Shown here piece after piece: positions 1-64,000 of a DNA stretch of 64,000 nucleotides. The notes beneath the pieces were generated by a model. That model ran no database searches and was not told where the DNA came from. It was given only the letters and a program-made list of their open reading frames with translations. Location: assembly GCF_012952065.1 (NCBI RefSeq), contig NZ_JABCJJ010000008.1, positions 62,001 to 126,000 on the forward strand, given 5' to 3'. Within the stretch, counting starts at the first letter, position 1. Each line of letters begins with the position of its first letter. This DNA comes from Cellulomonas fimi (GTDB lineage: Bacteria > Actinomycetota > Actinomycetes > Actinomycetales > Cellulomonadaceae). The position numbers and the translations under genes are program-made.

Positions 1-1502
1 CCGACCTCTTGGGTCGCGCCCTTGGCGATGGCCTGGGCGATGGGGTGCTCGGAGGCGTCCTCCAGCGCGCCGGCCAGGCGCAGCAGCTCGGTGCGGTCGA
101 CGCCCGCGGCAGTGACGACGTCGGTCAGGGTCATCTTGCCGGTGGTCACGGTGCCGGTCTTGTCCAGCACCACGGTGTCGACCTTGCGGGTGGACTCCAG
201 GACCTCCGGGCCCTTGATGAGGATGCCCATCTGAGCCCCGCGCCCGGTGCCGACCAGCAGCGCGGTGGGAGTGGCCAGACCGAGGGCGCACGGGCAGGCG
301 ATGATCAGCACCGCCACGGCGGCGGTGAAGGCCGCGCTGAGCGGGTACCCGGCGACGTTCCACGCGCCGAAGGTCACCACGGCGATCGCGATCGCGATGG
401 GCACGAAGACGGCGGAGACCCTGTCGGCCAGGCGCTGGATCTCGGCCTTGCCGGACTGGGCGTCCTCGACCAGCTTGGCCATCTGCGCGAGCTGGGTGTC
501 CGCGCCGACGCGGGTGGCCCGCACCAGCAGCCGTCCACCGGCGTTGACGGTGGCGCCGGCGACGGCGTCGCCCTCGGTGACCTCGACCGGCACCGACTCC
601 CCGGTGAGCATCGACGCGTCGACCGCGGAGGCGCCGGAGACGATGACCCCGTCGGTGGCGATCTTCTCCCCCGGGCGCACCACGAACTCATCGCCCACGA
701 CCAGCTCGGAGGTCGGGATGCGCGTCTCGACCCCGCCGCGCAGCACGGCGACGTCCTTCGAGCCCAGCTTCAGCAGGGCGCGCAACGCGGCCCCGGCCTG
801 CCGCTTGGACCGCTTCTCGAAGTAGCGTCCCGCGACGACGAACATCGTCACCCCGGCAGCGACCTCGAGGTAGATGTTCGCAGCGCCGTCGCTCGGCTCG
901 ACGGCCAGCTCGAAGGGGTGCGTCATCCCCGGCATGCCGGCGGTGCCGAAGAACAGGGCGTACAGCGACCACAGGAACGCGGCGGTCGTGCCCACCGAGA
1001 TGAGGGTGTCCATCGTCGCCGCGCCGTGGCGCAGGTTCGTCCACGCCGCCTTGTGGAACGGCCACCCCGCCCAGACGACGACCGGCGCGGCGAGCGCCAG
1101 CGACGCCCACTGCCAGTAGGTGAACTGCAGCGCCGGGATCATCGCCATCGCGATGACCGGGACCGACAGCACCACCGAGCCGGCCAGGCGCTGGCGCCAC
1201 GAGGTCAGCTCCGCGTCCGGCTCCTCGCCCCCGTCGGTGTCGCCGCCGGCGGCCTCCTCCACCCGGGGAAGGGCCGCGGTGTACCCGGTCTTCTCGACCT
1301 CGGCGATCAGTGTCGTCGCGTCGATCCCGTCCGGGACGCTGACCCTGGCCTTCTCGGTGGCGTAGTTCACCGTGGCCGTGACGCCGTCGAGCTTGTTCAG
1401 CTTCTTCTCGATCCGCATCGCGCACGAGGCGCAGGTCATCCCGCCGATCTCGAGCTCGATGGCCGTGCCCAGCGACTGCGGCTGGGCCGAGGATGCAGAC
1501 AT
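1..1502 (-). CDS. copA: Copper-translocating P-type ATPase (CopA), 3' end cut by window edge
   Basis: Cu(+)-exporting P1B-type ATPase of the cytoplasmic membrane; about the first 500 residues are inside the window. An N-terminal heavy-metal-associated domain carries GMTCASC near residues 20-26, followed by membrane helices, the TGES actuator loop, the transmembrane metal site CPC near residue 402, the phosphorylation motif DKTGT near 444 and the start of the nucleotide domain (SEHPIA). CPC marks the copper/silver subclass. The ATG at 1502 gives a normal N-terminus. It lies 116 bp downstream of copZ on the same strand and probably shares its promoter with the CsoR-like box at 1885-1901. Family assignment is certain; the missing C-terminus should hold GDGxND. 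Confidence 0.97.
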
Positions 1503-1618
1503 TCGTTCCTCTTTCTCGGGTTCACCGGTGTCGCGGTGTCGCGGTGTCGCGGTGGTCCGGCCCTCGGGCCGGGGTCAGTGGCGTCCCATGAGCGCGGGGA
1601 TCCGGCGCTCCATGCTCG

Positions 1619-1834
1619 TCAGACGCGCACCGCCGAGTACCCCGCCTCGTCGACCGCGGACAGCACGGCGGCGTCGTCGATCGGCTGGTCGCTCATGACG
1701 ACGAGCCTGCCGGTCTGGGCGCTGACGTCGATCTGGTCGACGCCGGCGATCTGGCCGACCTCCTCACGGACGGACGTCTCGCAGTGCCCGCACGTCATGC
1801 CGGTCACGCGGTACTCGAGCTGGATCTGGTCCAT
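1619..1834 (-). CDS. copZ: Copper chaperone CopZ, 71 aa
   Basis: A single heavy-metal-associated domain that binds Cu(I) and hands it to CopA. The metal site GMTCGHC is at residues 12-18, the second residue pair being Cys-Gly-His-Cys. At 71 residues it is the usual length of a stand-alone chaperone. It starts with ATG at 1834 and sits between the FAD oxidoreductase gene and copA. A -35 (TTGACA, 1903-1908) and -10 (TAGCGT, 1880-1885) with 17-bp spacing point at it, with a CsoR-like dyad inside the spacer, so it should be induced by copper. Confidence 0.95.
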   Translation of the reverse strand: MDQIQLEYRVTGMTCGHCETSVREEVGQIAGVDQIDVSAQTGRLVVMSDQPIDDAAVLSAVDEAGYSAVRV

Positions 1835-1879
1835 CGGTCTTCTCCCTCGTCAGACAGGTCGAACGCAGTAAGGCCCGGT

Positions 1880-1908
1880 ACGCTATACCCCCTCTGGGTA
1901 TGTGTCAA
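1880..1908 (-). promoter_or_regulatory. copZ promoter with CsoR-like operator
   Basis: The 17-bp dyad ATACCCCCTCTGGGTAT (1885-1901) matches the G/C-tract operator read by CsoR-type Cu(I) repressors. It fills the spacer between a consensus -35 TTGACA (complement of 1903-1908) and a -10 TAGCGT (complement of 1880-1885). The -35 overlaps the stop codon of the upstream oxidoreductase gene. No csoR gene is in the window, so the repressor is inferred from the box alone. Confidence 0.75.
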
Positions 1909-3188
1909 CGGGAGGCGGGCTGCCCGCCCGTGCGGATCGTCTCTCTCAGGCGCAGCGCGGGCAGTGCCGGGCCGACGCCGACAGCGCTGACGACGGCGCC
2001 GGCGGGGTCCAGTCCGGCGACGGTGAACGCGTCGGTGGCTGGGTCGCCGTCGACCACCGTCTCGGTCGCCGCGCCGCCGGGGTGGCCGATGACGGTGAGG
2101 CGGGTGCCGTAGGCGTCGCTGGTGAACGTGGGCAGGGCGTCGAACGGATCGGGCTCGGCGGGCGTCATGCCCAGGTCGAACAGGGCGGTCCGGGCCGCGT
2201 GCCTGCCCTGCTCGACGGCGAGCGCCCAGTGCCCACCCGACCGCGGCAGGCCGTCGGGGCCCAGGACCCGGGCCACGTCACCGGCGGCGTAGACACCGGG
2301 GGTGTGGTGCACCCGGAACCGGTCGTCGACGGTGATGCCGCCCGTGGCGGGCAGGCCGCTGCCCGCCAGCCACGCCGTCGCGGGCTCCGTGCCGTACGCG
2401 AGCACGGCCACATCGACGTCGAGCACCTGGCCGACGTCGAGCGACTGCCCGACGTCGAGCGACTGCCCGACGTCGAGCACCTGCCCGTCGTCGGTCAGCT
2501 CGAGCCGCAGGTCGCCGTCCGTCCACGCGGCCCTCGCGAGGGAGGCGCCCGTGACGTGGCGGACGTGGCGGTCGTGCTGCCCGGCGACCCAGGTCCCCAC
2601 GGTCGGTCCCAGGTGACGGGTCATCGATGTGGGCGTCCGGCTCGCCACGGTGACCTCCGCGCCGGCGGCGTGCAGGACGCCGGCGACCTCCAGGGCGATG
2701 ATCCCCCCGCCCAGCACCGCCACCCGTCGCGCGGGCGATCCCGTCAGGCCCGCGAGGGCGCGGAGTCGATGTGCGTCGGGCGCGGTGTGCACCGTCACGA
2801 TGCGCTCGCGCGCGGCCGGGCCGGCCGGCCCCGCCCAGGTCCGGGGGGCAGCGCCCGTAGCGATGATGAGGGCGTCCCACCCCAGCTCGACCCCTCCGGC
2901 CAGGTTCAACCGGCGCCCGGCGGGATCGAGCGAGATCGCCGGGTCGTTCTCACGCCAGACGACGCCGGGCGTGGCGGCCTCAGGCAGCACGACGGCGTCG
3001 ACGCCGAACTGGCCCTTGAGCAGGCCTTTGCTCACCGTGGTGCGGTTGTAGGGCGTGCCTGGCTCGGCGGTGACGACGGTGATCGCGCCGTCGTACCCCT
3101 GCGCCCGCAACGTGCCCACGGCCGCGGTGCCTGCAGCACCCGCACCGACCACGACGACGCCCGGTCCGTGTCCTTGTCCTCGTCCCAT
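1905..3188 (-). CDS. FAD/NAD(P)-dependent oxidoreductase in the copper cluster, 427 aa
   Basis: A two-dinucleotide-binding flavoprotein resembling ferredoxin or rubredoxin reductases. The N-terminal FAD motif VVVVGAGAAGTAA is near residues 9-21, an ATG (IIATGAAP) motif follows, then an NAD(P) motif VAVLGGGIIALE near 165 and a late FAD motif YAAGDVA near 300. ATG 3188 is chosen because it sits just before the FAD motif; the frame stays open upstream only as low-complexity sequence antisense to the His-rich gene. Residues around 235-260 contain a repeated LDVGQ segment encoded by four 18-bp tandem units. It is upstream of copZ and copA on the same strand, suggesting a redox role under copper stress; the substrate is unknown. 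Confidence 0.85.
   Translation of the reverse strand: MGRGQGHGPGVVVVGAGAAGTAAVGTLRAQGYDGAITVVTAEPGTPYNRTTVSKGLLKGQFGVDAVVLPEAATPGVVWRENDPAISLDPAGRRLNLAGGVELGWDALIIATGAAPRTWAGPAGPAARERIVTVHTAPDAHRLRALAGLTGSPARRVAVLGGGIIALEVAGVLHAAGAEVTVASRTPTSMTRHLGPTVGTWVAGQHDRHVRHVTGASLARAAWTDGDLRLELTDDGQVLDVGQSLDVGQSLDVGQVLDVDVAVLAYGTEPATAWLAGSGLPATGGITVDDRFRVHHTPGVYAAGDVARVLGPDGLPRSGGHWALAVEQGRHAARTALFDLGMTPAEPDPFDALPTFTSDAYGTRLTVIGHPGGAATETVVDGDPATDAFTVAGLDPAGAVVSAVGVGPALPALRLRETIRTGGQPASR
2415..2486. repeat. 18-bp tandem repeat, four units, inside the oxidoreductase gene
   Basis: Four units of 18 bp, each beginning GACGTCGAGC, start at 2415, 2433, 2451 and 2469. The period is a multiple of three, so the frame is kept and the protein gains repeated (S/V)LDVGQ hexamers. 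It falls between the NAD-binding motif and the late FAD motif, probably in a surface loop. Slippage could change the copy number without a frameshift. Confidence 0.8.
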
Positions 3189-3210
3189 ATCGTCCCCAGA
3201 CTTTTGCGTG

Positions 3211-3230
3211 TTATACGGGTAGGGGGTACC
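3211..3230. promoter_or_regulatory. Second CsoR-like site between the oxidoreductase and His-rich genes
   Basis: Read on the minus strand this region gives TACCCCCTACCCGTATA, sharing TACCCCCT with the cleaner box at 1885-1901 but with an imperfect right half. It lies 23 bp upstream of the oxidoreductase start and 118 bp from the divergent His-rich gene, so one site could serve both. Assignment is by similarity only. Confidence 0.45.
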
Positions 3231-3347
3231 TTCGCACACGACGCAGCAGCGGAGTCCCGCGGGAAGAGTCGCCGTCGCCACTGCGTGAATTGCGAGGCGC
3301 GACGCACCGGTCGCGACCGAGGATCCTGACCACACGAGGAGCACGCG

Positions 3348-3755
3348 ATGACACACGACCACGACCACGACCACGGTGCCCACGACCACGGTGCCCACGA
3401 CCACGGTGCCCACGACCACGGTGCCCACGACCACGGTGCCCACGACCACGGTGCCCACGACCACGGCGGACACGACCGCGGCGGGCACGACCACGGCGAC
3501 CACGACCACGGCGGGCACGACCACGGCGGGCACGACCACCACCAGCACGGTGCGCACGGCCAGAGCGACGCGGCTGCCGGCGCGCCCGCCGAGGGCCTCG
3601 CGGAGTGCCCGGTGATGCCAGGCAGCATGGTGGTGAAGGAGGAGGCGGAGGCGGCCGGCCTCACCCGCGAGTACGAGGGCCAGACCTACTACCTGTGCTG
3701 CGACGCCTGCGTCCCGATGTTCGACGCGGACCCGAAGAAGTACGCCGTCGTCTGA
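3348..3755 (+). CDS. His-rich YHS-domain protein, 135 aa, probable copper/metal binding
   Basis: Residues 1-65 are almost entirely HDHG/AHDHG repeats encoded by a 15-bp tandem unit and provide dozens of histidines. The C-terminal half is a YHS-type domain: ECPVMPG, then YEGQTYYLCCDACVPMFDADPKKY, with Cys-Cys-x2-Cys as candidate ligands. A strong GAGGAG ribosome site precedes ATG 3348. There is no signal peptide or membrane helix, so a soluble metal buffer is likely. It is divergent from the copper operon across a CsoR-like site. YHS domains occur in copper ATPases and metal-responsive proteins; the fusion with such a long His tract is unusual. The metal specificity (Cu, Ni or Zn) is inference. 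Confidence 0.85.
   Translation: MTHDHDHDHGAHDHGAHDHGAHDHGAHDHGAHDHGAHDHGGHDRGGHDHGDHDHGGHDHGGHDHHQHGAHGQSDAAAGAPAEGLAECPVMPGSMVVKEEAEAAGLTREYEGQTYYLCCDACVPMFDADPKKYAVV
3354..3550 (+). repeat. 15-bp coding tandem repeat (His-Asp-His-Gly tract)
   Basis: Roughly a dozen near-identical copies of GGTGCCCACGACCAC, degenerating to GGCGGGCACGACCAC toward the 3' side. Frame-preserving; encodes the metal-binding tract of the YHS protein. Copy number is likely variable between strains. Confidence 0.85.
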
Positions 3756-3809
3756 TCGTCCGGCTCTCCTCCGCAGGGCGCCCGCCCCCGACCGGAGCGG
3801 GCGCCCGGC

Positions 3810-4658
3810 TCAGGCGCCCAGCCGGCTGACCGTCGCCCACGCCTCCGGGACCAGCTGCTCGGTGACGAGCCCGTTGAGCTCGGCCAGCGGCACCGTCGTC
3901 TCGTAGACGCCCGCTTCGACCTTGTCCATGCGGAGCGACGTCACGAGGGCCTCGTCGTCGGCCAGGGCGGAGATGCGCGCGATGACGTCGCGGCGGCGGT
4001 CCTGCCACTGGTCGACGATCCGCACCGGCATGCCGAACCACCACGCCGTGATGTCGAGCTCGAACAGCTCGCTGACCTCCTCGCGCGGCACACGCCGGCT
4101 CCAGCGGCCGGCGCGCGTCTGCCGGAAGCCCGTCTCGAGGAGCGGGGGGCTGTCCAGCGCGAACACGACCGAGCGACCGCCGTCGACCAGGTCGGCGTCG
4201 AGGTAGCCGCCGTGCCACCGGGCGACCGGCCCCACGCAGCGGGACAGCGGCGCGCGGCTCGGGCGGGGGGCAGCGGCATGCACGACGCGCCAGCCCGACC
4301 CGATGTCCGCGTAGCGCCCGAGCAGTGCCGCAGAGCCGTCGTCGAAGACGCGGACGAGCTCGGCGCCCGGCGTGAGCCGGGAGTGGCGCAGCCACCACTC
4401 CGGGATGAGCGTCCCGAGCGCGCCGTCGCGGTACTGGAACTGGGGCGCCGACTCGAACCGCAGCACGTCGATCCACGGGGAGTCGGCCCTGAACGGCGAG
4501 TGCGGGTAGGCGAGCGCGTGCACGTCGACGAGCTGGGCGGGCGTCACGGCGAACGACACATCGACGGCACGCACGACGTAGCCGGCCACCCGGTCGTGCC
4601 CCCCGACCAGATAAGCGCGGGTCTGCTCGGGCGTGACCGCTTTCTGCAAGAGGGTCAC
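3810..4658 (-). CDS. Hypothetical protein, 282 aa
   Basis: I do not recognise this family. The GTG at 4658 is chosen because GAGGATG lies just upstream at ribosome-site distance and the protein then begins TLLQKAVTPEQTRAYLVGGHDRVAG; the frame stays open further upstream but reads as low-complexity Ser/Arg. It is soluble, rich in Trp and Arg, with no signal peptide. A central WWFGMPVRIVDQWQDRRR segment and the C-terminal KVEAGVYETTVPLAELNG are the most distinctive parts. The N-terminal half is weakly reminiscent of toxin ADP-ribosyltransferase-like folds, but no catalytic motif is secure. It is convergent with the His-rich gene and stands alone. Confidence 0.7.
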   Translation of the reverse strand: MTLLQKAVTPEQTRAYLVGGHDRVAGYVVRAVDVSFAVTPAQLVDVHALAYPHSPFRADSPWIDVLRFESAPQFQYRDGALGTLIPEWWLRHSRLTPGAELVRVFDDGSAALLGRYADIGSGWRVVHAAAPRPSRAPLSRCVGPVARWHGGYLDADLVDGGRSVVFALDSPPLLETGFRQTRAGRWSRRVPREEVSELFELDITAWWFGMPVRIVDQWQDRRRDVIARISALADDEALVTSLRMDKVEAGVYETTVPLAELNGLVTEQLVPEAWATVSRLGA

Positions 4659-4917
4659 GGGGCATCCTCGCGAGAGAGACAGGGACGAACCGGACGATCT
4701 TGACAGAAGGCGGCCACGACCCGCACGCACTTGACCCGACCGGAGTAGCGCGAGCGGTGGCGTCCCGTGCGAGTACTAGGTAATCTCTGCCCGCTTCGGT
4801 GAGACCCGGCGTCCGGGGTACCTCGGGTGCGACCCACAGGCCGTCGGCGTCGGCGCCCTCCCCAGGTCGGACCGCCGGGCGCCTGCTTGACTCGTGGCCT
4901 CGAGGCGGAGGTGCCCT

Positions 4918-5439
4918 GTGGCCGACTGGGAGTCGCTGTTCAGCACCAGCATCCCGGTGCTGGAGATCGTCCTTCGCGGCACGGTCACCTTCCTGGCGCT
5001 GCTGGCGCTCATGCGGATCGTGGGACAGCGGGAGTCCGGTGGGCTGGGCCTCACGGACGTGCTCGTGGTGGTCCTGGTGGCGGACGCGGCGAGCTCCGGG
5101 ATGACCGGGGACGTCGACTCGATCACCGAGGGCCTCCTCCTCGCGTGCACGATCCTGTTCTGGAGCGTCGTCGTCGATGCGGCCGCCTATCGCTGGCCGC
5201 GGCTCGCCGCGATCGTCAAGGCCCGGCCGCGGCCACTGATCGAGGACGGGCGGCTCAACCGTCACGCGATGCGGCGCGAGTTCATGTCGCACGACGAGGT
5301 GCTGTCCCAGCTGCGGCTGCACGGGATCGAGGACCTGGCGGAGGTGCGACGCGCGTATCTCGAGCCGAACGGGATGATCAGCATCATCCGCAGCGACGGT
5401 GTCGACCCGGACGGCGCCCCGACGCAACCCCCTCACTGA
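4918..5439 (+). CDS. DUF421 (YetF-type) membrane protein, 173 aa
   Basis: Three hydrophobic segments cover about residues 13-85, then a cytoplasmic DUF421 domain with RPRPLIEDGRLN and the helical FMSHDEVLSQLRLHGI stretch, ending MISIIRSDG. This matches YetF/YcaP-like proteins of unknown function linked to envelope stress. The GTG at 4918 has GGAGG 6-7 bases upstream; a GTG at 4894 in the same frame lacks one. The length is slightly below the family norm of about 200. Apparently monocistronic. Confidence 0.85.
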   Translation: MADWESLFSTSIPVLEIVLRGTVTFLALLALMRIVGQRESGGLGLTDVLVVVLVADAASSGMTGDVDSITEGLLLACTILFWSVVVDAAAYRWPRLAAIVKARPRPLIEDGRLNRHAMRREFMSHDEVLSQLRLHGIEDLAEVRRAYLEPNGMISIIRSDGVDPDGAPTQPPH

Positions 5440-5503
5440 CCACGGATCCCGTGCCCGCCTGCGGTCGTGCGGGGGCGCTGAGCGACCCGCCTGGCGCCTG
5501 TGG

Positions 5504-5516
5504 CATACTTGAGAGC
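5504..5516 (+). promoter_or_regulatory. Putative -10 box of the glycine-riboswitch transcript
   Basis: CATACT at 5504-5509 is a good actinobacterial -10, placing the transcription start near 5516, about 25 bases before the first aptamer. The -35 region is not clear. Confidence 0.45.
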
Positions 5517-5540
5517 ACAACAACTGAAGAAGCCACCGAA

Positions 5541-5722
5541 CCGCGGCGGGAGAGCCCCGCTGTGCGGGGCGCCGAAGGAGCAACCTCCCCGGGAATCTCT
5601 CAGGCCCCCAGACCGCCGCGGCAAGGCTCCTCTGGAAAGCGACCCTCACGGGTTCACCGACGGTGCAAGCGGGCGCAGCCCGCGAAAGCTCTCAGGTCCG
5701 ATGACAGAGCGGGGAGACATCA
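5541..5722 (+). ncRNA. Tandem glycine riboswitch
   Basis: Two glycine aptamers in series. Aptamer 1 is closed by CCGCGGCGG (5541-5549) pairing with CCGCCGCGG (5613-5621) and holds GGGAGAG, GCCGAAGGAGCAA and AATCTCTCAGGC. Aptamer 2 is closed by CTCTG (5630-5634) with CAGAG (5705-5709) and holds CACCGACGGTGCAAGC and GAAAGCTCTCAGGT, ending GACAGAG. These are the hallmark conserved blocks of the gcvT-type riboswitch. A CGGCGTCC/GGACGCCG hairpin (5730-5747) follows, just before the ribosome site, and is the likely expression platform. Most glycine riboswitches control the glycine-cleavage system; here the target is a transporter. Confidence 0.95.
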
Positions 5723-5729
5723 CCCGCCT

Positions 5730-5747
5730 CGGCGTCCCTGGACGCCG
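5730..5747 (+). promoter_or_regulatory. Hairpin between riboswitch and start codon
   Basis: Eight base pairs, CGGCGTCC with GGACGCCG, closed by a two-base CT gap. No U-run follows, so it is more likely a translational or structural switch element than a classical terminator. The ribosome site CAGGAG begins about nine bases later. Confidence 0.55.
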
Positions 5748-5765
5748 CTGTCTCCAGGAGTTTCC

Positions 5766-6791
5766 GTGGCTCTCACCACCGACGCCCTCGTACGCGTCCA
5801 CGACGTACCGCGTCCCCGTGCTGCGCCCACCGCGTCCGTCGCCACCGCGTCCGTCGCGACCGCGACCGTCCCCGCCCGCGCCACCACGGCCCCGACGCGC
5901 AACCGCCGCCTCGGCGTGGTCGCGATCGTCGTCTCGGCCACCGCGATGGGTGGCGCGGGAGTGTTCGGCCGGATGGCCACGCCGCCCGGCGCGGTGACCG
6001 GCGACGCCCTCACGCTCGGCCGCATGCTGGCCGGCGCCGTCGGGATGCTCGTCCTGCTCACGGCCGGTCGCCGGCTCGGTGCGCTGCGCCGGACACGCGT
6101 GACGCCGTCGGTCGTGCTCGGCGGGGTCTTCCTCGGGCTGTCGCTCGCCACGTACCTGTCCGCGACCGTGCTGATCGACCTGTCGCTCGCCGTGGTGCTG
6201 CACTACCTCGGGCCGGTGGTGGCGACGGTCCTGGCCCGGGTGCTGCTCAAGGAGCGCATCACCGGGCCCGACGTGGTCTCGCTCGCGCTGGCGGGCGTCG
6301 GCATGACGATCGCCGCGGGCCTGGTCGGGGGCGCGGCGCGTCCTGCTGCGACCGACGGCCAGACCCTCGGGATCGTGCTCGGGGCGACCTCGGGCGTTCT
6401 CTACGGCGCCGCGCTGTTGTGCTACCGCTACCGCTCGGACATGCCCGCGGACGTGCGCAGCTTCTGGAACTTCGCGTTCGGCGCGGTCGGGGTCGGGGCC
6501 ATGGTCGTCGTGAGCCGTCCCGACCTCTCGGGCATGACCACGACCCACTGGGCCTGGGCGGTCGGCTTCTTCCTGATCTGCGGGCTGTTCGCCCTGAGCC
6601 TCCTGGTCGTCGCCGGCAAGCACCTGCGCGCCGCCGAGCTGTCCTCGCTGTCCTACTGGGAGATCGTCGTGGCGTCGGCCTTCGGCGCGCTGGTGTTCGG
6701 CGAGCCCGTCACGGGCCTGGCGGTCGTGGGGGCCGTGCTCGTCACGGTCGCGGCGGCCGTCCCGCTCGTGCGTCGCCCGGCTCGCCCGTAG
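5766..6791 (+). CDS. EamA/DMT-family transporter under glycine riboswitch control, 341 aa
   Basis: A ten-helix drug/metabolite-type transporter with two EamA halves (about residues 45-180 and 195-335). The N-terminal 45 residues are a hydrophilic, repetitive extension (ASVATASVATATV). GTG 5766 is chosen from the CAGGAG ribosome site and its place directly behind the riboswitch. EamA proteins commonly export amino acids or metabolites; with glycine sensed in cis, export of excess glycine or a relative is the natural inference. Convergent with purB, three bases away. Confidence 0.9.
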   Translation: MALTTDALVRVHDVPRPRAAPTASVATASVATATVPARATTAPTRNRRLGVVAIVVSATAMGGAGVFGRMATPPGAVTGDALTLGRMLAGAVGMLVLLTAGRRLGALRRTRVTPSVVLGGVFLGLSLATYLSATVLIDLSLAVVLHYLGPVVATVLARVLLKERITGPDVVSLALAGVGMTIAAGLVGGAARPAATDGQTLGIVLGATSGVLYGAALLCYRYRSDMPADVRSFWNFAFGAVGVGAMVVVSRPDLSGMTTTHWAWAVGFFLICGLFALSLLVVAGKHLRAAELSSLSYWEIVVASAFGALVFGEPVTGLAVVGAVLVTVAAAVPLVRRPARP

Positions 6792-6794
6792 CCG

Positions 6795-8408
6795 TCAACG
6801 GTCGCGGTGGTCGGAACGGTCGCGGTGGTCGGGACGGTCGAGGAGGTCGAGGTGGTCGACCAGCTCGGCCGCGAGTCCCGTGTACGACGCCGGGGTCAGC
6901 TCCGCGAGCCGCGTCGCCACGTCGTCGGGCAGGCCGAGGCCGGCGACGAACCCGCGCATGTCGTCCGCGGTGAGCCGCTTGCCGCGCGTGAGCTCCTTGA
7001 GGCGCTCGTACGGGTTCTCCATGCCGGTCACCCCGGCGACCGAGGCCGCGCGCATCGCGGACTGCACCGGCTCGCCGAGCACCTCCCAGTTCGCGTCGAG
7101 GTCCCGCGCGAGCAGCTCGTGGTCGACGGCGAGCGCGCCCAGCCCGCGCCGCACGTTGTCGATCGCGAGCAGCGAGTGGCCGAACGCCGGGCCGATGTTG
7201 CGCTGCGTGGTCGAGTCGGTGAGGTCGCGCTGGAGGCGGCTCGTGACGAGCGTCGACGCGAGCGAGTCGAGCAGCGCGCACGAGAGCTCGAGGTTCGCCT
7301 CGGCGTTCTCGAACCGGATCGGGTTGACCTTGTGCGGCATGGTCGAGGAGCCGGTCGCGCCCTCGACGGGGATCTGGACGAAGACGCCCATCGAGATGTA
7401 GGTCCACACGTCGGTCGCGAGGTTGTGCAGGATCCGGTTGAACCGCGCCACGTCGCTGTAGAGCTCGGCCTGCCAGTCGTGCGACTCGATCTGCGTGGTG
7501 AGCGGGTTCCAGGTCAGGCCGAGGTGCTCGACGAACGTGCGCGAGACCCCCTGCCAGTCGGCGCCCGGGACGGCGACGACGTGCGCGCCGTAGGTGCCCG
7601 TCGCGCCGTTGAGCTTGCCCAGGTACTCGGCGGCCTCGATGCGGCGCAGCTGGCGGCCCAGGCGGTGGGCGAGGACGGCGAGCTCCTTGCCGAGCGTCGT
7701 CGGCGTCGCGGGCTGGCCGTGCGTCCGGGCGAGCAGCGGCACGGCGCGGTGCTCGCGCGCGAGACCGGCGACCTGGGTCACGAGCGCGCGGGCGGCCGGG
7801 AGCCACACGTGCCGCACGGCCCCCTGGACCATGAGCGCGTAGGAGAGGTTGTTGATGTCCTCGCTGGTGCAGCCGAAGTGCACGAGCTCGCCGACGCCGG
7901 GGAGCACCGTGTCGGGGCCGAGCGCCCGGGGCGCGGCGGCGAGGCGCTCCTTGAGGAAGTACTCGACGGCCTTGACGTCGTGGACGGTGACCTTCTCGAT
8001 CGTGCCCAGCTCCGCGATCTCGGCGGCCCCGAAGGTCGCGACGACGCCGCGCAGGTAGGCGACCTCCTCGGCGGCGAGGGTCGGCGCGCCCGGCAGCACC
8101 CGGTGGGCGGCCAGGTGGATCAGCCACTCGACCTCGACGTGCACGCGCTCGCGGTTGAGCGCGGCCTCGCTCAGGTGGTCGACGAGCGGGGCGACGGCCG
8201 CCCGGTAGCGGCCGTCGAGCGGGCCGAGGGCGATCGGCGGCTCGATCGACGCGAGGGGGACGCGCGTGCCATGGGTGAGCCCGGCGTCGTCGGTCACGGG
8301 GTCGGCGGGGGCGGGGTCGGCGGGGGCTGGGTCGGCTGCCGCCGCGTCGTCGATCGCGTCGGCGGGGAGGGGCGCAGAGGTCTGGGGCGTCTCGGGCACG
8401 GGAGCCAT
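6795..8408 (-). CDS. purB: Adenylosuccinate lyase, 537 aa
   Basis: Cleaves SAICAR and adenylosuccinate, releasing fumarate, in purine synthesis. The core resembles the E. coli-type enzyme: PLDGRYRAAVAPL at the start of the conserved region, TSEDINNLSYAL, ARTHGQPATPTTLGKE with the catalytic His, and the signature GSSTMPHKVNPIRFENAE. About 60 residues precede the core, low complexity with PAPADP repeats, making it longer than the usual 460-480. Start choice is uncertain: ATG 8408 has a GGGA upstream, a GTG lies at 8420, and an internal start could remove the extension. It follows the EamA gene on the same strand by a few bases and may be coupled to it. Confidence 0.95.
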   Translation of the reverse strand: MAPVPETPQTSAPLPADAIDDAAAADPAPADPAPADPVTDDAGLTHGTRVPLASIEPPIALGPLDGRYRAAVAPLVDHLSEAALNRERVHVEVEWLIHLAAHRVLPGAPTLAAEEVAYLRGVVATFGAAEIAELGTIEKVTVHDVKAVEYFLKERLAAAPRALGPDTVLPGVGELVHFGCTSEDINNLSYALMVQGAVRHVWLPAARALVTQVAGLAREHRAVPLLARTHGQPATPTTLGKELAVLAHRLGRQLRRIEAAEYLGKLNGATGTYGAHVVAVPGADWQGVSRTFVEHLGLTWNPLTTQIESHDWQAELYSDVARFNRILHNLATDVWTYISMGVFVQIPVEGATGSSTMPHKVNPIRFENAEANLELSCALLDSLASTLVTSRLQRDLTDSTTQRNIGPAFGHSLLAIDNVRRGLGALAVDHELLARDLDANWEVLGEPVQSAMRAASVAGVTGMENPYERLKELTRGKRLTADDMRGFVAGLGLPDDVATRLAELTPASYTGLAAELVDHLDLLDRPDHRDRSDHRDR

Positions 8409-8421
8409 CGTCCCACGCACG

Positions 8422-9375
8422 TCAGACGGCGATGGTGTCCGGGAGCACGGCCGACTCGGGCGTGCGCCGCGCCGTCTCGGCCATCCCGACCCCGGCCAGG
8501 ACGACGGCCGCGCCGACGAGCTGGACCGCCGTCATCGCCTCCCCGAGCACGAGCCACGCGGCGACGGACGCCGCGACCGGCTCGATCATCCCGATCAGCC
8601 CCGCGCGCGCGGCGCCCACGATCTTGAGGCCGATCAGCACGAGCGTGTACGGCACCACGGTGCCCAGCACGATGACGTAGGCCACCAGCGCCCAGAGCGG
8701 GAGGGTGACGCCCGCGAGCGCGCCCGGGAGCGCGACGTCGTCGGCCAGGATCGCGGCGTCGAAGGTCCACAGGGGTTGGAGCGCCAGCCAGAAGAGGCCC
8801 GCGAAGGCGAGCGACCACGCCTGCGTGGAGAGCGGGTCCCGGCGCGCGACGAGCCGCTCACCGAGCAGGTAGTAGGTGGCCAGCGCGATCGCCGCCCCGC
8901 CGGCCGCCGCGAGCCCGATCACGTCGAGCTCGACGCCCGCCCGCACCTGCGCCACGAGCGCCAGCCCGACCAGGCACGCGCCCAGCGCCCACCACACGCG
9001 CGCGCGCACCTGCTCGCCGAGGACGAAGCGCGCGAACAGCGCCACGAGCAGGGGCGCCGTGTACTCGACGAGCAGCGCGAGCCCGACGGGCAGCCGCGAG
9101 ATCGCCACGAGGTAGAGCCACTGCACGAAGGCCATGCCGATGACGCCGAGGACAGCCATCGCGGCGATCTCGTGCCTGCGCAACCGCATGCGCCCGCGCA
9201 GGACCACGAGCGCGACGGTCACGAGGATCACCGCGGCGCCCACGGAGCGGAGCTCGACGAGCCGGGTGGGGCTCAGCCCGGCCTGCATCGCGAGCTTGGC
9301 GACGGTGCCGTTGACCGCGAACAGGATCGACGCGACGGCGACCGCGAGCACGCCGAAGGGGGCGGACGAGGGCAC
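8422..9375 (-). CDS. EamA/DMT-family transporter (RhtA-like), 317 aa
   Basis: Ten predicted helices in two EamA repeats; begins at GTG 9375 and enters the membrane at once (PFGVLAVAVASILFAVNG). The second repeat has VPYTLVLIGLKIVGAARAG, typical of RhtA/YddG-like exporters of amino acids or metabolites. It is the second exporter of this superfamily within 4 kb but lacks the riboswitch and the N-terminal extension of the first. Its stop codon is two bases from the alternative purB GTG, so co-transcription with purB is likely. Substrate unknown. Confidence 0.88.
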   Translation of the reverse strand: MPSSAPFGVLAVAVASILFAVNGTVAKLAMQAGLSPTRLVELRSVGAAVILVTVALVVLRGRMRLRRHEIAAMAVLGVIGMAFVQWLYLVAISRLPVGLALLVEYTAPLLVALFARFVLGEQVRARVWWALGACLVGLALVAQVRAGVELDVIGLAAAGGAAIALATYYLLGERLVARRDPLSTQAWSLAFAGLFWLALQPLWTFDAAILADDVALPGALAGVTLPLWALVAYVIVLGTVVPYTLVLIGLKIVGAARAGLIGMIEPVAASVAAWLVLGEAMTAVQLVGAAVVLAGVGMAETARRTPESAVLPDTIAV

Positions 9376-9543
9376 CGGCTGAGGCTAGCCGGTGGCGGAG
9401 GGTCCGAAGCGACCCGTCCCCCGGTCGCCGCGGCGGCTGCGCGTCCCCAGCGCCGCTCGCCCCACCGGCGACGACGCCCGACGCCTCCCTAGCGTGCGTC
9501 GGGATGCCCGGACGGTGGGCGGGATCGTGGGTGGGATCGGGAG

Positions 9544-9915
9544 GTGCGGGTGCGCGGGGAGTCGGGCGGCAGCGTGGTCGCGCACTGGTCCGATCCCGGC
9601 TGGGCCGGGTCGGTGCGCTCGGAGGAGGCCCGGCGCGCGGCGGTGCTCCTCGCGGCGGCCGACGACGCCGTCGCGCAGGCGCTCGCGCTGCTCCGAGCCG
9701 CCGACGACGTGACGTGGGCCTCGCAGGCAGCGGTGCGGTACCGCGTGGTGCTGGCCGACGCGGCGGCGGGGGTGCGGCTCGCGCGAGGCCGGCTGAGCTC
9801 GGCCGCGGCGGCGGTCGCGGCGCACGGCGAGGCGGTGCGCCAGGTGCGTGAGGCGCAGCGGTGCGACGTGACGTGCCAGCTGGCGGGCGTCGCGTCCCGT
9901 GCGGGCCTGTCGTGA
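9544..9915 (+). CDS. Small Ala-rich helical protein coupled to the downstream hydrolase, 123 aa
   Basis: Not assignable to a named family. Residues 25-110 are almost wholly helical and Ala/Arg-rich, like ESX/WXG100-type secreted helical hairpins, though no clear WxG turn is visible; two cysteines lie near the C-terminus. GTG start. Its TGA overlaps the GTG of the next gene (GTGA at 9912), implying translational coupling and a shared function. Confidence 0.65.
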   Translation: MRVRGESGGSVVAHWSDPGWAGSVRSEEARRAAVLLAAADDAVAQALALLRAADDVTWASQAAVRYRVVLADAAAGVRLARGRLSSAAAAVAAHGEAVRQVREAQRCDVTCQLAGVASRAGLS

Positions 9916-11465
9916 CGGCCGACGACGGCCCGGTGCTCCAGCCCGCGGACGCGCTGCCGCGCGGGCTCACCGTGTCGGGCGGCGCCGGAGCCGCGTTCGC
10001 CGACCTGGACGAGCTCCGGGGTGCGGCGGGCGCCCTGCTCGCGGCGGCCGGCCACCTCGACGACGCCGCGGCGGACGCCCGGACCGCTCGTGCCGTCGTC
10101 GACGGCGGGGGAGTCGAGTCCCCGTCGACCGCCGGCTCCGCCCGTGCCGAGCTCGACGCGCTGATCACCGGACCGCTCGGCCTGGTCGCGCGCGCGGAGC
10201 ACCTGCGTGACCTGGCCCGGTCGCTCCAGGCGGCCGCGGCGCTGTACGGCGAGGCCGAGAGCTGGGCGGAACGGCTCGTCCGCGCCCAGCTGGCCGTCAC
10301 GGGGAACGTCCTCGGTGGGAGCCCGGTGCTCGCGATGCTCGGTGGGCTCGTCGGCGGGGTGCTGGTCGTCGGCGTGGGCGCGCGGGTCGCGGCCCTCCTC
10401 GTCGGCGCGAGGAGGGTGCTGGGCGACCGTGTGCCGACGCTCCAGCAGGCGGCGATGGCGCTGCCGCTCGAGAACGCGACGCTCCTCCTGGCGGCCACCG
10501 TGCGCTCGCTCGCGCCCGGCAGGCAGGCGCCGAGCGGTTCACCGGTGCCCGACGCTGCGCGCGGACTCCACGTGCTCGACGGCGTCGTGGTCGAGGGGCT
10601 CCTGCAGGGGCGGCTCCCGGTGCTCGGCCGGCGCCCGCTCGAGGTGACGCCGCGGCTGGGCGCCACCCGGACCGGACCCCCGCCGGCCGACGCCGAGGCC
10701 GTGCTGAGCGGGATCGGCGCCCTCTACCCGGCGTCGGGCGGGACACCGGGGACGGTCGCGGTCACCCAGCTCGACCACCCCGACGGCTCACGCGGCTGGC
10801 TCGTGTCCATCCCGGGCACCCAGGCGGACGACCTCGCGTACGGGAGCAACCCGATGCGCATGGACACCAATCTGCGGCTCGTCGCGGGACTGCCCGACGA
10901 CAGCACCGCGCTGGTCACCGAGGCGCTGGCACGGTCGGGTGCGGAGCCGGACGAGCCGGTCCTGCTCGCGGGGCACAGCCAGGGCGGCATCGCGGCCCTG
11001 GCGCTCGCGGGCGACCCGGCGTTCCGCGCCCGGTTCCGGGTCACGACCGTCCTCACGGCGGGCTCACCGGTGGCGACGACGCCGGCCGCGAGCGGCGTGC
11101 AGGTGCTCAGCCTCCAGCACCGGGGCGACGGGGTCACCGCCACGGACGGGCTGCCGTCGCCCGCGTCGCCCCACCACACGGTGGTCGAGCGCGACCTGAG
11201 CGAGTCGCTCGACCCCGCCGACCGGCTCGCGGGACTCAGCTTCGGCGGGGCGCACGGGATCGACGCCTACGCGCGGACGGCAGGCCTGGCCTCCGAGGCG
11301 GGCGCCCCGTCGGTCGAGACGTGGGAGCGGGCCGCGGCCGCGGTGCTCGGCGGCCCCGGGACGGTCGCGACCCACCGCGAGTTCACCGGGGTCGTGCTGC
11401 CGCCCGGCAAGGACACGCCGGTAGGGACCACGCGTCCCCTCAGCGCTTGCGGTTCGCCCCCGTGA
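9912..11465 (+). CDS. Alpha/beta-hydrolase (lipase/esterase-like) with helical N-terminal region, 517 aa
   Basis: Residues 1-180 are Ala-rich helices with one strongly hydrophobic segment (VLAMLGGLVGGVLVVGVGARVAALL, about 135-160). The C-terminal half is an alpha/beta-hydrolase: VSIPGTQ, then the nucleophile elbow LLAGHSQGG with Ser near 357, and a late His in SPHHTVVERD. No signal peptide. Start is the GTG overlapping the preceding stop. The helical domain plus small helical partner suggests a surface or type VII-associated esterase, but that is inference. The last 26 bases overlap the convergent holin-like gene. Confidence 0.75.
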   Translation: MTADDGPVLQPADALPRGLTVSGGAGAAFADLDELRGAAGALLAAAGHLDDAAADARTARAVVDGGGVESPSTAGSARAELDALITGPLGLVARAEHLRDLARSLQAAAALYGEAESWAERLVRAQLAVTGNVLGGSPVLAMLGGLVGGVLVVGVGARVAALLVGARRVLGDRVPTLQQAAMALPLENATLLLAATVRSLAPGRQAPSGSPVPDAARGLHVLDGVVVEGLLQGRLPVLGRRPLEVTPRLGATRTGPPPADAEAVLSGIGALYPASGGTPGTVAVTQLDHPDGSRGWLVSIPGTQADDLAYGSNPMRMDTNLRLVAGLPDDSTALVTEALARSGAEPDEPVLLAGHSQGGIAALALAGDPAFRARFRVTTVLTAGSPVATTPAASGVQVLSLQHRGDGVTATDGLPSPASPHHTVVERDLSESLDPADRLAGLSFGGAHGIDAYARTAGLASEAGAPSVETWERAAAAVLGGPGTVATHREFTGVVLPPGKDTPVGTTRPLSACGSPP

Positions 11466-11835
11466 CCGCGCTGAGGGCGAAGCTCACGATCGAGATGATG
11501 AGGGCACCCAGCACGGCCGTCCCGAAGCTGTCGATGCGCAGGCCCCACGTCGTCTGCTCCGTGATCCACGCGGTCAGCATCAGCATGAGCGCGTTCACGA
11601 CGACCGTGATGAGCCCGAGCGTGAGGATGTACACGGGGAACGCCAGGAACTTCACGACCGGCTTGACCACGGCGTTGACGATTCCGAACACGAGCGCGAT
11701 CAGGCCGATGATCCCGACGCGCTCGAGCGTGGTGTCCCAGCCGACGATCTGCAGCCCGGAGAGCAGGACCGTGGCGAGCCAGATCGCCACGCCGTTGATG
11801 ATGACCCTCAGCACGAATCCCATGTGCGGGATCAT
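11440..11835 (-). CDS. Phage-holin-family (Mycobacterial 4TMS) membrane protein, 131 aa
   Basis: Four hydrophobic helices, with GIVNAVVKPVVKFLAFPVYILTLGLITVVVNALMLMLT as the family core (given here as a description of the segment around residues 45-85). This is the small 4TMS family common in actinobacterial chromosomes and not evidence of a prophage. ATG 11835 has GAGGG five bases upstream; a second ATG lies four codons later. Function unknown. Confidence 0.85.
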   Translation of the reverse strand: MIPHMGFVLRVIINGVAIWLATVLLSGLQIVGWDTTLERVGIIGLIALVFGIVNAVVKPVVKFLAFPVYILTLGLITVVVNALMLMLTAWITEQTTWGLRIDSFGTAVLGALIISIVSFALSAVTGANRKR

Positions 11836-11898
11836 GGCACCCTCGCAGGCAGATCGGGACGTCGAGCAGGACCCTGATCGGTACGAACCAGCGATGGC

Positions 11899-12981
11899 AT
11901 GCTGATCGCCGTGACCCGACCCCAGGTGCCGCTCCGTGCGGCCGTCGCCGATCTGCCGGCCTACGTCCCGGGCGCGCGCGTCCCGGTGGGCGCCGCGGCG
12001 TACAAGCTCTCGTCCAACGAGAACCCGTTCCCGCCCCTGCCGTCGGTGGTCGCCGCGATCATCGACGCTGCGGCGGACATGAACCGTTACCCGGACATGT
12101 ACGCGACCGGGCTGACCGAGGCGATCGCCACGTCGCTCGGCGTGGCGGCCGACGCCGTCGTCCCCGGCAACGGCTCGGTCGCGGTGCTCGGCCACGTCCT
12201 CGCGGCGGTCTGCGAGCACGGCGACGAGGTCGTGCTCCCGTGGCGCTCGTTCGAGGCGTACCCGATCGCGGTCGCGCTCGCCGGCGCGCGGGCGGTCGCC
12301 GTCCCGGTCACCGGCGACGGGCGGCTGGACCTGGTGGCGATGGCGGCCGCCGTGACCGGGCGCACGCGGGTGGTGCTCGTCTGCACCCCCAACAACCCGA
12401 CGGGCCCTGCCGTCCGGTCCGACGAGCTCGAGACCTTCCTCGCGGCGGTCCCGTCGGACGTCATGGTCGTGCTCGACGAGGCGTACCTCGAGTTCGTGCG
12501 GGACCCCGCCGCGCCCGACGGCCTCGCGGTCCACGCCGCGCACCCGAACGTCGTCCTGCTGCGTACGTTCTCCAAGGCGTACGGACTGGCCGGGCTCCGC
12601 GTCGGCTACGCGGTCGCGCGGCCCCGGCTCGCGCGGGGCATCCGCGCGGCGTCGACGCCGTTCGGCGTCTCGCACCTCGCCCAGATGGCAGCGATCGCCT
12701 CGCTGCGCGCGCAGCGCGAGCTGCTCGAGCGCGTCGACGCGCTCGTGGAGGAGCGGGTCCGCCTGCTCGCCGGGCTGCGCGCCCAGGGCTGGACGGTGCC
12801 CGACAGCGAGGCCAACTTCGTGTGGCTCCCGCTCGGCGACCGGGCGACGTCCTTCGCCGCCGACGCCGGGCGGGCGGGCGTCCTCGTCCGCCCGTTCGCC
12901 GGCGACGGCGTGCGCGTGAGCGTCGGCGAGCGTGAGGCGACGGACCTGCTCCTGGAGCTCGCGTCGACCTGGCGGCAGTGA
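11899..12981 (+). CDS. hisC: Histidinol-phosphate (or aromatic) aminotransferase, 360 aa
   Basis: A PLP fold-type I aminotransferase. SSNENPFPP at the N-terminus binds substrate phosphate/carboxylate, GNGSVAVLGHVL is the cofactor phosphate loop, CTPNNPTGP the Asn motif, VVLDEAYLEF the Asp that holds the pyridine nitrogen, and TFSKAYGLAGLRVGY carries the PLP lysine near residue 222. HisC and the aromatic aminotransferase Pat are hard to separate by eye; no other his gene is nearby, which slightly favours the stand-alone Pat type. No ribosome site; TACGAA at 11882-11887 suggests leaderless expression from ATG 11899, with GTG 11911 as alternative. Confidence 0.88.
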   Translation: MLIAVTRPQVPLRAAVADLPAYVPGARVPVGAAAYKLSSNENPFPPLPSVVAAIIDAAADMNRYPDMYATGLTEAIATSLGVAADAVVPGNGSVAVLGHVLAAVCEHGDEVVLPWRSFEAYPIAVALAGARAVAVPVTGDGRLDLVAMAAAVTGRTRVVLVCTPNNPTGPAVRSDELETFLAAVPSDVMVVLDEAYLEFVRDPAAPDGLAVHAAHPNVVLLRTFSKAYGLAGLRVGYAVARPRLARGIRAASTPFGVSHLAQMAAIASLRAQRELLERVDALVEERVRLLAGLRAQGWTVPDSEANFVWLPLGDRATSFAADAGRAGVLVRPFAGDGVRVSVGEREATDLLLELASTWRQ

Positions 12982-13554
12982 GCGGGTCGGACGCGGGTCT
13001 GCCTCAGCGGTCGCCTCGGCGCCGAGACCCTGTCCGCGTGCTGGACGCGACGTCTCACCATTCGAAATTTTCCGGGAAGTCCTTGGCCGCGGCCAAAACC
13101 CGTCGCTAGATTTCCATTCGTGCCCACCGATCCGCTGACCGCCATGGCTCGTCGTGCCTGTTGTCGCTCGGCGGCTCGTCGCTGTCCCGAGCCTGGCGCG
13201 CGAATGCCCAGCGCGGGAATGCACTGCATGCGAATGCCCAGCGCGCACGCGCGCGGCTGAGGTAGCGCGCAGGCATCACCCCGCGACCCCGCGTCAGGCG
13301 CCTGACCGGGAGCGTCGTGTCGTCGCAGCCCCGGGGCACCCAGCCGCACACCTCGCCGCCGGCATCCCGTCGAGCATTCTCAGTTGCTGAGCCCGCACAT
13401 TTTACCGGACGCACCCGTGGCCGAGTGTGCCCTTTCAGCAAGCATCCGTTTCCGCCACGGGCGACCTCGCGAACGAGCGCGCCAATTTCCCGGCGCGCCG
13501 GGACGTGGCCGTCCCCTTATCACCCCCGTCACAGCGCTTTCCTGAGGAGAAACC
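12982..13554 (+). promoter_or_regulatory. Long leader/regulatory region before the hydrolase-AmiS operon
   Basis: 573 bases with no convincing gene. A perfect 14-bp palindrome TTGGCCGCGGCCAA sits at 13083-13096, its first six bases doubling as a possible -35, 18 bases before TAGATT (13107-13112). From there the leader would be about 430 nt. Further along are two copies of GCGAATGCCCAGCGCG-like sequence near 13199-13250 and AT-rich patches at 13395-13405 and 13516-13525 that could be later promoters. No known riboswitch motif was recognised. Confidence 0.5.
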
Positions 13555-14262
13555 ATGTCCATCGACACCGCGGCACCGGCCGCGACCCGCAGCAACGTCG
13601 CCTCGATCCCCGAGCTGGCGGACCACTGGAAGAAGCTCGACCTGCGGGAGATCCTGGCCCGCCCGGCCGCGTTCCTCTCGGTCAGCCAGTCCAACTCGCT
13701 CTACCGCGAGGGCGGCGTGCAGTACGCCGAGGGCCACGCCGAGCGGGGCAGCCTGCCCGCGACCATCCGCGTGGTGGAGGCGGCCCGCCAGGCCCCCAAC
13801 TTCGTCTCCTTCAACTGGATCGGCTACTCCGTCTTCCGCGAGGACTACCCGCAGAGCGACTTCGACGCCGTGCAGTACGCGTCGTGGACGGGCGCCCTCG
13901 ACGTCACGCCCGAGCAGAAGGCCTGGGACGACGAGCTGGTCGGCGACCTGCGCGAGCTCGTGCGCCCGGGGGACAACGAGCTCTACGAGAAGGCGCTCCA
14001 GACGGCGTTCGTCGGCACCGATCTCCCGCTCGAGCTCGCGCGGAAGAAGGTCGAGGTGCTCGTGATCACGGGGATCCACCTCGACTGGTGCATCGAGGGC
14101 AATGCGCGGGCGGCGCGCGACCATGGCCTCCTGCCCATCGTGATCGGGGACGCGACGGGTGCTCAGCGCGAGGACCAGGAGCCCGCGGCGTTCGAGCGGA
14201 TCAACAACTTCTTCGCACCGGTCATCTCCTCGGAGACCTTCGCCGAGCTGGTGCGTCGCTGA
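13555..14262 (+). CDS. Isochorismatase-family cysteine hydrolase, 235 aa, atypical active site
   Basis: Belongs to the nicotinamidase/isochorismatase superfamily. The C-terminal core VLVITGIHLDWCIEGNARAARDHG holds the nucleophilic Cys near residue 180, and KALQTAFVGTDL the catalytic Lys near 144. Where relatives have the first catalytic Asp (VIDMQN-like), this protein reads FLSVSQSNSLY, so the Asp seems absent. GAGGAG before ATG 13555 is a strong ribosome site. It is coupled (TGATG) to an AmiS/UreI channel gene, pointing to hydrolysis of a small amide or urea-like compound. The substrate is not identifiable. Confidence 0.8.
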   Translation: MSIDTAAPAATRSNVASIPELADHWKKLDLREILARPAAFLSVSQSNSLYREGGVQYAEGHAERGSLPATIRVVEAARQAPNFVSFNWIGYSVFREDYPQSDFDAVQYASWTGALDVTPEQKAWDDELVGDLRELVRPGDNELYEKALQTAFVGTDLPLELARKKVEVLVITGIHLDWCIEGNARAARDHGLLPIVIGDATGAQREDQEPAAFERINNFFAPVISSETFAELVRR

Positions 14263-14972
14263 TGGGCAACGTCGGCCTCCTGCTCGTCGGTGTGGTGCTC
14301 CTGGTCAACGGGCTCGTGACGCTCGGCGTCGTCCCGGCGCGCAGCGCGGCCCTGCTCAACATCTTCGTGGGCACCGCACAGGTCGTGCTCCCGACGATCC
14401 TCCTGATCCAGGGCGGGACCGACCCCGCGGTCGTCAACAGCGTGTGGCCGAGCTACCTGTTCGGGATCACCTACCTGTACTACGGCATCGGCATCTTCCT
14501 GGACCTCGAGCCGCAGGGCTTCGGCTGGTACAGCGCGTTCGTCGCCGCCATCGCGACCTACCACGCCATCATCACGCTGGGCACGGACCCCGTCTTCGCC
14601 GTCATCTGGGCGACCTGGGCGGTCATGTGGTCGCTGTTCTTCCTGCTGCTCGCGCTCGGCAAGGCCCAGCTCGGCCGGTTCGCCGGCTGGTTCCTGGTGC
14701 TCCTCGGGATCCCGACCTGCACCGTCTCGGCGCTCTTCCTGCTCAACGACCGATGGAGCACGACGCCGACGGCCGGGCTAGGTGCCCTCGCCGCCCTCGC
14801 GGTGCTGACCGTCTCGTCGGTGGTCCTCGCCCGTTCCCCGCTGCTGCGGGACGGGGAGGAAGCCCCCGCGGCGTCGGGCCGGGACGCCGACGGGCTGGAC
14901 CCGGTGGCGCCCGCCGTGGAGCAGCGGACGGAGCCGGAGCGGACGGAGGTGCTGAGTCCCGCCACGGCTTGA
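14262..14972 (+). CDS. AmiS/UreI-family channel or transporter, 236 aa
   Basis: Six or seven hydrophobic helices (MGNVGLLLVGVVLLVNG at the start) matching the AmiS/UreI family, which conducts urea or short-chain amides across the inner membrane. Residues beyond about 195 form a hydrophilic acidic tail not needed for the fold. Its ATG shares a base with the TGA of the cysteine hydrolase gene, so the two are translationally coupled. The pair probably imports and hydrolyses one small amide. Confidence 0.88.
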   Translation: MGNVGLLLVGVVLLVNGLVTLGVVPARSAALLNIFVGTAQVVLPTILLIQGGTDPAVVNSVWPSYLFGITYLYYGIGIFLDLEPQGFGWYSAFVAAIATYHAIITLGTDPVFAVIWATWAVMWSLFFLLLALGKAQLGRFAGWFLVLLGIPTCTVSALFLLNDRWSTTPTAGLGALAALAVLTVSSVVLARSPLLRDGEEAPAASGRDADGLDPVAPAVEQRTEPERTEVLSPATA

Positions 14973-15038
14973 TCGCGGGTGACCGTCAATCGGGCCGGGC
15001 GCCCGGTTGGCGGTCACGCGGGCGGGGGAGCAGCATCG

Positions 15039-15066
15039 GTACAAGCGGTGACCGCTGCCGTTGTAC
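15039..15066. promoter_or_regulatory. Nested dyads upstream of the 2-oxoacid dehydrogenase operon
   Basis: GTACAA (15039-15044) is inverted as TTGTAC (15061-15066), and inside them AGCGGTGACCGCT (15044-15056) is a perfect 13-bp dyad. This lies between amiS and the 37-bp dyad at 15081 and may be an additional operator or the amiS terminator; no U-run follows. Confidence 0.4.
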
Positions 15067-15080
15067 ACGGGGTGTGACGA

Positions 15081-15117
15081 CAACCTACGGTCCCGTAGCC
15101 TACGGTGTCGTAGGTTG
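15081..15117. promoter_or_regulatory. 37-bp dyad operator upstream of the 2-oxoacid dehydrogenase operon
   Basis: CAACCTACG (15081-15089) pairs with CGTAGGTTG (15109-15117), and a second inverted pair CCGTAG/CTACGG (15093-15098 with 15100-15105) shares exactly the same centre at 15099. The result is four CTACG half-sites arranged symmetrically, about 50 bp upstream of the E1alpha start. This looks like a binding site for a dimer-of-dimers regulator. Confidence 0.65.
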
Positions 15118-15166
15118 GACGGAACCAGCGCGCCTCGGCGCAGCCCCCGCGAAGGAGAACCGCCGC

Positions 15167-16393
15167 GTGAGCAAGTCCGAAGACCGCTCGGACGTCGATC
15201 TCGTCCAGCTGCTCACCCCGACCGGGGAGCGGCTGGACCATCCCGAGTACGCACCACTCGTCGCGCACCTCGACGCCGCCGCCCTCCGCGGGCTCTACCG
15301 GGACATGGTCCTGGTGCGGCGCTTCGACAGCGAGGCGACGTCGCTACAGCGGCAGGGTGAGCTCGGGTTGTGGGCCCAGTGCCTCGGCCAGGAGGCGGCG
15401 CAGGTCGGCTCCGGCCGGGCGCTGGCCCCGCAGGACTTCGCGTTCCCCTCCTACCGCGAGCACGGCGTCGCGCACACCCGCGGCGTCGACCTCGCGGACG
15501 TGCTGCTGCAGTTCCGCGGCGTCGACCACGGCGGCTGGGACCCGAACGCGCACAACTTCCAGCTGTACACGCTGGTCATCGGCTCGCACACGCTGCACGC
15601 CACCGGGTACGCGATGGCGCTCCAGCGCGACGGCCTGGTCGGCACGGGCGACGCGGCGCGCGACGCGGCCGTCATCACCTACTTCGGGGACGGCGCGACC
15701 TCGCAGGGCGACGTGAACGAGGCCCTGGTCTTCGCGGCCGTGAACAACGCGCCCGTGGTCCTCTTCTGCCAGAACAACCAGTGGGCCATCTCGGAGCCGA
15801 CGACGCGCCAGACCCGCGTACCGATCGCCGCCCGCGGGGACGGCTTCGGCATCCCCAACGTGCGGGTCGACGGCAACGACGTGCTGGCGAGCCACGCGGT
15901 CACGCTCGAGGCGCTCGAGCGCGCGCGGTCCGGCGGCGGGCCCACCCTCATCGAGGCCTACACGTACCGCATGGGCGCGCACACGACGTCGGACGACCCG
16001 ACGCGCTACCGCTCGGCGGCGGAGGAGGAGCACTGGCGCCGGCTCGACCCGATCGACCGTCTCCGCGCGCACCTCGTCGCCGAGAGTGAGCTGCCCGACG
16101 ACTTCCAGGCGGAGCTCGACGCCGAGGCCGCGGCCCTGGGGGCGCGCATCCGGGCCACGGTCCGCGCGCTCGGGAAGCCTCCGACCAGCCGGATGTTCGA
16201 GCACGTCTACGCCACCCCGCACACGATCGTCGAGGCGGAGCGCGCGTTCTTCGAGCGCTACGAGGCGTCGTTCGCGGACAGCGACCCGACCACGGCCGCC
16301 GCGGGGACGCACCCGCACGCGACCCATACCCCAGCGTCGCAGGACCCCGCGATGTCGCACGCACCCCAGTCCGCGGCCGGACGGAGCCTGTGA
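15167..16393 (+). CDS. pdhA: 2-oxoacid (pyruvate/branched-chain) dehydrogenase E1 component, alpha subunit, 408 aa
   Basis: Thiamine-diphosphate-dependent decarboxylase subunit. The ThDP motif GDGATSQGDVNEAL and downstream NNQWAIS are at about residues 183-215; the phosphorylation-loop region YRMGAHTTSDDPTRYR follows at 265-280. The opening LVQLLTPTGERLDHPEY resembles Gram-positive PdhA/BkdA. Start is GTG 15167 with GAAGGAGAA upstream. The C-terminal 35 residues are low-complexity His/Thr/Ser. It overlaps E1beta at TGATG. In actinobacteria that use AceE for pyruvate, such sets often act on branched-chain 2-oxoacids; the substrate is not decided here. Confidence 0.92.
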   Translation: MSKSEDRSDVDLVQLLTPTGERLDHPEYAPLVAHLDAAALRGLYRDMVLVRRFDSEATSLQRQGELGLWAQCLGQEAAQVGSGRALAPQDFAFPSYREHGVAHTRGVDLADVLLQFRGVDHGGWDPNAHNFQLYTLVIGSHTLHATGYAMALQRDGLVGTGDAARDAAVITYFGDGATSQGDVNEALVFAAVNNAPVVLFCQNNQWAISEPTTRQTRVPIAARGDGFGIPNVRVDGNDVLASHAVTLEALERARSGGGPTLIEAYTYRMGAHTTSDDPTRYRSAAEEEHWRRLDPIDRLRAHLVAESELPDDFQAELDAEAAALGARIRATVRALGKPPTSRMFEHVYATPHTIVEAERAFFERYEASFADSDPTTAAAGTHPHATHTPASQDPAMSHAPQSAAGRSL

Positions 16394-17421
16394 TGGCCGT
16401 CGAACGGCTCACCCTCTCCAAGGCGCTCAACGCCGGGCTGCGCCGCACCCTCGAGACCGACTCCAAGGTGCTCCTCATGGGTGAGGACATCGGCCGGCTC
16501 GGCGGCGTCTTCCGCGTGACGGACGGTCTCCAGAAGGACTTCGGCGAGGACCGGGTGGTGGACACGCCGCTCGCCGAGTCCGGCATCATCGGCACCGCGA
16601 TCGGCCTCGCGATGCGCGGCTACCGGCCGGTCTGCGAGATCCAGTTCGACGGCTTCATCTTCCCGGCCTTCGACCAGATCACGACCCAGCTCGCCAAGAT
16701 GCACTACCGCTCGCGCGGGCGGATCGACCTGCCGGTCGTCATCCGGGTGCCGTACGGCGGCGGGATCGGCGCCGTCGAGCACCACAGCGAGTCGCCCGAG
16801 GTGCTGTTCGCGCACACCGCCGGCCTCCGGGTCGTCACGCCCGCGACCCCGGCCGACGCCTTCGTGATGATCCAGCAGGCGGTCGCGTCACCCGACCCGG
16901 TGCTGTTCTTCGAGCCCAAGGGCCGCTACTGGGACAAGGGCGACGTCGACCTCGGCATCACGGTCACCGCGGCGGGCACCGCCGACGACGCCGCGACCGG
17001 TGCGGGCGGTCTCGTCCCCCTGGACAGGGCTCGGGTCGCGCGTCCGGGCACCGACCTGACGATCGCGGCCTACGGCGCGACGGTGTCCACCGCGCTCAAG
17101 GCCGCCCAGGCCGCGGAGGCCGACAGCGTGAGCGTCGAGGTCGTCGACCTGCGCTCGATCTCCCCGCTCGACACCGAGACGCTGGTGCGGTCGGTGCGCA
17201 GGACCGGGCGCTGCGTCGTCGTGCACGAGGCGCCCGTGTTCTACGGGACCGGCGGCGAGATCGCCGCCCGCGTGACCGAGGAGTGCTTCTTCGAGCTCGA
17301 GGCGCCCGTGCTGCGCGTGGGCGGCTTCCACACGCCGTACCCGGTCAGCAAGCTCGAGCACGACTACCTGCCGGGGCTCGACCGCGTCCTGGACGCGGTC
17401 GAGCGCGCCATGGCCTACTGA
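16393..17421 (+). CDS. pdhB: 2-oxoacid dehydrogenase E1 component, beta subunit, 342 aa
   Basis: The transketolase-like partner of E1alpha. Conserved blocks include LLMGEDIGRLGGVFRVT, the DTPLAESGIIGTAIGLA stretch that contacts ThDP, QFDGFIFPAFDQI, VRVPYGGGIGAVEHHSES and, in the C-terminal domain, VVDLRSISPLD. Length is typical (about 325-345). ATG 16393 overlaps the E1alpha stop. The gap to E2 is 94 bp and holds three copies of a 14-bp repeat. Confidence 0.95.
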   Translation: MAVERLTLSKALNAGLRRTLETDSKVLLMGEDIGRLGGVFRVTDGLQKDFGEDRVVDTPLAESGIIGTAIGLAMRGYRPVCEIQFDGFIFPAFDQITTQLAKMHYRSRGRIDLPVVIRVPYGGGIGAVEHHSESPEVLFAHTAGLRVVTPATPADAFVMIQQAVASPDPVLFFEPKGRYWDKGDVDLGITVTAAGTADDAATGAGGLVPLDRARVARPGTDLTIAAYGATVSTALKAAQAAEADSVSVEVVDLRSISPLDTETLVRSVRRTGRCVVVHEAPVFYGTGGEIAARVTEECFFELEAPVLRVGGFHTPYPVSKLEHDYLPGLDRVLDAVERAMAY

Positions 17422-17434
17422 CGTCCGGGGCCGC

Positions 17435-17481
17435 CTGCGCTCGACCCCGTCTGCGCTCGACCCCCGCCTGCGCTCGACCCC
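17435..17481. repeat. Three copies of a 14-bp repeat between E1beta and E2 genes
   Basis: CTGCGCTCGACCCC occurs at 17435-17448, 17451-17464 and 17468-17481, spaced 16-17 bp apart, in the 94-bp gap before the E2 start. Its role is unknown; it may set spacing or bind a factor that tunes E2 relative to E1. Confidence 0.7.
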
Positions 17482-17515
17482 GTCCGACCTGTGAACTCGC
17501 CAGCTGAGGAGCACC

Positions 17516-19213
17516 GTGCCGACCTTCGAGCAGTTCCGCCTCCCCGACGCGGGGGAGGGCCTCACCGAGGCCGAGATCGTGGCGTGGCACGTCGCGGTCG
17601 GCGACGAGGTCGAGGTGAACCAGACGATCGTCGAGATCGAGACGGCGAAGTCGCTGGTCGACCTGCCGAGCCCGTTCGCGGGCGTCGTCTCGGAGCTGCT
17701 GGTCGAGCCGGGCCAGACCGTCGAGGTCGGCACGCCGATCATCACGATCGACACCGACCCCACGGGACCGGCGTCCGCGCCGTCGGCTGCGACAGGCGAC
17801 GTGTCCGACGCGGCGCGGGCACCAGGCGGCGTGTCAGACGCAGCGCGCGCACCAGGCGACGTGTCAGACGTAGCGCGCGCACCAGGCGACGTGTCAGACG
17901 TAGCGCGCGCTGGGGACCGCGCCGGGTCTGACACGTCGACGGCACCCAGCGAGGTGTCAGAGAGTTCGCGCGCCGGGGAGCGCGCTGGGTCTGACACGTC
18001 GGTGGAGGGTGAGTCGAGCGAGGCGGGCGCGGTGCTGGTGGGCTACGGCGTCGGCGGCCATGCGACCGCCCGGCGCGCGCGCCGCCCCGCGACCACCCCC
18101 GCCCTGCCCGCCGCCACCCCCGCACCGCCCGCCGCCACCCCCTCGCGCGAGCTGTCAGAAGCACGTGAGTCGCTGGCCTCACCCAGCTCTGACAGGTCCG
18201 CCCTCCCCGAGGTGTCAGACCGTCCGCGCGCTGGAGCGCACGTCACGCCTGACAGCTCGGGCGGCTCGGGCACGGCGGGCACGGCGGGCACGACGGCGGC
18301 GCACGGGTTCCGCGTCCGCGCCAAGCCGCCGGTGCGCAAGCTGGCCAAGGACCTCGAGGTCGACCTCGAGAGCGTCGCGCCGACCGGTCCGGGCGGGATC
18401 GTCACGCGCGAGGACGTGCTCGCCCACGCGGCGCAGGCCGAGGCGCGGACGCTCGCGACCTACGTGGGTGACGACCAGCCGTGGCTCTCGTCGGGCACGG
18501 TCTCGCCGGACGGCCGCGAGACGCGCGTCCCGGTGAAGTCGGTGCGCAAGCGTACGGCCGAGGCGATGGTCGCGAGCGCGTTCACCGCGCCGCACGTCAC
18601 GGTGTTCCACACCGTCGACGTCACGAGGACGATGAAGCTGGTCGCCCGCCTCAAGGAGGACCGCGAGTTCGCGGACGTGCGGGTCACGCCGCTGCTCGTC
18701 GCGGCCAAGGCGCTGCTCATCGCGGTCAACCGGCACCCCGAGATCAACGCGAGCTGGGACGACGCCACGCAGGAGATCGTCTACAAGCACTTCGTGAACC
18801 TCGGGATCGCCGCGGCCACGCCGCGCGGGCTCGTGGTGCCGAACATCAAGGACGCGCACCGGCTCACGCTCACGGAGCTCGCGCAGGAGATCGGGAGCCT
18901 GACCTCGACGGCCCGAGCCGGGCGCACGAGCCCGGTCGACATGTCGGGCGGGACGATCACGATCACCAACGTCGGCGTCTTCGGCATCGACACGGGCACC
19001 CCGATCCTCAACCCCGGCGAGGCGGCGATCCTCGCGTTCGGCGCGATCCGCGAGCAGCCGTGGGTGCACCACGGCAAGGTCAAGAAGCGCTGGGTCACGC
19101 AGCTGGCGCTGTCGTTCGACCACCGGTTGGTCGACGGCGCCCTCGGGTCGCGGCTGCTCTCGGACGTCGCGAAGGTGCTCGAGGACCCCGCGCAGGCGCT
19201 CGTCTGGGGGTAG
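17516..19213 (+). CDS. Dihydrolipoamide acyltransferase (E2) of the 2-oxoacid dehydrogenase complex, 565 aa
   Basis: Core subunit. Residues 1-80 form one lipoyl domain with the lipoylated Lys in [14 protein letters not shown] near residue 43. Residues about 85-265 are an unusually long, repetitive linker ([10 protein letters not shown] units, Ser/Thr/Ala/Pro). A peripheral-subunit-binding domain follows ([19 protein letters not shown], about 275-310), then the catalytic trimer domain with [12 protein letters not shown] near 535, holding His and Asp of the active site. GTG 17516 has GAGGAG upstream. The linker DNA contains four palindromic units (17888-18255). No E3 gene is in the window. Confidence 0.95.
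17888..18255. repeat. Four palindromic units bounded by TGTCAGA/TCTGACA inside the E2 linker
   Basis: Unit 1 spans 17888-17937 with a perfect 12-bp inverted pair GACGTGTCAGAC/GTCTGACACGTC. Units 2-4 span 17954-17997, 18152-18195 and 18212-18255; each is 44 bp with TGTCAG-type arms of 6-8 bp and a GC-rich 28-base centre, often containing GCGCGC. Left-arm half copies (GTGTCAGAC plus about 20 bases) also occur in direct tandem at 17831, 17861 and 17891 with a 30-bp period. All units are read through in frame. Confidence 0.75.
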
Positions 19214-19223
19214 CGGGGTCGGG

Positions 19224-19817
19224 CTACGAGCCCACGACGTGGGGACGTCGGCCACCGGGTTCGGGGCCCTCGAGGAGTTCGGCTGCGACGTCGCCACCTC
19301 GGCGGTTCTCGCGCAGTCGCACCCACACCCCCAGGCCGACGAGCACGATGGCCGCAGCGACCTGAAGAGCGACCCTGGAACCGTCCGGGTTCAAGGAGAA
19401 CAAGGCGGCACCGCGCACGTCGACGGGCGCGAGGAGCAGGATCGCCGCAGGGAGACCCAGGAAGACGTCGCGCCCCCGGAGGCCCAGGAGCAGCAGTCCG
19501 AGCGCCATGAAGGTGACCGGTCCCAGGAGTGCAGCGACCGGCCAGACCAGGATGGTGACCGCGGACGCGACCACGGCGAGAACGCCGTACCACTCGTCGG
19601 AAGCGTCCTCGGCGCGCCGACGCCGGGTGACGTTGACGCTCGCCCACATGAGCACGAACACCGCCGGCGGGACGTACAGCTGAGCCGGGACGCCGTTGCC
19701 GTGAAGGGCGGCCACCGCTCCGATCCCGAGCCCTACCCCGATCAAGGGCAGTGATCTCGCGTGCTCGAAGCGACGCGACCGGCGATCCGACGTACCCGAC
19801 TCGGCCCCTGGGCGCAT
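19224..19817 (-). CDS. Hypothetical multi-pass membrane protein, 197 aa
   Basis: A basic N-terminus (about 20 residues) followed by five or six hydrophobic segments (SLPLIGVGLGIGAVAAL, VPPAVFVLMWASV, YGVLAVVASAVTILVWPVAALL, FMALGLLLLGL, VALQVAAAIVLVGLGVWV). I recognise no family. ATG 19817 has AAGGTG upstream; a start at 19853 is also open. Convergent with E2, ten bases apart, and divergent from the CopD-CtaG gene. Confidence 0.7.
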   Translation of the reverse strand: MRPGAESGTSDRRSRRFEHARSLPLIGVGLGIGAVAALHGNGVPAQLYVPPAVFVLMWASVNVTRRRRAEDASDEWYGVLAVVASAVTILVWPVAALLGPVTFMALGLLLLGLRGRDVFLGLPAAILLLAPVDVRGAALFSLNPDGSRVALQVAAAIVLVGLGVWVRLRENRRGGDVAAELLEGPEPGGRRPHVVGS

Positions 19818-19932
19818 GCGGACACCTTGGTTCAGCCGGCGCCGTCGTGGCAAGGGTCACTCCGACCGCAACGCTTCGGGCGGCTCACCTCGTGCTGACA
19901 GCCGGCCGTCCCGCCGCGCCTACCCTGGACCC

Positions 19933-22038
19933 GTGAGCACCCGCTGGACCCTGTCGCGCCTCGTGATCCTCACGGCGGCCGCCGTCGCGGCGGTCGCGCT
20001 CGGGATGCTGTTCTCGGGGGCCGCGGGCCCGGTGGTGCTCCGCGACCCCGGCCCGCTCGTCCGCTGGGGCCTGCCGGTCACCCAGACTCTCGTCGAGCTC
20101 GCCGCCGCCCTCACGATCGGGTCGCTCGTCCTCGCGGTGTGCGTGCTCCCGCGCCGCGCCGCCCGGACCGCGGCGGCCGCCCAGCGCTCGGCCCGTCGCG
20201 AGAGCGTCGTGGTCGACGGGCGCGCCTACCCCGCCGTGCTGACGCTCGCGGGCTCCGCCGCTGTCGTGTGGACCGCGCTGAGCATGGTCCAGCTGGTCCT
20301 CACGTACGCGAGAATCGCCGGCCGCCCGATCGGTGGGCCCACGTTCGGCTCCGGGCTCGGCGTGTTCGTCGGCGAGATCGCGCTCGGCCGCACCCTGCTC
20401 GGCATCACGGTCGTCGCCGCCGCGACCAGCGCCCTCGCGCTCGTCGTCGCGACCCCGACCGGCGCCGCCTGGGCCACAGCCCTGGCCCTCGTCGCCCTGG
20501 TGCTCCAGTCGCAGACCGGGCACGCCGCCGGTGCGGCGGACCACGAGCTCGCCACCGCGTCGATGTTCCTCCACCTCGGGGGGGCCGCGGTGTGGATCGG
20601 CGCTCTTGCTGCCCTCGCCGTGCTGAGCCGACGCCTCGGGGACGACCTGGGCGCCGCCGTCGGGCGCTACTCCTCCCTTGCCGCGTGGTGCGTCGTCGCG
20701 GTCGCGCTCTCGGGGGCGATCAACGCGGTCGCGCGCCTCGGCGGCGTCGACGGGCTGACGACGCGCTACGGGCTGCTGGTCGTCGCGAAGGTCGTGCTGC
20801 TCGGCGTGCTCGGCGTGATCGGCTGGTCCCACCGCCGCGCCGTCGTGCCGCAGCTCACCGCCGACGACGGCACGCGGGCCCGGCGGGCGTCGGGCCTGTT
20901 CTGGCGCCTGGTCGTGGTCGAGCTGGCCGTGATGGGCGCGCTCTCGGGTCTCGCGGTCGCGCTCTCGTCGACGTCGCCGCCCGTCCCGCTCGAGCCGGCG
21001 ACCGACCCGACGCCGGCGGAGATCGTCACGGGCCACCCGCTGCCGCCCGAGCCGACGGCGCTGCGCTGGCTCACGGAGTGGCGCTGGGACGTCGTGCTCG
21101 CGGGGGCGGCGGTCGCGGGGATCGTGGTCTACCTGCGCTGGGTCCACCGGCTGCGCGCCCGCGGCGACTCGTGGCCGGTGACGCGCACGGTGTCCTGGGT
21201 CGTGGGGATGCTCGTCCTGGGCTGGACGACGTCGGGCGGTCCGGCCGCGTACGGGCACGTCCTGTTCAGCGCGCACATGGTCCAGCACATGGTGCTCGCG
21301 ATGGTCGTGCCGATCTTCCTGGTCGTCGCCGCGCCCGTGACCCTCGCGCTGCGGGCGCTGCCGGGACGGGCGGACGACTCCCGCGGCCCGCGCGAGTGGC
21401 TCCTCACCCTGGTCAACAGCCGCCTCGCGCGACTCCTCGCCAACCCGGTGGTCGCGGCGGTGAACTTCGCCGGGTCGATGGTGCTCTTCTACTACACGGA
21501 CCTGTTCGAGCTGTCCCTGCGGTACTACGTCGGGCACCTCGGGATGGTCGCCCACTTCACGCTCGCGGGGTACCTGTTCGCGAACGCGCTCATCGGCGTC
21601 GACCCCGGTCCGCACCGGCCGCCGCACCCGCAGCGGCTCCTCCTGCTCTTCGCGACGATGGCGTTCCACGCGTTCTTCGGTGTCGCGCTGGTCAGCGGCG
21701 ACGTGCTGCTCGTCGCCGACTGGTTCGGCAACACCGGCCGGCCGTGGGGCCAGTCGGCGATCGGCGACCAGCAGACCGGTGGGGCCATCGCGTGGGGGAT
21801 CGGCGAGCTGCCGACCCTGGCACTCGCGGTGATCGTCGCGTTCTCCTGGGCGCGCGACGACGAGCGGACCGCCCGGCGCCGCGACCGGCGCGTCGACCGC
21901 GACGGCGACACCGAGATGGACGAGTACAACGCGATGCTCGGGCGCGTCGCGGAGCGCGACACGCAGGCGGCCGCGGCGGCCGAGGCGACGGAGGCGGCGC
22001 GGGCGCAGGCGGCCAAGGAGCGGCTCAGCCGACCCTGA
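19933..22038 (+). CDS. CopD-CtaG fusion membrane protein, 701 aa
   Basis: Residues about 1-370 contain a CopD-like copper-resistance domain (HLGGAAVWIGALAALAVLSRR with its His), and about 400-640 a cytochrome c oxidase caa3 assembly/CtaG domain (SAHMVQHMVLAMVVPIFLV, FHAFFGVALVSGDVLLVADW). About 14 helices in all. This fusion is common in actinobacteria and is thought to handle copper for oxidase assembly. Start GTG 19933 is leaderless: TACCCT (19921-19926) is the -10. The C-terminal 60 residues are a charged Ala-rich tail. Confidence 0.93.
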   Translation: MSTRWTLSRLVILTAAAVAAVALGMLFSGAAGPVVLRDPGPLVRWGLPVTQTLVELAAALTIGSLVLAVCVLPRRAARTAAAAQRSARRESVVVDGRAYPAVLTLAGSAAVVWTALSMVQLVLTYARIAGRPIGGPTFGSGLGVFVGEIALGRTLLGITVVAAATSALALVVATPTGAAWATALALVALVLQSQTGHAAGAADHELATASMFLHLGGAAVWIGALAALAVLSRRLGDDLGAAVGRYSSLAAWCVVAVALSGAINAVARLGGVDGLTTRYGLLVVAKVVLLGVLGVIGWSHRRAVVPQLTADDGTRARRASGLFWRLVVVELAVMGALSGLAVALSSTSPPVPLEPATDPTPAEIVTGHPLPPEPTALRWLTEWRWDVVLAGAAVAGIVVYLRWVHRLRARGDSWPVTRTVSWVVGMLVLGWTTSGGPAAYGHVLFSAHMVQHMVLAMVVPIFLVVAAPVTLALRALPGRADDSRGPREWLLTLVNSRLARLLANPVVAAVNFAGSMVLFYYTDLFELSLRYYVGHLGMVAHFTLAGYLFANALIGVDPGPHRPPHPQRLLLLFATMAFHAFFGVALVSGDVLLVADWFGNTGRPWGQSAIGDQQTGGAIAWGIGELPTLALAVIVAFSWARDDERTARRRDRRVDRDGDTEMDEYNAMLGRVAERDTQAAAAAEATEAARAQAAKERLSRP

Positions 22039-22578
22039 TCGTCCACCCGCGCCCGGACGAGGCCGGGGCCACCTCGAGCGACGCCGTGATCCCGAACGTC
22101 CGGTCCGCGAGGTCGGTCGCCCGGGCGCACGGGTCGATCGTCGAGCGGTCGAGCCGGATGTCCTCGGCGACCGCTCCGGCCGAGCTCAGGAGGAGGTGCG
22201 CGACGTCGTCGTCGTCGAGCGGGGGCGCGTCGCGCCAGGCGGCACCCAGGGCCGCCTCCACGTCGGCGACGGCGTCGTCCGGGCACACGAGCACGCCGCG
22301 GTCCCAGTCGACGTGGGTGACGTCGGTGAGCGTCACCTCCCCGGCGCCGGCCCCGGGCCCGACGACGAGCCGCAGCCGGCCAGGACCGCGGCGGCCAGGA
22401 GGGCGGCCAGACCGGCGGCCAGGAGCCTTGCCGGGCGGGCTGCCGGGCGGGCTGCCGGACGGGCTGCCGGGCGGGCTGCCGGACGGGCTGCCGGACGGGC
22501 CGCGAGGAGGGCCGTACCGACGGACGCGGTGCGCTCGTGAGCCGACCCCCGCGTCGCCCGGCGCTGCGGTGCACCCAT
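22025..22578 (-). pseudogene. Lipoprotein gene interrupted by a frameshift
   Basis: Reading from ATG 22578 gives a lipoprotein signal: after a repetitive ARPAARPAARP stretch, LLAAGLAALLAAAVLAGC is a clear lipobox, followed by GSSSGPG and a TGA at 22333-22335. The next frame then continues without stops for about 100 residues (VTLTDVTHVDWDRGVLVCPDDA... to GRGWTIRVG, stop 22025), reading like the mature domain. A one-base indel in the G/C-run region near 22335-22365 would join them. The mature part is of unknown family. Either a real pseudogene or a consensus error. Confidence 0.6.
22431..22501. repeat. 12-bp tandem repeat in the lipoprotein signal region
   Basis: Five full copies and one partial copy of CCGGGCGGGCTG (G/A variable at the fifth base) from 22431. 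On the coding strand they give ARPA repeats just before the lipobox. Period 12 keeps the frame. Confidence 0.8.
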
Positions 22579-22629
22579 GTGTGGACGGTACGCCCGTCTG
22601 CGTGCGCGCGGCCGTGGTAGGACGGTCCG

Positions 22630-24798
22630 GTGAGCACCGTGCCCCCCGACTCCGCCCCTGCCACCGCCGACGCCGCGGCCCCCGGCCCTGCACCAGCCGC
22701 AGAGGCCACCGTGACCCCTGCGCCGCCGACGCCGTTCCACGACCTCGAGAGCTACATCGCCCTGCCGCGGTTGTCGGGCCTGACGCTCTCGCGCGACGGG
22801 TCTCGCCTCGTCACGTCCGTGGCGACGCTCGACGAGAAGCGCGTGAAGCACGTGTCCGCGCTGTGGGAGGTCGACCCGACGGGTGAGCAGCCGGCCCGGC
22901 GCCTGACGCGCTCGCGCCAGGGCGAGCAGGCGGCCGTCTTCACCGTGCAGGGCGACCTGCTGTTCACCTCGGCCCGCCCCGACCCCGAGGGCAAGGAGAA
23001 GGACGCGGACGACGACGCGCCCTCGGCCCTCTGGCTGCTGCCCGCCGACGGCGCCGAGGCGCGGGTCGTGGCGGCGCGCGCCGGCGGGGTGGGTGCACCG
23101 CACGTCGCGCGGGACGCCCCGGTGGTCGTCGCGACGTCGGACGTGCTGGCCAGCGCGCGCGACACCGAGCACGACGAGAAGCTCCGCGCGGCACGCAAGG
23201 AGAAGAAGGTCTCGGCGATCCTGCACACCGGGTACCCGGTCCGGTACTGGGACCACGACCTCGGCCCCGCGGCGCCGCACCTCCTCGCCGCGCGGCTCGG
23301 CGAGGGCGTCGTCGCGCCGGCCGCGGGCGAGCCGGACCCGCGGCTCGAGCTCCGCGACCTGACGCCCGACGCCGGCCCCGCCCTCCACGAGACCGCGGCG
23401 GACGTCTCGCCCGACGGCAGCACCGTGGTCACCGGTTGGGTGCGCCGGCTCGCGCGCGGCGCCATCCGCTCGGTGCTCGTGGCCGTGGACACCGCGACGG
23501 GCGAGCGCCGGACCCTGGTCGACGACGACGCCGCGGACGTCACCGACCCGGTCGTCTCGCCCGACGGCACCTGGGTCGTGTTCACGCGCGAGACGCTCAG
23601 CACCCCGCAGACGGCGCCGCGCGTGAGCCTCGGGCTGGTGCCGCTGGCGGGTGGGGAGTGGCGCCCGCTCGCGCCCGACTGGGACCGCTGGCCCCACGGC
23701 GCGCAGTGGCTGCCGGACTCGTCGGGCGTCCTGGTCGTGGCCGACGACGACGGCCGTGCGCCGGTGTTCTGCATCGACGTCGAGACCGACGAGGTCGCGC
23801 GCGTCACGACGGACGACGCGGTGTTCAGCGACCTGCAGGTGGGCCCGGACGGCCGCACGCTCTACGCGCTGCGGAACTCCTACCTCGCGCCTGCGCACCC
23901 CGTGCGGATCGACCTCGACGCCGCGGCGAACGGCCCGGTCGAGGCGGCCGCGCTTCGCGGGCCGGTGCCCGACCCGCTGCTGTCCGGGACGCTCACAGAG
24001 GTCGAGGCGACGGCGTCGGACGGCCAGCGGGTCCGGTCCTGGCTCGCGCTCCCGGAGGGCGCGTCGACGCAGTCGCCCGCGCCGCTGCTGCTGTGGATCC
24101 ACGGCGGGCCGCTCAGCTCGTGGAACCAGTGGTCGTGGCGGTGGAACCCGTGGCTGCTGGTCGCCGAGGGGTACGCCGTGCTGCTGCCGGACCCGGCGCT
24201 GTCGACCGGGTACGGCCAGGACTTCGTGCAGCGCGGGTGGGGCGCGTGGGGCGCTGCGCCGTTCACCGACCTCATGGCGGCGACCGACGCGGCGGTGGCG
24301 CTGCCCGAGGTCGACGGGACCCGGACGGCCGCGATGGGCGGGTCGTTCGGCGGGTACATGGCCAACTGGGTCGCGGGGCACACGGACCGCTTCCGCGCGA
24401 TCGTGACGCACGCCAGCCTCTGGGCGCTCGACCAGTTCGGGCCGACGACGGACGCGGCCTACTACTGGGAGCGGGAGATGACCGACGAGATGGCGCTCGC
24501 GCAGTCGCCGCACCGGTTCGTCGAGCAGATCGTCACGCCGATGCTCGTGGTGCACGGCGACAAGGACTACCGCGTGCCCATCGGCGAGGGCCTGCGGCTG
24601 TGGTACGAGCTGCTCGCGAGGTCGGGGGCGCAGGCCGACGAGAACGGAGAGTCGCCGCACCGCTTCCTGTACTTCCCGGACGAGAACCACTGGGTGCTCG
24701 CGCCGCAGCACGCCGTGCTCTGGTACCGGGTCGTGTTCGCGTTCCTGGCCGAGCACGTGCTCGGGGAGCGGCGCGAGCTGCCCGAGATCCTCGGCTGA
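22630..24798 (+). CDS. S9-family serine peptidase (acylaminoacyl/dipeptidyl peptidase-like), 722 aa
   Basis: An N-terminal beta-propeller (about residues 45-440, with repeats such as VSPDGTWVVFTRE) gates a C-terminal alpha/beta-hydrolase domain. The catalytic Ser is in GGSFGGYMAN near 573, Asp in VVHGDKDYRVP near 643 and His in FPDENHWV near 686, all in the expected order. Cytoplasmic; no signal peptide, although the first 35 residues are Ala/Pro-rich. GTG 22630 follows a TAGGAC -10 (22618-22623) by six bases, so it looks leaderless. Role: cleaving oligopeptides. Confidence 0.93.
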   Translation: MSTVPPDSAPATADAAAPGPAPAAEATVTPAPPTPFHDLESYIALPRLSGLTLSRDGSRLVTSVATLDEKRVKHVSALWEVDPTGEQPARRLTRSRQGEQAAVFTVQGDLLFTSARPDPEGKEKDADDDAPSALWLLPADGAEARVVAARAGGVGAPHVARDAPVVVATSDVLASARDTEHDEKLRAARKEKKVSAILHTGYPVRYWDHDLGPAAPHLLAARLGEGVVAPAAGEPDPRLELRDLTPDAGPALHETAADVSPDGSTVVTGWVRRLARGAIRSVLVAVDTATGERRTLVDDDAADVTDPVVSPDGTWVVFTRETLSTPQTAPRVSLGLVPLAGGEWRPLAPDWDRWPHGAQWLPDSSGVLVVADDDGRAPVFCIDVETDEVARVTTDDAVFSDLQVGPDGRTLYALRNSYLAPAHPVRIDLDAAANGPVEAAALRGPVPDPLLSGTLTEVEATASDGQRVRSWLALPEGASTQSPAPLLLWIHGGPLSSWNQWSWRWNPWLLVAEGYAVLLPDPALSTGYGQDFVQRGWGAWGAAPFTDLMAATDAAVALPEVDGTRTAAMGGSFGGYMANWVAGHTDRFRAIVTHASLWALDQFGPTTDAAYYWEREMTDEMALAQSPHRFVEQIVTPMLVVHGDKDYRVPIGEGLRLWYELLARSGAQADENGESPHRFLYFPDENHWVLAPQHAVLWYRVVFAFLAEHVLGERRELPEILG

Positions 24799-24912
24799 CG
24801 GGAGGCCCCCGGGAGGGTGAACGAAGACGCTCGCCGCGCGCTCCGGCCCAGGTCACGCCACACTCGTCCACGACGCCTGGGAATCCCCGGCACCGAGCGA
24901 AGGAGCGCGACG

Positions 24913-25149
24913 ATGGGTATCGGCGGCGGAATCTTCCTGATCGTGGTGGGCGCCATCCTGGCGTTCGCCGTCCGCGACAGTGTCGACGCGATCGACCTGA
25001 CGATGATCGGCTACATCTGCCTCGCTGTGGGTGTCCTTGCGGTGATCATCTCCCTGGTCCTCAACCAGCAGCGGACCAACACCAGCCACCGCGAGGTGAT
25101 CGAGCGGCACGACGATCGCCGCCCGCCGGCCCCGCCCGCGGCGTACTGA
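24913..25149 (+). CDS. DUF6458-type small membrane protein, 78 aa
   Basis: Two transmembrane helices (GIFLIVVGAILAFAV and IGYICLAVGVLAVIISLVL) and a short basic/Pro tail; the MGIGGGIFLI opening and DLTMIGYI between helices match the small actinobacterial DUF6458 family. ATG 24913 with GGAG upstream. Function unknown. A long hairpin (25167-25210) follows. Confidence 0.85.
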   Translation: MGIGGGIFLIVVGAILAFAVRDSVDAIDLTMIGYICLAVGVLAVIISLVLNQQRTNTSHREVIERHDDRRPPAPPAAY

Positions 25150-25166
25150 CGCCTCTCGCACCCGCG

Positions 25167-25210
25167 ACGTCCGAGCGCTGACGTCCTGTCGGACGCCAGC
25201 GCTCGGACGT
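25167..25210 (+). terminator. Intrinsic-terminator-like hairpin after the DUF6458 gene
   Basis: A 14-bp perfect stem, ACGTCCGAGCGCTG (25167-25180) with CAGCGCTCGGACGT (25197-25210), whose loop itself contains CGTCC/GGACG. It ends in a short TTT. Such GC-rich stems without long U-runs are usual in actinobacteria. Confidence 0.75.
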
Positions 25211-25398
25211 TTCCGTGTCTCGGCGGCGACGGGGTCTCGGCGGAGACGGTGCCTGGGCGTCGCAGTGCGTGGGCGGAGACCGGCCGGGGTCAGCCGGCCG
25301 CGGCGAGGGCCGGGACGCGCGCCTCCGACGCTGTGTGGGTGCCACGCGTCACACTCGTGACGCGCTCGGACGAACCGGGCGAGGACAGGGGGAGCGTC

Positions 25399-26454
25399 AT
25401 GGACCAGGACGAGGCTCGCGAGATCAAGTCCCAGCTGGCCGACTACGTCCACGAGCTGCTCGCGGCGCACATCGAGGCGAGCCGGGTCGAGGGTGACGAC
25501 ACCGAGATCCCGGCCCGGATCGGCGGCCGCGAGGGCGGGATCGCGCTCGGCCTGGCGCCCCGGCTCGACGGCGGGTACGGCGTCGCGCTCCGGTACCGCC
25601 TCGGTGTGCCGACCACCCGCCGGGTCGTCCGTCGCGTCGCCGAGCAGGTCGGTCCGACGATCGACGTCCGCCGGACGGGCCGCATCCGTCCGCTCGTGGC
25701 GCCCGCGGCGGGCACGAACCCCACCCCCCGACCCCCGGTCGTCACCGCGCACGCACTCGGGGAGACCGGTCGTGTGCGCCCGCTCCGGCCGGGGATCTCG
25801 ATCGCCCACGCCGACGTGAGCGCGGGAACGCTCGGGGCGTTCGTCGAGGTCGACGGCGCCCTGCACGCGCTCTCGAACTACCACGTGCTCGTCGGGGGCC
25901 CGGCGGGGGCGGTCGGTGACGCGGTCCTCCAGCCGGGGCGGGCCGACGGCGGCCGCGACCCCCAGGACCGCGTCGGCGCGCTCGCGAGGTTCGTGCCGCT
26001 CGATCAGGGCCGCGTCGCGACGGTCGACGCGGCGGTCGCCCGCCTCGACGAGCAGCAGGTCGACCTCGACTACCCGGTCGGCCGGATCACGACGACAGCG
26101 CCCGCCCTGGGGGCGGAGGAGGTCGCGAAGGTCGGCCGCACGACCGGCGTCACCCAGGGCCGCGTGACGGCGATCGAGCTCGACGACGTCGTCGTGGGCT
26201 ACGGGGACGGGCTCGGCGATATCCGCTTCGACGACCAGATCGAGGTCGAGGGGGCGGCCGGTGCCCCGTTCTCGCGCGGCGGGGACAGCGGCTCCCTCGT
26301 GTACCGGGACGACGGCGTCGCGATCGGGCTGCTCTTTGCCGGAAGTGAGACGGGGGGCCAGAATGGGTCAGGTCTGACCTACCTCAACCCCATCGACGCG
26401 GTCCTCGCGTCCTTGGGGGCTCAGCTCGCCGGAGCGCGACGCGACGCGGGCTGA
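25399..26454 (+). CDS. Trypsin-like serine protease with novel N-terminal domain, 351 aa
   Basis: Residues about 120-345 form a chymotrypsin-like fold: His in LSNYHVLVGG near 161, a candidate Asp in VATVDAAVARLD near 208, Ser in GGDSGSLVYRDD near 296. No signal peptide, so it appears intracellular. The N-terminal region (about 45-95, DGGYGVALRYRLGVP then VGPTIDVRRTGRIRP) resembles the separate 72-aa protein encoded next door. ATG 25399 has GGGGAG upstream. Family relatives are usually annotated only as trypsin-like peptidases. Confidence 0.8.
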   Translation: MDQDEAREIKSQLADYVHELLAAHIEASRVEGDDTEIPARIGGREGGIALGLAPRLDGGYGVALRYRLGVPTTRRVVRRVAEQVGPTIDVRRTGRIRPLVAPAAGTNPTPRPPVVTAHALGETGRVRPLRPGISIAHADVSAGTLGAFVEVDGALHALSNYHVLVGGPAGAVGDAVLQPGRADGGRDPQDRVGALARFVPLDQGRVATVDAAVARLDEQQVDLDYPVGRITTTAPALGAEEVAKVGRTTGVTQGRVTAIELDDVVVGYGDGLGDIRFDDQIEVEGAAGAPFSRGGDSGSLVYRDDGVAIGLLFAGSETGGQNGSGLTYLNPIDAVLASLGAQLAGARRDAG

Positions 26455-26532
26455 GTCGGCGGGGGGCTTGAGCTGGCGGACTGAGCCGATGCCGGGGCCA
26501 TCTCCCCGGCTCGCCGAGGCAGAGGTGCGCAC

Positions 26533-26751
26533 ATGGCTGACCTGGACGCGGCGCGGGCCGCGAAGTCACGCCTCCACTCTCGCCTGGCCGGTCGGGACGG
26601 GATCACCGGGATCGGTCTCGCCCGTGACCTCGACGGCTACCGGCTCCAGGTGAACGTCCGCGGCGAGGCCGACCGTAAGGCGGTTCCCGAGAGGGTGGAC
26701 GGCGTCGAGGTCACGGTCCGCGTGACCGGGCCGGTCCGTGCCCAGGCCTGA
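26533..26751 (+). CDS. 72-aa partner of the trypsin-like protease
   Basis: A compact alpha/beta protein: helix (DLDAARAAKSRLHSRL), GITGIGLARD, LDGYRLQVNV, then VPERVDGVEVTVRVTGPVRAQ. The latter half parallels the protease's N-terminal region in order (DGY...VNV/ALRY, VP, V-D/G-V-x-V-R-x-TG-x-x-R). It lies 78 bp downstream on the same strand, so co-transcription is likely. Possible regulator, adaptor or propeptide-like inhibitor; that is inference. Confidence 0.7.
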   Translation: MADLDAARAAKSRLHSRLAGRDGITGIGLARDLDGYRLQVNVRGEADRKAVPERVDGVEVTVRVTGPVRAQA

Positions 26752-26840
26752 GACGACCCGGGACCCGACGCAAGCCCACCTGCCGCCCGCACCACGGACA
26801 CCCCGGCATAACCCGCCCCGCGGTCGTGTTCACTACGGCT

Positions 26841-28793
26841 GTGACCCAGACTGCCTCGCCCCTGCCGAAGGTCCGCGCGTCCGAGCTCGTCGGCCGCGGG
26901 TGGCTCAACACCGGCGGCAAGGAGATCGCGCTCGCGGACCTGCGGGGCAAGATCGTCGTCCTCGACTTCTGGACGTTCTGCTGCATCAACTGCCTGCACG
27001 TGCTCGACGAGCTGCGCGAGCTCGAGGAGCAGCACCGCGACGTGCTCGTGATCGTCGGCGTGCACTCGCCGAAGTTCGTCCACGAGGCCGACCCGGTCGC
27101 GCTCGCGGCGGCGGTCGACCGCTACGAGGTGCGCCACCCCGTCCTCGACGACCCGAACCTCGTCACGTGGTCGGCGTACACCGCGCGCGCCTGGCCCACG
27201 CTCGTGGTCATCGACCCGGAGGGCTACGTCGTCGCGCAGATGGCCGGCGAGGGGCACGCCCACAACCTGGAGATCCTCGTCGAGAACCTCGTCGCCGAGC
27301 ACGACGCCAAGGGCACCCTGCACCGCGGCGACGGCCCCTACGTGGCGCCCGCGCCGTCGTCGGGCACGCTGCGCTTCCCCGCCAAGGCGATCGCGCTGCC
27401 GGGCGGCACCTTCCTCGTGGCCGACGCCGGGCACCACAGCCTCGCGGAGCTGGCCGCCGACGGCGAGACCCTGGTCCGTCGCATCGGCTCGGGGGAGCGC
27501 GGGCTCGTCGACGGGAGGCCCGACGACGCGCGGTTCAGCGAGCCGAACGGGCTGTGCCTCGTGCCGGACGAGCTGCGGGCCGAGGCGGGCTTCGACGTGC
27601 TCGTCGCCGACACCGTCAACCACGCACTGCGCGGGGTGCGGCTGTCGGACGGGCACGTCACGACCGTGGCCGGGACCGGCGAGCAGTACATGGTGGGCGG
27701 CACGGACAACGTGGTCGCGCGTCCGGACGAAGCCCTCGGCACTGACCGGTCGGGCGTCGGCTACCAGGGGCCGCCGCTCGAGGTGCGGCTCTCCTCGCCG
27801 TGGGACGTCGTGTGGTCGCAGGAGCGCGCGGCCTTCGTCGTCGCGATGGCCGGCAACCACACGCTGTGGGAGCTCGACGTCGCCGAGAACAGCCTGCGCC
27901 GGCTCGCGGGCACGATGAACGAGGGGCTCCAGGACGGGCCGGCCGAGCAGGCGTGGTTCGCGCAGACCTCCGGGCTCGCGGTCGACGCCGGCGGCCGCAT
28001 CTGGCTCGCGGACTCGGAGGTCTCGGCGCTGCGGTACCTCGACGTGCCGGGCGGCCGCGCGGAGGTGACCGAGCCGGTCGTGGGCACCGCGGTCGGCGCC
28101 GGGCTGTTCGACTTCGGTCTGCGCGACGGCGCCGCCGACCAGGCCCTGCTCCAGCACCCGCTCGGCGTGGCCGTCCTGCCCGACGGGTCGATCGTCGTGG
28201 CGGACACCTACAACGGCGCGATCCGCCGCTACGTCGCCGGGGCCGACGGCGCACCCGGCCAGGTCACGACCCTTGCCCGGGACCTCGCCGAGCCGAGCGA
28301 CGTGGTCGTCCTGCCGTCGGCGGGCGGCGACGGGATCGAGCTGCTCGTGGTCGAGTCGGCCGCGCACCGGCTCACGCGCCTGAGGCTGCCCAAGGACGTC
28401 GCCGGCGAGATCCTCGACGCCGGGGCGCACCGCACGCAGCGTCCGGTGACCGACGTCGCGCCCGGGCCGTTCCGGCTCGACGTGGTGTTCACGCCCGCGG
28501 CGGGGCAGAAGTACGACGACCGCTACGGACCCTCGACCCGGCTCCAGGTCTCCGCGACCCCGCCCGAGCTGCTGGTCGCGGGCGCCGGCGACGACGTGCC
28601 GCTCACGCGCGACCTCGTGCTGAACCCCGAGGTCGCGCAGGGCGTGCTGCACGTGACCGCGCACGCCGCGAGCTGCGACGCCGACCCGGCGATCGAGTAC
28701 CCGGCCTGCCACCTCAACGCGCAGGACTGGGGCGTGCCGATCCGCGTGGTCGAGGGCGGGCCCGCGGCGCTGACGCTGCCGCTGCACGGCTGA
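26841..28793 (+). CDS. Thioredoxin-like protein with NHL repeat domain, 650 aa
   Basis: Residues 1-160 are a TlpA-type thioredoxin domain with the redox pair in FWTFCCINCLH near 46-52. Residues about 165-500 hold NHL beta-propeller repeats (VADAGHHSLAEL, VADTVNHALRGV, LADSEVSALRYL, VADTYNGAIRRY). A C-terminal beta-rich region follows. This architecture is found in bacteria and in eukaryotic NHLRC2. No signal peptide, so cytoplasmic. GTG 26841 is preferred; GTG 26826 lies five codons upstream. The biological role is not established. Confidence 0.9.
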   Translation: MTQTASPLPKVRASELVGRGWLNTGGKEIALADLRGKIVVLDFWTFCCINCLHVLDELRELEEQHRDVLVIVGVHSPKFVHEADPVALAAAVDRYEVRHPVLDDPNLVTWSAYTARAWPTLVVIDPEGYVVAQMAGEGHAHNLEILVENLVAEHDAKGTLHRGDGPYVAPAPSSGTLRFPAKAIALPGGTFLVADAGHHSLAELAADGETLVRRIGSGERGLVDGRPDDARFSEPNGLCLVPDELRAEAGFDVLVADTVNHALRGVRLSDGHVTTVAGTGEQYMVGGTDNVVARPDEALGTDRSGVGYQGPPLEVRLSSPWDVVWSQERAAFVVAMAGNHTLWELDVAENSLRRLAGTMNEGLQDGPAEQAWFAQTSGLAVDAGGRIWLADSEVSALRYLDVPGGRAEVTEPVVGTAVGAGLFDFGLRDGAADQALLQHPLGVAVLPDGSIVVADTYNGAIRRYVAGADGAPGQVTTLARDLAEPSDVVVLPSAGGDGIELLVVESAAHRLTRLRLPKDVAGEILDAGAHRTQRPVTDVAPGPFRLDVVFTPAAGQKYDDRYGPSTRLQVSATPPELLVAGAGDDVPLTRDLVLNPEVAQGVLHVTAHAASCDADPAIEYPACHLNAQDWGVPIRVVEGGPAALTLPLHG

Positions 28794-28827
28794 CCTGCCC
28801 GGAGCGGCCCGCTGGGGGCAGGCCGGC

Positions 28828-29040
28828 TCAGCCGCGGCGGTCGACCACCGCGAACGCCACCGCGAAGGCGGCCAGCTCCGTGAGGAGGAGCAGGGTCAGG
28901 ACCGGTGGGACGTCGGCGCCCAGCCCGATCGCCACGGCGGCGACGCCGGTGAGCGGCAGGGCGGACACGCCCAGGACGGCGAGCGCGCGGGTCAGCACGG
29001 CGTCGTCTCGCTGGGTCGTGGTCAGCTCACGGGTCGACAT
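28828..29040 (-). CDS. Small two-helix membrane protein paired with an XRE regulator, 70 aa
   Basis: Two hydrophobic helices (VLGVSALPLTGVAAVAIGLG and PVLTLLLLTELAAFAVAFAVV). Its start overlaps the end of the upstream HTH gene by 14 bases, so the two are translated together. Small XRE/membrane-protein pairs of this kind are frequent; the membrane partner's function is unknown. Confidence 0.75.
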   Translation of the reverse strand: MSTRELTTTQRDDAVLTRALAVLGVSALPLTGVAAVAIGLGADVPPVLTLLLLTELAAFAVAFAVVDRRG

Positions 29041-29221
29041 GGAAGATCTCCTCGACGGTGCGACGGAAGTGGCGGGCGATCGTGATGGCCAGGGGGAGCG
29101 AGGGGTCGTAGCGGCCGGTCTCGATCGAGTTGACCGTCTGCCGCGACACGCCCAGGGAGGCGGCCAGCTCGCGCTGCGAGAGGCCCGCGGCGAGGCGGAG
29201 CTCTCGGACCTCGTTCTGCAC
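29027..29221 (-). CDS. XRE-family (YozG-like) transcriptional regulator, 64 aa
   Basis: A minimal helix-turn-helix protein: LRLAAGLSQRELAASLGVSRQTVNSIETGRYDPSL is the DNA-binding unit, and IARHFRRTVEEIFHVDP the usual C-terminal cap. It is the first gene of a two-gene unit. Two 20-bp direct repeats upstream (29235-29254 and 29281-29300) are probable autoregulatory operators. Confidence 0.9.
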   Translation of the reverse strand: MQNEVRELRLAAGLSQRELAASLGVSRQTVNSIETGRYDPSLPLAITIARHFRRTVEEIFHVDP

Positions 29222-29234
29222 GGGTTCTCCGGGG

Positions 29235-29300
29235 CGATGTCAAGGGGGCTTGTCATGAGAAGCGTCCGTGACTCACCGACCGATGTCAAGCGTGCTTGTC
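29235..29300. promoter_or_regulatory. Two direct operator repeats upstream of the XRE gene
   Basis: CGATGTCAAGNNNGCTTGTC occurs at 29235-29254 and 29281-29300, 46 bp apart. Each is an imperfect dyad (GTCAAG/CTTGTC), and each contains TTGACA on the minus strand, so the sites overlap possible -35 boxes. Typical of XRE autoregulation. Confidence 0.6.
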
Positions 29301-29332
29301 CCCGCTCGCCGCGGCGTTCGTCTGGGCGCGGC

Positions 29333-29941
29333 TCAGGCCGCGGTCGCGCGCTCCTGAGCGCCCACCGCGCGGAGCACGAACGTCTCCGTCGCGGCGATCG
29401 CGCGCGCACGCTCGGGGCCGTCGGCCGGCAGGCCACGACCCGACAGGCACGAGTTGACCAGCGGCACGGTGACGTCGAAGTCCTGCTCGACGAACACGCC
29501 CGCGCGGACCCCGTGCGCGAGGATGCGCCGGAGGATGTCCTCGACCACCGAGGCGTGCTCGCGGAGGCGACCGGCCGTCTCGCGGGACAGGACCGTCCGG
29601 AGGTCCGGCCCCGGCGCGAGGTGGAAGTCGCGGGTCAGCTCGGCCTGCTGCCGGACGTAGGTCCGCAGCTGCTCGACCGGGTCCTCGACGGTCTCGAGAG
29701 CCGCCTCGAGGCGTTCGGCGAACTGCACCGTCTCGTGGGTGATGTAGCCGAGCAGGAGCGACTCCTTGTCGGCGAAGTGGTTGTACACGGCGGTCCGCCC
29801 GATGCCGGCGTGCGCCGCGATGTCGGCGAGCGAGATGTGGTCGAAGCCGCGTTCGGCCATGAGCTCGGCGAGCGCGCCGAACAGCTTCGTCCGCGTCTGC
29901 TCACGGTGCTCGTGGAGCGAGCGTCCGATGATCTTGGGCAT
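29333..29941 (-). CDS. TetR-family transcriptional regulator, 202 aa
   Basis: N-terminal TetR HTH (about residues 12-60: ALAELMAERGFDHISLADIAAHAGIGRTAVYNHFADKESLL) and a helical ligand domain. ATG 29941. Divergent from the DinB-like gene with a TGACA/TGTCA dyad (29943-29965) in between, so it probably represses itself and that gene. Ligand unknown. Confidence 0.95.
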   Translation of the reverse strand: MPKIIGRSLHEHREQTRTKLFGALAELMAERGFDHISLADIAAHAGIGRTAVYNHFADKESLLLGYITHETVQFAERLEAALETVEDPVEQLRTYVRQQAELTRDFHLAPGPDLRTVLSRETAGRLREHASVVEDILRRILAHGVRAGVFVEQDFDVTVPLVNSCLSGRGLPADGPERARAIAATETFVLRAVGAQERATAA

Positions 29942-29942
29942 A

Positions 29943-29965
29943 TGACATTCTCACACGATCTGTCA
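29943..29965. promoter_or_regulatory. Putative TetR operator
   Basis: TGACA (29943-29947) inverted as TGTCA (29961-29965) directly upstream of the tetR start and about 20 bases before the divergent DinB-like gene. Spacing (18 bp centre to centre) fits a TetR dimer. Confidence 0.5.
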
Positions 29966-29985
29966 GCACCGGTTACGGTGCGGGG

Positions 29986-30540
29986 ATGACCGACGCGCCC
30001 TCACCGCACCGCACCGCCCCCGCTCCGCCGGCCGCCGACACGAAGGACTGGACCTGGGTCCTCGAGCGGCCCTGCCCCGAGTGCGGGTTCGTCGCCGCCG
30101 ACGTCGCGGTCGACGACATCGGCCCGGCCGTGCGTGACCTCGTCCCCCGCTGGCGCGCCGCGCTCGCCCGACCCGACGTCCGGGACCGTCCCCGGCCGCA
30201 GACCTGGTCGGTGCTCGAGTACGGCGCGCACGTCCGCGACGTCAACCACGTGTTCGCCGGGCGGCTCGCGGCCATGCTCGACGACGACGACCCGCAGTTC
30301 GCCGACTGGGACCAGGACGCGGCGGCGCTCGCGGGCGAGTACTGGAGCCAGGACCCGGCCCGGGTCGCCGACGAGCTGGCGACCGCCGCCCTGGCGTTGG
30401 CCGACCTGTTCGACGCCGTGCCGGCCGACGCGCTCGACCGGCCCGGGCGGCGGTCCAACGGCTCGCGGTTCACGGTGCGCACGCTCGGGCAGTACTACCT
30501 CCACGACGTGGTCCACCACACCCACGACGTCGGCGCCTGA
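29986..30540 (+). CDS. DinB-like (YfiT) metalloenzyme-family protein, 184 aa
   Basis: Helical-bundle DinB fold: VLEYGAHVRDVNHVFAGRLAAML carries the first His, and LGQYYLHDVVHHTHDVG the C-terminal pair, the usual three-His metal site. PCPECGF near residue 27 is an additional Cys pair common in actinobacterial members. The family includes mycothiol- and bacillithiol-dependent transferases; the substrate is unassigned. Start ATG 29986. Confidence 0.88.
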   Translation: MTDAPSPHRTAPAPPAADTKDWTWVLERPCPECGFVAADVAVDDIGPAVRDLVPRWRAALARPDVRDRPRPQTWSVLEYGAHVRDVNHVFAGRLAAMLDDDDPQFADWDQDAAALAGEYWSQDPARVADELATAALALADLFDAVPADALDRPGRRSNGSRFTVRTLGQYYLHDVVHHTHDVGA

Positions 30541-30595
30541 GCGGCACCTTGGACCGGCCGCGGCCCGCGCACGTCGGCCGGCACACGCCCCTCCG

Positions 30596-31729
30596 TCAGC
30601 TGCGTCGCGCCTCGCGCAGGTGCACCGGCGGAACGTCGCTGCCTGCGTCGGAAGGGGTGTCCCACGCGGCGAGCTCGAAGCGGTCGCGGCCCGCGGCCTT
30701 GGCGGCGTAGAGCGCGGTGTCCGCGCCGCGCAGCACCTCGTCCACCGAGCGGTCGCCCTCGAACGACGCGACTCCCGCGGAGAACGTGACCGGTGCGCCG
30801 TCGTCGGGCAGCGGGGCCGTGAGCCACTCGCGCCGCAGCGCCTCGAGCGCGGTGACGGCCTGCTCGGGCGAGGTCTGGGCGAAGAGCAGCACGAACTCCT
30901 CGCCGCCGTACCGCGCGGCGTGGTCGCGGCGCCGCAGGAACTGCGCGATGGCGTGACCGAACCGCTCGAGCACGAGGTCGCCGTACGCGTGCCCGCGCGA
31001 GTCGTTGACCGCCTTGAAGTGGTCGAGGTCGCACAGCGCGAGGCAGTCGCCGGGTTGGAGCGCGGCGAGGCGCAGGTCGAGGCCCCGCCGGTTCTCGAGC
31101 GAGGTGAGCGAGTCGGTGCGGTTCGCGCGGTCGAGCAGGGCTGCCGCCGTGCGCTGCTGGGCCGACATCGCGACGAGCACCTCGCTCGACGCGATCCAGA
31201 ACGCGGCCCACACGGCGGTGCGCACGTAGGTCGCGTTGGTGAAGGTGGTGAACATGGACAGGTAGGTCACGAGGGCGAGCGGCAGCAGCAGGCGGCCGAC
31301 GCGCGAGCCGTGGAACAGCCCGGCGTAGCCGAACACGAGCGCGATGACCCCGACGTAGGTGCTCGCGACCCCCTCGGAGGTCAGACCCAGCGCGAGGAGC
31401 GCGAGCAGGCAGGCCGTCGGGAACGCGGTCGACGCCCCGGCGGGCAGGCGCGACCACGGCAGGACGAGGCTGACCAGGAGCGCGGCGGCCATGGCGCCCG
31501 ACACCGCGACGAGCGGTGTCCACTGCGAGCTCTCGAGATCCAGCAGCGGGGCCGTCGTGAGGATCACGGCGCCGGTGAGCGCCAGCAGGGCCCGGCCGGC
31601 CACCACGTCGTCGGTGCCCGTCCGAGCCCACGCCGGCAGGCGTCGCAGCAGGGCGGTCGCGGGCGGCGTGCGCGGGTCGCCGGCGAGGGGCACGCCGGGG
31701 GCTGCACCCGGTCCCGGGTCGGTGGTCAC
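30596..31729 (-). CDS. Diguanylate cyclase (membrane-anchored GGDEF protein), 377 aa
   Basis: Synthesises cyclic di-GMP. About six helices span residues 40-195; the GGDEF domain follows, with LCDLDHFKAVNDSRGH binding metal and RYGGEEFVLLFA as the active GGEEF signature. RRRD five residues before it is an intact product-inhibition I-site (RxxD). GTG 31729 is preceded by TAGGGC, suggesting a leaderless start. No sensory PAS or GAF domain; the membrane region presumably senses the signal. Confidence 0.95.
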   Translation of the reverse strand: MTTDPGPGAAPGVPLAGDPRTPPATALLRRLPAWARTGTDDVVAGRALLALTGAVILTTAPLLDLESSQWTPLVAVSGAMAAALLVSLVLPWSRLPAGASTAFPTACLLALLALGLTSEGVASTYVGVIALVFGYAGLFHGSRVGRLLLPLALVTYLSMFTTFTNATYVRTAVWAAFWIASSEVLVAMSAQQRTAAALLDRANRTDSLTSLENRRGLDLRLAALQPGDCLALCDLDHFKAVNDSRGHAYGDLVLERFGHAIAQFLRRRDHAARYGGEEFVLLFAQTSPEQAVTALEALRREWLTAPLPDDGAPVTFSAGVASFEGDRSVDEVLRGADTALYAAKAAGRDRFELAAWDTPSDAGSDVPPVHLREARRS

Positions 31730-31901
31730 GCTGCCCTATCGACAGCAGGAGCGCTGGTGTGGAGGAGTCCGGCGGGCGAACGCACGCGGCGTGTGCACAT
31801 CTTTCCTCCACAGGGCTGTGCGCCATTCACCGCCCAGACGCACACAGCTGTGGATGAGCCTGTGGGCGAGGAGGTCCGGGGAAAGTCGTCCACGGAAGGT
31901 C

Positions 31902-31931
31902 TTGCGGGCGCTGTCCAGGGGGGGCTAGAAC
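31902..31931 (+). promoter_or_regulatory. Promoter of the structured RNA
   Basis: TTGCGG (31902-31907), an 18-base spacer and TAGAAC (31926-31931) form a plausible sigma-70 promoter directed at the structured RNA, with a start near 31938. Confidence 0.55.
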
Positions 31932-31937
31932 TCTCAC

Positions 31938-32245
31938 ATCGGCCTCGACGGACCGGAGCAGAGAGCGGGGAGACCCGCAGGACGCGACGGGGACCGGGAG
32001 GCCGGGTCGACCGGAGAACGGCGGACCATCTCGACGGGGAGACCCGGAGAGCTGCGGATGACGACGCAGGTGTCCAGACGGTCCGGAAGACCTGATCGTT
32101 CGCCGTCCCGCCCGCGGGCAACCGGGGTGCCGGGACGGAGCCGCACCGTCAGCGCGGCCTCGGGACACCGCCGGGCAACCGGTCCGTGTGACGGACGATC
32201 GACAGCAAGGCCCCTCGGACGCCTACTCCGAGGGGCCTTCGCTGC
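31938..32245 (+). ncRNA. Structured ~300-nt RNA, candidate novel or Ms1-like sRNA
   Basis: No protein gene fits this stretch, but it has a promoter, strong secondary structure and a terminator. ACGGACCGG (31948-31956) is perfectly complementary to CCGGTCCGT (32179-32187), closing the molecule. Inside are GCGGG-GAGA-CCCGC and CGGG-GAGA-CCCG hairpins with GNRA-type loops, a CCG-GAGA-ACGG hairpin, and a CCGTCCCG/CGGGACGG stem. GGGCAACCGG occurs twice. A 13-bp terminator stem ends it at 32239. Length and closed-rod layout resemble the actinobacterial RNA-polymerase-binding Ms1 RNA, but I cannot confirm the sequence family. Confidence 0.6.
32207..32239 (+). terminator. Strong intrinsic terminator of the structured RNA
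   Basis: Perfect 13-bp stem, AAGGCCCCTCGGA (32207-32219) with TCCGAGGGGCCTT (32227-32239), seven-base loop. CAGC before and GCTG after extend it with one mismatch. The oncoming ChaB gene ends at 32413 on the other strand, so the stem could also act for that transcript. Confidence 0.85.
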
Positions 32246-32301
32246 GTTCCAAGGGTAGGTGCGCGGCGTCGCCGGGTCCCGCGTCGACACGCCGTCACCG
32301 A

Positions 32302-32361
32302 CAGCCGCCGGACTGGCAGCCGCCGGACCGACAGCCGCGGGACCGCCAGCCGCCGGACCGC
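32302..32361. repeat. 15-bp tandem repeat, four units
   Basis: Four units of CAGCCGCCGGACCGN (small variations) at 32302, 32317, 32332 and 32347, between the structured RNA and the end of the ChaB-like gene. No gene reads through it convincingly. Confidence 0.75.
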
Positions 32362-32412
32362 TCGCCGTGGCCCGATCGCACGTCAGCCCCCCGGGCGCCC
32401 GGCCGGCACCCC

Positions 32413-32832
32413 TCAGGAGCGCGCCCTCCGGGTCTCCCGGTCGTTCGCCTTCTGGATCGCGTCCACGAGCTCGCCCTTGCTCATCGACGACCGGCCCCGG
32501 ATGTCGAGCCGCTTCGCGACGTCGTACAGGTGCTGTTTCGACGCGTTGGCGTCCACACCGCCCGCCGTCTCGGCCCGGGTGCCGCGCCCGCCGGGTGCCT
32601 TCGCGTCCGACGGTCCCTTCTCGTCCTTCGGTTCCCAGTGGTCGCCGACCTTCTCGTACGAGTGCTTGAGCGCCGAGTACGCCGTGCGGTGCGCGCGCTC
32701 GCCCTCGCCGTACTCCTGCGCCGCCGCGTCGTGCGCCTTGGCGAACGTCCGCTGCGCCTTGGGCTCCGAGCGCTCGAGGGTGCTCGGCAGCTCCTCCTTC
32801 TTGGCCGATCCGCTCTTCGTGGTCTTCGGCAC
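32413..32832 (-). CDS. ChaB-domain protein with Rho N-terminal-like motif, 139 aa
   Basis: Residues about 15-70 match ChaB (ELPSTLERSEPKAQRTFAKAHDAAAQEYG, then AYSALKHSYEKVGDHW). The C-terminus (KQHLYDVAKRLDIRGRSSMSKGELVDAIQKAN) is a Rho-N/SAP-type helical nucleic-acid-binding unit. GTG 32832 has GAGGAG at ribosome-site distance; another GTG lies eight codons upstream without one. Such fusions are common in actinobacteria; proposed roles in stress or plasmid maintenance are unproven. Confidence 0.85.
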   Translation of the reverse strand: MPKTTKSGSAKKEELPSTLERSEPKAQRTFAKAHDAAAQEYGEGERAHRTAYSALKHSYEKVGDHWEPKDEKGPSDAKAPGGRGTRAETAGGVDANASKQHLYDVAKRLDIRGRSSMSKGELVDAIQKANDRETRRARS

Positions 32833-32970
32833 GGCGGTCTCCTCTCGTGCGGGCACCGGTCCACCCCGAGGTGGTCGTACGACCGACGCTAGGCCGACCC
32901 GTACGCACGCGCGCGTCGGCGGCTGGTCAGGGGGCGCGTGAACGCTTCGCGCCCAAATGCCGAGGTGGAG

Positions 32971-33905
32971 TCAGGCCTCGAGCAGGCGGTCCAGGACGGC
33001 GCGGGTGTGGGGCTCGTCGAAGACCTCGCTGATCCAGGCCGCGGAGTCCGCGCGGCCGGGGGAGCGTGGGTTCGGCGTCAGCCAGTCGCTCGCGGCGACC
33101 TCGGTGATGTGGCCCAGCTGGGCGATCAGCATGGTGAAGTGGCCTCGGCGCGTGACGCGCGCCGGGCCCCCTGCGGACCGGTACGCCTCGAGCAGGGCGC
33201 GGGCACGACCGACGTCGCTGCGGGCGAACTCGAAGAGCACCATCGCCAGCTCGTGGCTCGGATCAGCGGGGCCGCTGTTCTCCCAGTCGACGACGCAGAC
33301 CCCTGATGTCGCGGTGGCGAGAAGGTTGTCGGCCCACAGGTCGCGGTGGCACGAGCGGAGCGTGTCCGGCGGCTCGAGCCACGACTCGAGCGCGACGAGC
33401 TCGTCGCGGAGGTCCGCCAGCCGCTCCGCGAACGGCGCGCGCTCGGCGCGGAGCAGCGTGACCAGCTCGTCCCAGCGGCCTGAGCCCACCGGATCGGTCG
33501 ACCAGGGGTCCGGTGGGCTGGGCGGTGCGTCGCCCGCGGGGTCCGGGACCCGGTGGAGGCGCGCCAGGACCGTGCCGACCTGAGCCGGATCCAGGAGGGG
33601 GTCAGGCGGCAGGAGGTCGACCCACTCGTACAGCCTGACCTGCGTGCCGCCGACGACGGCGAGGACGTGGCCCTCGGTCGTGCGGCGGACGGCGGGCGTC
33701 GGGCGTCGTGCGCCGCCTCCGCGAGCGCGGTCGCTGCGCGCACCTCGTCCTCATCTGTCCGTCGCAGCGGGACCTTCGCCGCCCACGCGCCGTCGGACGT
33801 GTCCAGCCGCCACACGCGGCCCTGCCGGCCGCGAGCGACCGGGCCGTCGGAGAGCCGCGCCGCGCCCGTGAGACCGAAGCGGCGGGCCAGCTCGACGGCG
33901 TCCAC
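32971..33905 (-). pseudogene. Aminoglycoside-phosphotransferase-family kinase, frameshifted
   Basis: Two frames together give one kinase of about 312 residues. The 5' part (from GTG 33905: AVELARRFGLTGAARLSDGP, then the ATP-lobe WAAKVPLRR) runs to about 33705; the next frame continues with RRTTEGHVLAVVGGTQVRLYEWVDLLPPD through the catalytic loop CHRDLWADNLLAT and VVDWENSGPADPSHELA, ending at 32971. A missing base in GCCCGACGCCC near 33694-33705 would explain it. Catalytic residues in the 3' part are intact. Homoserine/choline-kinase-like; substrate unknown. The lesion may be real or a consensus error. Confidence 0.8.
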
Positions 33906-34026
33906 GGGGCCACTGCACCACACCGGGCTGCGTCCGGCCAGGCCGGTGGACCTCACAGCCGCGCGTGGGACGGGTGTTGCGCCGGTGACCGGTGAGGCGG
34001 CTCAGCAGCCTCGGCGGCCCCTCGCG

Positions 34027-35319
34027 TCACGCGCGCGGCTGTGCGGGCCGGTTCGCCCCAGCCGCCGCCACGAGGCCGCGCCCGGTGTCGGTGCGGCCGT
34101 GGACGCGGTGGTACAGCGCGGCCGAGAGCACCACGACGCCCGCGAGCGCGAGGTACAGGCCGTCGAACCCGAGCCGGCTGAGCGCCAGGCCCAGCACGAC
34201 CGGCCCGACCCCGACGCCGAGATCGACCATGAAGAAGTGCGTCGAGATCGCGGCGCCCACGCGCTGCATCGGGACCCGTCCGACCGCCACCGCCTGGATG
34301 GACGACATCAGCGTCCCGTAGCCGAGGCCGATGAGCGCCCCGGCCACCACGACCAGCGCGTCCGTGCGGGCGAGCGCAAGCGCGGCGAGGCCGAGCGCGA
34401 ACGCCGTGATCGCGACGTAGACGACGACGTTGTCGCCACGCCGGTCCTGGATCCGACCGGCCACGAGCCGCGCCCCGAACAGCACCACCGCGTAGACGAG
34501 GAAGAACAGGCTCGCGCCGGTCTGCAGCTCGCGCTCCTCGGCGTACGAGTTGAGGAAGGTCAGGACGCTGGAGAAGCTCACGGCCAGCACGAACATGAAC
34601 GCGGCGACCGGCAGGACGTCCGGGTGCAGCATGTCCTTGGGGTGGAAGCGGAGCAGGCGCGCGCGCTCGTCGGCGGCCAGGGGGCGGTCGGGCGTGCGGA
34701 GCAGCAGCGCGACGAGCATCCCGAGGACGGACGCCACGGTGCCCGCCACGAAGAGCGCGGTGTAGCCCGGCCCGTGCACCAGGACGAGCGCGAGGAAGGG
34801 GCCGACGGCGGTGGCCACCGTGGTGCTGAGCGTGAAGTAGCCGGTCCCCTCGGCGCGGCGCGAGGCCGGGATGAGCGACTGCGCGATCGCCATCGCGGCG
34901 GTGCTCGCGAGCGCGAACGCGACCCCGTGCACCGCGCGCACGGTCAGCAGCAGGCCGAACGAGTCGGCCCCGAGGTAGGCGGCCGACGCGAGGACGAACA
35001 CGACGAGCGAGAGGACCAGCATCCGGCGTCGACCCACGAGGTCCGCGAGGTTGCCCGCGACCAGCCGCGCCGCGACGGCGCCGATGACGAACATGCTCGA
35101 CGCGAGCCCGCCCTCGGTGTCCGACGCCTCGAACCGCTCGACCGCGTAGAGCGCCATCGTCGTCATGAGCGAGTAGAAGACGAAGGCCAGGAACAGGTTC
35201 GCCAGCGAGGCGAGCACGAGGTCCCGGCTCCAGAGTCGTTCGGGGCCGGGGCCGGGGCCGGGACCGGCGATCGTGCTGGCGGGGATCGTGCCGGCAGGTG
35301 TCGTGGTGGCGCGCGTCAC
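34027..35319 (-). CDS. Major facilitator superfamily transporter, 430 aa
   Basis: Twelve helices beginning around residue 30 after a Pro/Gly-rich N-terminus. The MFS loop signature is seen as NLADLVGRRRMLVLS near residue 90, with a second in GRIQDRRGDNVV. Similar to the YfcJ/arabinose-efflux group. GTG 35319 with GAGGAA upstream is preferred over a start at 35403. Substrate unassigned; no adjacent biosynthetic gene. Confidence 0.92.
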   Translation of the reverse strand: MTRATTTPAGTIPASTIAGPGPGPGPERLWSRDLVLASLANLFLAFVFYSLMTTMALYAVERFEASDTEGGLASSMFVIGAVAARLVAGNLADLVGRRRMLVLSLVVFVLASAAYLGADSFGLLLTVRAVHGVAFALASTAAMAIAQSLIPASRRAEGTGYFTLSTTVATAVGPFLALVLVHGPGYTALFVAGTVASVLGMLVALLLRTPDRPLAADERARLLRFHPKDMLHPDVLPVAAFMFVLAVSFSSVLTFLNSYAEERELQTGASLFFLVYAVVLFGARLVAGRIQDRRGDNVVVYVAITAFALGLAALALARTDALVVVAGALIGLGYGTLMSSIQAVAVGRVPMQRVGAAISTHFFMVDLGVGVGPVVLGLALSRLGFDGLYLALAGVVVLSAALYHRVHGRTDTGRGLVAAAGANRPAQPRA

Positions 35320-35619
35320 TGGCTTCCTCGGGTGGTGGGTCGAGCTGAGGCCGCAGCGCCTCGTGCCCGCGCGTCGGTGGAGCGGCGGGACTTCTATGGT
35401 CACATCGTCTCGGCCGGACGCGGCCTGTGACCCTCGGCACGGCCAACGGGATGACCCCGTCCGAGGGTGCCGCTCTCGGCGGGCCGGCGCGTGCTCGTAC
35501 GATCACCGCAGCCGCCGACGACCGAGACGGAGTGCCGTGCCCACCGAGATGTCGCAGACCTCATCAGCCGAACCCCGGGCGCGGGTCGGTCGATGCGCCG
35601 CCGCGCCCGGGGAGGCGCC

Positions 35620-37239
35620 GTGACACGGAGCAGGTACGACGTCGTCGTCGTCGGGGGTGGGCACAACGGGCTGACCGCCGCGGCCTACCTCGCTCGCGCC
35701 GGGCGCAGCGTGCTCGTCCTCGAGCGCGCGGACCACCTGGGCGGCGCGACCGGGTCGCACCGCGTGTTCCGCGGCGTCGACGCCCGGTTGTCGCGGTACT
35801 CCTACCTCGTCTCGCTCCTGCCGCGGGCGATCCGGGACGAGCTCGGGCTGCGGCTCGAGCTGCGGCGTCGGCGGGTGTCGTCGTACACGCCGGCGCCCGG
35901 CGACCCGGCGCGCGGCCTCCTGGTGGACACCGGCGACGACGACGGCACCCGGCGCTCGTTCGCGGCCCTCGGCGCGGGCGCGGACCACGCCGCCTGGCAG
36001 GCGTTCGCCGCGCGGACGCACGCCCTCGCGCAGGCGTTGTTCCCGACCGTGACCGGGCCGCTCCCGACGTCGGCCGAGGTGCGCGCCGCCGTCGGCGAGG
36101 AGTGGTGGGCCGACCTGCACGCCCCGCTCGGGCGCCTCGTCGAGCGGACGTTCGGCCACGACGTCGTGCGCGGCGTCGTGCTCACCGACGCGCTGATCGG
36201 GACGTTCGCCGACGCCCACGACCCGACGCTCGTCCAGAACCGCTGCTTCCTCTACCACGTGATCGGGGGTGGGACGGGGGACTGGGACGTGCCTGTGGGC
36301 GGCATGGGCGCGGTGGTCGACGCGCTCACGGGCGCGGCGCGCGCGGGCGGCGCGGAGCTGCTGACCCGGGCGATCGTGACCGCCGTGCACCCGGGCTCCG
36401 ACGGCGCGGAGGTGGTGTGGACCGACGACGACGGACGCGAGCACGCGGTCGGCGCCGGTCACGTCCTGGTGAACGCCGCCCCACGCGTGCTCGACGGGCT
36501 CCTGGGGCGCGAGCCGGCCGACGTCGGCCCGGAGGGCAGCCAGCTCAAGGTCAACATGGTGCTCCGCCGGCTGCCCCGGCTCCGGGACGCGGCGGTGGAT
36601 CCCGCGGCCGCCTTCGCGGGGACCTTCCACGTCAACGAGTCGTACGAGCAGCTCGCGACCGCCTACGCCGAGGCTGCGGCGGGCCGCATCCCGGCGCTCC
36701 CGCCGGCCGAGATCTACTGCCACACCCTCACCGACCCGTCGATCCTCGGCCCGGAGCTGCGCGACACGGGCCACCACACGCTCACCCTCTTCGGCCTCCA
36801 CATGCCCGCCCGCCTGTTCCGTGCCGAACCCGACGGCGCACGGGCGACGGCGCTCGCGGCCACGCTGCGTTCGCTGGACTCGGTGCTCGCGGAGCCGATC
36901 GAGGACTGCCTCGCCCTGGACGCCGACGGCCGCCCGTGCCTCGAGGTGCGCTCGCCCGTCGACCTCGAGCACGACGTCGCGCTGCCGGGCGGGCACATCT
37001 TCCACGGCGACCTGCAGTGGCCTTGGTTGGAGGACGACGGCGAGGCCCCATCATCAGCGGCCCGGTCGTCCGCCGCCCGGTCGCCGGCCGAGCGGTGGGG
37101 CGTGGCCACCGAGCACGACCGCGTGCTGCTCTGCGGCGCGGGGGCGCGTCGGGGTGGGGGAGTGAGCGGCATCCCCGGCAGGTCGGCCGCGATGGCGCTG
37201 CTGGACAGCGCCTCTACCGGCGGCGGCGCCTGCCCCTGA
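35620..37239 (+). CDS. Phytoene-desaturase-like FAD oxidoreductase, 539 aa
   Basis: N-terminal FAD motif VVVVGGGHNGLTAAAYLARAG and the following ERADHLGGATGS mark the amine-oxidase/phytoene-dehydrogenase family (the CrtI/retinol-saturase-like COG1233 group). The C-terminus closes the FAD site with LLCGAGARRGGGVSGIPG. Start GTG 35620 has GGGGAGG upstream. No carotenoid genes are nearby, so a role in pigment synthesis is not supported; many such actinobacterial proteins act on unknown lipids. An SSAARSSAARSPA repeat lies near 490. Confidence 0.88.
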   Translation: MTRSRYDVVVVGGGHNGLTAAAYLARAGRSVLVLERADHLGGATGSHRVFRGVDARLSRYSYLVSLLPRAIRDELGLRLELRRRRVSSYTPAPGDPARGLLVDTGDDDGTRRSFAALGAGADHAAWQAFAARTHALAQALFPTVTGPLPTSAEVRAAVGEEWWADLHAPLGRLVERTFGHDVVRGVVLTDALIGTFADAHDPTLVQNRCFLYHVIGGGTGDWDVPVGGMGAVVDALTGAARAGGAELLTRAIVTAVHPGSDGAEVVWTDDDGREHAVGAGHVLVNAAPRVLDGLLGREPADVGPEGSQLKVNMVLRRLPRLRDAAVDPAAAFAGTFHVNESYEQLATAYAEAAAGRIPALPPAEIYCHTLTDPSILGPELRDTGHHTLTLFGLHMPARLFRAEPDGARATALAATLRSLDSVLAEPIEDCLALDADGRPCLEVRSPVDLEHDVALPGGHIFHGDLQWPWLEDDGEAPSSAARSSAARSPAERWGVATEHDRVLLCGAGARRGGGVSGIPGRSAAMALLDSASTGGGACP

Positions 37240-37331
37240 GGAGGAGCCCGGCGCCGCGGTCGTGACGGCGCCAGGCAGTCGATGAGTCACTTGGCTCGCG
37301 GAGGCGGCCCGTAGCTGCGTCCGCGAGCGAT

Positions 37332-37463
37332 TCACCGCCCCCGTGGGCGGCCGCCGTCGGCCTGGGGACTTCGAGGCTTCTGGGTGCGCCGGAGCTCGAG
37401 CAGGGGGCAGCTCTTGCAGCGGGGCGTGGCACGGCAGCACTTGATGCGTTTGCGATGGGCCAT
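37332..37463 (-). CDS. 43-aa Cys-cluster protein coupled to the metal ATPase
   Basis: A very small basic protein whose first 20 residues (MAHRKRIKCCRATPRCKSCP) hold Cys9, Cys10, Cys16 and Cys19, arranged as CC-x5-C-x2-C, a plausible Zn or other soft-metal site; the rest is basic. Its ATG (37461-37463) shares a base with the TGA of the P-type ATPase gene (37463-37465), so translation is coupled. I recall similar short 'CCRxxxRCKxCP' proteins in actinobacteria but know no function. Likely a metal chaperone or sensor peptide for the ATPase; that is inference. Confidence 0.7.
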   Translation of the reverse strand: MAHRKRIKCCRATPRCKSCPLLELRRTQKPRSPQADGGRPRGR

Positions 37464-39487
37464 CAGCTTCTCGCCGACAGTGCGAGCGGGTGCTCGGTGC
37501 TTGCGGCTCCAGGAACTGCTGCGGGGGGTCTGGAACCGGCGCGGCGCCAGACCCCCGCACGGAGCAGGCGTAGCCCGTTCAGACCGACGACCATGGTGGA
37601 GCCTTCGTGGCCGGCGACACCGAGGGGTAGCGGCAGGATCCAGCCGATGTCCCAGACGACGAGGACCGCGATGACGGTCGCGGCGAACGTCAGGTTGGCC
37701 TTGACCACGCGGTGGGCCCGCCCGGACAGGTCGATGATCTTGGGCAGGATGGCGAGCTCGTCGCGGACGATGACCGCGTCGGAGGTTTCCAGGGCGAGGT
37801 CTGACCCGTGGCGGCCCATGGCCACGCCGAGATTGGCGGCGGCCATCGCGGGTGCGTCGTTGACACCGTCGCCGACCAGGAGCACCCGGTGACCTGCTGC
37901 CTGGAGCGCCTTGACGTGGGTGACCTTGTCGGCGGGCAGGAGACCTGCGCGGACGTCGGTGATCCCGACCTCCTGGGCCAGTCGGGTGGCGGCGCCGTGG
38001 TTGTCCCCGGTCAGCAGCACCGGGGTGGCGCCCGTCAAGGCGGTCAGCGCGGCCACGGTGGCGCGGGCGTCCGGTCGCAGCTGGTCGGCCAGACCGAGGA
38101 CCCCCACGTGTACGTCGTCGACCACGACGACGACTGCGGTACGCCCGGACGCCTCCAGCTCGGCGACGACGTCCCGGGCGTCCTCGGACCCCTTGTTGGC
38201 GGCTGCGACCGCAGGGTCGGTCAGCAGCGCCGGTGAGCCGACCCGGACCACGCGGCCCTCGACGGTTGCGGTGACCCCGCGCCCGGGGGTCGAGGAGAAG
38301 TCCTGGGCGTGAGGCAGGTTCAGATCCCTGTCATGGGCGGCTGCAGCGATCGCGCGCGCCAGTGGGTGCTCGCTGGGTCGTTCGGCGGCAGCGGCACAGC
38401 GGAGGACCTCGTTCTCGTCGAGCCTTCCGGCGGGCAGGGGCCTGACGTCGGCGACCCGGGGGGTGCCTTCGGTCAGGGTGCCGGTCTTGTCGAACGCGAC
38501 GAGCGTGACCTCGCGGAAGGTCTCCATCACCACCGCGGACTTCACCAGCAGGCCGTGCCGGCCGGCGTTGGCGATCGCGGAGAGCAGCGGGGGCATGGTG
38601 GCCAGCACCACCGCGCACGGCGAGGCAACGATCATGAAGGTCATCGCTCGTTGCAGGGTCGGCTCAAAAGCCGCGCCGAGGGCCAGCGGAACACCGAAGA
38701 TCAGCAAGGTGGAGACGACGACACCGACCGAGTAGCGCTGCTCGACCTTCTCGATGAAGAGTTGTGTCTTCGCCTTCGTGGCCGATGCCTCTTCGACCAT
38801 CGCCACGATCCGGGCCACCACCGAGTCGGTCGCGGCTCGGTTCACGCGGATGCGCAGCGCGCCGGTGCCGTTCAGGGTCCCGGCGAACACCTCGTCGCCG
38901 GTTTCCTTGAGCACCGGCATCGGCTCGCCGGTGATGGAGGCCTGGTCGACCTCGCTGGCTCCGTCGATGACCTCCCCGTCGGCGCCGACCAGTTCCCCGG
39001 GTCGCACCAGGACGACGTCGCCGATGGCGAGATCCGCGGTGTCGACCTGCTCCTCGATGTCGCCAGGGTGGACTCGTGTCGCTTGCTCGGGGGCCAGGTC
39101 GAGCAGGGCGCGGACCGAGTCGGCGGTACGCCGGGTCACGAACGCCTCCAGCGCCCCGGAGGTCGCGAAGATGACGATCAGCAGCGCCCCCTCGAAGACC
39201 TGTCCGATCGCTGCGGCGAGGAGCGCGGCGACGATCATCAGCAGGTCGACGTCGAGCGTCCTCGCGCGCAGAGCCTGCAGTCCTGCCAGTGCGGGTTCCC
39301 ACCCGCCGGTCACGTAGCAGGCCAGGTAGAAGGCCCACCACACCACCGGTGGCGCGCCGGCGAGCTGGAGAGCGCCGCCGATCGCGAAGAGCACCGTGGC
39401 GGCGGCCGCCCAGCGCACCTCGGCCATCGACAGCACCACCCACAGGCCCGATCGGGGCCCACGAGTTCTTGCGGTGTCGTGGTTCAC
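37463..39487 (-). CDS. Heavy-metal P-type ATPase with SPC motif, 674 aa
   Basis: Exports a metal using ATP. No N-terminal metal-binding domain is seen. The transmembrane motif is ASPCAVVLATMPP near residue 289 (SPC in place of CPC), phosphorylation site FDKTGTLTEG near 332, SEHPLARAI near 372, and GDGVNDAPA near 539. SPC-type P1B ATPases of this kind are often annotated as cadmium/zinc or cobalt exporters; the metal is not settled. GTG 39487 gives the family-like N-terminus (ARTRGPRSGLWVVLSMAEVRW), but no ribosome site precedes it and the start overlaps the divergent arsR remnant. Confidence 0.93.
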   Translation of the reverse strand: MNHDTARTRGPRSGLWVVLSMAEVRWAAAATVLFAIGGALQLAGAPPVVWWAFYLACYVTGGWEPALAGLQALRARTLDVDLLMIVAALLAAAIGQVFEGALLIVIFATSGALEAFVTRRTADSVRALLDLAPEQATRVHPGDIEEQVDTADLAIGDVVLVRPGELVGADGEVIDGASEVDQASITGEPMPVLKETGDEVFAGTLNGTGALRIRVNRAATDSVVARIVAMVEEASATKAKTQLFIEKVEQRYSVGVVVSTLLIFGVPLALGAAFEPTLQRAMTFMIVASPCAVVLATMPPLLSAIANAGRHGLLVKSAVVMETFREVTLVAFDKTGTLTEGTPRVADVRPLPAGRLDENEVLRCAAAAERPSEHPLARAIAAAAHDRDLNLPHAQDFSSTPGRGVTATVEGRVVRVGSPALLTDPAVAAANKGSEDARDVVAELEASGRTAVVVVVDDVHVGVLGLADQLRPDARATVAALTALTGATPVLLTGDNHGAATRLAQEVGITDVRAGLLPADKVTHVKALQAAGHRVLLVGDGVNDAPAMAAANLGVAMGRHGSDLALETSDAVIVRDELAILPKIIDLSGRAHRVVKANLTFAATVIAVLVVWDIGWILPLPLGVAGHEGSTMVVGLNGLRLLRAGVWRRAGSRPPAAVPGAASTEHPLALSARS

Positions 39488-39737
39488 CTGGGGAGGCGAG
39501 GCGGACAGCGTCGAGCTCATCGGCCAGCTCGCCGAGGCCGTGGAGATGGAACAGTCCGCCGTGTCCCACCAGTTGCGCATGCTGCGCCACCTCGGGCTCG
39601 TCCAAGGCCGGCGATCGGGACGCTCTATCACCTACGCCTTGCACGACTACCACGTCGCCCAGCTCCTCGACGAAGCCGTGTTCCACGCCGAGCACCTGCG
39701 CCTCGGAGCTCCCGACCAGTCCGACGAGACGGCCTGA
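39474..39737 (+). pseudogene. ArsR/SmtB-family repressor, N-terminally shortened
   Basis: Recognition helices are intact (VEMEQSAVSHQLRMLRHLGLVQGRRSGRSITYALHDYHVAQLLDEAVFHAEHL), as is the C-terminal helix with a His/Asp pair typical of an alpha5 metal site. But from GTG 39474 only 87 residues are coded, against the usual 100-125: the first helix and the RLRIL segment before the wing are replaced by VSWFTWGG. The start overlaps that of the divergent P-type ATPase by 14 bases, so the normal shared control region is gone. Could still be expressed. Confidence 0.65.
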
Positions 39738-39754
39738 TCCCGCGACAGGGTTCG

Positions 39755-39955
39755 GGCTCACCCTCGAGCGCGCCGGCATCGACGTGCTCGGCGACGCGGC
39801 GGATCATGGCCGGGCCGCAGACGCTGCCGCGCGTGGTCGCGCTGACGACCTTCGACCTCGACGAGGACGTCTGCTCCGCGGTGCGGGCGGGCGCGTCGGG
39901 GTTCCTGCTCAGGGACGTCTCGCCGGACGACCTCGTCCAGGTGGAGGACGCCCGG
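39755..39955 (+). pseudogene. Remnant of a NarL/LuxR-type response regulator receiver domain
   Basis: Two short in-order pieces in different frames: GLTLERAGIDVLGDAADHG (the start-to-beta2 segment) and PRVVALTTFDLDEDVCSAVRAGASGFLLRDVSPDDLVQ (beta4 to alpha5, with conserved Thr and the GASGFLLRD motif). The phosphoacceptor Asp segment between them and the HTH output domain are missing. Its end runs into the 3' end of the convergent marR gene. Confidence 0.7.
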
Positions 39956-40469
39956 CGGACGGCAGGCGCGGGTCGAGCGCCTCGTCGACGACGGCGCACG
40001 GGTCGCCCGGGCTGTCGGCGCCACGGGTGTCGCGCGCGACGCGCCGGACGAGGGTGCAGAGCGTCTCGCGCTCGCGGGGTGCCAGGGCCGACAGGATGCG
40101 GTCCTGGGCGTCGTCGACCCGCCGCTCGAGGTCGGCCAGGGTCCGGGTGCCGTCCGCGGTCGCGACGATCTTGCGCTGCCGCCGGTCCTGAGGGTTGGGC
40201 CGCCGCTCGACCAGGCCGGCCGCGACGAGGTCGTCGATGAGGTAGGTCATGACCGTGCGGTCGATCCCGAGGTGGGCGGCGAGCGCGAGCTGGCTCGGCT
40301 GGTCCCCGTGCACCACCGTGCTGAGCACCTGGTACCCGCGGTGGCCGTGCGGCACGTCGCCCAGCGCGGCGGTGACGCCGGCCTGGTAGGCACGGAGCAG
40401 GACGACGAGCGACCACCCGAAGTCCTCGGTGCGCTCGCCGGGCCCACGGTCCTCCGGAACGGTGCTCAT
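39909..40469 (-). CDS. MarR-family transcriptional regulator, 186 aa
   Basis: Winged-helix MarR: HGDQPSQLALAAHLGIDRTVMTYLIDDLVAAGLVERRPNPQDRRQRKIVATADG is the DNA-binding core, with helices either side. ATG 40469. The last 40 residues (PRLPSAGRPPPGRGRP...) are antisense to the response-regulator remnant and look like run-on, so the natural stop may have been lost. Divergent from the LLM oxidoreductase gene with a CTGTGCT/AGCACAG dyad between, its probable target. Confidence 0.9.
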   Translation of the reverse strand: MSTVPEDRGPGERTEDFGWSLVVLLRAYQAGVTAALGDVPHGHRGYQVLSTVVHGDQPSQLALAAHLGIDRTVMTYLIDDLVAAGLVERRPNPQDRRQRKIVATADGTRTLADLERRVDDAQDRILSALAPRERETLCTLVRRVARDTRGADSPGDPCAVVDEALDPRLPSAGRPPPGRGRPARRP

Positions 40470-40525
40470 CCGGGAATCGTACCGACCGTCGTGCTGTTGG
40501 ACAAAGCATCTCCACGACATATCGT

Positions 40526-40541
40526 CTGTGCTACAGCACAG
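40526..40541. promoter_or_regulatory. Putative MarR operator
   Basis: CTGTGCT (40526-40532) and AGCACAG (40535-40541) form a perfect 16-bp dyad between the divergent marR and LLM genes, overlapping the expected promoter zone of the latter. Confidence 0.65.
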
Positions 40542-40578
40542 TGTGAGCCGAGGGACCCAGTCCCGGCGAAAGGACACG

Positions 40579-41511
40579 ATGACCGACTACGGGCACGACC
40601 TCTTGTTCGGGTCGTTCATCACACCGACCAACACGGCGCCGGACCGCGTCGTCGCGCTTGCCCAGCTCAGCGAGCGGGTAGGGCTGGACCTCGCCACGTT
40701 CCAGGACCACCCGTACCAGCCGCGGTACCTCGACACCTGGACGCTCCTGAGCTGGGTCGCCGCGGTGACCGAGCGCATCCACGTCGCAGCCAACGTGACG
40801 AACCTCCCGCTCCGGCCGCCGGCGGTGCTGGCCCGCGCGGCCGCGAGCCTGGACCTGCTCAGCGGCGGACGGCTCGAGCTCGGGCTGGGCGCCGGCGGGT
40901 TCTGGGACGCCATCGAGGGGATGGGCGGCCGGCGCCTGACGCCCGGCCAGAGCGTCGAAGCCCTCGACGAGGCGATCGACATCATCCGCGGCATCTGGGA
41001 CGCCGACGACCGGTCGCGCCTCGTCGTCGACGGCACCTACCACCGCGTCGACGGGGCCAAGCGCGGGCCCGCGCCCGCCCACGACATCGGCGTCTGGATC
41101 GGCGCCTACAAGCCCCGGATGCTGCGTCTGATCGGGCGCAAGGGCGACGGGTGGCTCCCGTCGCTGAGCTACGTCGCGAGCCTTCAGGACCTCGCGGACG
41201 CGAACGCGATCATCGACGAGGCGGCGACCGCGGCGGGCCGCGAGCCCCGCGCCGTGCGCCGTCTGCTCAACGTCGGCGGCCAGCTCACGCACGCCGCGAG
41301 CGACCGGCTGCTCGTCGGCCCGCCCGAGCAGTGGGCCGAGCAGCTCGCCGCGCTGACGATCGAGCACGGCTTCAGCGCCTACGTCGTCATGGGCGACGAC
41401 CCAGCCACGCTCACCGTCGTCGGCCAGGAGATCGCTCCGGCGGTGCGCGCGCTGGTCGACGCCGAACGCGGCACCGCGAGCGGCCCGGGCGTCCCCCGCT
41501 CCGCGAACTGA
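40579..41511 (+). CDS. LLM-class flavin-dependent oxidoreductase, 310 aa
   Basis: F420- or FMN-dependent luciferase-like monooxygenase/dehydrogenase with a TIM-barrel fold: [56 protein letters not shown] and the phosphate-binding end [15 protein letters not shown] (segments about 35-165). ATG 40579 with AAAGGA upstream. It is a close paralogue of the first domain of the next gene (about half of residues match by eye), pointing to duplication. Probably regulated by the divergent MarR protein. Confidence 0.92.
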   Translation: MTDYGHDLLFGSFITPTNTAPDRVVALAQLSERVGLDLATFQDHPYQPRYLDTWTLLSWVAAVTERIHVAANVTNLPLRPPAVLARAAASLDLLSGGRLELGLGAGGFWDAIEGMGGRRLTPGQSVEALDEAIDIIRGIWDADDRSRLVVDGTYHRVDGAKRGPAPAHDIGVWIGAYKPRMLRLIGRKGDGWLPSLSYVASLQDLADANAIIDEAATAAGREPRAVRRLLNVGGQLTHAASDRLLVGPPEQWAEQLAALTIEHGFSAYVVMGDDPATLTVVGQEIAPAVRALVDAERGTASGPGVPRSAN

Positions 41512-41525
41512 CCCGGGAGACGGAC

Positions 41526-43898
41526 GTGGACTACGGCCACCCCCTGCTGCTCGGCACCTTCCTCACGCCGACGAACGACCGTCCCCAGGCTCCGGTCGAG
41601 CTCGCCCGCCTCAGCGAGGACCTCGACTACGACCTCGTCACCTTCCAGGACCACCCCGACCAGCCGCGGTTCCACGACGCGTGGACCCTGCTGAGCTGGG
41701 TCGCGGCGAGGACCACGCGCATCCACCTCGCGCCGAACGTCCTCAACGTGCCGATGCGGCCCCCGGCCGTGCTCGCGCGGGCTGCGGCGAGCCTGGACCT
41801 GATGTCCCGCGGACGGGTCGAGCTGGCGCTGGGCGCCGGCTTCTTCTGGGACGCGATGGCGGGCATGGGCGTCCCGCGACTGACCGCGGGGGAGTCGGTC
41901 GACGCCCTCCGCGAGGCGATCGACGTCATGCGCGGTATCTGGGCCGGCGACGCCGGGTCGCGGCTCAGGCTCGACGGCGAGCACCACCGGCTGGCGGGCG
42001 CAGCGGGCGGACCGGCGCCCGCGCACAACATCCCGGTCTGGGTCGGCGGCGGCAGGCCGCGCATGCTGCGGCTGATCGGCGAGACCGCCGACGGGTGGGT
42101 GGTGCCCGGCGGCACCGCGAGCCTGCGCGAGCTCGCGGCCGGCAACGACCGCATCGACGCGGCCGCCGCCGCGGCGGGCCGCGACCCCCGGGAGATCCGC
42201 CGGATCGCGAACGTCTCGGGCCGCTTCGCCGACACCCGCGACGGGTTCCTCGTCGGCCCCGCAGGTCAGTGGGTCGACGAGCTGCTCCCGCTCGTCGTCC
42301 GGGACGGCGTCGGCACGCTCGTCCTCGCGACCGACGACGCCGAGGTGCTGCGCCGGTTCGCCGCGGAGGTCGCCCCGGCCCTGCGCGCGGCGGTCGACGC
42401 CGAACGCTCGACCGCGGGCACCGCGGTCGGGTCCGTGCCGAGCATCCACGTCCGGGTACGGCGCCGGGATGGCGTCGACTACGCCGGCATCCCCGCCGGC
42501 CTGCGGGAGGCCGCCGTCGAGCCGGGCGACGCCGTCTACCCGACCGTCCGCTCGGGGTACCTGCGCGGTGGGTCGCCCGGCCTGGTGCTCCGCGTGCACG
42601 ACGCCGCGGAGGTCGCCGACGCGCTGGCCTTCGCCCGCCGCCAGCCCGTGCCGCTGTCCGTCCGCAGCGGCGGGCACGGCATTTCCGGCCGGTCGACCAA
42701 CGACGGCGGCATCATCATCGACCTGTCCCGCATGAACCGGATCGAGGTCCTCGACGCGACCAGCCGAACCGTCCGGATCGAGCCGGGCGCCCGCTGGGGC
42801 GACGTCGCCGAATCCCTGCACCCGCTCGGCTGGGCGCTGAGCTCCGGTGACCACGGCGGCGTCGGGGTCGGCGGGCTCGGCGTCGCGGGCGGCATCGGGT
42901 TCCTGGGTCGCCGGCACGGGCTGACCATCGACCACCTGCGCGCCGCCGAGCTCGTCCTCGCGGACGGCACCGCGGTCCGCGTGAGCGAGACCGAGAACCC
43001 GGACCTCTTCTGGGCCGTCCGAGGCGCCGGCTTCAGCGTCGGCATCGTCACCGCGTTCGAGTTCCAGGCCGACGAGGTCGGCGACGTCGGCTTCGCCCAG
43101 CTCGTCCACGACGCGACCGACACCGCGGACTTCCTGCAGCGGTGGGGTGCCGCCGTCGAGGCCGCACCGCGGGACCTGACGAGCTTCCTCATCATCGGCC
43201 GCCCGCGGGAGGGCCGGGTGCTCGCCCAGACCATGACCGTCGTCGACTCTGACGACGCCGAGACGATCCTCGCGCGCCTGCAGCCGCTCGCGAACCTCGC
43301 CCCGCTGCTCGGGCAGCAGGTCCGGATCACGCCGTACGCCGGCGTCGTCACCGCGCCCGAGGGGGCCCACGAGGGCCAGGGCGAACCGGTCAGTCGCTCC
43401 GGCCTGCTCGAGCACCTCACGCCCGGGTTCGCCCAGGATGCCGCGCGTCTGGTCGCGAGCGGTGCCGCGTACTGGTTCCAGGTCCGCGCCATGGGCGGTG
43501 CGACCGGCGACGTCGACCCCGACGCCACCGCGTTCGCCCACCGCTCGGCGAACTTCCAGGTCGTCGCGATGGGCGCGAGCCCCGCCCGGCTGGACGCGGC
43601 CTGGGACGCGATGCGGCGGCACTTCACCGGCCTGTACGTCAGCTTCGAGACCGACACCCGCCCGGAGCGGCTCCTCGACGCCTACCCGCCCCGGACCCTG
43701 GCCCGGCTGCGCGACGTCAAGCGGCGGTACGACCCGGAGAACGTCTTCCGCGACAACGTCGTGGTCGAGCCGAGCGCCGGCACGCCGAGCGCAGGCACGC
43801 CGAGCGCCGGCGTCGAGCTGCGCGCCGCTGTCCCGCGCACGGGCGCCGTGACCCGAGCCGTCGTCGAGCGGGGCGCGTCTGCGACGATGCCCGAGTGA
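41526..43898 (+). CDS. Two-flavoenzyme fusion: LLM oxidoreductase plus berberine-bridge-type FAD oxidase, 790 aa
   Basis: Residues 1-295 are an LLM-class domain ([42 protein letters not shown]). A linker of about 30 residues leads to an FAD_binding_4/BBE oxidase: [20 protein letters not shown], where the His near 383 is the covalent FAD site, then [18 protein letters not shown], and the C-terminal [12 protein letters not shown]. The Cys of bicovalent members is not evident ([16 protein letters not shown]). Starts at GTG 41526 with GGGAG upstream, 14 bases after the first LLM gene. PSAGT repeats end the protein. Substrate unknown; oxidation of a sugar, alkaloid-like compound or xenobiotic is possible. 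Confidence 0.9.
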
Positions 43899-44232
43899 CA
43901 GACCTCCTGCGCTCGCTCGTGCTGTTCGCCCTGGCCGCGACGGCGGAGATCGGGGGGCCTGGCTGGTCTGGCAAGGGGTGCGCGAGCACCGCGGCTGGGT
44001 CTGGATCGGCGCCGGCGTCATCGCGCTCGGGCTGTACGGCTTCGTCGCGACCCTGCAGCCGGACGCGCACTTCGGGCGCATCCTCGCCGCCTACGGAGGC
44101 GTGTTCGTCGCCGGCTCGCTGGCGTGGGGCATGGTGATGGACGGGTTCCGGCCCGACCGGTACGACGTCGTCGGCGCCTTGATCTGCCTCGCCGGGGTCG
44201 CCGTGATCATGTATGCACCCCGAGCGACATGA
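43895..44232 (+). pseudogene. YnfA/UPF0060-family membrane protein, one-base frameshift
   Basis: Two overlapping frames form one 108-residue UPF0060 protein: [18 protein letters not shown] from GTG 43895, then, one frame over, [41 protein letters not shown] through to VIMYAPR. The break is at a run of six G (43951-43956); seven G would restore the reading frame exactly ([15 protein letters not shown]). Four-helix membrane protein. The GTG overlaps the stop of the fusion flavoenzyme. A homopolymer sequencing error is as likely as a true mutation. Confidence 0.85.
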
Positions 44233-44247
44233 CCGGCGTTCCGTGCC

Positions 44248-44263
44248 GTGGACAGTAGTCCAC
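44248..44263. promoter_or_regulatory. Dyad upstream of the padR gene
   Basis: GTGGAC-AGTA-GTCCAC, a perfect 6+4+6 dyad at 44248-44263. CAGTAGT recurs at 44253-44259 and 44270-44276, where TAGTGT may be the -10. Probable PadR autoregulatory site. Confidence 0.5.
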
Positions 44264-44346
44264 CAAACGCAGTAGTGTGCCTCGTGCGGGCGCCGCGCGG
44301 CGTCCGCACCACACGTCCCGCCGGTGGGCGGGGGAGCGGAGGTCGC

Positions 44347-44676
44347 GTGGACACCACGCAGCTGCTCAAGGGCGTGCTCGACGTCGCGGTCCTGGCCGTC
44401 GTCGACGACGAGGACGGCTACGGGTACGACGTCGTGCGCCGCCTGCGCGCGGCCGGCATCGACGAGGTCGCCGACGCCTCCGTGTACGGCACCCTGCGGC
44501 GGCTGTACGCGGCAGGGGCGCTGACCTCGTATGTCGTTCCGAGCGACGAGGGACCCCACCGCAAGTACTACGGGATCAACGCCCAGGGCCGGGCGATGCT
44601 CGAGGCCCAGCGCAAGGACTGGGACGAGTTCGCGGCGACGATGACCCGCCTGCTGAGGACCGAGGAGGGGCGATGA
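44347..44676 (+). CDS. PadR-family transcriptional regulator, 109 aa
   Basis: Winged helix with the PadR hallmarks: LLKGVLDVAVLAVVDDEDGYGYDVVRRL, VYGTLRRLYAAGAL, and the wing RKYYGINAQGRAML. Short-form PadR length. GTG 44347. Overlaps the next gene at ATGA (44673), a layout typical for PadR plus its membrane partner. Confidence 0.95.
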   Translation: MDTTQLLKGVLDVAVLAVVDDEDGYGYDVVRRLRAAGIDEVADASVYGTLRRLYAAGALTSYVVPSDEGPHRKYYGINAQGRAMLEAQRKDWDEFAATMTRLLRTEEGR

Positions 44677-45884
44677 CCGCCATGGACACCGGTGTCGCGA
44701 CGGACATCGCGCAGTACGCCGAGCAGGTGCGCGCCGCGCTGGCGGATCTGGGCCCCGACCAGGTCGACGACCTCACCGACGGACTCGAGGCGAACCTCGC
44801 CGACGCGCTGGCCGACGCCGGCCGCGCGCCCCGGGGGAGCCTCGTCGACGAGTTCGGTTCACCCGACGTCTACGCGAGAGAGCTCCGTGCCGCCGCCGGT
44901 CTCGCACCGGCCGCAGAGCAGCGCGACGGCGTGCTGCGCGCCGCGCTGGCCGCCCCGTGGCGTGCGTTTCGGGAGATCGACCGCGCGGCGCTCGCGCGGC
45001 TGCGCGCGACACGCTGGTTCCCGGGTGTCGAGGACCTCCTCGTCGCCCTCCGCCCGGCGTGGTGGGTCCTGCGCGGATGGACGATCGCGCACCTGGTGCT
45101 GCAGGTCGCGGCCGTCGAGCCGTACCCGGCGTTCTGGCTGCCGTCCACGTTCGCCGGCTGGGCAGTGCTGGTGACGGCGGTCGTCGCCAGCGCGCAGTGG
45201 GGGCGCGGCCGGTGGCGGACCGGCCCGCGGTGGCACCGGCTGCTGAGGCTCGTGAGCGCGGGATCGGCTGTCGCGAGCGTCGTGCTCCTGCTCTGGGTGC
45301 CCAGCGCGCAACGGAACGAGCTGGCGTCGCTGCGGGCCGCGGTGGACGCGCCGGCCGTGGACGGCGTCGTCGCCGGGGGCGAGCGCGCGACGAACCTGTT
45401 CGTCTACGACGCCGATGGCGAGCCCGTCGACGGAGCGCAGATCGTCGACCAGGACGGCCGCCCGGTCACCACTGAGCCGTACGGCGGCGATCTGTGGAGG
45501 CAGCAGCAGTACTGGCCCGGGGGCTCCGACGAGCCGCTCTTCCGCACCGGCGCACCCGGAGCCGACGGCGTGCTGCGCTGGAACGTCTACCCGCTGCGCA
45601 GTGCACCAGAGGGAGCGTTCGATCTCGACCGGTACTGGGAGACGAACGGGCTCCGGCTGCGGGACGACGCTGACGGGCTGCTCGTCGAGCCGGACTGGCC
45701 GTTCACCACCCGGCCGCCGGTCGCCGTGCCGGGGGCGTCGGCGGCAGCCGAGGGCGCGACCGACGACACAGGCTCGGCGCCGACCACGGACGGAACCGCC
45801 GAGACGAACGGAGGCCCGACGGACCCCGCAGCGGGCGTCGCACCGTCGACGCCCGAGCCCGTCGCGCCGTCCGCTGCCGGCTGA
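44673..45884 (+). CDS. PadR-associated membrane protein (HAAS/DUF1700-like N-terminus), 403 aa
   Basis: Residues 5-75 resemble the HAAS/DUF1700 domain found next to PadR regulators (QVRAALADLGPDQVDDLTDGLEANLADAL, LVDEFGSPDVYARELRAAAG). Three helices follow (about 125-220), then an extracytoplasmic domain of about 115 residues (RATNLFVYDADGEPVDGAQIVD) and a Thr/Pro/Ala-rich tail. Translationally coupled to padR. Probably a membrane-bound signalling partner; the trigger is unknown. Confidence 0.8.
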   Translation: MTAMDTGVATDIAQYAEQVRAALADLGPDQVDDLTDGLEANLADALADAGRAPRGSLVDEFGSPDVYARELRAAAGLAPAAEQRDGVLRAALAAPWRAFREIDRAALARLRATRWFPGVEDLLVALRPAWWVLRGWTIAHLVLQVAAVEPYPAFWLPSTFAGWAVLVTAVVASAQWGRGRWRTGPRWHRLLRLVSAGSAVASVVLLLWVPSAQRNELASLRAAVDAPAVDGVVAGGERATNLFVYDADGEPVDGAQIVDQDGRPVTTEPYGGDLWRQQQYWPGGSDEPLFRTGAPGADGVLRWNVYPLRSAPEGAFDLDRYWETNGLRLRDDADGLLVEPDWPFTTRPPVAVPGASAAAEGATDDTGSAPTTDGTAETNGGPTDPAAGVAPSTPEPVAPSAAG

Positions 45885-46140
45885 GCCCCCCAAGTGAAGG
45901 GGTCAGGCACGTCCTGACGCGGCGCGCCTCGGACCGGTCGATCGCCAGTCAGTCAGGAACCAGGGCGACTGTCGCCGACCGACCTGGGCCGCGTCCCGCA
46001 GCTGTCAGTCACCAACCGGGACCGCGCGATCAAGCGCCTGTCCGCACACGGGGCGTCGCAGGTGCCAGTCGTGCCGCCTCAGGGTCCCGACGACGCCAGC
46101 GCAAGCGGCCCGCCTACGCCGCACGCAAAGCACCCCGCCA
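45885..46140. other. Intergenic, start of the accessory region
   Basis: 256 bases with no gene or clear signal; G+C falls slightly and the sequence marks the switch from housekeeping-style genes to the fragmentary accessory region. Confidence 0.4.
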
Positions 46141-46584
46141 TCACGCGGCGGGAGCCACACCGACGACGGCCGGGAGGTAGCGGTGAGGTCCGGGGCACTC
46201 CGGCCACCCAGATCCATCGACGCGTTCGCTGGAGAGCTCGACGACCCGGTCGGCGACGACCTCCCCGTCGGCCTCCGCTCGAACGGCGACGTGCGTGATG
46301 CTGCCCGGCTGGGCGCCCTGGAGGTACTCCTGCGTCTGTGGCACGGACCAGCGGCCGTTCGTGCCGGCGAGGATCACCGGTTCACAGTCCGTTCCGAAGC
46401 AGGCCGCGACGGCGTCGACCTCGACACCGGGGTCGAACTGGAGCTGGATCGGTGAGATGTCGGCGTAGCCGACGGCGCTGCACGCCCGGATGGTCCCACC
46501 ACCGAGGAGTGACAGGCCGGCGATGACGGCGACGCTGCTCGCCAGGACGCCCGCGGCGATCTTCTTGTCCCGACTCCAGAACAT
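46141..46584 (-). CDS. Single-pass membrane or secreted protein, 147 aa
   Basis: An N-terminal KKIAAGVLASSVAVIAGLSLLGGG helix serves as signal anchor; the remaining 115 residues are predicted outside, with four Cys (ACS, ACFGTDC, WPEC) that could form two disulfides. No family recognised. ATG 46584. Confidence 0.6.
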   Translation of the reverse strand: MFWSRDKKIAAGVLASSVAVIAGLSLLGGGTIRACSAVGYADISPIQLQFDPGVEVDAVAACFGTDCEPVILAGTNGRWSVPQTQEYLQGAQPGSITHVAVRAEADGEVVADRVVELSSERVDGSGWPECPGPHRYLPAVVGVAPAA

Positions 46585-46640
46585 GACCGAAGCCTAGAGA
46601 TCTGAAGGGTTGGCATCTCGCGCCCACGCCCTCATGCGGG

Positions 46641-46925
46641 TCACGGCCAGGCGGCCAGGAGGTCCGCGGCGGTCCAGGCGCCGGCGACCGGCGTGCCGTC
46701 GACGACCCCTGCGGGCGACACCGCGACGATCGGCGTCCCGACCGTGACGCCCGGCACCGACACGGCGTCGCGGGCGAGCTTGGCGATCTCGGGTGTGTTG
46801 GTGCGTGGCCACCACCCGCCGACGTGTGCCACCGACGGCCAGTGCTCGTCCGGCAGGAGCCGCCCGAGGGCGCCCCGGACGACCGGTTCGATCGCCCGGC
46901 CGCGCCACGCCGCGAAGCCCCTGGT
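46641..46925 (-). pseudogene. 3' fragment of a DUF234 ATP-binding protein
   Basis: The frame ending at 46641 reads FAAWRGRAIEPVVRGALGRLLPD, then HVGGWWPRTNTPEIAKLARDA, matching the C-terminal DUF234 nuclease-like domain of archaeal-type ATPases (WRGRxxEPLVR...VGGWWxRxNxxEID). The usual catalytic Asp (EIDLV) is replaced by EIAKL. The AAA+ domain is missing and the upstream frame breaks up, so this is a remnant. Confidence 0.6.
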
Positions 46926-47217
46926 TCGCGCTCGGCAGCGGCTCTTCTTGAGCAGCGGTGGCGTAGCGGGTCAGACCGAATCTGAACGGGCGAGGGGGCC
47001 GCGGGCCGTTGTCACCCGTTCTGCCGTCGCGGACGTGCAGCGGACTCTTCGCGGACTGCGGCGGCCAGCTCACACACGCTCTACAGCAAGCTCCCGGCCG
47101 AGGCCTCGGGTGAGTTGGCCGGTGCGACCCTCACCACTTCGCTCAAATCAACGACACCGGTGCCGATGGTGATGGAGCCTGCCGGTCCTGATTGAAATCG
47201 AAAACGGGGTACTCCGA

Positions 47218-47964
47218 GTGTCCAGCCAGCCGATGAACTACAACCCCCCGCCCAACTGGCCCCAGCCGCCCGCCGGGTGGACGCCGCCGAGCGGCTGGCA
47301 GCCGGACCCGGCTTGGGGCCCCCCGCCCCCCGGCCACCAGCTCTGGGTGCCCGCAAGCGGCGACTCTCCGCGGAGAAGGTCCAAGAAGGGTCTCGTCTGG
47401 GGCATCGTCGCGGGCGTCGTCCTGCTCTTCATCATCATTGGCAACCTCGGAGGCGGCGGGGACAGTGAGACTCCCGTGGCGGACGTTGAGCCGAGCGCGC
47501 CCGCCGCCGGGGCTCCCGCCCAGCCCGAGCCCGTTGCGCCAGCCCCTGAGCCGGCAGTGGCCGTGATCGGTAGCCCGGTGCGGGACGGGAAGTTCGAGTT
47601 CACGGTCACCTCCGTCGAGCGGGTTGGGCCCACGATTGGTGAAGGCTTCACGGAGGAGACAGCTCAGGGTGAGTACCTCGTCGTCCGCCTGAACGTCACC
47701 AATATCGGAGACGAGCCGCAGATGCTCTCCACTGGTGGCCAGGTCCTCTACAACGACAAGGGTCAGAAGTACGAGCCGAGCAGTGACGCACTGTTCTCCC
47801 TGGAGGGTGCCTCGGACTTCTTCCTAGAGGACATCAACCCCGGCAACACCATCGTGGGCGCGCCCCTGCTGTTCGACGTCCCCCCGGGGACGGTCCTGGA
47901 CAGAATCGAGCTGCACGATTCGTTGTTCTCCGGCGGAGTCGACGTGTCTATCGCCGGCTCCTGA
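47218..47964 (+). CDS. DUF4352-type membrane-anchored protein, 248 aa
   Basis: A cytoplasmic Pro/Trp-rich N-terminus (PPNWPQPPAGWTPPSGWQ...), one helix (LVWGIVAGVVLLFIIIGNLG, about 58-77), a Pro/Ala linker, and an extracytoplasmic immunoglobulin-like DUF4352 domain (about 120-240: GKFEFTVTSVE, EYLVVRLNVTNIGDEPQML). Typical of actinobacterial surface proteins of unknown function, sometimes linked to mobile elements. GTG 47218 lacks a strong ribosome site. Confidence 0.8.
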   Translation: MSSQPMNYNPPPNWPQPPAGWTPPSGWQPDPAWGPPPPGHQLWVPASGDSPRRRSKKGLVWGIVAGVVLLFIIIGNLGGGGDSETPVADVEPSAPAAGAPAQPEPVAPAPEPAVAVIGSPVRDGKFEFTVTSVERVGPTIGEGFTEETAQGEYLVVRLNVTNIGDEPQMLSTGGQVLYNDKGQKYEPSSDALFSLEGASDFFLEDINPGNTIVGAPLLFDVPPGTVLDRIELHDSLFSGGVDVSIAGS

Positions 47965-48015
47965 GCGTCGGTCGAGTCGATTGGGTCGTCAGCGGCTGGG
48001 CGAGTAGCACTCCCG

Positions 48016-48237
48016 TCAGCCGAACCTCCGCGCGCCGATCGAAGGAGGAACGCGCATCGGCCGGAGCAGCGGATCGAGGCTGGTGCGCCGGATGCGGACG
48101 AGGCGCGTGCCGACCTTGACGGCGTCCAGGTCGCCGGTCGCGATGAGCTTGCGGATGAAGCGCTCGGTGACGTGCAGCTCGTCGGCGGCTTGGGTCACCG
48201 TGAGAAGCGCGGATCGGTTGGTGTCGGTGGTGGACAT
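48016..48237 (-). CDS. Excisionase/MerR-like helix-turn-helix protein, 73 aa
   Basis: LLTVTQAADELHVTERFIRKLIATGDLDAVKVGTRLVRIRRTSLDPLL is a canonical excisionase-family (HTH_17) fold. A GAGAGGAA ribosome site precedes ATG 48237. It follows the relaxase fragment on the same strand and lies upstream of nothing obviously regulated; together with the integrase it is likely the Xis of the decayed element. Confidence 0.85.
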   Translation of the reverse strand: MSTTDTNRSALLTVTQAADELHVTERFIRKLIATGDLDAVKVGTRLVRIRRTSLDPLLRPMRVPPSIGARRFG

Positions 48238-49442
48238 GGTGTTCCTCTCTCGACGGGGTCGCGGCCACGGCTCATGGCGACGTAGAGGTCCTCGCGGCCC
48301 ATGCCGGGTGCGGCGATGGTGTGGGTCTGGTCGACGGTGATGCCTTGGCTGCGTGCGGTGGTCGTGGCGTAGCCGAGCTCGACGTGCTCGGCGACGTAGG
48401 CGGCGGGGAGCAAGATCGAGGCGTCGGCCGATCGGTGTGCCGGGTCGGCCGGCCGAGCGCGCAGTGATCCGTCGGTGTGGATGGCGGTGATGTCCCACAG
48501 GTCGCCGTTGCGCACGAAGCCGGTGACGGTGGTGAGGCGGCGGTGGTTGCGTCGAGTGACGATCCGATCACCCACGCCGGCCATGAGTCCGTCGTGCAGC
48601 GTGACCCCGTCGGGGGTGACGGTGCCGGAGAGGACACCGTCGGCGTGGGCACGGGCGTTGAGGTCTCGGACGGTGCGGTTGTCGACGGCTTGCAGGACGG
48701 CGGTGTGTCCGGTCTCGCGGGCAGTGAGGACGGCGTCGAGGGCGGCGTCGAGCATGGCGTCGTGGCTGCCCGCGGTGAAGGCGCCGTGGGCGGTGTAGGT
48801 GTCCAGGGCGCGGGGATGGCCGCGCCGGAGCTCGAGGCTGGCACGGGCTTCCCACGGGCGGGTGAACCGCCACAGGCTGGTCAGCTCGGCGGTGGGGCCA
48901 CGGCGGGCGAGCATCGCGAACGCGTCTCCGGCGTCCACTGACCCGCGCTGAAGGTGGTCTCCGACGAGCAGCACCTTGGCTCGCGCCTGGCTGGCGTGCT
49001 GGACGAGGGCGGCCAGCGTGCGGGTGTCGGCAAGGGATGCCTCGTCGACGACGACAAGCTGCCCGGGCGCGAAGGCCCACCGCGCCTGCTCGCTCATCAG
49101 TTCCGCTCGGGCCCGGCGCTCCTGCATCCATCCCGCGCTCGTGGCATTGGCCTCACTCCGCCGCGAGGCCTCGAAGGCGGCGGCGCGTTGACGGGCGCCG
49201 TCGCCGGCGGACTCGTACAACCACTTGGCGGTGGTGTCGCACCGGACGCCGAGGGACTGGCTCAGTGTGTGGGCCGCCGTGGCGGAGGGGGCGAGGCCGA
49301 CGACGCGGCCGATGTTCTGCGACCAGAACGTGGTTAAGGCGGCGAGGGTCGTGGTCTTGCCGGAGCCGGCCGGTCCGACGAGGGCATCGAGTGCATCGAC
49401 ATCACGCGCGTGCCCCGATCCGAGGCGCCCGCTGCGGTTCCG
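48195..49442 (-). pseudogene. MobF relaxase (TrwC/TraA-type) helicase-domain fragment
   Basis: Helicase part of a conjugative relaxase: Walker A ALVGPAGSGKTTTLAAL at about 49345-49390, APSATAAHTLSQ, Walker B VVVDEASLADTRTL, LLVGDHLQ, and the late motif REDLYVAMSRGRD. The N-terminal relaxase domain with the catalytic Tyr is missing, and the 3' end runs out directly after the last motif, in frame into the ribosome-binding region of the xis-like gene. A piece of a conjugative or mobilisable element. Confidence 0.85.
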
Positions 49443-49832
49443 ATGAGTGCCTCTACATACAGGTGTGCGCGAGAACGACGAACATCGGGCTCCAGGGAGA
49501 GAAGAGTTCGATCAACTTTGGTGACGAGGGGGTGCTCGGCGACCGATGACGGGTTGACCGAGGCCCCTTACGGCACGCCGGTGCAAGAGGAGTCCTGCGA
49601 TCATGCGAATCTCTGATTCAGGCGCGGGCCCAGCGGGCTGGGTCCGCCCGGAACCCGCGCATGGGCGGCCCAAGCGGCCTTCGCCGAGGTTCGTGGAGGT
49701 CAGCGCCGCCTGGTGAGCTGACGACTGTATCGACGTGTCCCAGTGCGCGACCACGCGGTGCCCGGGCGATTGTCGGAGCCGGGCTTCCGTCATCCGGCGG
49801 TCAGGCTTGGTAGTCGCGTGACAGCGGTGCCC
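49443..49832. other. Intergenic within the decayed element
   Basis: About 390 bases without a recognisable gene. A -10 (TAGTCT, 49833-49838) at its right end serves the NYN gene. Confidence 0.4.
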
Positions 49833-49844
49833 TAGTCTCTGCCC

Positions 49845-50321
49845 ATGCGAGTCGGTGTCTACGTGGACGGTTTCAACCTGTACTACGGCGGCGTCGGCCT
49901 TGTGGGCGGGCACGGTGTCGCCGGTTGGCGCTGGCTCGACGTACGTGCGCTTGCGACGTCGGTCGTGGCGCGTGACGCCGGCTGGTCCGCGGCCCAGATC
50001 GCGAGAGTGGTCTACTGCACAGCGCGCATCAGCGGACTCGACAATCCGCAGGGCCAGAAGGATCAGGACACCTACCTCCGGGCGCTTCGTACTGCCGGAG
50101 CAGTGGACCACATCGAGTACGGGTATTACGTCTCCCGCGTCGTCAGCGCCCCTCTCGCGACCAAGGACAAGGCCGGCAGACCTCAGCTCGTGACGTCAGG
50201 TTGGCCGGTGATGGTGAAGGACGTGAACGACAACAGCGTTCGCGATGCCCGGTTCATGGTCTCCGTCGCCCGACAGGTGAGACGCAACGTTCACGTCGGT
50301 GCCCTTCTCCTCCCGACCTGA
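49845..50321 (+). pseudogene. NYN (PIN-like) domain protein, 3' part lost or inverted
   Basis: Begins as a normal NYN/LabA-like nuclease: MRVGVYVDGFNLYYGG with the first catalytic Asp, WRWLDVRALA, RVVYCTARI, DQDTYLRALRTAGAVDHIEYGYYVSRV. After FMVSVAR the expected REEKGxDVNVASHL motif (second catalytic Asp) does not follow on this strand; it is instead encoded on the opposite strand at about 50276-50322. The third motif (SNDSDL) is absent. A TAGTCT -10 six bases before the ATG suggests leaderless expression. Likely inactive. Confidence 0.75.
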
Positions 50322-50344
50322 GGCCTGATCAGCCGTCGTCGACT

Positions 50345-51689
50345 GTCCTAGCGCCTCGTTCAGCCGGTCCGCGATCCGCCGCTGGCCCCGTCGTCGGCGT
50401 GCTGGTAGTGCAGAGTCGCCCTGGGGCTCGCGTGCCCGTCTCGCTCCATCAGCTCGGGGGAGCTTGGCGCCGGTGGCGGCGACGACCGTCATCGCGGAGT
50501 GCCGCTGGTCGTGCCACGTCAGGTCGTCGCGGCCGATCGCGTGTCGGGCGCGGGCGAACATGACCGAGCGACTACCGGGGGAGAGCGGCGTGCCGTTGAC
50601 GGTGCCGAAGACGAGCGCATTCTTGCTCGACCCGGTGAACCGCGCCATGTGCTCGGTGAGCGCGGTGACGGCCACGGCCGGCAGCGCGACCGTGCGGCGG
50701 CCGGCCACGGTCTTGGTCGAAGAGAACCGATGGACACTGGCGCCAGCCCGACTCAGCGAATGCTCGACGCGGATCGTCCCGGCGGTCAGGTCGACGTGGC
50801 GGCGCTGCAGTGCGAACAGCTCGCCGGCACGGAGCCCGCTGCAGAACGCGACGATGACGGCAACGCGATACCGCTCGGGCATCGCATGGGCGAGGGCCCA
50901 GATCTCCTCCGACGTGGCGACCCTGCGTTCGGTGCGGTCTCGGCTGTCGCGCTGGCTCGCTTTCTTGACCGTGCAGGGGTTGGTCTGAATCAGACCATCC
51001 GCGACCGCCTGCGCCATCCCGGTGTGCAACAGCCGGTACGCCTGCGCCGCCTCCGTCCTTCCGGCGTTGCGGCCCCGTCGACCATCGGCGTCCGCGACGC
51101 CTTCGGTCGCAGCCTCCCATGCCTCGCGGACGGCCACAGGAATCCGCCCCGTCGCCGCCAGAGGCGTCCCGATCTCGGCCGCCCAGCGGCGTATCGCCGC
51201 GTTCACGCGACGCGGATGCGCCTGTGCCCGCTCCCAGCGCTCGGTCGCCCGCCGGACCGACTCGGCCAGCACGGCGCCGTCCCACTCGCGCACGTCCGCC
51301 GGCGTGACGGAGCCGAGCGTCTGGGCGCCGGGCTGGACGGTCCGCTCTCGGCCGCCCGCGAGCGCCAGCGGCAGCGGCGCGTCGATCCAGACCTCGAGCA
51401 GCCGCGAATACAGCGCCCGCGTGCTGTCCGCCATCACCCCGCGCGACGCGATCCAGTCCCGGAAGTAGTCCCCGACCAGCTGCTCACCGCGGCGAGGGTC
51501 GTGCCACAGCGCTCGAGCCATCCGTGACGTCTCGTGAGCGAGTGCCTGGTCGGCCTCCGTCTTGGTCCGGAAGGTCCCGAGCGACCGCAGCGCGCCGTCC
51601 GGTCCGGTGTAGCGGGCCTGCCAGCGGCCCGAGGAGAGCCGGCGGATCGCTCCGCTGGCACGGCGGTGGGGAGTTCGTCCAGCGTTCAC
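50345..51689 (-). pseudogene. Tyrosine-recombinase integrase adjacent to tRNA-Gly, frameshifted near the catalytic Tyr
   Basis: From GTG 51689 (GGAGGA upstream): arm-binding N-terminus (RWQARYTGPDGALRSLGTFRTKTEAD), SAM-like core-binding domain, then catalytic Arg in CSGLRAGELFAL and TWHDQRHSAMT. After TGAKLP the frame breaks at a run of five C (plus-strand G run 50456-50460); the adjacent frame holds the missing ELMERDGHASPRATLHYQHADD with the catalytic Tyr. A second shift near 50385 returns to the first frame (RRIADRLNEALG). Either dead or misread. It lies directly 3' of tRNA-Gly, as expected for an integrase whose att site is the tRNA end. Confidence 0.88.
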
Positions 51690-51800
51690 GGCAGGTCCTC
51701 CGCGGCATCTCTCATGGCACGTTATGGCACGAGCCACCTGCAACGAGGGTCCTACGGGGGTCTGACACGGACGTCGCAGGCGCCTGACCTGCGAAAACAC

Positions 51801-51874
51801 TGGAGCGGGTGACGGGAATCGAACCCGCGCTATCAGCTTGGGAAGCTGAAGTTCTGCCACTGAACTACACCCGC
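51801..51874 (-). tRNA. tRNA-Gly (anticodon CCC)
   Basis: GCGGGTGTAGTTCAGTGGCA begins the gene at 51874; acceptor GCGGGTG pairs with CACCCGC, the anticodon loop TTCCCAA gives CCC, the T-arm is GCGGGTTCGATTCCCG, and CCA is encoded at 51801-51803. The 3' half is the likely attB of the neighbouring integrase. Confidence 0.97.
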
Positions 51875-51966
51875 GCGGCCCGCCCAGGCGGGAGCGCGGC
51901 ACCGAGCATACCGAACACCGCGAGGTGCCGGACCGCGTCGTCGGCAGTGCCCGCTAGCGTGGCCCC

Positions 51967-52542
51967 GTGCTGCTCTCCGACCGTGACATCCGCGCCGAGC
52001 TCGACACCGGCCGCGTCGTGCTGGACCCGTACGAGCCCGCGATGATCCAGCCGTCGAGCATCGACGTGCGGCTCGACAAGTTCTTCCGGCTCTTCGACAA
52101 CCACAAGTACGCGGTCATCGACCCGTCGCAGGACCAGCCCGAGCTCACCCGGCTCGTCGAGGTCGACCCGGCCGAGCCGTTCATCCTGCACCCCGGCGAG
52201 TTCGTGCTCGGCTCGACGTACGAGGCGGTCACCCTGCCCGACGACGTCGCCGCCCGCCTCGAGGGCAAGTCGTCGCTCGGCCGACTCGGGCTCCTCACGC
52301 ACTCGACCGCCGGTTTCATCGACCCCGGCTTCACCGGGCACGTGACCCTCGAGCTGTCGAACGTCGCCACGCTGCCGATCACGCTCTGGCCGGGCATGAA
52401 GATCGGGCAGCTGTGCTTCTTCCGGCTCTCGTCCGCCTCGGAGTTCCCCTACGGCTCCGCGCAGTACGGGTCGCGCTACCAGGGCCAGCGGGGCCCGACG
52501 GCGTCGCGCTCGTGGCAGAGCTTCCACCGCACCGAGGTGTGA
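51967..52542 (+). CDS. dcd: dCTP deaminase, 191 aa
   Basis: Converts dCTP toward dUTP/dUMP for thymidylate synthesis. Conserved segments: [67 protein letters not shown] (catalytic Glu in HVTLE) and [11 protein letters not shown]. Length and C-terminal [10 protein letters not shown] match the actinobacterial bifunctional-like type. GTG 51967 is leaderless: TAGCGT (51955-51960) then six bases. Confidence 0.97.
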
Positions 52543-52547
52543 CCGGC

Positions 52548-53657
52548 GTGAGAGTGCCCGGAGCGGAGCTGCCCGCGTTGCCAGTCTCTGACCGCGCGGT
52601 GCGAGACCGGCACCTGCTCGCTCTCCCGGCCGACGTGCTCGGCGAGGAGGTCGAGGCGCTCGCCCTGAGCCGGTTCACGGCCGCGGGCTGGGACGCCGAC
52701 GCCGCGGCGGGCCTCGCGCGCACGACGGCGGGCGGGCGCGGCGCGCGCGGCAGCGGCACGGCGAGGGGCAGCGGCACGGCGCGAGTGCTCCGGCTGTCGC
52801 GGCACTCGCGCCTCGTCGGTCCCTACGCGCTCGGCCAGGGTGGGGCCGCGGCGCTGGGCCTGCCGCCGTCGTCGGCCACGGCGTTCGTCGTCGAGACGCC
52901 CACCGAGCGCGGCGCGCCGCCCTACCCGGGCGGCGACCGCGACGGGCTCAAGCGCGCCTTCCCGGCCGGGATGCCGATCCGCGACGAGGAGCGCGTCGTG
53001 CACTGGCTCGTCGCCGCCGCGCGCCGGCTCGGTGGGGCGATCCGCGTCGGCGGGACCGGCGTCGTGCTCGTGCCCGACCCCCACGCCCTCATCGACCTGA
53101 CGATCTTCACCGACGCGTGGCTCGAGCCCGAGCAGGCGCTCGGCGTCATGCAGCGGGTCACGCCGCGCGCGCGGCTCGCGATGGACGCCGTCCCGTGGGG
53201 CGGCCCGCCCGCCGGCACGGGCGAGCGCAGCCTCGTCGAGCGGCTCGGGGGCACCGGCGTGCCCGCGCTCGACGAGCAGGAGCTCTGGAGCCTGCACACG
53301 CAGGCCGACGCGTATGACATCGCGGCGCTCTCCCAGCCGGAGGAACGCACGGGGTACGGCGTGCTGACCAGCCTGGAGGTCGACGGGCTGCTCGCGCTCG
53401 AGGTGTCGTGGGGCGAGCCGGCGCCGTTCGTGCTGCGCGGCGTCGACTGGGCGCAGCAGGGCGTCGTCGCGTACCGCGTGCGCTGGGCGCCGCCGGACTT
53501 CGAGGAACTCGAGCTGGAGCGTCCGTCGTTCGCGCACAAGGTCGCGCGCGGGCGCGTCCAGCCGCTGGTCAGCGCGCTGACGCGCGAGCTCCACGCCGTG
53601 GTCGGCGGCGAGATCACGGACGCCTCGGAGTTCCTGGTCCATCCCGCCCACCTCTGA
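52548..53657 (+). CDS. Hypothetical protein downstream of dcd, 369 aa
   Basis: No family recognised with confidence. Soluble, no signal peptide; contains GGRGARGSGTARGSGTARV repeats near residue 65 and a C-terminal half with DWAQQGVVAYRVRWAPPDFEELELERPSF. Starts at GTG 52548, five bases after the dcd stop, so probably co-transcribed. Followed by an inverted-repeat cluster (53728-53812). Confidence 0.7.
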   Translation: MRVPGAELPALPVSDRAVRDRHLLALPADVLGEEVEALALSRFTAAGWDADAAAGLARTTAGGRGARGSGTARGSGTARVLRLSRHSRLVGPYALGQGGAAALGLPPSSATAFVVETPTERGAPPYPGGDRDGLKRAFPAGMPIRDEERVVHWLVAAARRLGGAIRVGGTGVVLVPDPHALIDLTIFTDAWLEPEQALGVMQRVTPRARLAMDAVPWGGPPAGTGERSLVERLGGTGVPALDEQELWSLHTQADAYDIAALSQPEERTGYGVLTSLEVDGLLALEVSWGEPAPFVLRGVDWAQQGVVAYRVRWAPPDFEELELERPSFAHKVARGRVQPLVSALTRELHAVVGGEITDASEFLVHPAHL

Positions 53658-53727
53658 CCCGCCCGACCCCGCCCCGCCCCGCCCCACCCGCCCGCCCGGC
53701 TCCCTCGCCGGCCCCGCGCCGCTCGCC

Positions 53728-53812
53728 AGTTCGCTGGTCCCCAGTTCGCTGGTCCGGAGTCGAGTTCGCCGGTCCTGACCAGCGAACTCGCCGCCGCACC
53801 AGCGAACTCGCA
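53728..53812. repeat. Inverted-repeat cluster: three GTTCGCYGGTC and two GACCAGCGAAC copies
   Basis: CAGTTCGCTGGTCC occurs at about 53728 and 53742, GAGTTCGCCGGTCC at 53763, then the inverted copies GACCAGCGAACTCG near 53777 and 53798. The middle pair folds as GAGTTCGC-C-GGTC-CT-GACC-A-GCGAACTC. It sits downstream of the dcd operon and upstream of mrpA, as a terminator or a REP-like element would. A partial match, GAACTCGCCAGC, is before the E2 gene at 17492. Confidence 0.75.
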
Positions 53813-53915
53813 CCCGCCCGGCCGGCACGCGCACCGGCCGGCACGCACCCGCCGTCCACCCACCGTCCACCCGCCGAGCCGACGGCACGGGTCGGGGTCA
53901 GCGCGTGACGCTTGT

Positions 53916-53940
53916 TATCCTCGACCGACATCCGTGAGGC
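53916..53940 (+). promoter_or_regulatory. Probable mrp operon promoter
   Basis: TATCCT with the preceding TTGT (around 53915-53920) is the best -10 in the 448-bp gap before mrpA, giving a leader of about 175 nt. The assignment is tentative. Confidence 0.4.
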
Positions 53941-54104
53941 ACCAGTGGGGGTCCGCACCCCCGCGCCGCGTGCTCGCACCTGCCCGTCCCGACAACTTCA
54001 GACCCGTCGTCACATCCGTCGTCGCCCCCCGGTAGCCAGCTGCTTCGGGCGTCGTCCTACCACGACACCGACCGACCACCCGCCCACCACAGGACGGAGC
54101 GGAC

Positions 54105-57100
54105 GTGCTGCTGCTGCTCGTCGCCCATCTCGCCATGGCACTGGCTGCGCCTGCGCTGATGTCGTGGCTCGGGCGTCGCGCCTTCCTCGTGCTGGCGATC
54201 GCGCCGGCCTCGGCGACGGTCTGGGCGCTCACGCAGACATCCGCCGTGCTGCGAGGCGACCTGCCGACCGAGGTGGTCGAGTGGGTGCCCGGGCTGCAGC
54301 TCGAGCTCGCGTTCCGGATGGACACGCTGTCGTGGCTGATGCTGCTGCTGGTCGGCGGGGTGGGTGCGCTCGTGCTGGTCTACTGCTCGGCGTACTTCTC
54401 CGCGAAGGCCGGCGGGCTGGGCCGGTTCGGCGGGGTGCTGGTGGCGTTCGCGGGCGCGATGCTGGGCCTGGTCGTGGCCGACGACATGCTGCTCCTGTAC
54501 GTGTTCTGGGAGCTCACGACCGTGTTCTCGTACCTGCTCATCGGGCACTACGCCGACCGCAAGGCGAGCCGTCGCGCCGCGATGCAGGCGATCATCCTCA
54601 CCACCGCCGGCGGTCTCGCGATGCTCGTCGGCCTCATCCTGCTCGGCGAGTCGGCGGGCACGTACCGGCTCTCCGAGATCATCGCCTCGCCCCCCGGCGG
54701 CACGCTCGCGACCGTCGCCGTCGTCCTGCTCCTGGCCGGCGCGGCGAGCAAGTCCGCGCTCATCCCGCTGCACTTCTGGCTGCCGTCGGCCATGGCGGCG
54801 CCGACTCCCGTGAGCGCGTACCTCCACGCCGCCGCGATGGTGAAGGCCGGCGTCTACCTGGTCGCGCGGTTCGCCCCGGCGTACGCCGACCTGACCGCGT
54901 GGCAGGTCATCGTGATCGCGCTGGGCTGCGGCACGTTCCTGGTCGGCGGCTACCGCGCCCTGCGCCAGCACGACCTCAAGCTCGTCCTCGCCTTCGGGAC
55001 GGTCAGCCAGCTGGGCCTGATCGTGCTGCTCGTCGGGCTCGGCACGAAGTCGGCGGCGCTCGCAGGCCTTGCGCTGATCGGCGCGCACGCGATGTTCAAG
55101 GCCACCCTCTTCCTCGTGGTCGGCGTGGTCGACGCCGCGACCGGCACGCGCGACCTGCGTCGGCTCTCGGGGGTGGGACGAGCGCTCCCCGTGACCGCGA
55201 CCGCGGCCGGGCTCGCGGTCGCCTCGATGATCGGGCTGCCGCCCTTCGCGGGTTTCGCTGCGAAGGAGGCTGCGATCGAGGCCGTCCGGCAGGACGGCGA
55301 GGGCTGGGTCGGGGCTACGGTGCTGGTCGCCGTGACGCTCGGGTCCGTCCTCACGGCTGCGTACGGGCTGCGGTTCCTGTGGGGCGCGTTCGCGACGAAG
55401 GCGAGCGTCACGCACGCACCGGTCGCCGAGGGCGAACCGGAGTCGGTCGGCCCCGGTGAGCCGCCGGCCGTGACACGGCCCTCGCTCGTGCTCGTCTGGC
55501 CGGCGCTCACGCTCGCGGTCCTCGGGCTCGCGGTCGCGGTGCTGCCGGGGCTCGGCGATAAGCTGCTCTCGCCGTACGCCGCGACCTACCCGACGGGGGA
55601 CCCCGGCCACCTGGTGCTGTGGGCCGGCATCACGCCCACGCTGCTGCTCACGCTCCTGATCCTCGCCGGTGGCGCGCTGCTGTTCGTCGGCCGCGCGCCG
55701 GTCGAGCGGTTCCAGGCACGGCTGCGGACCGGCCCGGAGGCCGACCACCTCTACCGCCGCACCATGCGCCGGCTCGACGACGTCTCGGCGGACGTCACCG
55801 CGATCACCCAGCGCGGGTCCCTCCCGTTCTACCTCGGCGGGATCCTGGTCGTCTTCATGGCGCTCGCGGGCACGGCGCTCTACACCGGGACGTCGCTGCC
55901 GGTGGAGGTGCGTGGGTGGGACTCGCCGGGCCAGCTGGTCGCCGGCGCGGCGATCGTGATCGCCGCCGTCCTCACGGTCCGCGCCCGGCGCCGGCTCAAG
56001 GCCGTGATCCTCGTCGGCATGTCGGGCTACGGGGTCGCCGTGCTGTACCTCCTGCACGGAGCGCCCGACCTCGCCCTGACGCAGGTGCTGGTCGAGACCA
56101 TCACGCTGATGATCTTCGTGCTCGTGCTGCGGCGGCTGCCCGCCTACTTCTCGGACCGGCCGCTCGCGGTGAGCCGCTGGGTGCGGCTCGCGATCGGGGT
56201 GCTCGTGGGAGGGACGGTCGCGGTTCTGACCCTGGTGGCGCCCGGTGCCCGCATGCACGTGCCCCAGTCGATCGACTTCGCCGACGAGGCGTACTCGTTC
56301 GGCGGCGGCAAGAACATCGTCAACGTCGTGCTGGTCGACATCCGCGCCTGGGACACGATGGGCGAGATCTCGGTGCTGCTCGTCGCCGCCACCGGAGTGG
56401 CGTCCCTGATCTTCCGGCAGCGCCGCCACGCGGTCCCGAACCGCGTGAGCGAGGTCGAGGTGGACCACACCGCGAGCAGCGGCGTGTGGGGCACCGACGA
56501 CGACCGCGACCGCATGGCGTCGCTGCGCCGTCGTGGGGTGTCGACGCCGGCGCAGGACGCGCACGCCCAGCCGCGCGGCGCGCCGTCGATCGGCTCGGCG
56601 ATCGCCGGTTCGCGAGCCTGGCTGCGCGCCGAGCGCACGCTCGCGCCGCAACGGCGCTCGGTCATCTTCGAGGTCGTCACGCGGCTGCTCTTCCACACGA
56701 TGGTCGTGTTCGCCGCGTTCCTGCTGTTCTCGGGGCACAACACCCCCGGCGGCGGGTTCGCGGCGGGCCTCGTCGTCGGGATCGCGCTGATCGTGCGGTA
56801 CCTGGCCGGCGGGCGCTACGAGCTCGGCGAGGCCGCGCCCGTGCACCCCGGTCTGCTGCTCGGGTCCGGACTGTTCCTGTCGGCCGGCGTCGGGCTGGTC
56901 GCGCTCCTCGGCGGCGCCGAGGTGCTGCAGAGCGTGATCGTCGAGATCGCGCTGCCGGTCCTCGGGCCCGTCAAGCTGGTCACGTCGCTGTTCTTCGACG
57001 TGGGCGTCTTCCTCGTCGTCATCGGCCTCGTGCTCGACATCCTGCGCAGCCTCGGCGCCGAGATCGACCGCCAGGGCGAGGAGACGGGTGCCGACGACAT

Positions 57101-57146
57101 GGGCACCCCGGCCGACGCCCCCACCCCCGCGGAGGTGTCGCGATGA
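54105..57146 (+). CDS. mrpA: Na+/H+ antiporter subunit A fused to subunit B (MrpA/B), 1013 aa
   Basis: Largest subunit of the Mrp cation/proton antiporter. Residues about 1-780 are a NuoL-like antiporter core (FWELTTVFSYLLIGHYADR; LIPLHFWLPSAMAAPTPVSAYLHAAAMVKAGVYL; IGAHAMFKATLFL), with a DUF4040 segment after it; about 860-985 is a complete MrpB domain (RLLFHTMVVFAAFLLFSGHNTPGGGFAAGL). GTG 54105 with GGACGGAGCGG upstream. First gene of mrp(AB)CDEFG; each following gene overlaps its predecessor. Confidence 0.96.
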   Translation: MLLLLVAHLAMALAAPALMSWLGRRAFLVLAIAPASATVWALTQTSAVLRGDLPTEVVEWVPGLQLELAFRMDTLSWLMLLLVGGVGALVLVYCSAYFSAKAGGLGRFGGVLVAFAGAMLGLVVADDMLLLYVFWELTTVFSYLLIGHYADRKASRRAAMQAIILTTAGGLAMLVGLILLGESAGTYRLSEIIASPPGGTLATVAVVLLLAGAASKSALIPLHFWLPSAMAAPTPVSAYLHAAAMVKAGVYLVARFAPAYADLTAWQVIVIALGCGTFLVGGYRALRQHDLKLVLAFGTVSQLGLIVLLVGLGTKSAALAGLALIGAHAMFKATLFLVVGVVDAATGTRDLRRLSGVGRALPVTATAAGLAVASMIGLPPFAGFAAKEAAIEAVRQDGEGWVGATVLVAVTLGSVLTAAYGLRFLWGAFATKASVTHAPVAEGEPESVGPGEPPAVTRPSLVLVWPALTLAVLGLAVAVLPGLGDKLLSPYAATYPTGDPGHLVLWAGITPTLLLTLLILAGGALLFVGRAPVERFQARLRTGPEADHLYRRTMRRLDDVSADVTAITQRGSLPFYLGGILVVFMALAGTALYTGTSLPVEVRGWDSPGQLVAGAAIVIAAVLTVRARRRLKAVILVGMSGYGVAVLYLLHGAPDLALTQVLVETITLMIFVLVLRRLPAYFSDRPLAVSRWVRLAIGVLVGGTVAVLTLVAPGARMHVPQSIDFADEAYSFGGGKNIVNVVLVDIRAWDTMGEISVLLVAATGVASLIFRQRRHAVPNRVSEVEVDHTASSGVWGTDDDRDRMASLRRRGVSTPAQDAHAQPRGAPSIGSAIAGSRAWLRAERTLAPQRRSVIFEVVTRLLFHTMVVFAAFLLFSGHNTPGGGFAAGLVVGIALIVRYLAGGRYELGEAAPVHPGLLLGSGLFLSAGVGLVALLGGAEVLQSVIVEIALPVLGPVKLVTSLFFDVGVFLVVIGLVLDILRSLGAEIDRQGEETGADDMGTPADAPTPAEVSR

Positions 57147-57636
57147 CCGTGGACATGACCCCGAACCTGACCCTCGTCGTGGTGATCGGCGTGCTCGTCG
57201 CGGCCGGCGTCTACCTCATGCTCGAGCGGAGCCTGAGCCGGGTGCTGATCGGCATCATCCTCGTCGGCAACGGGATCAACCTGACGTTCCTGGTCGCCAG
57301 CGGGGCCGCGGGCGGCGCGCCCATCGTCGGCATGACCGACACCGACGAGATGAGCGACCCCCTGCCGCAGGCCATGGTCCTCACCGCGATCGTGATCACG
57401 CTGGGGATGACGGCGTTCCTCCTCGCGCTCGCGTACCGCTCGTGGCAGCTGCACCGCCACGACGAGGTGCAGGACGACGTCGAGGACCGCCGGATCGCGC
57501 GCATCGCGGCCTACGACCAGGCCATCTACGCCGACATGGACACCGAGGACACCGTGAGCGACCTCGACCGCGACGCCGCCGAGGCGCGCGACGAGACGCA
57601 GTCGTCGGACGACGACGCGGAGCCGGTCGGTGCCCG

Positions 57637-57640
<4 letters not shown>
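57143..57640 (+). CDS. mrpC: Na+/H+ antiporter subunit C, 165 aa
   Basis: NuoK-like three-helix subunit: GVYLMLERSLSRVLIGIILVGNGINLTFLV and DPLPQAMVLTAIVITLGMTAFLLAL are the family core. The last 45 residues are an acidic extension rich in Asp/Glu, longer than usual (about 115 residues). ATGA overlap with mrpA. Confidence 0.95.
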
Positions 57641-59192
<1,552 letters not shown>

Positions 59193-59196
<4 letters not shown>

Positions 59197-59849
59197 GCCT
59201 CCACCCGCGGCGCAGGGCCGCCGCCGTCCAGTGGCCGACGATCCTCTGGCTCACCGTCCTGTGGGTGCTCCTGTGGGGCGACCTGACGATCGCCAACGTC
59301 GTCGCCGGTGCGCTCCTCGCGCTCGCGATGACGACCGCCCTGCCGCTGCCGCCGGTCGCGTCGGGTGGGCACGTCCACCCGCTGAACCTGATCCGGCTGA
59401 TCGCGGTGTTCCTCAAGGACATCGTCGTCGCGAGCGTCCAGGTGGGTGTCCAGGCGTTCCGCCGCCGCCCGCCCCGCAGCGCCGTGATCGGCGTGCGGCT
59501 GCGCAGCTCGTCCGACCTGTACCTCACGCTCACCGCCGAGCTCTGCTCGCTCGTCCCGGGCTCGATCGTCGTCGAGGCGCACCGGCTCACCAGCACGCTG
59601 TACCTGCACGTGCTCGACGTCGAGACCACCGGCGGCGTCGAGGCCGCGAAGCAGTCGGTGCTCGACCAGGAGGAGCGCGTCCTGCGCGCGTTGGCGTCCG
59701 ACGCGCAGCTCGTCGCGGCCGGGCTGGCCCCGCGTCGCATCCCGGAGTGGGGCGTGGGACGCGGCGGTGGCCGTGGACGCGGTGACCGATCCGGTCGTGG
59801 CAGCGGTGCGGCCCGGGCCGCCCAGACCTCCCGGGAGGTGGCTCGATGA
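59193..59849 (+). CDS. mrpE: Na+/H+ antiporter subunit E, 218 aa
   Basis: Two or three N-terminal helices (TILWLTVLWVLLWGDLTIANVVAGALLAL) then the MrpE cytoplasmic domain (LYLTLTAELCSLVPGSIVVEAHRLTSTLYLHVLD). The C-terminal 40 residues are Gly/Arg-rich and not conserved in the family. GTG start overlapping mrpD. Confidence 0.93.
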
Positions 59850-60247
59850 GCGTCGTGACCACCGTCGTCGTCGCTGTGTGCGCCGCTCTCCTGGCCGTGG
59901 CGGCGCTCCTCGCGCTCTATCGCGCCGAGCGCGGCCCCAGCATGCTCGACCGGACCGTCGCCCTCGACGTGTTCACGACGACCGTCGTCGCCTTCATCGC
60001 GCTCGAGGCGGCGTACTCGCGCCGGACCGACACCATCCCGGTGCTCGTGGCGCTGTCGCTCGTCGGCTTCGTCGGCTCGGTGACCATCGCGCGCTTCGCG
60101 GCGCGCGAGCCCGAGGGTGAGGGCAAGGTCCGGACGCGCGAGGAGATCGCGCAGGAGGAGGCGGCCCGGGCGCTCGCGGAGCGGGACGACCTGCGCGAGA
60201 CCGACACCGACCACCACGGTGGCGCGGCCCATGGGGAGGTGCGCTGA
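59846..60247 (+). CDS. mrpF: Na+/H+ antiporter subunit F, 133 aa
   Basis: Three helices: VVVAVCAALLAVAALLALYRAERGPSMLDRTVALDVFTTTVVAFIALEA and VALSLVGFVGSVTIARF, with the conserved GPSxxDRxVAxD motif of MrpF. A charged C-terminal tail of about 45 residues is extra. ATGA overlap with mrpE. Confidence 0.94.
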   Translation: MSVVTTVVVAVCAALLAVAALLALYRAERGPSMLDRTVALDVFTTTVVAFIALEAAYSRRTDTIPVLVALSLVGFVGSVTIARFAAREPEGEGKVRTREEIAQEEAARALAERDDLRETDTDHHGGAAHGEVR

Positions 60248-60690
60248 TGGACGCCGGGACGTCGATCGACGGCGGGGTGCTGCTCGACGCCCTGGCCGGG
60301 CTGTTCTTCCTCAGCGGCGCGCTGCTCGCCTTCGCCGCCGGCGTCGGCCTCGTGCGCTTCCCCGACCTGCTCGCGCGCATGCACTCGGCGACCAAGCCGC
60401 AGGTGCTCGGGCTCATCCTCGCGCTGATCGGGCTCGCGCTGCGGCTGCGGTCCGGGGACGTGCTCTGGATGCTCGTGCTCATCGTGCTGTTCCAGCTGCT
60501 CACGTCGCCGGTCGCCTCCCACATGGTCGGCCGCGCCGGCTACCGGACGGGCAAGGTGCGCAGCGACCTGCTCGTGGTCGACGACCTCACGGCCGACCAG
60601 GACGCCGCCGAGCGCGAGGCCCACGCGGAGGACCGCCTCGCCGCCCAGCTCGCGCGTGAGGCCGACGAGGCCACCGGCGGACGCGGCTGA
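60247..60690 (+). CDS. mrpG: Na+/H+ antiporter subunit G, 147 aa
   Basis: MrpG fold with three helices: LAGLFFLSGALLAFAAGVGLVRFPDLLARMHSATKPQVLGLILALIGLAL contains the conserved RFPDxxxRxHxxTK motif. ATG shares its A with the mrpF stop. Last gene of the operon; convergent with the DUF4235 gene. Confidence 0.95.
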   Translation: MDAGTSIDGGVLLDALAGLFFLSGALLAFAAGVGLVRFPDLLARMHSATKPQVLGLILALIGLALRLRSGDVLWMLVLIVLFQLLTSPVASHMVGRAGYRTGKVRSDLLVVDDLTADQDAAEREAHAEDRLAAQLAREADEATGGRG

Positions 60691-60693
60691 CCG

Positions 60694-60945
60694 TCAGCGC
60701 AGCATCTTGGCGGCCCCGCGGGTGGCGAGGACGCGGACGAGCGCGATGACGGCGCCCGTGATGACCGCGGCGCCCGCGACCTCGGCGAACCGGGCGTCGC
60801 CCTCGTCGTCGGCCTTCGGCGGCTGGTGCCCGCTCGCCGCCTGCCAGGCGGTCGACACGATCTTCTGCGCGACCCACGCCGCCCCGAGGGCGACGACGGC
60901 ACCGATGAGCTTGGACTGGGTGGACTGCGACGGGGTGTCGACCAC
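60694..60945 (-). CDS. DUF4235 membrane protein, 83 aa
   Basis: Two helices (KLIGAVVALGAAWVAQKIVSTAW and AEVAGAAVITGAVIALVRVLATRGA) with the AxRGAAKxxR C-terminus typical of the actinobacterial DUF4235 family. GTG 60945. Function unknown. Confidence 0.88.
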   Translation of the reverse strand: MVDTPSQSTQSKLIGAVVALGAAWVAQKIVSTAWQAASGHQPPKADDEGDARFAEVAGAAVITGAVIALVRVLATRGAAKMLR

Positions 60946-61054
60946 GGGTGACTCCTGGCGGTGAGCGCGGTGTACGCGGGGGCTGGCGGGTACGCGCTCA
61001 CGGTAGTGGGCGGAGCCCGATGCAGCCCGGTGGCCGGTGTAACCTGGCGGGCGA

Positions 61055-61159
61055 ACGACAGGGGAGCGCCGCTCGGGTCACCGGGCACCAGGCGCTGAGA
61101 GTGCGGTGATCCGCAGACCCTCGAACCTGATCCGGTTTGCACCGGCGTAGGGAGTCGGG
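61055..61159 (+). ncRNA. TPP riboswitch (THI element)
   Basis: The conserved cores GGGGAGC, CTGAGAGTGCGG, ACCCTCGAACCTGATCCGGTTTGCACCGGCGTAGGGA are all present in order; CGAC at the 5' end pairs with GTCG after GGGA to form P1. It controls the thiamine transporter genes immediately downstream. Confidence 0.96.
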
Positions 61160-61235
61160 AATCTCGATCTCCGGGCTCGTCGACGCAGTGCCGCCGCGCC
61201 CTCGGGCCGGGCGGAGCTCGCCGGCGGCCCGGGGG

Positions 61236-61260
61236 CCCCTCCTGCGACCTCGAGGAGGAG
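61236..61260 (+). promoter_or_regulatory. Ribosome-site sequestering hairpin after the TPP aptamer
   Basis: CCTCCT (61238-61243) can pair with the ribosome site AGGAGG (61253-61258) across a nine-base loop, ten bases before ATG 61270. This suggests translational control: TPP binding would favour the closed form. Confidence 0.6.
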
Positions 61261-61269
61261 ATCCACACC

Positions 61270-62433
61270 ATGGCGATCCGATCGCCCCGCACGTCAGCAG
61301 CACGCACGTCCGGAGCACGCACGTCCACCGCACGCACGTCAGCAGCACGCACGTCCGCCGCACGCACGTCCGCCGCCGCGACGACCATGGCCGCCGCGCT
61401 CGCCCTCACGGGCTGCTCGGTGGTGGGGTCCGACTCCCCGCCCGGCGGCGCGTCGTCGGGCACCGCGGGCGGTGAGGCCGGGACCGTCGTGCTCGTGACG
61501 CACGACTCGTTCGCCGCCGACCCCGACCTGCTCGCCGCGTTCGAGGCCGAGACGGGCCTCACGGTCGAGCTGGTCGCGCCCGGGGACGGTGGCGCGCTCG
61601 TCAACCAGCTGGTCCTCACCAAGGACGCCCCGCTCGGCGACGCCGTCTTCGGGATCGACAACTCGTTCGCCTCGCGCGCGATCGACGAGGGCGTCGTCGA
61701 GCCGTACACCCCGGCCGACCTGCCCGCGAGCGCCGCGCAGTACGCGGTCGACGACGCCGGTTCCCTCACCCCCGTGGACGTCGGCGACGTGTGCGTCAAC
61801 GTCGACCACGGGTGGTTCGCCGAGCGCGGGCTCGCGGAGCCGGTCACGCTCGCCGACCTGACGAAGCCCGAGTACCGCGACCTGCTCGTGGTCCAGAACC
61901 CCGCGACGTCGTCGCCCGGGCTCGCGTTCCTCCTCGCGACCGTCGGCGCGTTCGGCGACGCGGGGTGGCAGGACTACTGGACCGCGCTCGCGGACAACGG
62001 CGTCAAGGTCACCGAGGGGTGGTCGGACGCGTACTCGGTCGACTTCTCGGGCTCGAGCGGTGACGGCCCGCGCCCGCTGGTGGTCTCCTACGCGTCGTCT
62101 CCGCCGTTCGAGGTGCCCGAGGGCGCGGTCGACGCGCCGACGGGTGCGCTGCTCGAGACGTGCTTCCGGCAGGTCGAGTACGCGGGCGTGCTCGCGGGCG
62201 CCGACAACCCGGAGGGTGCGCAGCGCCTCGTCGACCTCCTCGTGAGCGCGGAGTTCCAGGCCACGATCCCGGAGCAGATGTACATGTACCCGGTGGACGC
62301 AGGCGTCGAGCTGCCCGCCGCGTGGGCGCAGTTCGGGCCGCTCGCGGAGAAGCCGTTCGAGGTGCCGGCCGAGGACATCGCCGCGAACCGTGACGCGTGG
62401 ATCCGCACGTGGACCGACCTCGTGATCGGGTAG
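61270..62433 (+). CDS. thiB: Thiamine ABC transporter substrate-binding lipoprotein, 387 aa
   Basis: Captures thiamine/TPP outside the membrane. A long repetitive N-terminus (ARTSAARTSG repeats, about 35 residues) precedes the lipobox LALTGC. The mature protein is a ThiB/TbpA-type binding protein: VVLVTHDSFAADPDLLAAFEAETGLTVELV, FGIDNSFASRAIDEGVVEPY, VQNPATSSPGLAFLLATV, SYASSPPFEV. Five bases or so separate it from the permease gene. Controlled by the TPP riboswitch. Confidence 0.95.
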   Translation: MAIRSPRTSAARTSGARTSTARTSAARTSAARTSAAATTMAAALALTGCSVVGSDSPPGGASSGTAGGEAGTVVLVTHDSFAADPDLLAAFEAETGLTVELVAPGDGGALVNQLVLTKDAPLGDAVFGIDNSFASRAIDEGVVEPYTPADLPASAAQYAVDDAGSLTPVDVGDVCVNVDHGWFAERGLAEPVTLADLTKPEYRDLLVVQNPATSSPGLAFLLATVGAFGDAGWQDYWTALADNGVKVTEGWSDAYSVDFSGSSGDGPRPLVVSYASSPPFEVPEGAVDAPTGALLETCFRQVEYAGVLAGADNPEGAQRLVDLLVSAEFQATIPEQMYMYPVDAGVELPAAWAQFGPLAEKPFEVPAEDIAANRDAWIRTWTDLVIG

Positions 62434-62440
62434 CCCCGAC

Positions 62441-64000
62441 GTGTCGCGCATGATCGCCGGCGGCGCGGGCCGGCGCCCCGGCCGTCGCCCCGGCCGGAAC
62501 GCGAGCCGGGGTGCGAGCCGGGGTGCGAGCCGGGCGCGGCGCTGGGTCGGCTGGACGCTCGCCGCCGGGATCCCGCTGGTCTTCCTCGGGGTCTTCTTCG
62601 GCTGGCCCGTCGCGACGATGGTCGCGCGCGGCTTCACCGCCGACGGCGCGCTCGACCTGGGGGGGTTCGCGGACGTCTTCGGGCGCCCCAGGACGTGGCG
62701 GATCCTCGGGCTCACGCTCGCGCAGGCCGGCGTAGCGACGGTGATCTCGCTGCTGCTCGGCGTGCCCGGCGCGTACGTGCTCTACCGGTGCCGGTTCCGG
62801 GGGCGGGCCGCCGTCCGGGCGTTCGTCACCGTGCCGTTCGTCCTGCCGACGGTCGTGGTCGGCGTGGCGTTCCGCGCGCTGCTCGTCGAGGACGGCCCGC
62901 TCGGCGCGCTGCGGCTCGACGGCACGTTCCCCGCCATCGTCGCCGCGCTGGTCTTCTTCAACTACGCCGTGGTGGTCCGCACGGTCGGCGGGCTGTGGGA
63001 GCACCTCGACCCGCGCGCGGAGCAGGCCGCGCGCGCTCTGGGGGCGCCGCCGTGGCGCGCTTTCCTCGAGGTCACCCTGCCGGCGCTCGGGCCGGCGATC
63101 ACGTCCGCCGCATCGCTCGTCTTCCTGTTCTGCGCGACGGCGTTCGGCGTCGTCCTCGTCCTCGGGGGCACGCGGTTCGGCACGATCGAGACGGAGATCT
63201 GGGTCCAGACCACGCAGTTCCTCGACCTGCGCGCGGCGTCGGTGCTGTCGGTCGTGCAGCTCGTGGTCGTGGCGGTCGCGCTCGGCGTGGCGGCGCGCGC
63301 GCGAACCCGCCGCGAGCGCGCGCTGCGGCTGGCCGCACCGGCCGGCGCGACCCACCCCCTGGGTCGCGGTGACGTCGCCGCCGCGGTGGTGACCGGCGTC
63401 GTCGTCGTGCTGCTCGCCCTGCCGCTCGCCACGCTCGTGGTGCGGTCGCTGCGGACCCCGGCCGGGTGGGGCCTCGACCACTACGCGAACCTCGGCACGA
63501 CCGGGGGGCCGAACGCGCTGTCGGTGACGGTCTGGGAGGCGGCGGCGAACTCGCTGCGGACGGCGTTCGACGCGACCGTGCTGGCGGTCGTGGTCGGCGG
63601 GCTGGTCGCGCTCGTCGTGTCGCGCCGGCCGCGGGTGCGGGCCGGGCGGCGCGCGGTGTCGCTGCTCGACGCGGTGTTCATGCTGCCCCTCGGGGTGTCG
63701 GCGGTGACCGTCGGGTTCGGGTTCCTCCTCACGCTCGACCGGCCGTTCGGGCTGCCGGTCGACCTGCGCACGAGCGGCGTGCTGGTGCCGATCGCGCAGG
63801 CGGTGGTCGCCGTGCCGCTCGTCGTGCGGAGCGTGCTGCCGGTGCTGCGCGCGATCGACCCGCGCCTGCGCGAGGTGGCGGCGACCCTGGGCGCTGCTCC
63901 CGGGCGCGTGCTCGCGACCGTCGACGGGCCGATGGCGGCGCGTGCGCTCGCGCTGGCCGTCGGGCTCGCGTTCGCCGTCTCCCTGGGCGAGTTCGGCGCG
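62441..64000 (+). CDS. thiP: Thiamine ABC transporter permease, cut by window edge
   Basis: Fused double permease of the ThiP type; 520 residues fall inside the window. The first half has a BPD_transp_1 EAA-like loop EQAARALGAPPWRAFLEVTLPALGPA near residue 190-215, the second LREVAATLGAAPGRVLATVDGP near 475-495. At least ten helices. GTG 62441 begins eight bases after thiB; ATG 62450 is also possible. The N-terminal GRRPGRRPGRNASRGASRGASRARR stretch is unusually Arg-rich. An ATPase gene (thiQ) should follow beyond the edge. Confidence 0.93.
   Translation, partial: MSRMIAGGAGRRPGRRPGRNASRGASRGASRARRWVGWTLAAGIPLVFLGVFFGWPVATMVARGFTADGALDLGGFADVFGRPRTWRILGLTLAQAGVATVISLLLGVPGAYVLYRCRFRGRAAVRAFVTVPFVLPTVVVGVAFRALLVEDGPLGALRLDGTFPAIVAALVFFNYAVVVRTVGGLWEHLDPRAEQAARALGAPPWRAFLEVTLPALGPAITSAASLVFLFCATAFGVVLVLGGTRFGTIETEIWVQTTQFLDLRAASVLSVVQLVVVAVALGVAARARTRRERALRLAAPAGATHPLGRGDVAAAVVTGVVVVLLALPLATLVVRSLRTPAGWGLDHYANLGTTGGPNALSVTVWEAAANSLRTAFDATVLAVVVGGLVALVVSRRPRVRAGRRAVSLLDAVFMLPLGVSAVTVGFGFLLTLDRPFGLPVDLRTSGVLVPIAQAVVAVPLVVRSVLPVLRAIDPRLREVAATLGAAPGRVLATVDGPMAARALALAVGLAFAVSLGEFGA

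Follow-up and report, generated by a model that had tools for sequence, protein, structure and literature searches.

A free-standing structured RNA gene in a gene-free interval

The interval between the GGDEF and ChaB genes of the window (the whole stretch of 64,000 nt that was analysed) raises the question of what, if anything, it encodes. ORF inspection of the window gave no convincing gene between positions 31730 and 32412. The original prediction placed a structured RNA resembling 6S or Ms1 RNA in this gene-free interval, and the interval itself, together with the promoter and terminator proposed for the RNA, was borne out. The elements of the locus are as follows:

30596-31729, minus strand, GGDEF gene, left flank of the RNA, divergent
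31902-31931, plus strand, promoter TTGCGG-18-TAGAAC, same form and distance in homologs
31938-32239, plus strand, structured RNA gene, predicted transcript of ~302 nt, known here from sequence
32207-32239, plus strand, intrinsic terminator hairpin, 13 bp with a loop of 7
32413-32856, minus strand, ChaB gene, right flank of the RNA

The promoter, which a generic sigma-70 scan did not flag, is retained in homologs as TTGC/TTGT..TAGAA/TACAA/TAGAC, and nearly all homologs have a strong hairpin where the window terminator sits. Homologous transcripts span 259-394 nt, with a single outlier of 498 nt that reflects a mis-picked promoter. The minimum free energy (MFE) of 31938-32245 was -176 kcal/mol versus -149.4 for shuffles (z = -4.28), with 0/100 shuffles as stable. 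This fold energy, the covariation described below and the possession of its own promoter and terminator agree with the earlier proposal of a free-standing structured RNA. Just 3´ of the terminator, at 32297-32371, a 15-nt unit, ACCGACAGCCGCCGG, is present four times in imperfect form.

Comparison of homologs supports a three-way junction, a long-range helix and a kissing loop

The likeness to 6S and Ms1 RNA had been based on a closing helix between 31948-31956 and 32179-32187. The two segments are a perfect 9-bp complement in the window, but the helix has no comparative support. When pairing of the two segments was scored across 63 distinct homologs, own partners scored 17.78 and swapped partners 17.76 (z = 0.06), and the proposed likeness is weakened because this helix was its basis. 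In the same kind of homolog comparison, the first 14 nt paired only weakly with the 3´ end (z = 0.91). Among the other elements proposed, the GAGA-loop hairpins are present in the sequence, while the inner stem CCGTCCCG/CGGGACGG exists here but does not keep its form across homologs. Overlooked at that stage were a conserved core, a second long-range helix (P5), a kissing loop and, 5´ of the promoter, an array of DnaA-box-like sites. The structural elements, all on the plus strand, are:

32005-32092, core domain with a three-way junction, supported by covariation
32005-32008/32089-32092, P0
32011-32014/32083-32086, P1
32023-32027/32070-32075, P2
32030-32051, P3 hairpin
32052-32069, P4 hairpin
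32093-32102/32192-32201, P5 long-range helix, closing the 3´ domain (32093-32201)
32103-32138, stem CCGTCCCG/CGGGACGG within the 3´ domain, its form varying among homologs
32140-32158, P6 hairpin with loop ACCGTCAGC, from the alignment of full transcripts
32059-32063 (UGACG, P4 loop) with 32147-32151 (CGUCA, P6 loop), kissing contact by loop complementarity

In a MAFFT alignment of 12 sequences, 92.3% of the cells in P0-P4 were paired, with changes on both sides in 12/23 pairs, compared with 28-43% when the helices were slid. The values for 69 model-aligned sequences were 92.9%, 22/23 pairs and 27-43%, respectively, for an alignment that was fitted to the model and so leans toward it. The MFE structure of the window core reproduces the comparative fold, while the energy by itself is not exceptional (z = -1.63).

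For P5, own partners scored 17.8 versus 15.8 (sd 0.4) for swapped partners (z = 5.05; 0/20000 permutations), and for the kissing loop, own pairs scored 15.0 versus 12.73 (sd 0.45) for permuted pairs over 20 distinct P4-loop classes (0/50000 permutations with G-U allowed, 4e-5 with Watson-Crick pairs only); as the permutations assume exchangeable genomes, both tests are to be read as strong support rather than as exact probabilities. The exchanged loops can be seen directly in homologs, where the P4/P6 loop pairs include UGACGA/UCGUCA, CGCGACG/CGUCGCG, CCGAUG/CAUCGG, UCCGACG/CGUCGGA and GUGUCA/UGACAC. The clear result for the kissing loop came after the search was limited to hairpin loops; with the partner sought over the whole 3´ domain the signal was noisy, the own partner exceeding the swapped mean in 23/68 cases (p = 0.0003 across loop classes). 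Alignment of full transcripts revealed the promoter, core and terminator to be common to all, with variation in the outer hairpins. Collectively, comparison shows the predicted RNA, with its three-way-junction core, long-range P5 and P4-P6 kissing loop, to be conserved.

The RNA is outside Rfam and has a patchy distribution in Actinomycetes

That the RNA was probably a new family had also been suggested, and covariance-model searches against Rfam 15 agree. No family matched in the RNA interval of the window at the gathering cut-off or at a permissive E-value, and none matched the RNA at the gathering cut-off in 20 homologous loci. One homologous locus (L060 2872-2948) scores 31.9 bits against the sodF sRNA family, below its cut-off of 46. 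Elsewhere in the window, a tandem glycine riboswitch with two aptamers (5537-5717, RF00504) and a TPP riboswitch (61050-61170, RF00059) were found.

BLASTN detected related sequence in 31/59 relatives, a count in which some matches cover the terminator only; two order-level loci that look coding (L028 and L029) were left out. A core model built from 12 sequences (R2) matched 151/200 genomes of the family, 61/396 of the order, 25 of these 61 belonging to the window's own family, and 32/395 of the class. With a wider model (R3), matches were obtained in 33/395 class genomes and in only 2/297 genomes of a phylum-wide sample, both from the window's order. A few near-threshold matches and a contig-end match that reads as coding (L137) are probably due to chance. 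The RNA occurs in many soil actinobacteria, and hosts identified by pattern scan include Oerskovia, Isoptericola, Xylanimonas, Antribacter and Puerhibacterium. Dozens of near relatives, including 2/5 sampled genomes of the window's genus, gave no core-model match, implying that the RNA is either absent from these genomes or divergent in them. Genomes sampled from two large families (f22 and f37) likewise gave no match to the core model. At the other extreme, genomes of one genus (g8) carry two copies each (L189/L190 in G120, L192/L193 in G100 and L194/L195 in G140), and in another genome of this genus (G088, L191) the two copies lie ~2.1 kb apart.

The common gene order in the family is TetR - DinB - unknown ORF - RNA - pirin. 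The window keeps DinB and TetR, but its RNA is flanked by GGDEF and ChaB, and outside the family the flanks differ. We rejected a cis-regulatory leader, given that a terminator follows the RNA and that the downstream genes vary in family and strand; the terminator and the differing neighbours instead argue for a trans-acting RNA. In much of the family, the ORF flanked by DinB and the RNA (L043 7690-8691 and its homologs) encodes a conserved protein of ~330 aa that has no Pfam match.

An ordered array of DnaA-box-like sites lies upstream of the promoter

Upstream of the promoter, DnaA-box-like sites occupy fixed positions, at about -97/-98, -85, -53 and -41 from the -35 hexamer. In the window these are:

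31804-31812 and 31817-31825, distal DnaA-box-like pair, TCCTCCACA and inverted TGTGCGCCA, at about -98 and -85
31849-31857 and 31861-31869, tandem DnaA-box-like sites, TGTGGATGA and TGTGGGCGA, at -53 and -41, 12-bp period

For 51 non-redundant homologous promoters aligned on the -35 hexamer, TGTG was present at -86 to -83 in 42, at -54 to -51 in 43 and at -42 to -39 in 45, and 11 promoters have a third tandem copy near -29. The 12-bp-spaced tandem occurs in 41/51 promoters versus 4/968 control windows. In M. tuberculosis and S. coelicolor, TTGTCCACA is the high-affinity DnaA box (PMC4285127). The promoters contain 102 sites that differ from it at no more than one position; these are distributed over 46 of the 51 promoters and correspond to 15.4/kb versus 0.24/kb in the flanks, a 65-fold enrichment. 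The boxes of the window, which read TCATCCACA, TCGCCCACA and TCCTCCACA on the box strand, are weaker than those of most homologs, and the 64-kb window as a whole lacks any site with one or no mismatch to TTGTCCACA. Within the window, only the array upstream of the RNA promoter matches the tandem pattern exactly. A genome-wide search with one box pattern gave two matches, one being the RNA locus, versus one for the reversed pattern, and thus the pattern used there is not significant by itself across the genome.

The oriC boxes of this genome are likewise degenerate; TCCACA is enriched in the dnaA-dnaN interval, occurring five times in 494 nt. Within the 258 nt that precede dnaA in this genome, TGTGGACAA-CTA-TGTGGATCA matches the RNA array in its 12-bp tandem, and a relative (G004) also has the tandem upstream of dnaA. 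The two regions are alike in the tandem but differ in that the dnaA region drives a protein gene. Finally, the array and the RNA appear to travel together, since a separate tandem array is present, in unchanged register, at each of eight paralogous RNA copies in the four g8 genomes. Sequence comparison thus shows an ordered DnaA-box-like array in fixed register upstream of the promoter.

The RNA gene is located near the origin in homolog genomes

As the assembly of the window's own genome is fragmented, origin proximity was measured in homolog genomes. In 30/30 single-contig genomes, the RNA is 77-671 kb from dnaA (some lengths rounded), which is no more than 0.33 of the half-chromosome, with a median of 0.18; with shared synteny these genomes are not independent, so the KS value overstates significance and is no true probability. 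The same pattern holds in three families with different neighbourhoods (f1, f9 and f38). Together, the location of the gene and the predicted array suggest a tie between the RNA and replication control.

Possible DnaA control of a trans-acting RNA

The reading that we regard as probable is that the RNA is structured, free-standing and trans-acting, belongs to a family outside Rfam and has its own promoter under the control of DnaA, the initiator of chromosome replication. Judging from the array, DnaA would bind upstream of the promoter and may activate it or act as a timing switch. As the sites precede the -35 hexamer instead of overlapping it, either would be likelier than simple repression. 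With activation, transcription of the RNA would follow DnaA activity or origin firing. Most speculatively, initiation could be subject to feedback from the RNA, or from the occupied array and the transcription beside it, or replication could be coupled in this way to another process, by analogy with the origin-proximal datA locus and the DnaA-box clusters of other bacteria. More tentatively, and only as a possibility, an undescribed class of structured RNA that is governed by DnaA and feeds back on replication might constitute an RNA arm of initiation control in actinobacteria.

By the features tested, locus position for Ms1 and closing stem for 6S, the RNA does not group with either, and its status as a new family outside Rfam is well supported. 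To our knowledge, a conserved DnaA-box array near the origin has not been described upstream of any other structured RNA family, and the combination of RNA and array is without known parallel. The literature searched gave no report of a DnaA-linked sRNA, and other literature or sRNA catalogues, such as those for Streptomyces and Micromonospora, could contain this RNA. The coupling of replication initiation to gene expression in actinobacteria is, as far as we know, poorly understood, and if DnaA controls the RNA, the locus would offer a direct test of it. Even without DnaA control, the locus represents a well-supported RNA family that is absent from Rfam and has a covarying kissing loop, in several Actinomycetes families.

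The array itself could instead be the functional element, an origin-proximal locus that titrates or inactivates DnaA, with transcription setting its occupancy and the RNA secondary. In E. coli, the datA cluster of DnaA boxes adjoins a tRNA operon, and read-through from this operon tunes its activity; both S. coelicolor and B. subtilis are reported to have analogous clusters (PMC10950094, PMC5742627). The locus described here resembles these clusters in having boxes away from oriC, at the level of sequence, and a non-coding transcription unit that adjoins them, and the origin proximity and fixed register of the array fit such a role. However, the boxes are 5´ of the promoter, so that transcription runs away from the array, and the transcript is conserved and structured, under strong structural selection that extends to the kissing loop. 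Such selection would be needless for a mere transcription unit. We consider this explanation unlikely and take datA-type clusters as a precedent for DnaA-box loci away from oriC but not for such a structured RNA.

More doubtful still is that another factor with a DnaA-box-like site binds the array and that the RNA is regulatory and unrelated to replication. The window boxes are degenerate, and the assignment to DnaA comes from their sequence, which leaves room for such a factor, but the match to the actinobacterial box, the matching 12-bp tandem upstream of dnaA and the origin proximity concur in pointing to DnaA.

Comparison with RNA polymerase-binding RNAs and the Ms1 position

Among structured RNAs, Ms1 (MTS2823 / scr3559) is also a free-standing actinobacterial RNA of ~300 nt, but it is set apart by position. 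Its published synteny, with genes for a HAD-IB hydrolase and an oxidoreductase, covers Cellulomonas, Actinotalea and Oerskovia (PMC9130861). In this genome, that interval is elsewhere, on another contig (L054 4474-4816, 343 nt), next to a HAD-IB gene and an old-yellow-enzyme-like oxidoreductase gene, with CpaE- and TadA-like genes beyond; all but the HAD-IB gene were named from reading translations. The interval is itself conserved in 20/59 relatives, many of which also carry the window RNA. The HAD-IB motif was detected at 0/89 RNA loci versus 10/12 Ms1-interval loci, many of the RNA loci being covered for only ~1.5 kb per side, and the core model gave only chance-level matches on the Ms1-interval loci. 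We therefore rejected an assignment to Ms1 by synteny.

Like 6S RNA, the window RNA is predicted to be structured and encoded by a stand-alone gene that has a promoter and terminator of its own; unlike 6S RNA, it has no Rfam match and a three-way junction and kissing loop in place of a supported long closing stem around a central bubble. CoRP of Corynebacterium is another recently discovered actinobacterial structured RNA, which its published description sets apart as a genus-restricted RNA of 516 nt between tRNA genes (PMC11077062). The least probable explanation is a further RNA polymerase-binding RNA of 6S/Ms1/CoRP-like function, controlled by growth phase with the array setting its expression: its size, strong promoter and terminator, the differences in type between actinobacteria and the fact that CoRP was unknown before RIP-seq (PMC11077062) would fit, but the 6S-like stem is unsupported, a separate conserved Ms1-position interval coexists in the same genomes and the CoRP study found one abundant RNA polymerase-binding RNA type per species (PMC11077062).

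The L054 interval may encode a working Ms1, as we infer from position only. Judged by eye from promoter- and terminator-like sequence, the unit there would be only ~170 nt, shorter than known Ms1.

Follow-up and report, generated by a model that had tools for sequence, protein, structure and literature searches.

The locus examined here raises the question of how a conserved protein motif came to lie on the wrong strand, immediately past the point at which the sense reading of its gene breaks off. The gene is a member of the HEC-09/NYN (PIN-like) nuclease family and is located in a 64,000-nucleotide stretch of Cellulomonas fimi DNA (the window, which throughout denotes this whole stretch). A motif on the wrong strand is enough to spot a precise local inversion from one genome, and the features that bear on this reading are collected in the table below.

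The plus-strand ORF (49845..50321) was found to encode 158 residues that start with MRVGVYVDGFNLYYGG and end with FMVSVARQVRRNVHVGALLLPT. When aligned to a profile built from 11 intact homologues, this ORF scored 228.5 bits over profile positions 1-146. The N-terminal motif VDGFNLYYG and the first half of the NYN domain were present, and the family pattern was kept on the plus strand as far as codon 143. By homologue alignment as well as by the profile match, the plus-strand gene was thus normal up to FMVSVAR, as had been claimed in an earlier note on this DNA; beyond FMVSVAR the ORF reads QVRRNVHVGALLLPT and then stops. The 18 best-covered NYN homologues, nearly all from Actinomycetota, were 46-61% identical to the plus-strand ORF. 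Residues 2-98 of the window fragment matched PADLOC HEC-09 at 4.7e-15, and its sense part was 52-64% identical to the intact HEC-09-like members compared, which match HEC-09 at 4e-24 to 5e-28 and Pfam NYN weakly. By domain search, no Pfam NYN match was obtained for the window protein; of three intact homologues, two exceed the Pfam cut-off and one falls short of it. Compared to the intact HEC-09-like members, the window copy ends after residue 143, has the next Asp motif inverted and is missing SNDSDL.

The middle acidic motif of the family, REEKG(S/T)DVNVA, was detected for the window NYN gene on the minus strand only, with none in sense. Scored by a PSSM derived from the 18 homologues (window excluded), the minus-strand 14-mer REEKGTDVNVASHL reached +59.2 bits. 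The second best of the 127,918 six-frame 14-mers in the window scored -3.1 bits with the same PSSM, the maximum over 20 first-order Markov-random windows was +0.8 bits, and the plus-strand reading at the motif site scored -63.7 bits. In the profile of the 11 intact homologues, positions 140-160 aligned to the minus-strand ORF and positions 1-146 to the plus-strand ORF. Nothing is lost at the joint between the sense and inverted parts: the sense part ends with residue 143, and the inverted piece, a whole number of codons in length, opens with the next family residue. The inverted segment is single-copy in the genome. Since the two NYN pieces fit the family order with one of them reversed, and since the antisense motif lies far above chance, the arrangement is not due to chance. 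A segment of the NYN gene is inverted, and the prediction that the motif would be encoded exactly on the minus strand is borne out by these scores; the span of about 50276-50322 given for it was right as to the strand but not as to the exact coordinates, which are 50274-50315.

Comparison within the family was based on an alignment set of 18 full-length NYN homologues (242-255 aa). All 18 have an F(M/I)(V/A)S stretch that is followed within a few residues by EEK(G/A)(S/T)DVNVA in sense (with QEK in one), and they continue with (V/I)SND(S/G)DL and a conserved C-terminus; the window plus strand has neither of these two motifs. Because every aligned homologue carries the sense motif right after the same point, the plus-strand end of the window gene is not a family variant. 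Homologues sharing this end, named beforehand as the finding that would speak against an inversion, numbered 0 of the 18, and the inversion reading stands. In a wider set of 163 loci outside the own genome, which partly overlap one another and do not give independent counts, the motif was found at 102 and was antisense at none. At 95 of the 102 motif loci it followed the first NYN motif downstream within a single open frame; for the other 7 the first-motif pattern was not found upstream, and the motif shared the strand of the NYN match. Of the loci that lacked the motif, 61 in all, most were integrase loci, distant relatives or fragments. Searches with NYN gave no match in phages or among solved structures, no more than distant relatives in viral contigs, and 29 records of plasmid relatives; a 26-base stretch of the inverted sequence was absent from the viral contigs searched.

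Features of the rearranged NYN gene and of the surrounding element in the window, in order of position.
Feature	Coordinates	Strand	Remarks
HTH_17 excisionase-like gene of the element	48016..48237	-	start codon chosen by comparison with L169
Truncated relaxase/helicase (TraA/TrwC type) gene, reduced to its helicase part	48195..49420	-	L169 homologue is 984 aa with N-terminal TrwC domain
Sense part of the NYN gene, residues 1-143 (YVDGFNLYYGG ... FMVSVAR)	49845..50273	+	open, no frameshift; profile match
CAGGT, left arm of the 5-bp inverted repeat at the edges of the inverted segment	50274..50278	+	
Inverted segment encoding REEKGTDVNVASHL (next 14 NYN family residues)	50274..50315	-	42 bp; PSSM, homologue alignment, profile
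ACCTG, right arm of the same 5-bp inverted repeat	50316..50320	+	
Integrase 3' tail (...GQSTTADQASG), running into the inverted NYN segment with its own stop lost	50316..50353	-	relatives stop shortly after RLDEAL-like end
Tyrosine recombinase pseudogene; stretch with presumed catalytic Tyr out of frame	50320..51710	-	two opposite one-base indels
tRNA-Gly(CCC), target site of the element (attL side)	51801..51874	-	

The last ~85 NYN codons, including SNDSDL, are absent from the genome. A C-terminal query taken from a homologue (L003) found only a 20-residue antisense piece in the genome, and neither a second NYN copy nor the missing 3' part was found elsewhere in it (NYN copy number of 1). An NYN match that extended to profile position 205 across three stop codons was rejected as a forced alignment, because the profile of 11 homologues stops at 146 and the DNA beyond the inverted piece is that of the integrase. 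With the 3' part absent and the segment joined directly to integrase DNA, a deletion was therefore part of the event or came earlier. The earlier note had proposed a local inversion or template switch of ~45 bp, and this is still the best reading, but inversion alone is insufficient and a deletion is needed as well. Likewise, when the segment is reverse-complemented, which had been put forward as a test, the motif is restored but is then followed by a stop within a few codons or by foreign sequence, never by the family remainder. The further claim that the inversion had removed two catalytic Asp residues has to be corrected: inversion removes one conserved Asp (that of G-T-D-V-N), and the Asp residues of SNDSDL were lost by the deletion.

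Three conserved active-site aspartates are described for a characterized NYN nuclease (PMC11346440). Mapped onto the window by motif order and not by structure, the first Asp motif (VDGFN) is kept, the second (GTDVN) is antisense only and the third (SNDSDL) is missing. Judged by this motif order, the window NYN fragment should be inactive as a nuclease; by its sequence it is a dead fragment with only the first of the conserved acidic motifs of the family.

The segment was also said to lie next to the 3' end of an integrase gene, and it does abut the integrase, but the latter is a decayed pseudogene whose stop codon is lost. DNA similarity of the window integrase to the related elements L169 and L168 (see below) ends at 50354 and 50347, respectively. 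The 10 closest family integrases (60-71% identity) stop shortly after the RLDEAL-like end, and none of the 10 has such a tail. As the relatives end without the tail and the similarity stops at 50354/50347, the window integrase has lost its own end; its ORF now runs through the inverted piece and antisense NYN to 50196. Compared to L084/L085, one extra and one missing base at 50354-50500 (minus strand) put ~27 codons out of frame, after which the frame is restored. The ..LHYQHA.. stretch, with its Tyr that we take to be the catalytic Tyr of tyrosine recombinases, is in frame in 10 of 10 close relatives and out of frame in the window. The integrase DNA gave no plasmid match. Besides Phage_integrase, an Lsr2 DNA-binding domain model was found at residues 170-204 of the integrase ORF (50199-51719, minus strand).

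An integrase beside the 3' end of a tRNA, a relaxase and an HTH gene are the components of an element in the window. An intact element was found at the same dcd/tRNA-Gly site in L169 (genome G003, same genus), dcd being the name that we gave to the neighbor gene from its sequence; from a tyrosine integrase it continues through 2.4 kb of other DNA to a TrwC relaxase/helicase of 984 aa, an HTH_17 gene and attR. This element spans 8567-17229 of L169, and its attR of 60 bp is 93% identical to the window tRNA end. The same order was found in L168 (genome G110, same family), where a Fic gene occupies the slot that separates integrase and relaxase, and no attR was seen within the stretch of L168 examined. 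The window element is like those of L169 and L168 in having tRNA-Gly(CCC), a tyrosine integrase, a TrwC-type relaxase/helicase and HTH_17 in the same order, and like that of L169 also in dcd. By contrast, its integrase is frameshifted, its relaxase is truncated, attR is missing, and NYN occupies the cargo slot that holds Fic in L168. A genome search for attR gave no further copy of the tRNA 3' end (the next best was 81% identical over about 47 bases). The element has decayed, the NYN gene within it has lost its 3' part, and what is left of that gene is fused to the integrase; it is a remnant of an integrative and probably mobilizable element. From its position, NYN appears to be cargo in a variable slot between integrase and relaxase, and a second deletion junction probably lies near 49400. 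The DNA at 49392-49844, between the truncated relaxase and NYN, has no clear relative among the loci compared. None of the NYN-bearing family genomes listed (own genome excluded) was among the 12 genomes with the best integrase matches, and a search of 221 family and 396 order genomes yielded no close relative of the NYN-bearing element. G110, the genome to which L168 belongs, has another two integrase copies near each other (contig C2:88263-92575), both with internal stops.

In our judgment the best explanation of the locus, and a likely one, is a deletion whose junction holds a short templated inversion brought about by a local replication template switch, and we infer the mechanism to have been one such switch. 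According to this scheme, NYN would have been carried as cargo between the integrase and relaxase of an element at tRNA-Gly(CCC) that was decaying. The last ~85 NYN codons, together with whatever separated NYN from the integrase 3' end, would have been deleted, and 42 bp of NYN, beginning exactly at the break, would have been written in reverse at the deletion junction. To this end the nascent strand would have halted after codon 143, switched to the opposite strand ~42 bp further downstream to copy back from there, and then resumed either at integrase DNA (one complex event) or at the ACCTG of an existing NYN-integrase deletion product. The pre-event order ...TCTC-ACCTG-AGGCC... would already be a deletion product, unless one event did both; that a single replication event made both the NYN 3' deletion and the 42-bp inverted copy seems to us possible but somewhat doubtful. 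The outcome would be a dead NYN fragment and an integrase ORF with a foreign tail. A reverse-complement copy of adjacent DNA is present at the junction. No close relative with the pre-event sequence was found, and the pre-event state is reconstructed from distant homologues and not from a parent strain.

Rearrangements of the FoSTeS/MMBIR type include deletions with templated or inverted insertions at the junction, and the window locus resembles this class in that a short piece of local DNA lies inverted where the deletion was joined. Mutation by short template switches is well established and has been given a four-point model (PMC7954356). The locus shares with such short-range mutations (PMC7954356, PMC8604942) the substitution of a stretch by its reverse complement and edges marked by a short inverted repeat. 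In the spacer inversions reported for yeast, arms of >9 bp are needed and only 2-5 bp are inverted (PMC8604942); by contrast, 42 bp are inverted here, the repeat is of 5 bp and the far edge joins directly onto a deletion. The shortness of the repeat and the longer arms needed in yeast count against a template switch.

The 5-bp repeat at the edges of the segment fits a template switch, because a return point overlapping the copied segment predicts such a repeat; a comparable edge repeat at the same spacing occurs at 173 of 63,940 window positions. The last NYN bases may survive in their original sense orientation as the right-arm ACCTG. The present-day DNA was found to have no unusual hairpin at the site (z -0.03), and a hairpin in the present DNA was rejected as trigger based on this lack of a fold signal. 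A 34-nt inverted repeat, 74% complementary, was also observed (50196-50229 / 50288-50321), resting largely on the 10-bp repeat GACGTGAACG. It was rejected as the cause of the inversion and is read instead as its product, because GACGTGAACG would have been a direct repeat within NYN before the inversion.

The main rival to a template switch is break-and-rejoin, in which a double-strand break would have been followed by excision of the region and religation of a 42-bp fragment in reverse by Ku/LigD end joining. Ku is encoded in the genome, so this rival has to be taken seriously; the junction is compact with no base lost at the left edge, and by eye the switch points show little homology for priming. 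Simple flipping, however, would not predict the 5-bp inverted repeat at the edges, and the keeping of one short fragment exactly beside the break is less natural than copying. We therefore regard break-and-rejoin as unlikely. Still less probable is that the junction arose from chimeric reads or misassembly. The assembly comprises 83 contigs, but the contig around the window is 128 kb long, the genome is 99.97% complete, and the segment is unique in it, so that there is no repeat to mislead the assembler; in addition, the element in which the junction lies shows decay that is independent of it (i.e., the two integrase indels, the truncated relaxase and the missing attR). A programmed inversion, in which flipping of the small segment would switch the NYN nuclease on and off, was rejected as having next to no probability: the whole-codon segment flanked by a short inverted repeat would suit it, but at 5 bp the repeat is short, the decayed integrase is there but no invertase was identified next to the segment, the inverted state occurs in no homologue, and, in what largely refutes it, flipping back reconnects no full gene as the NYN 3' part is missing. 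A natural antisense overlap, i.e., an integrase C-terminus that merely resembles the motif with which its ORF is in frame, has a negligible chance and is already refuted, the motif being lacking in 10 of 10 close integrases and all 14 residues fitting the NYN family exactly where NYN stops.

Taken as a deletion with a templated inversion, the rearrangement is a clear example of a known mutational class, and no new biological system is indicated. If a single event was responsible, the locus would be a readable example of a complex template switch that inactivated the cargo of a mobile element in an actinobacterium, and genome scans for motifs lying antisense just past a truncated sense domain could measure how frequent such events are in bacteria. 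Automatic annotation could call both broken products, the short NYN protein and the odd-tailed integrase, real genes.

With respect to the function of the family, the abbreviation HEC, for Hma-embedded candidate, covers putative anti-phage genes, and antiviral activity has been shown for several of them (PMC12988326). HEC-09 is listed in one study among systems correlated with phage susceptibility (PMC12447246), which counts against a simple defence reading. In L167 (6544-10385) an intact, HEC-09-like NYN gene was found directly after a type I restriction R-like gene, and in L161 a SIR2-like gene lies about 1.5 kb from an intact NYN gene; these neighbors hint at a defence context for the NYN family.
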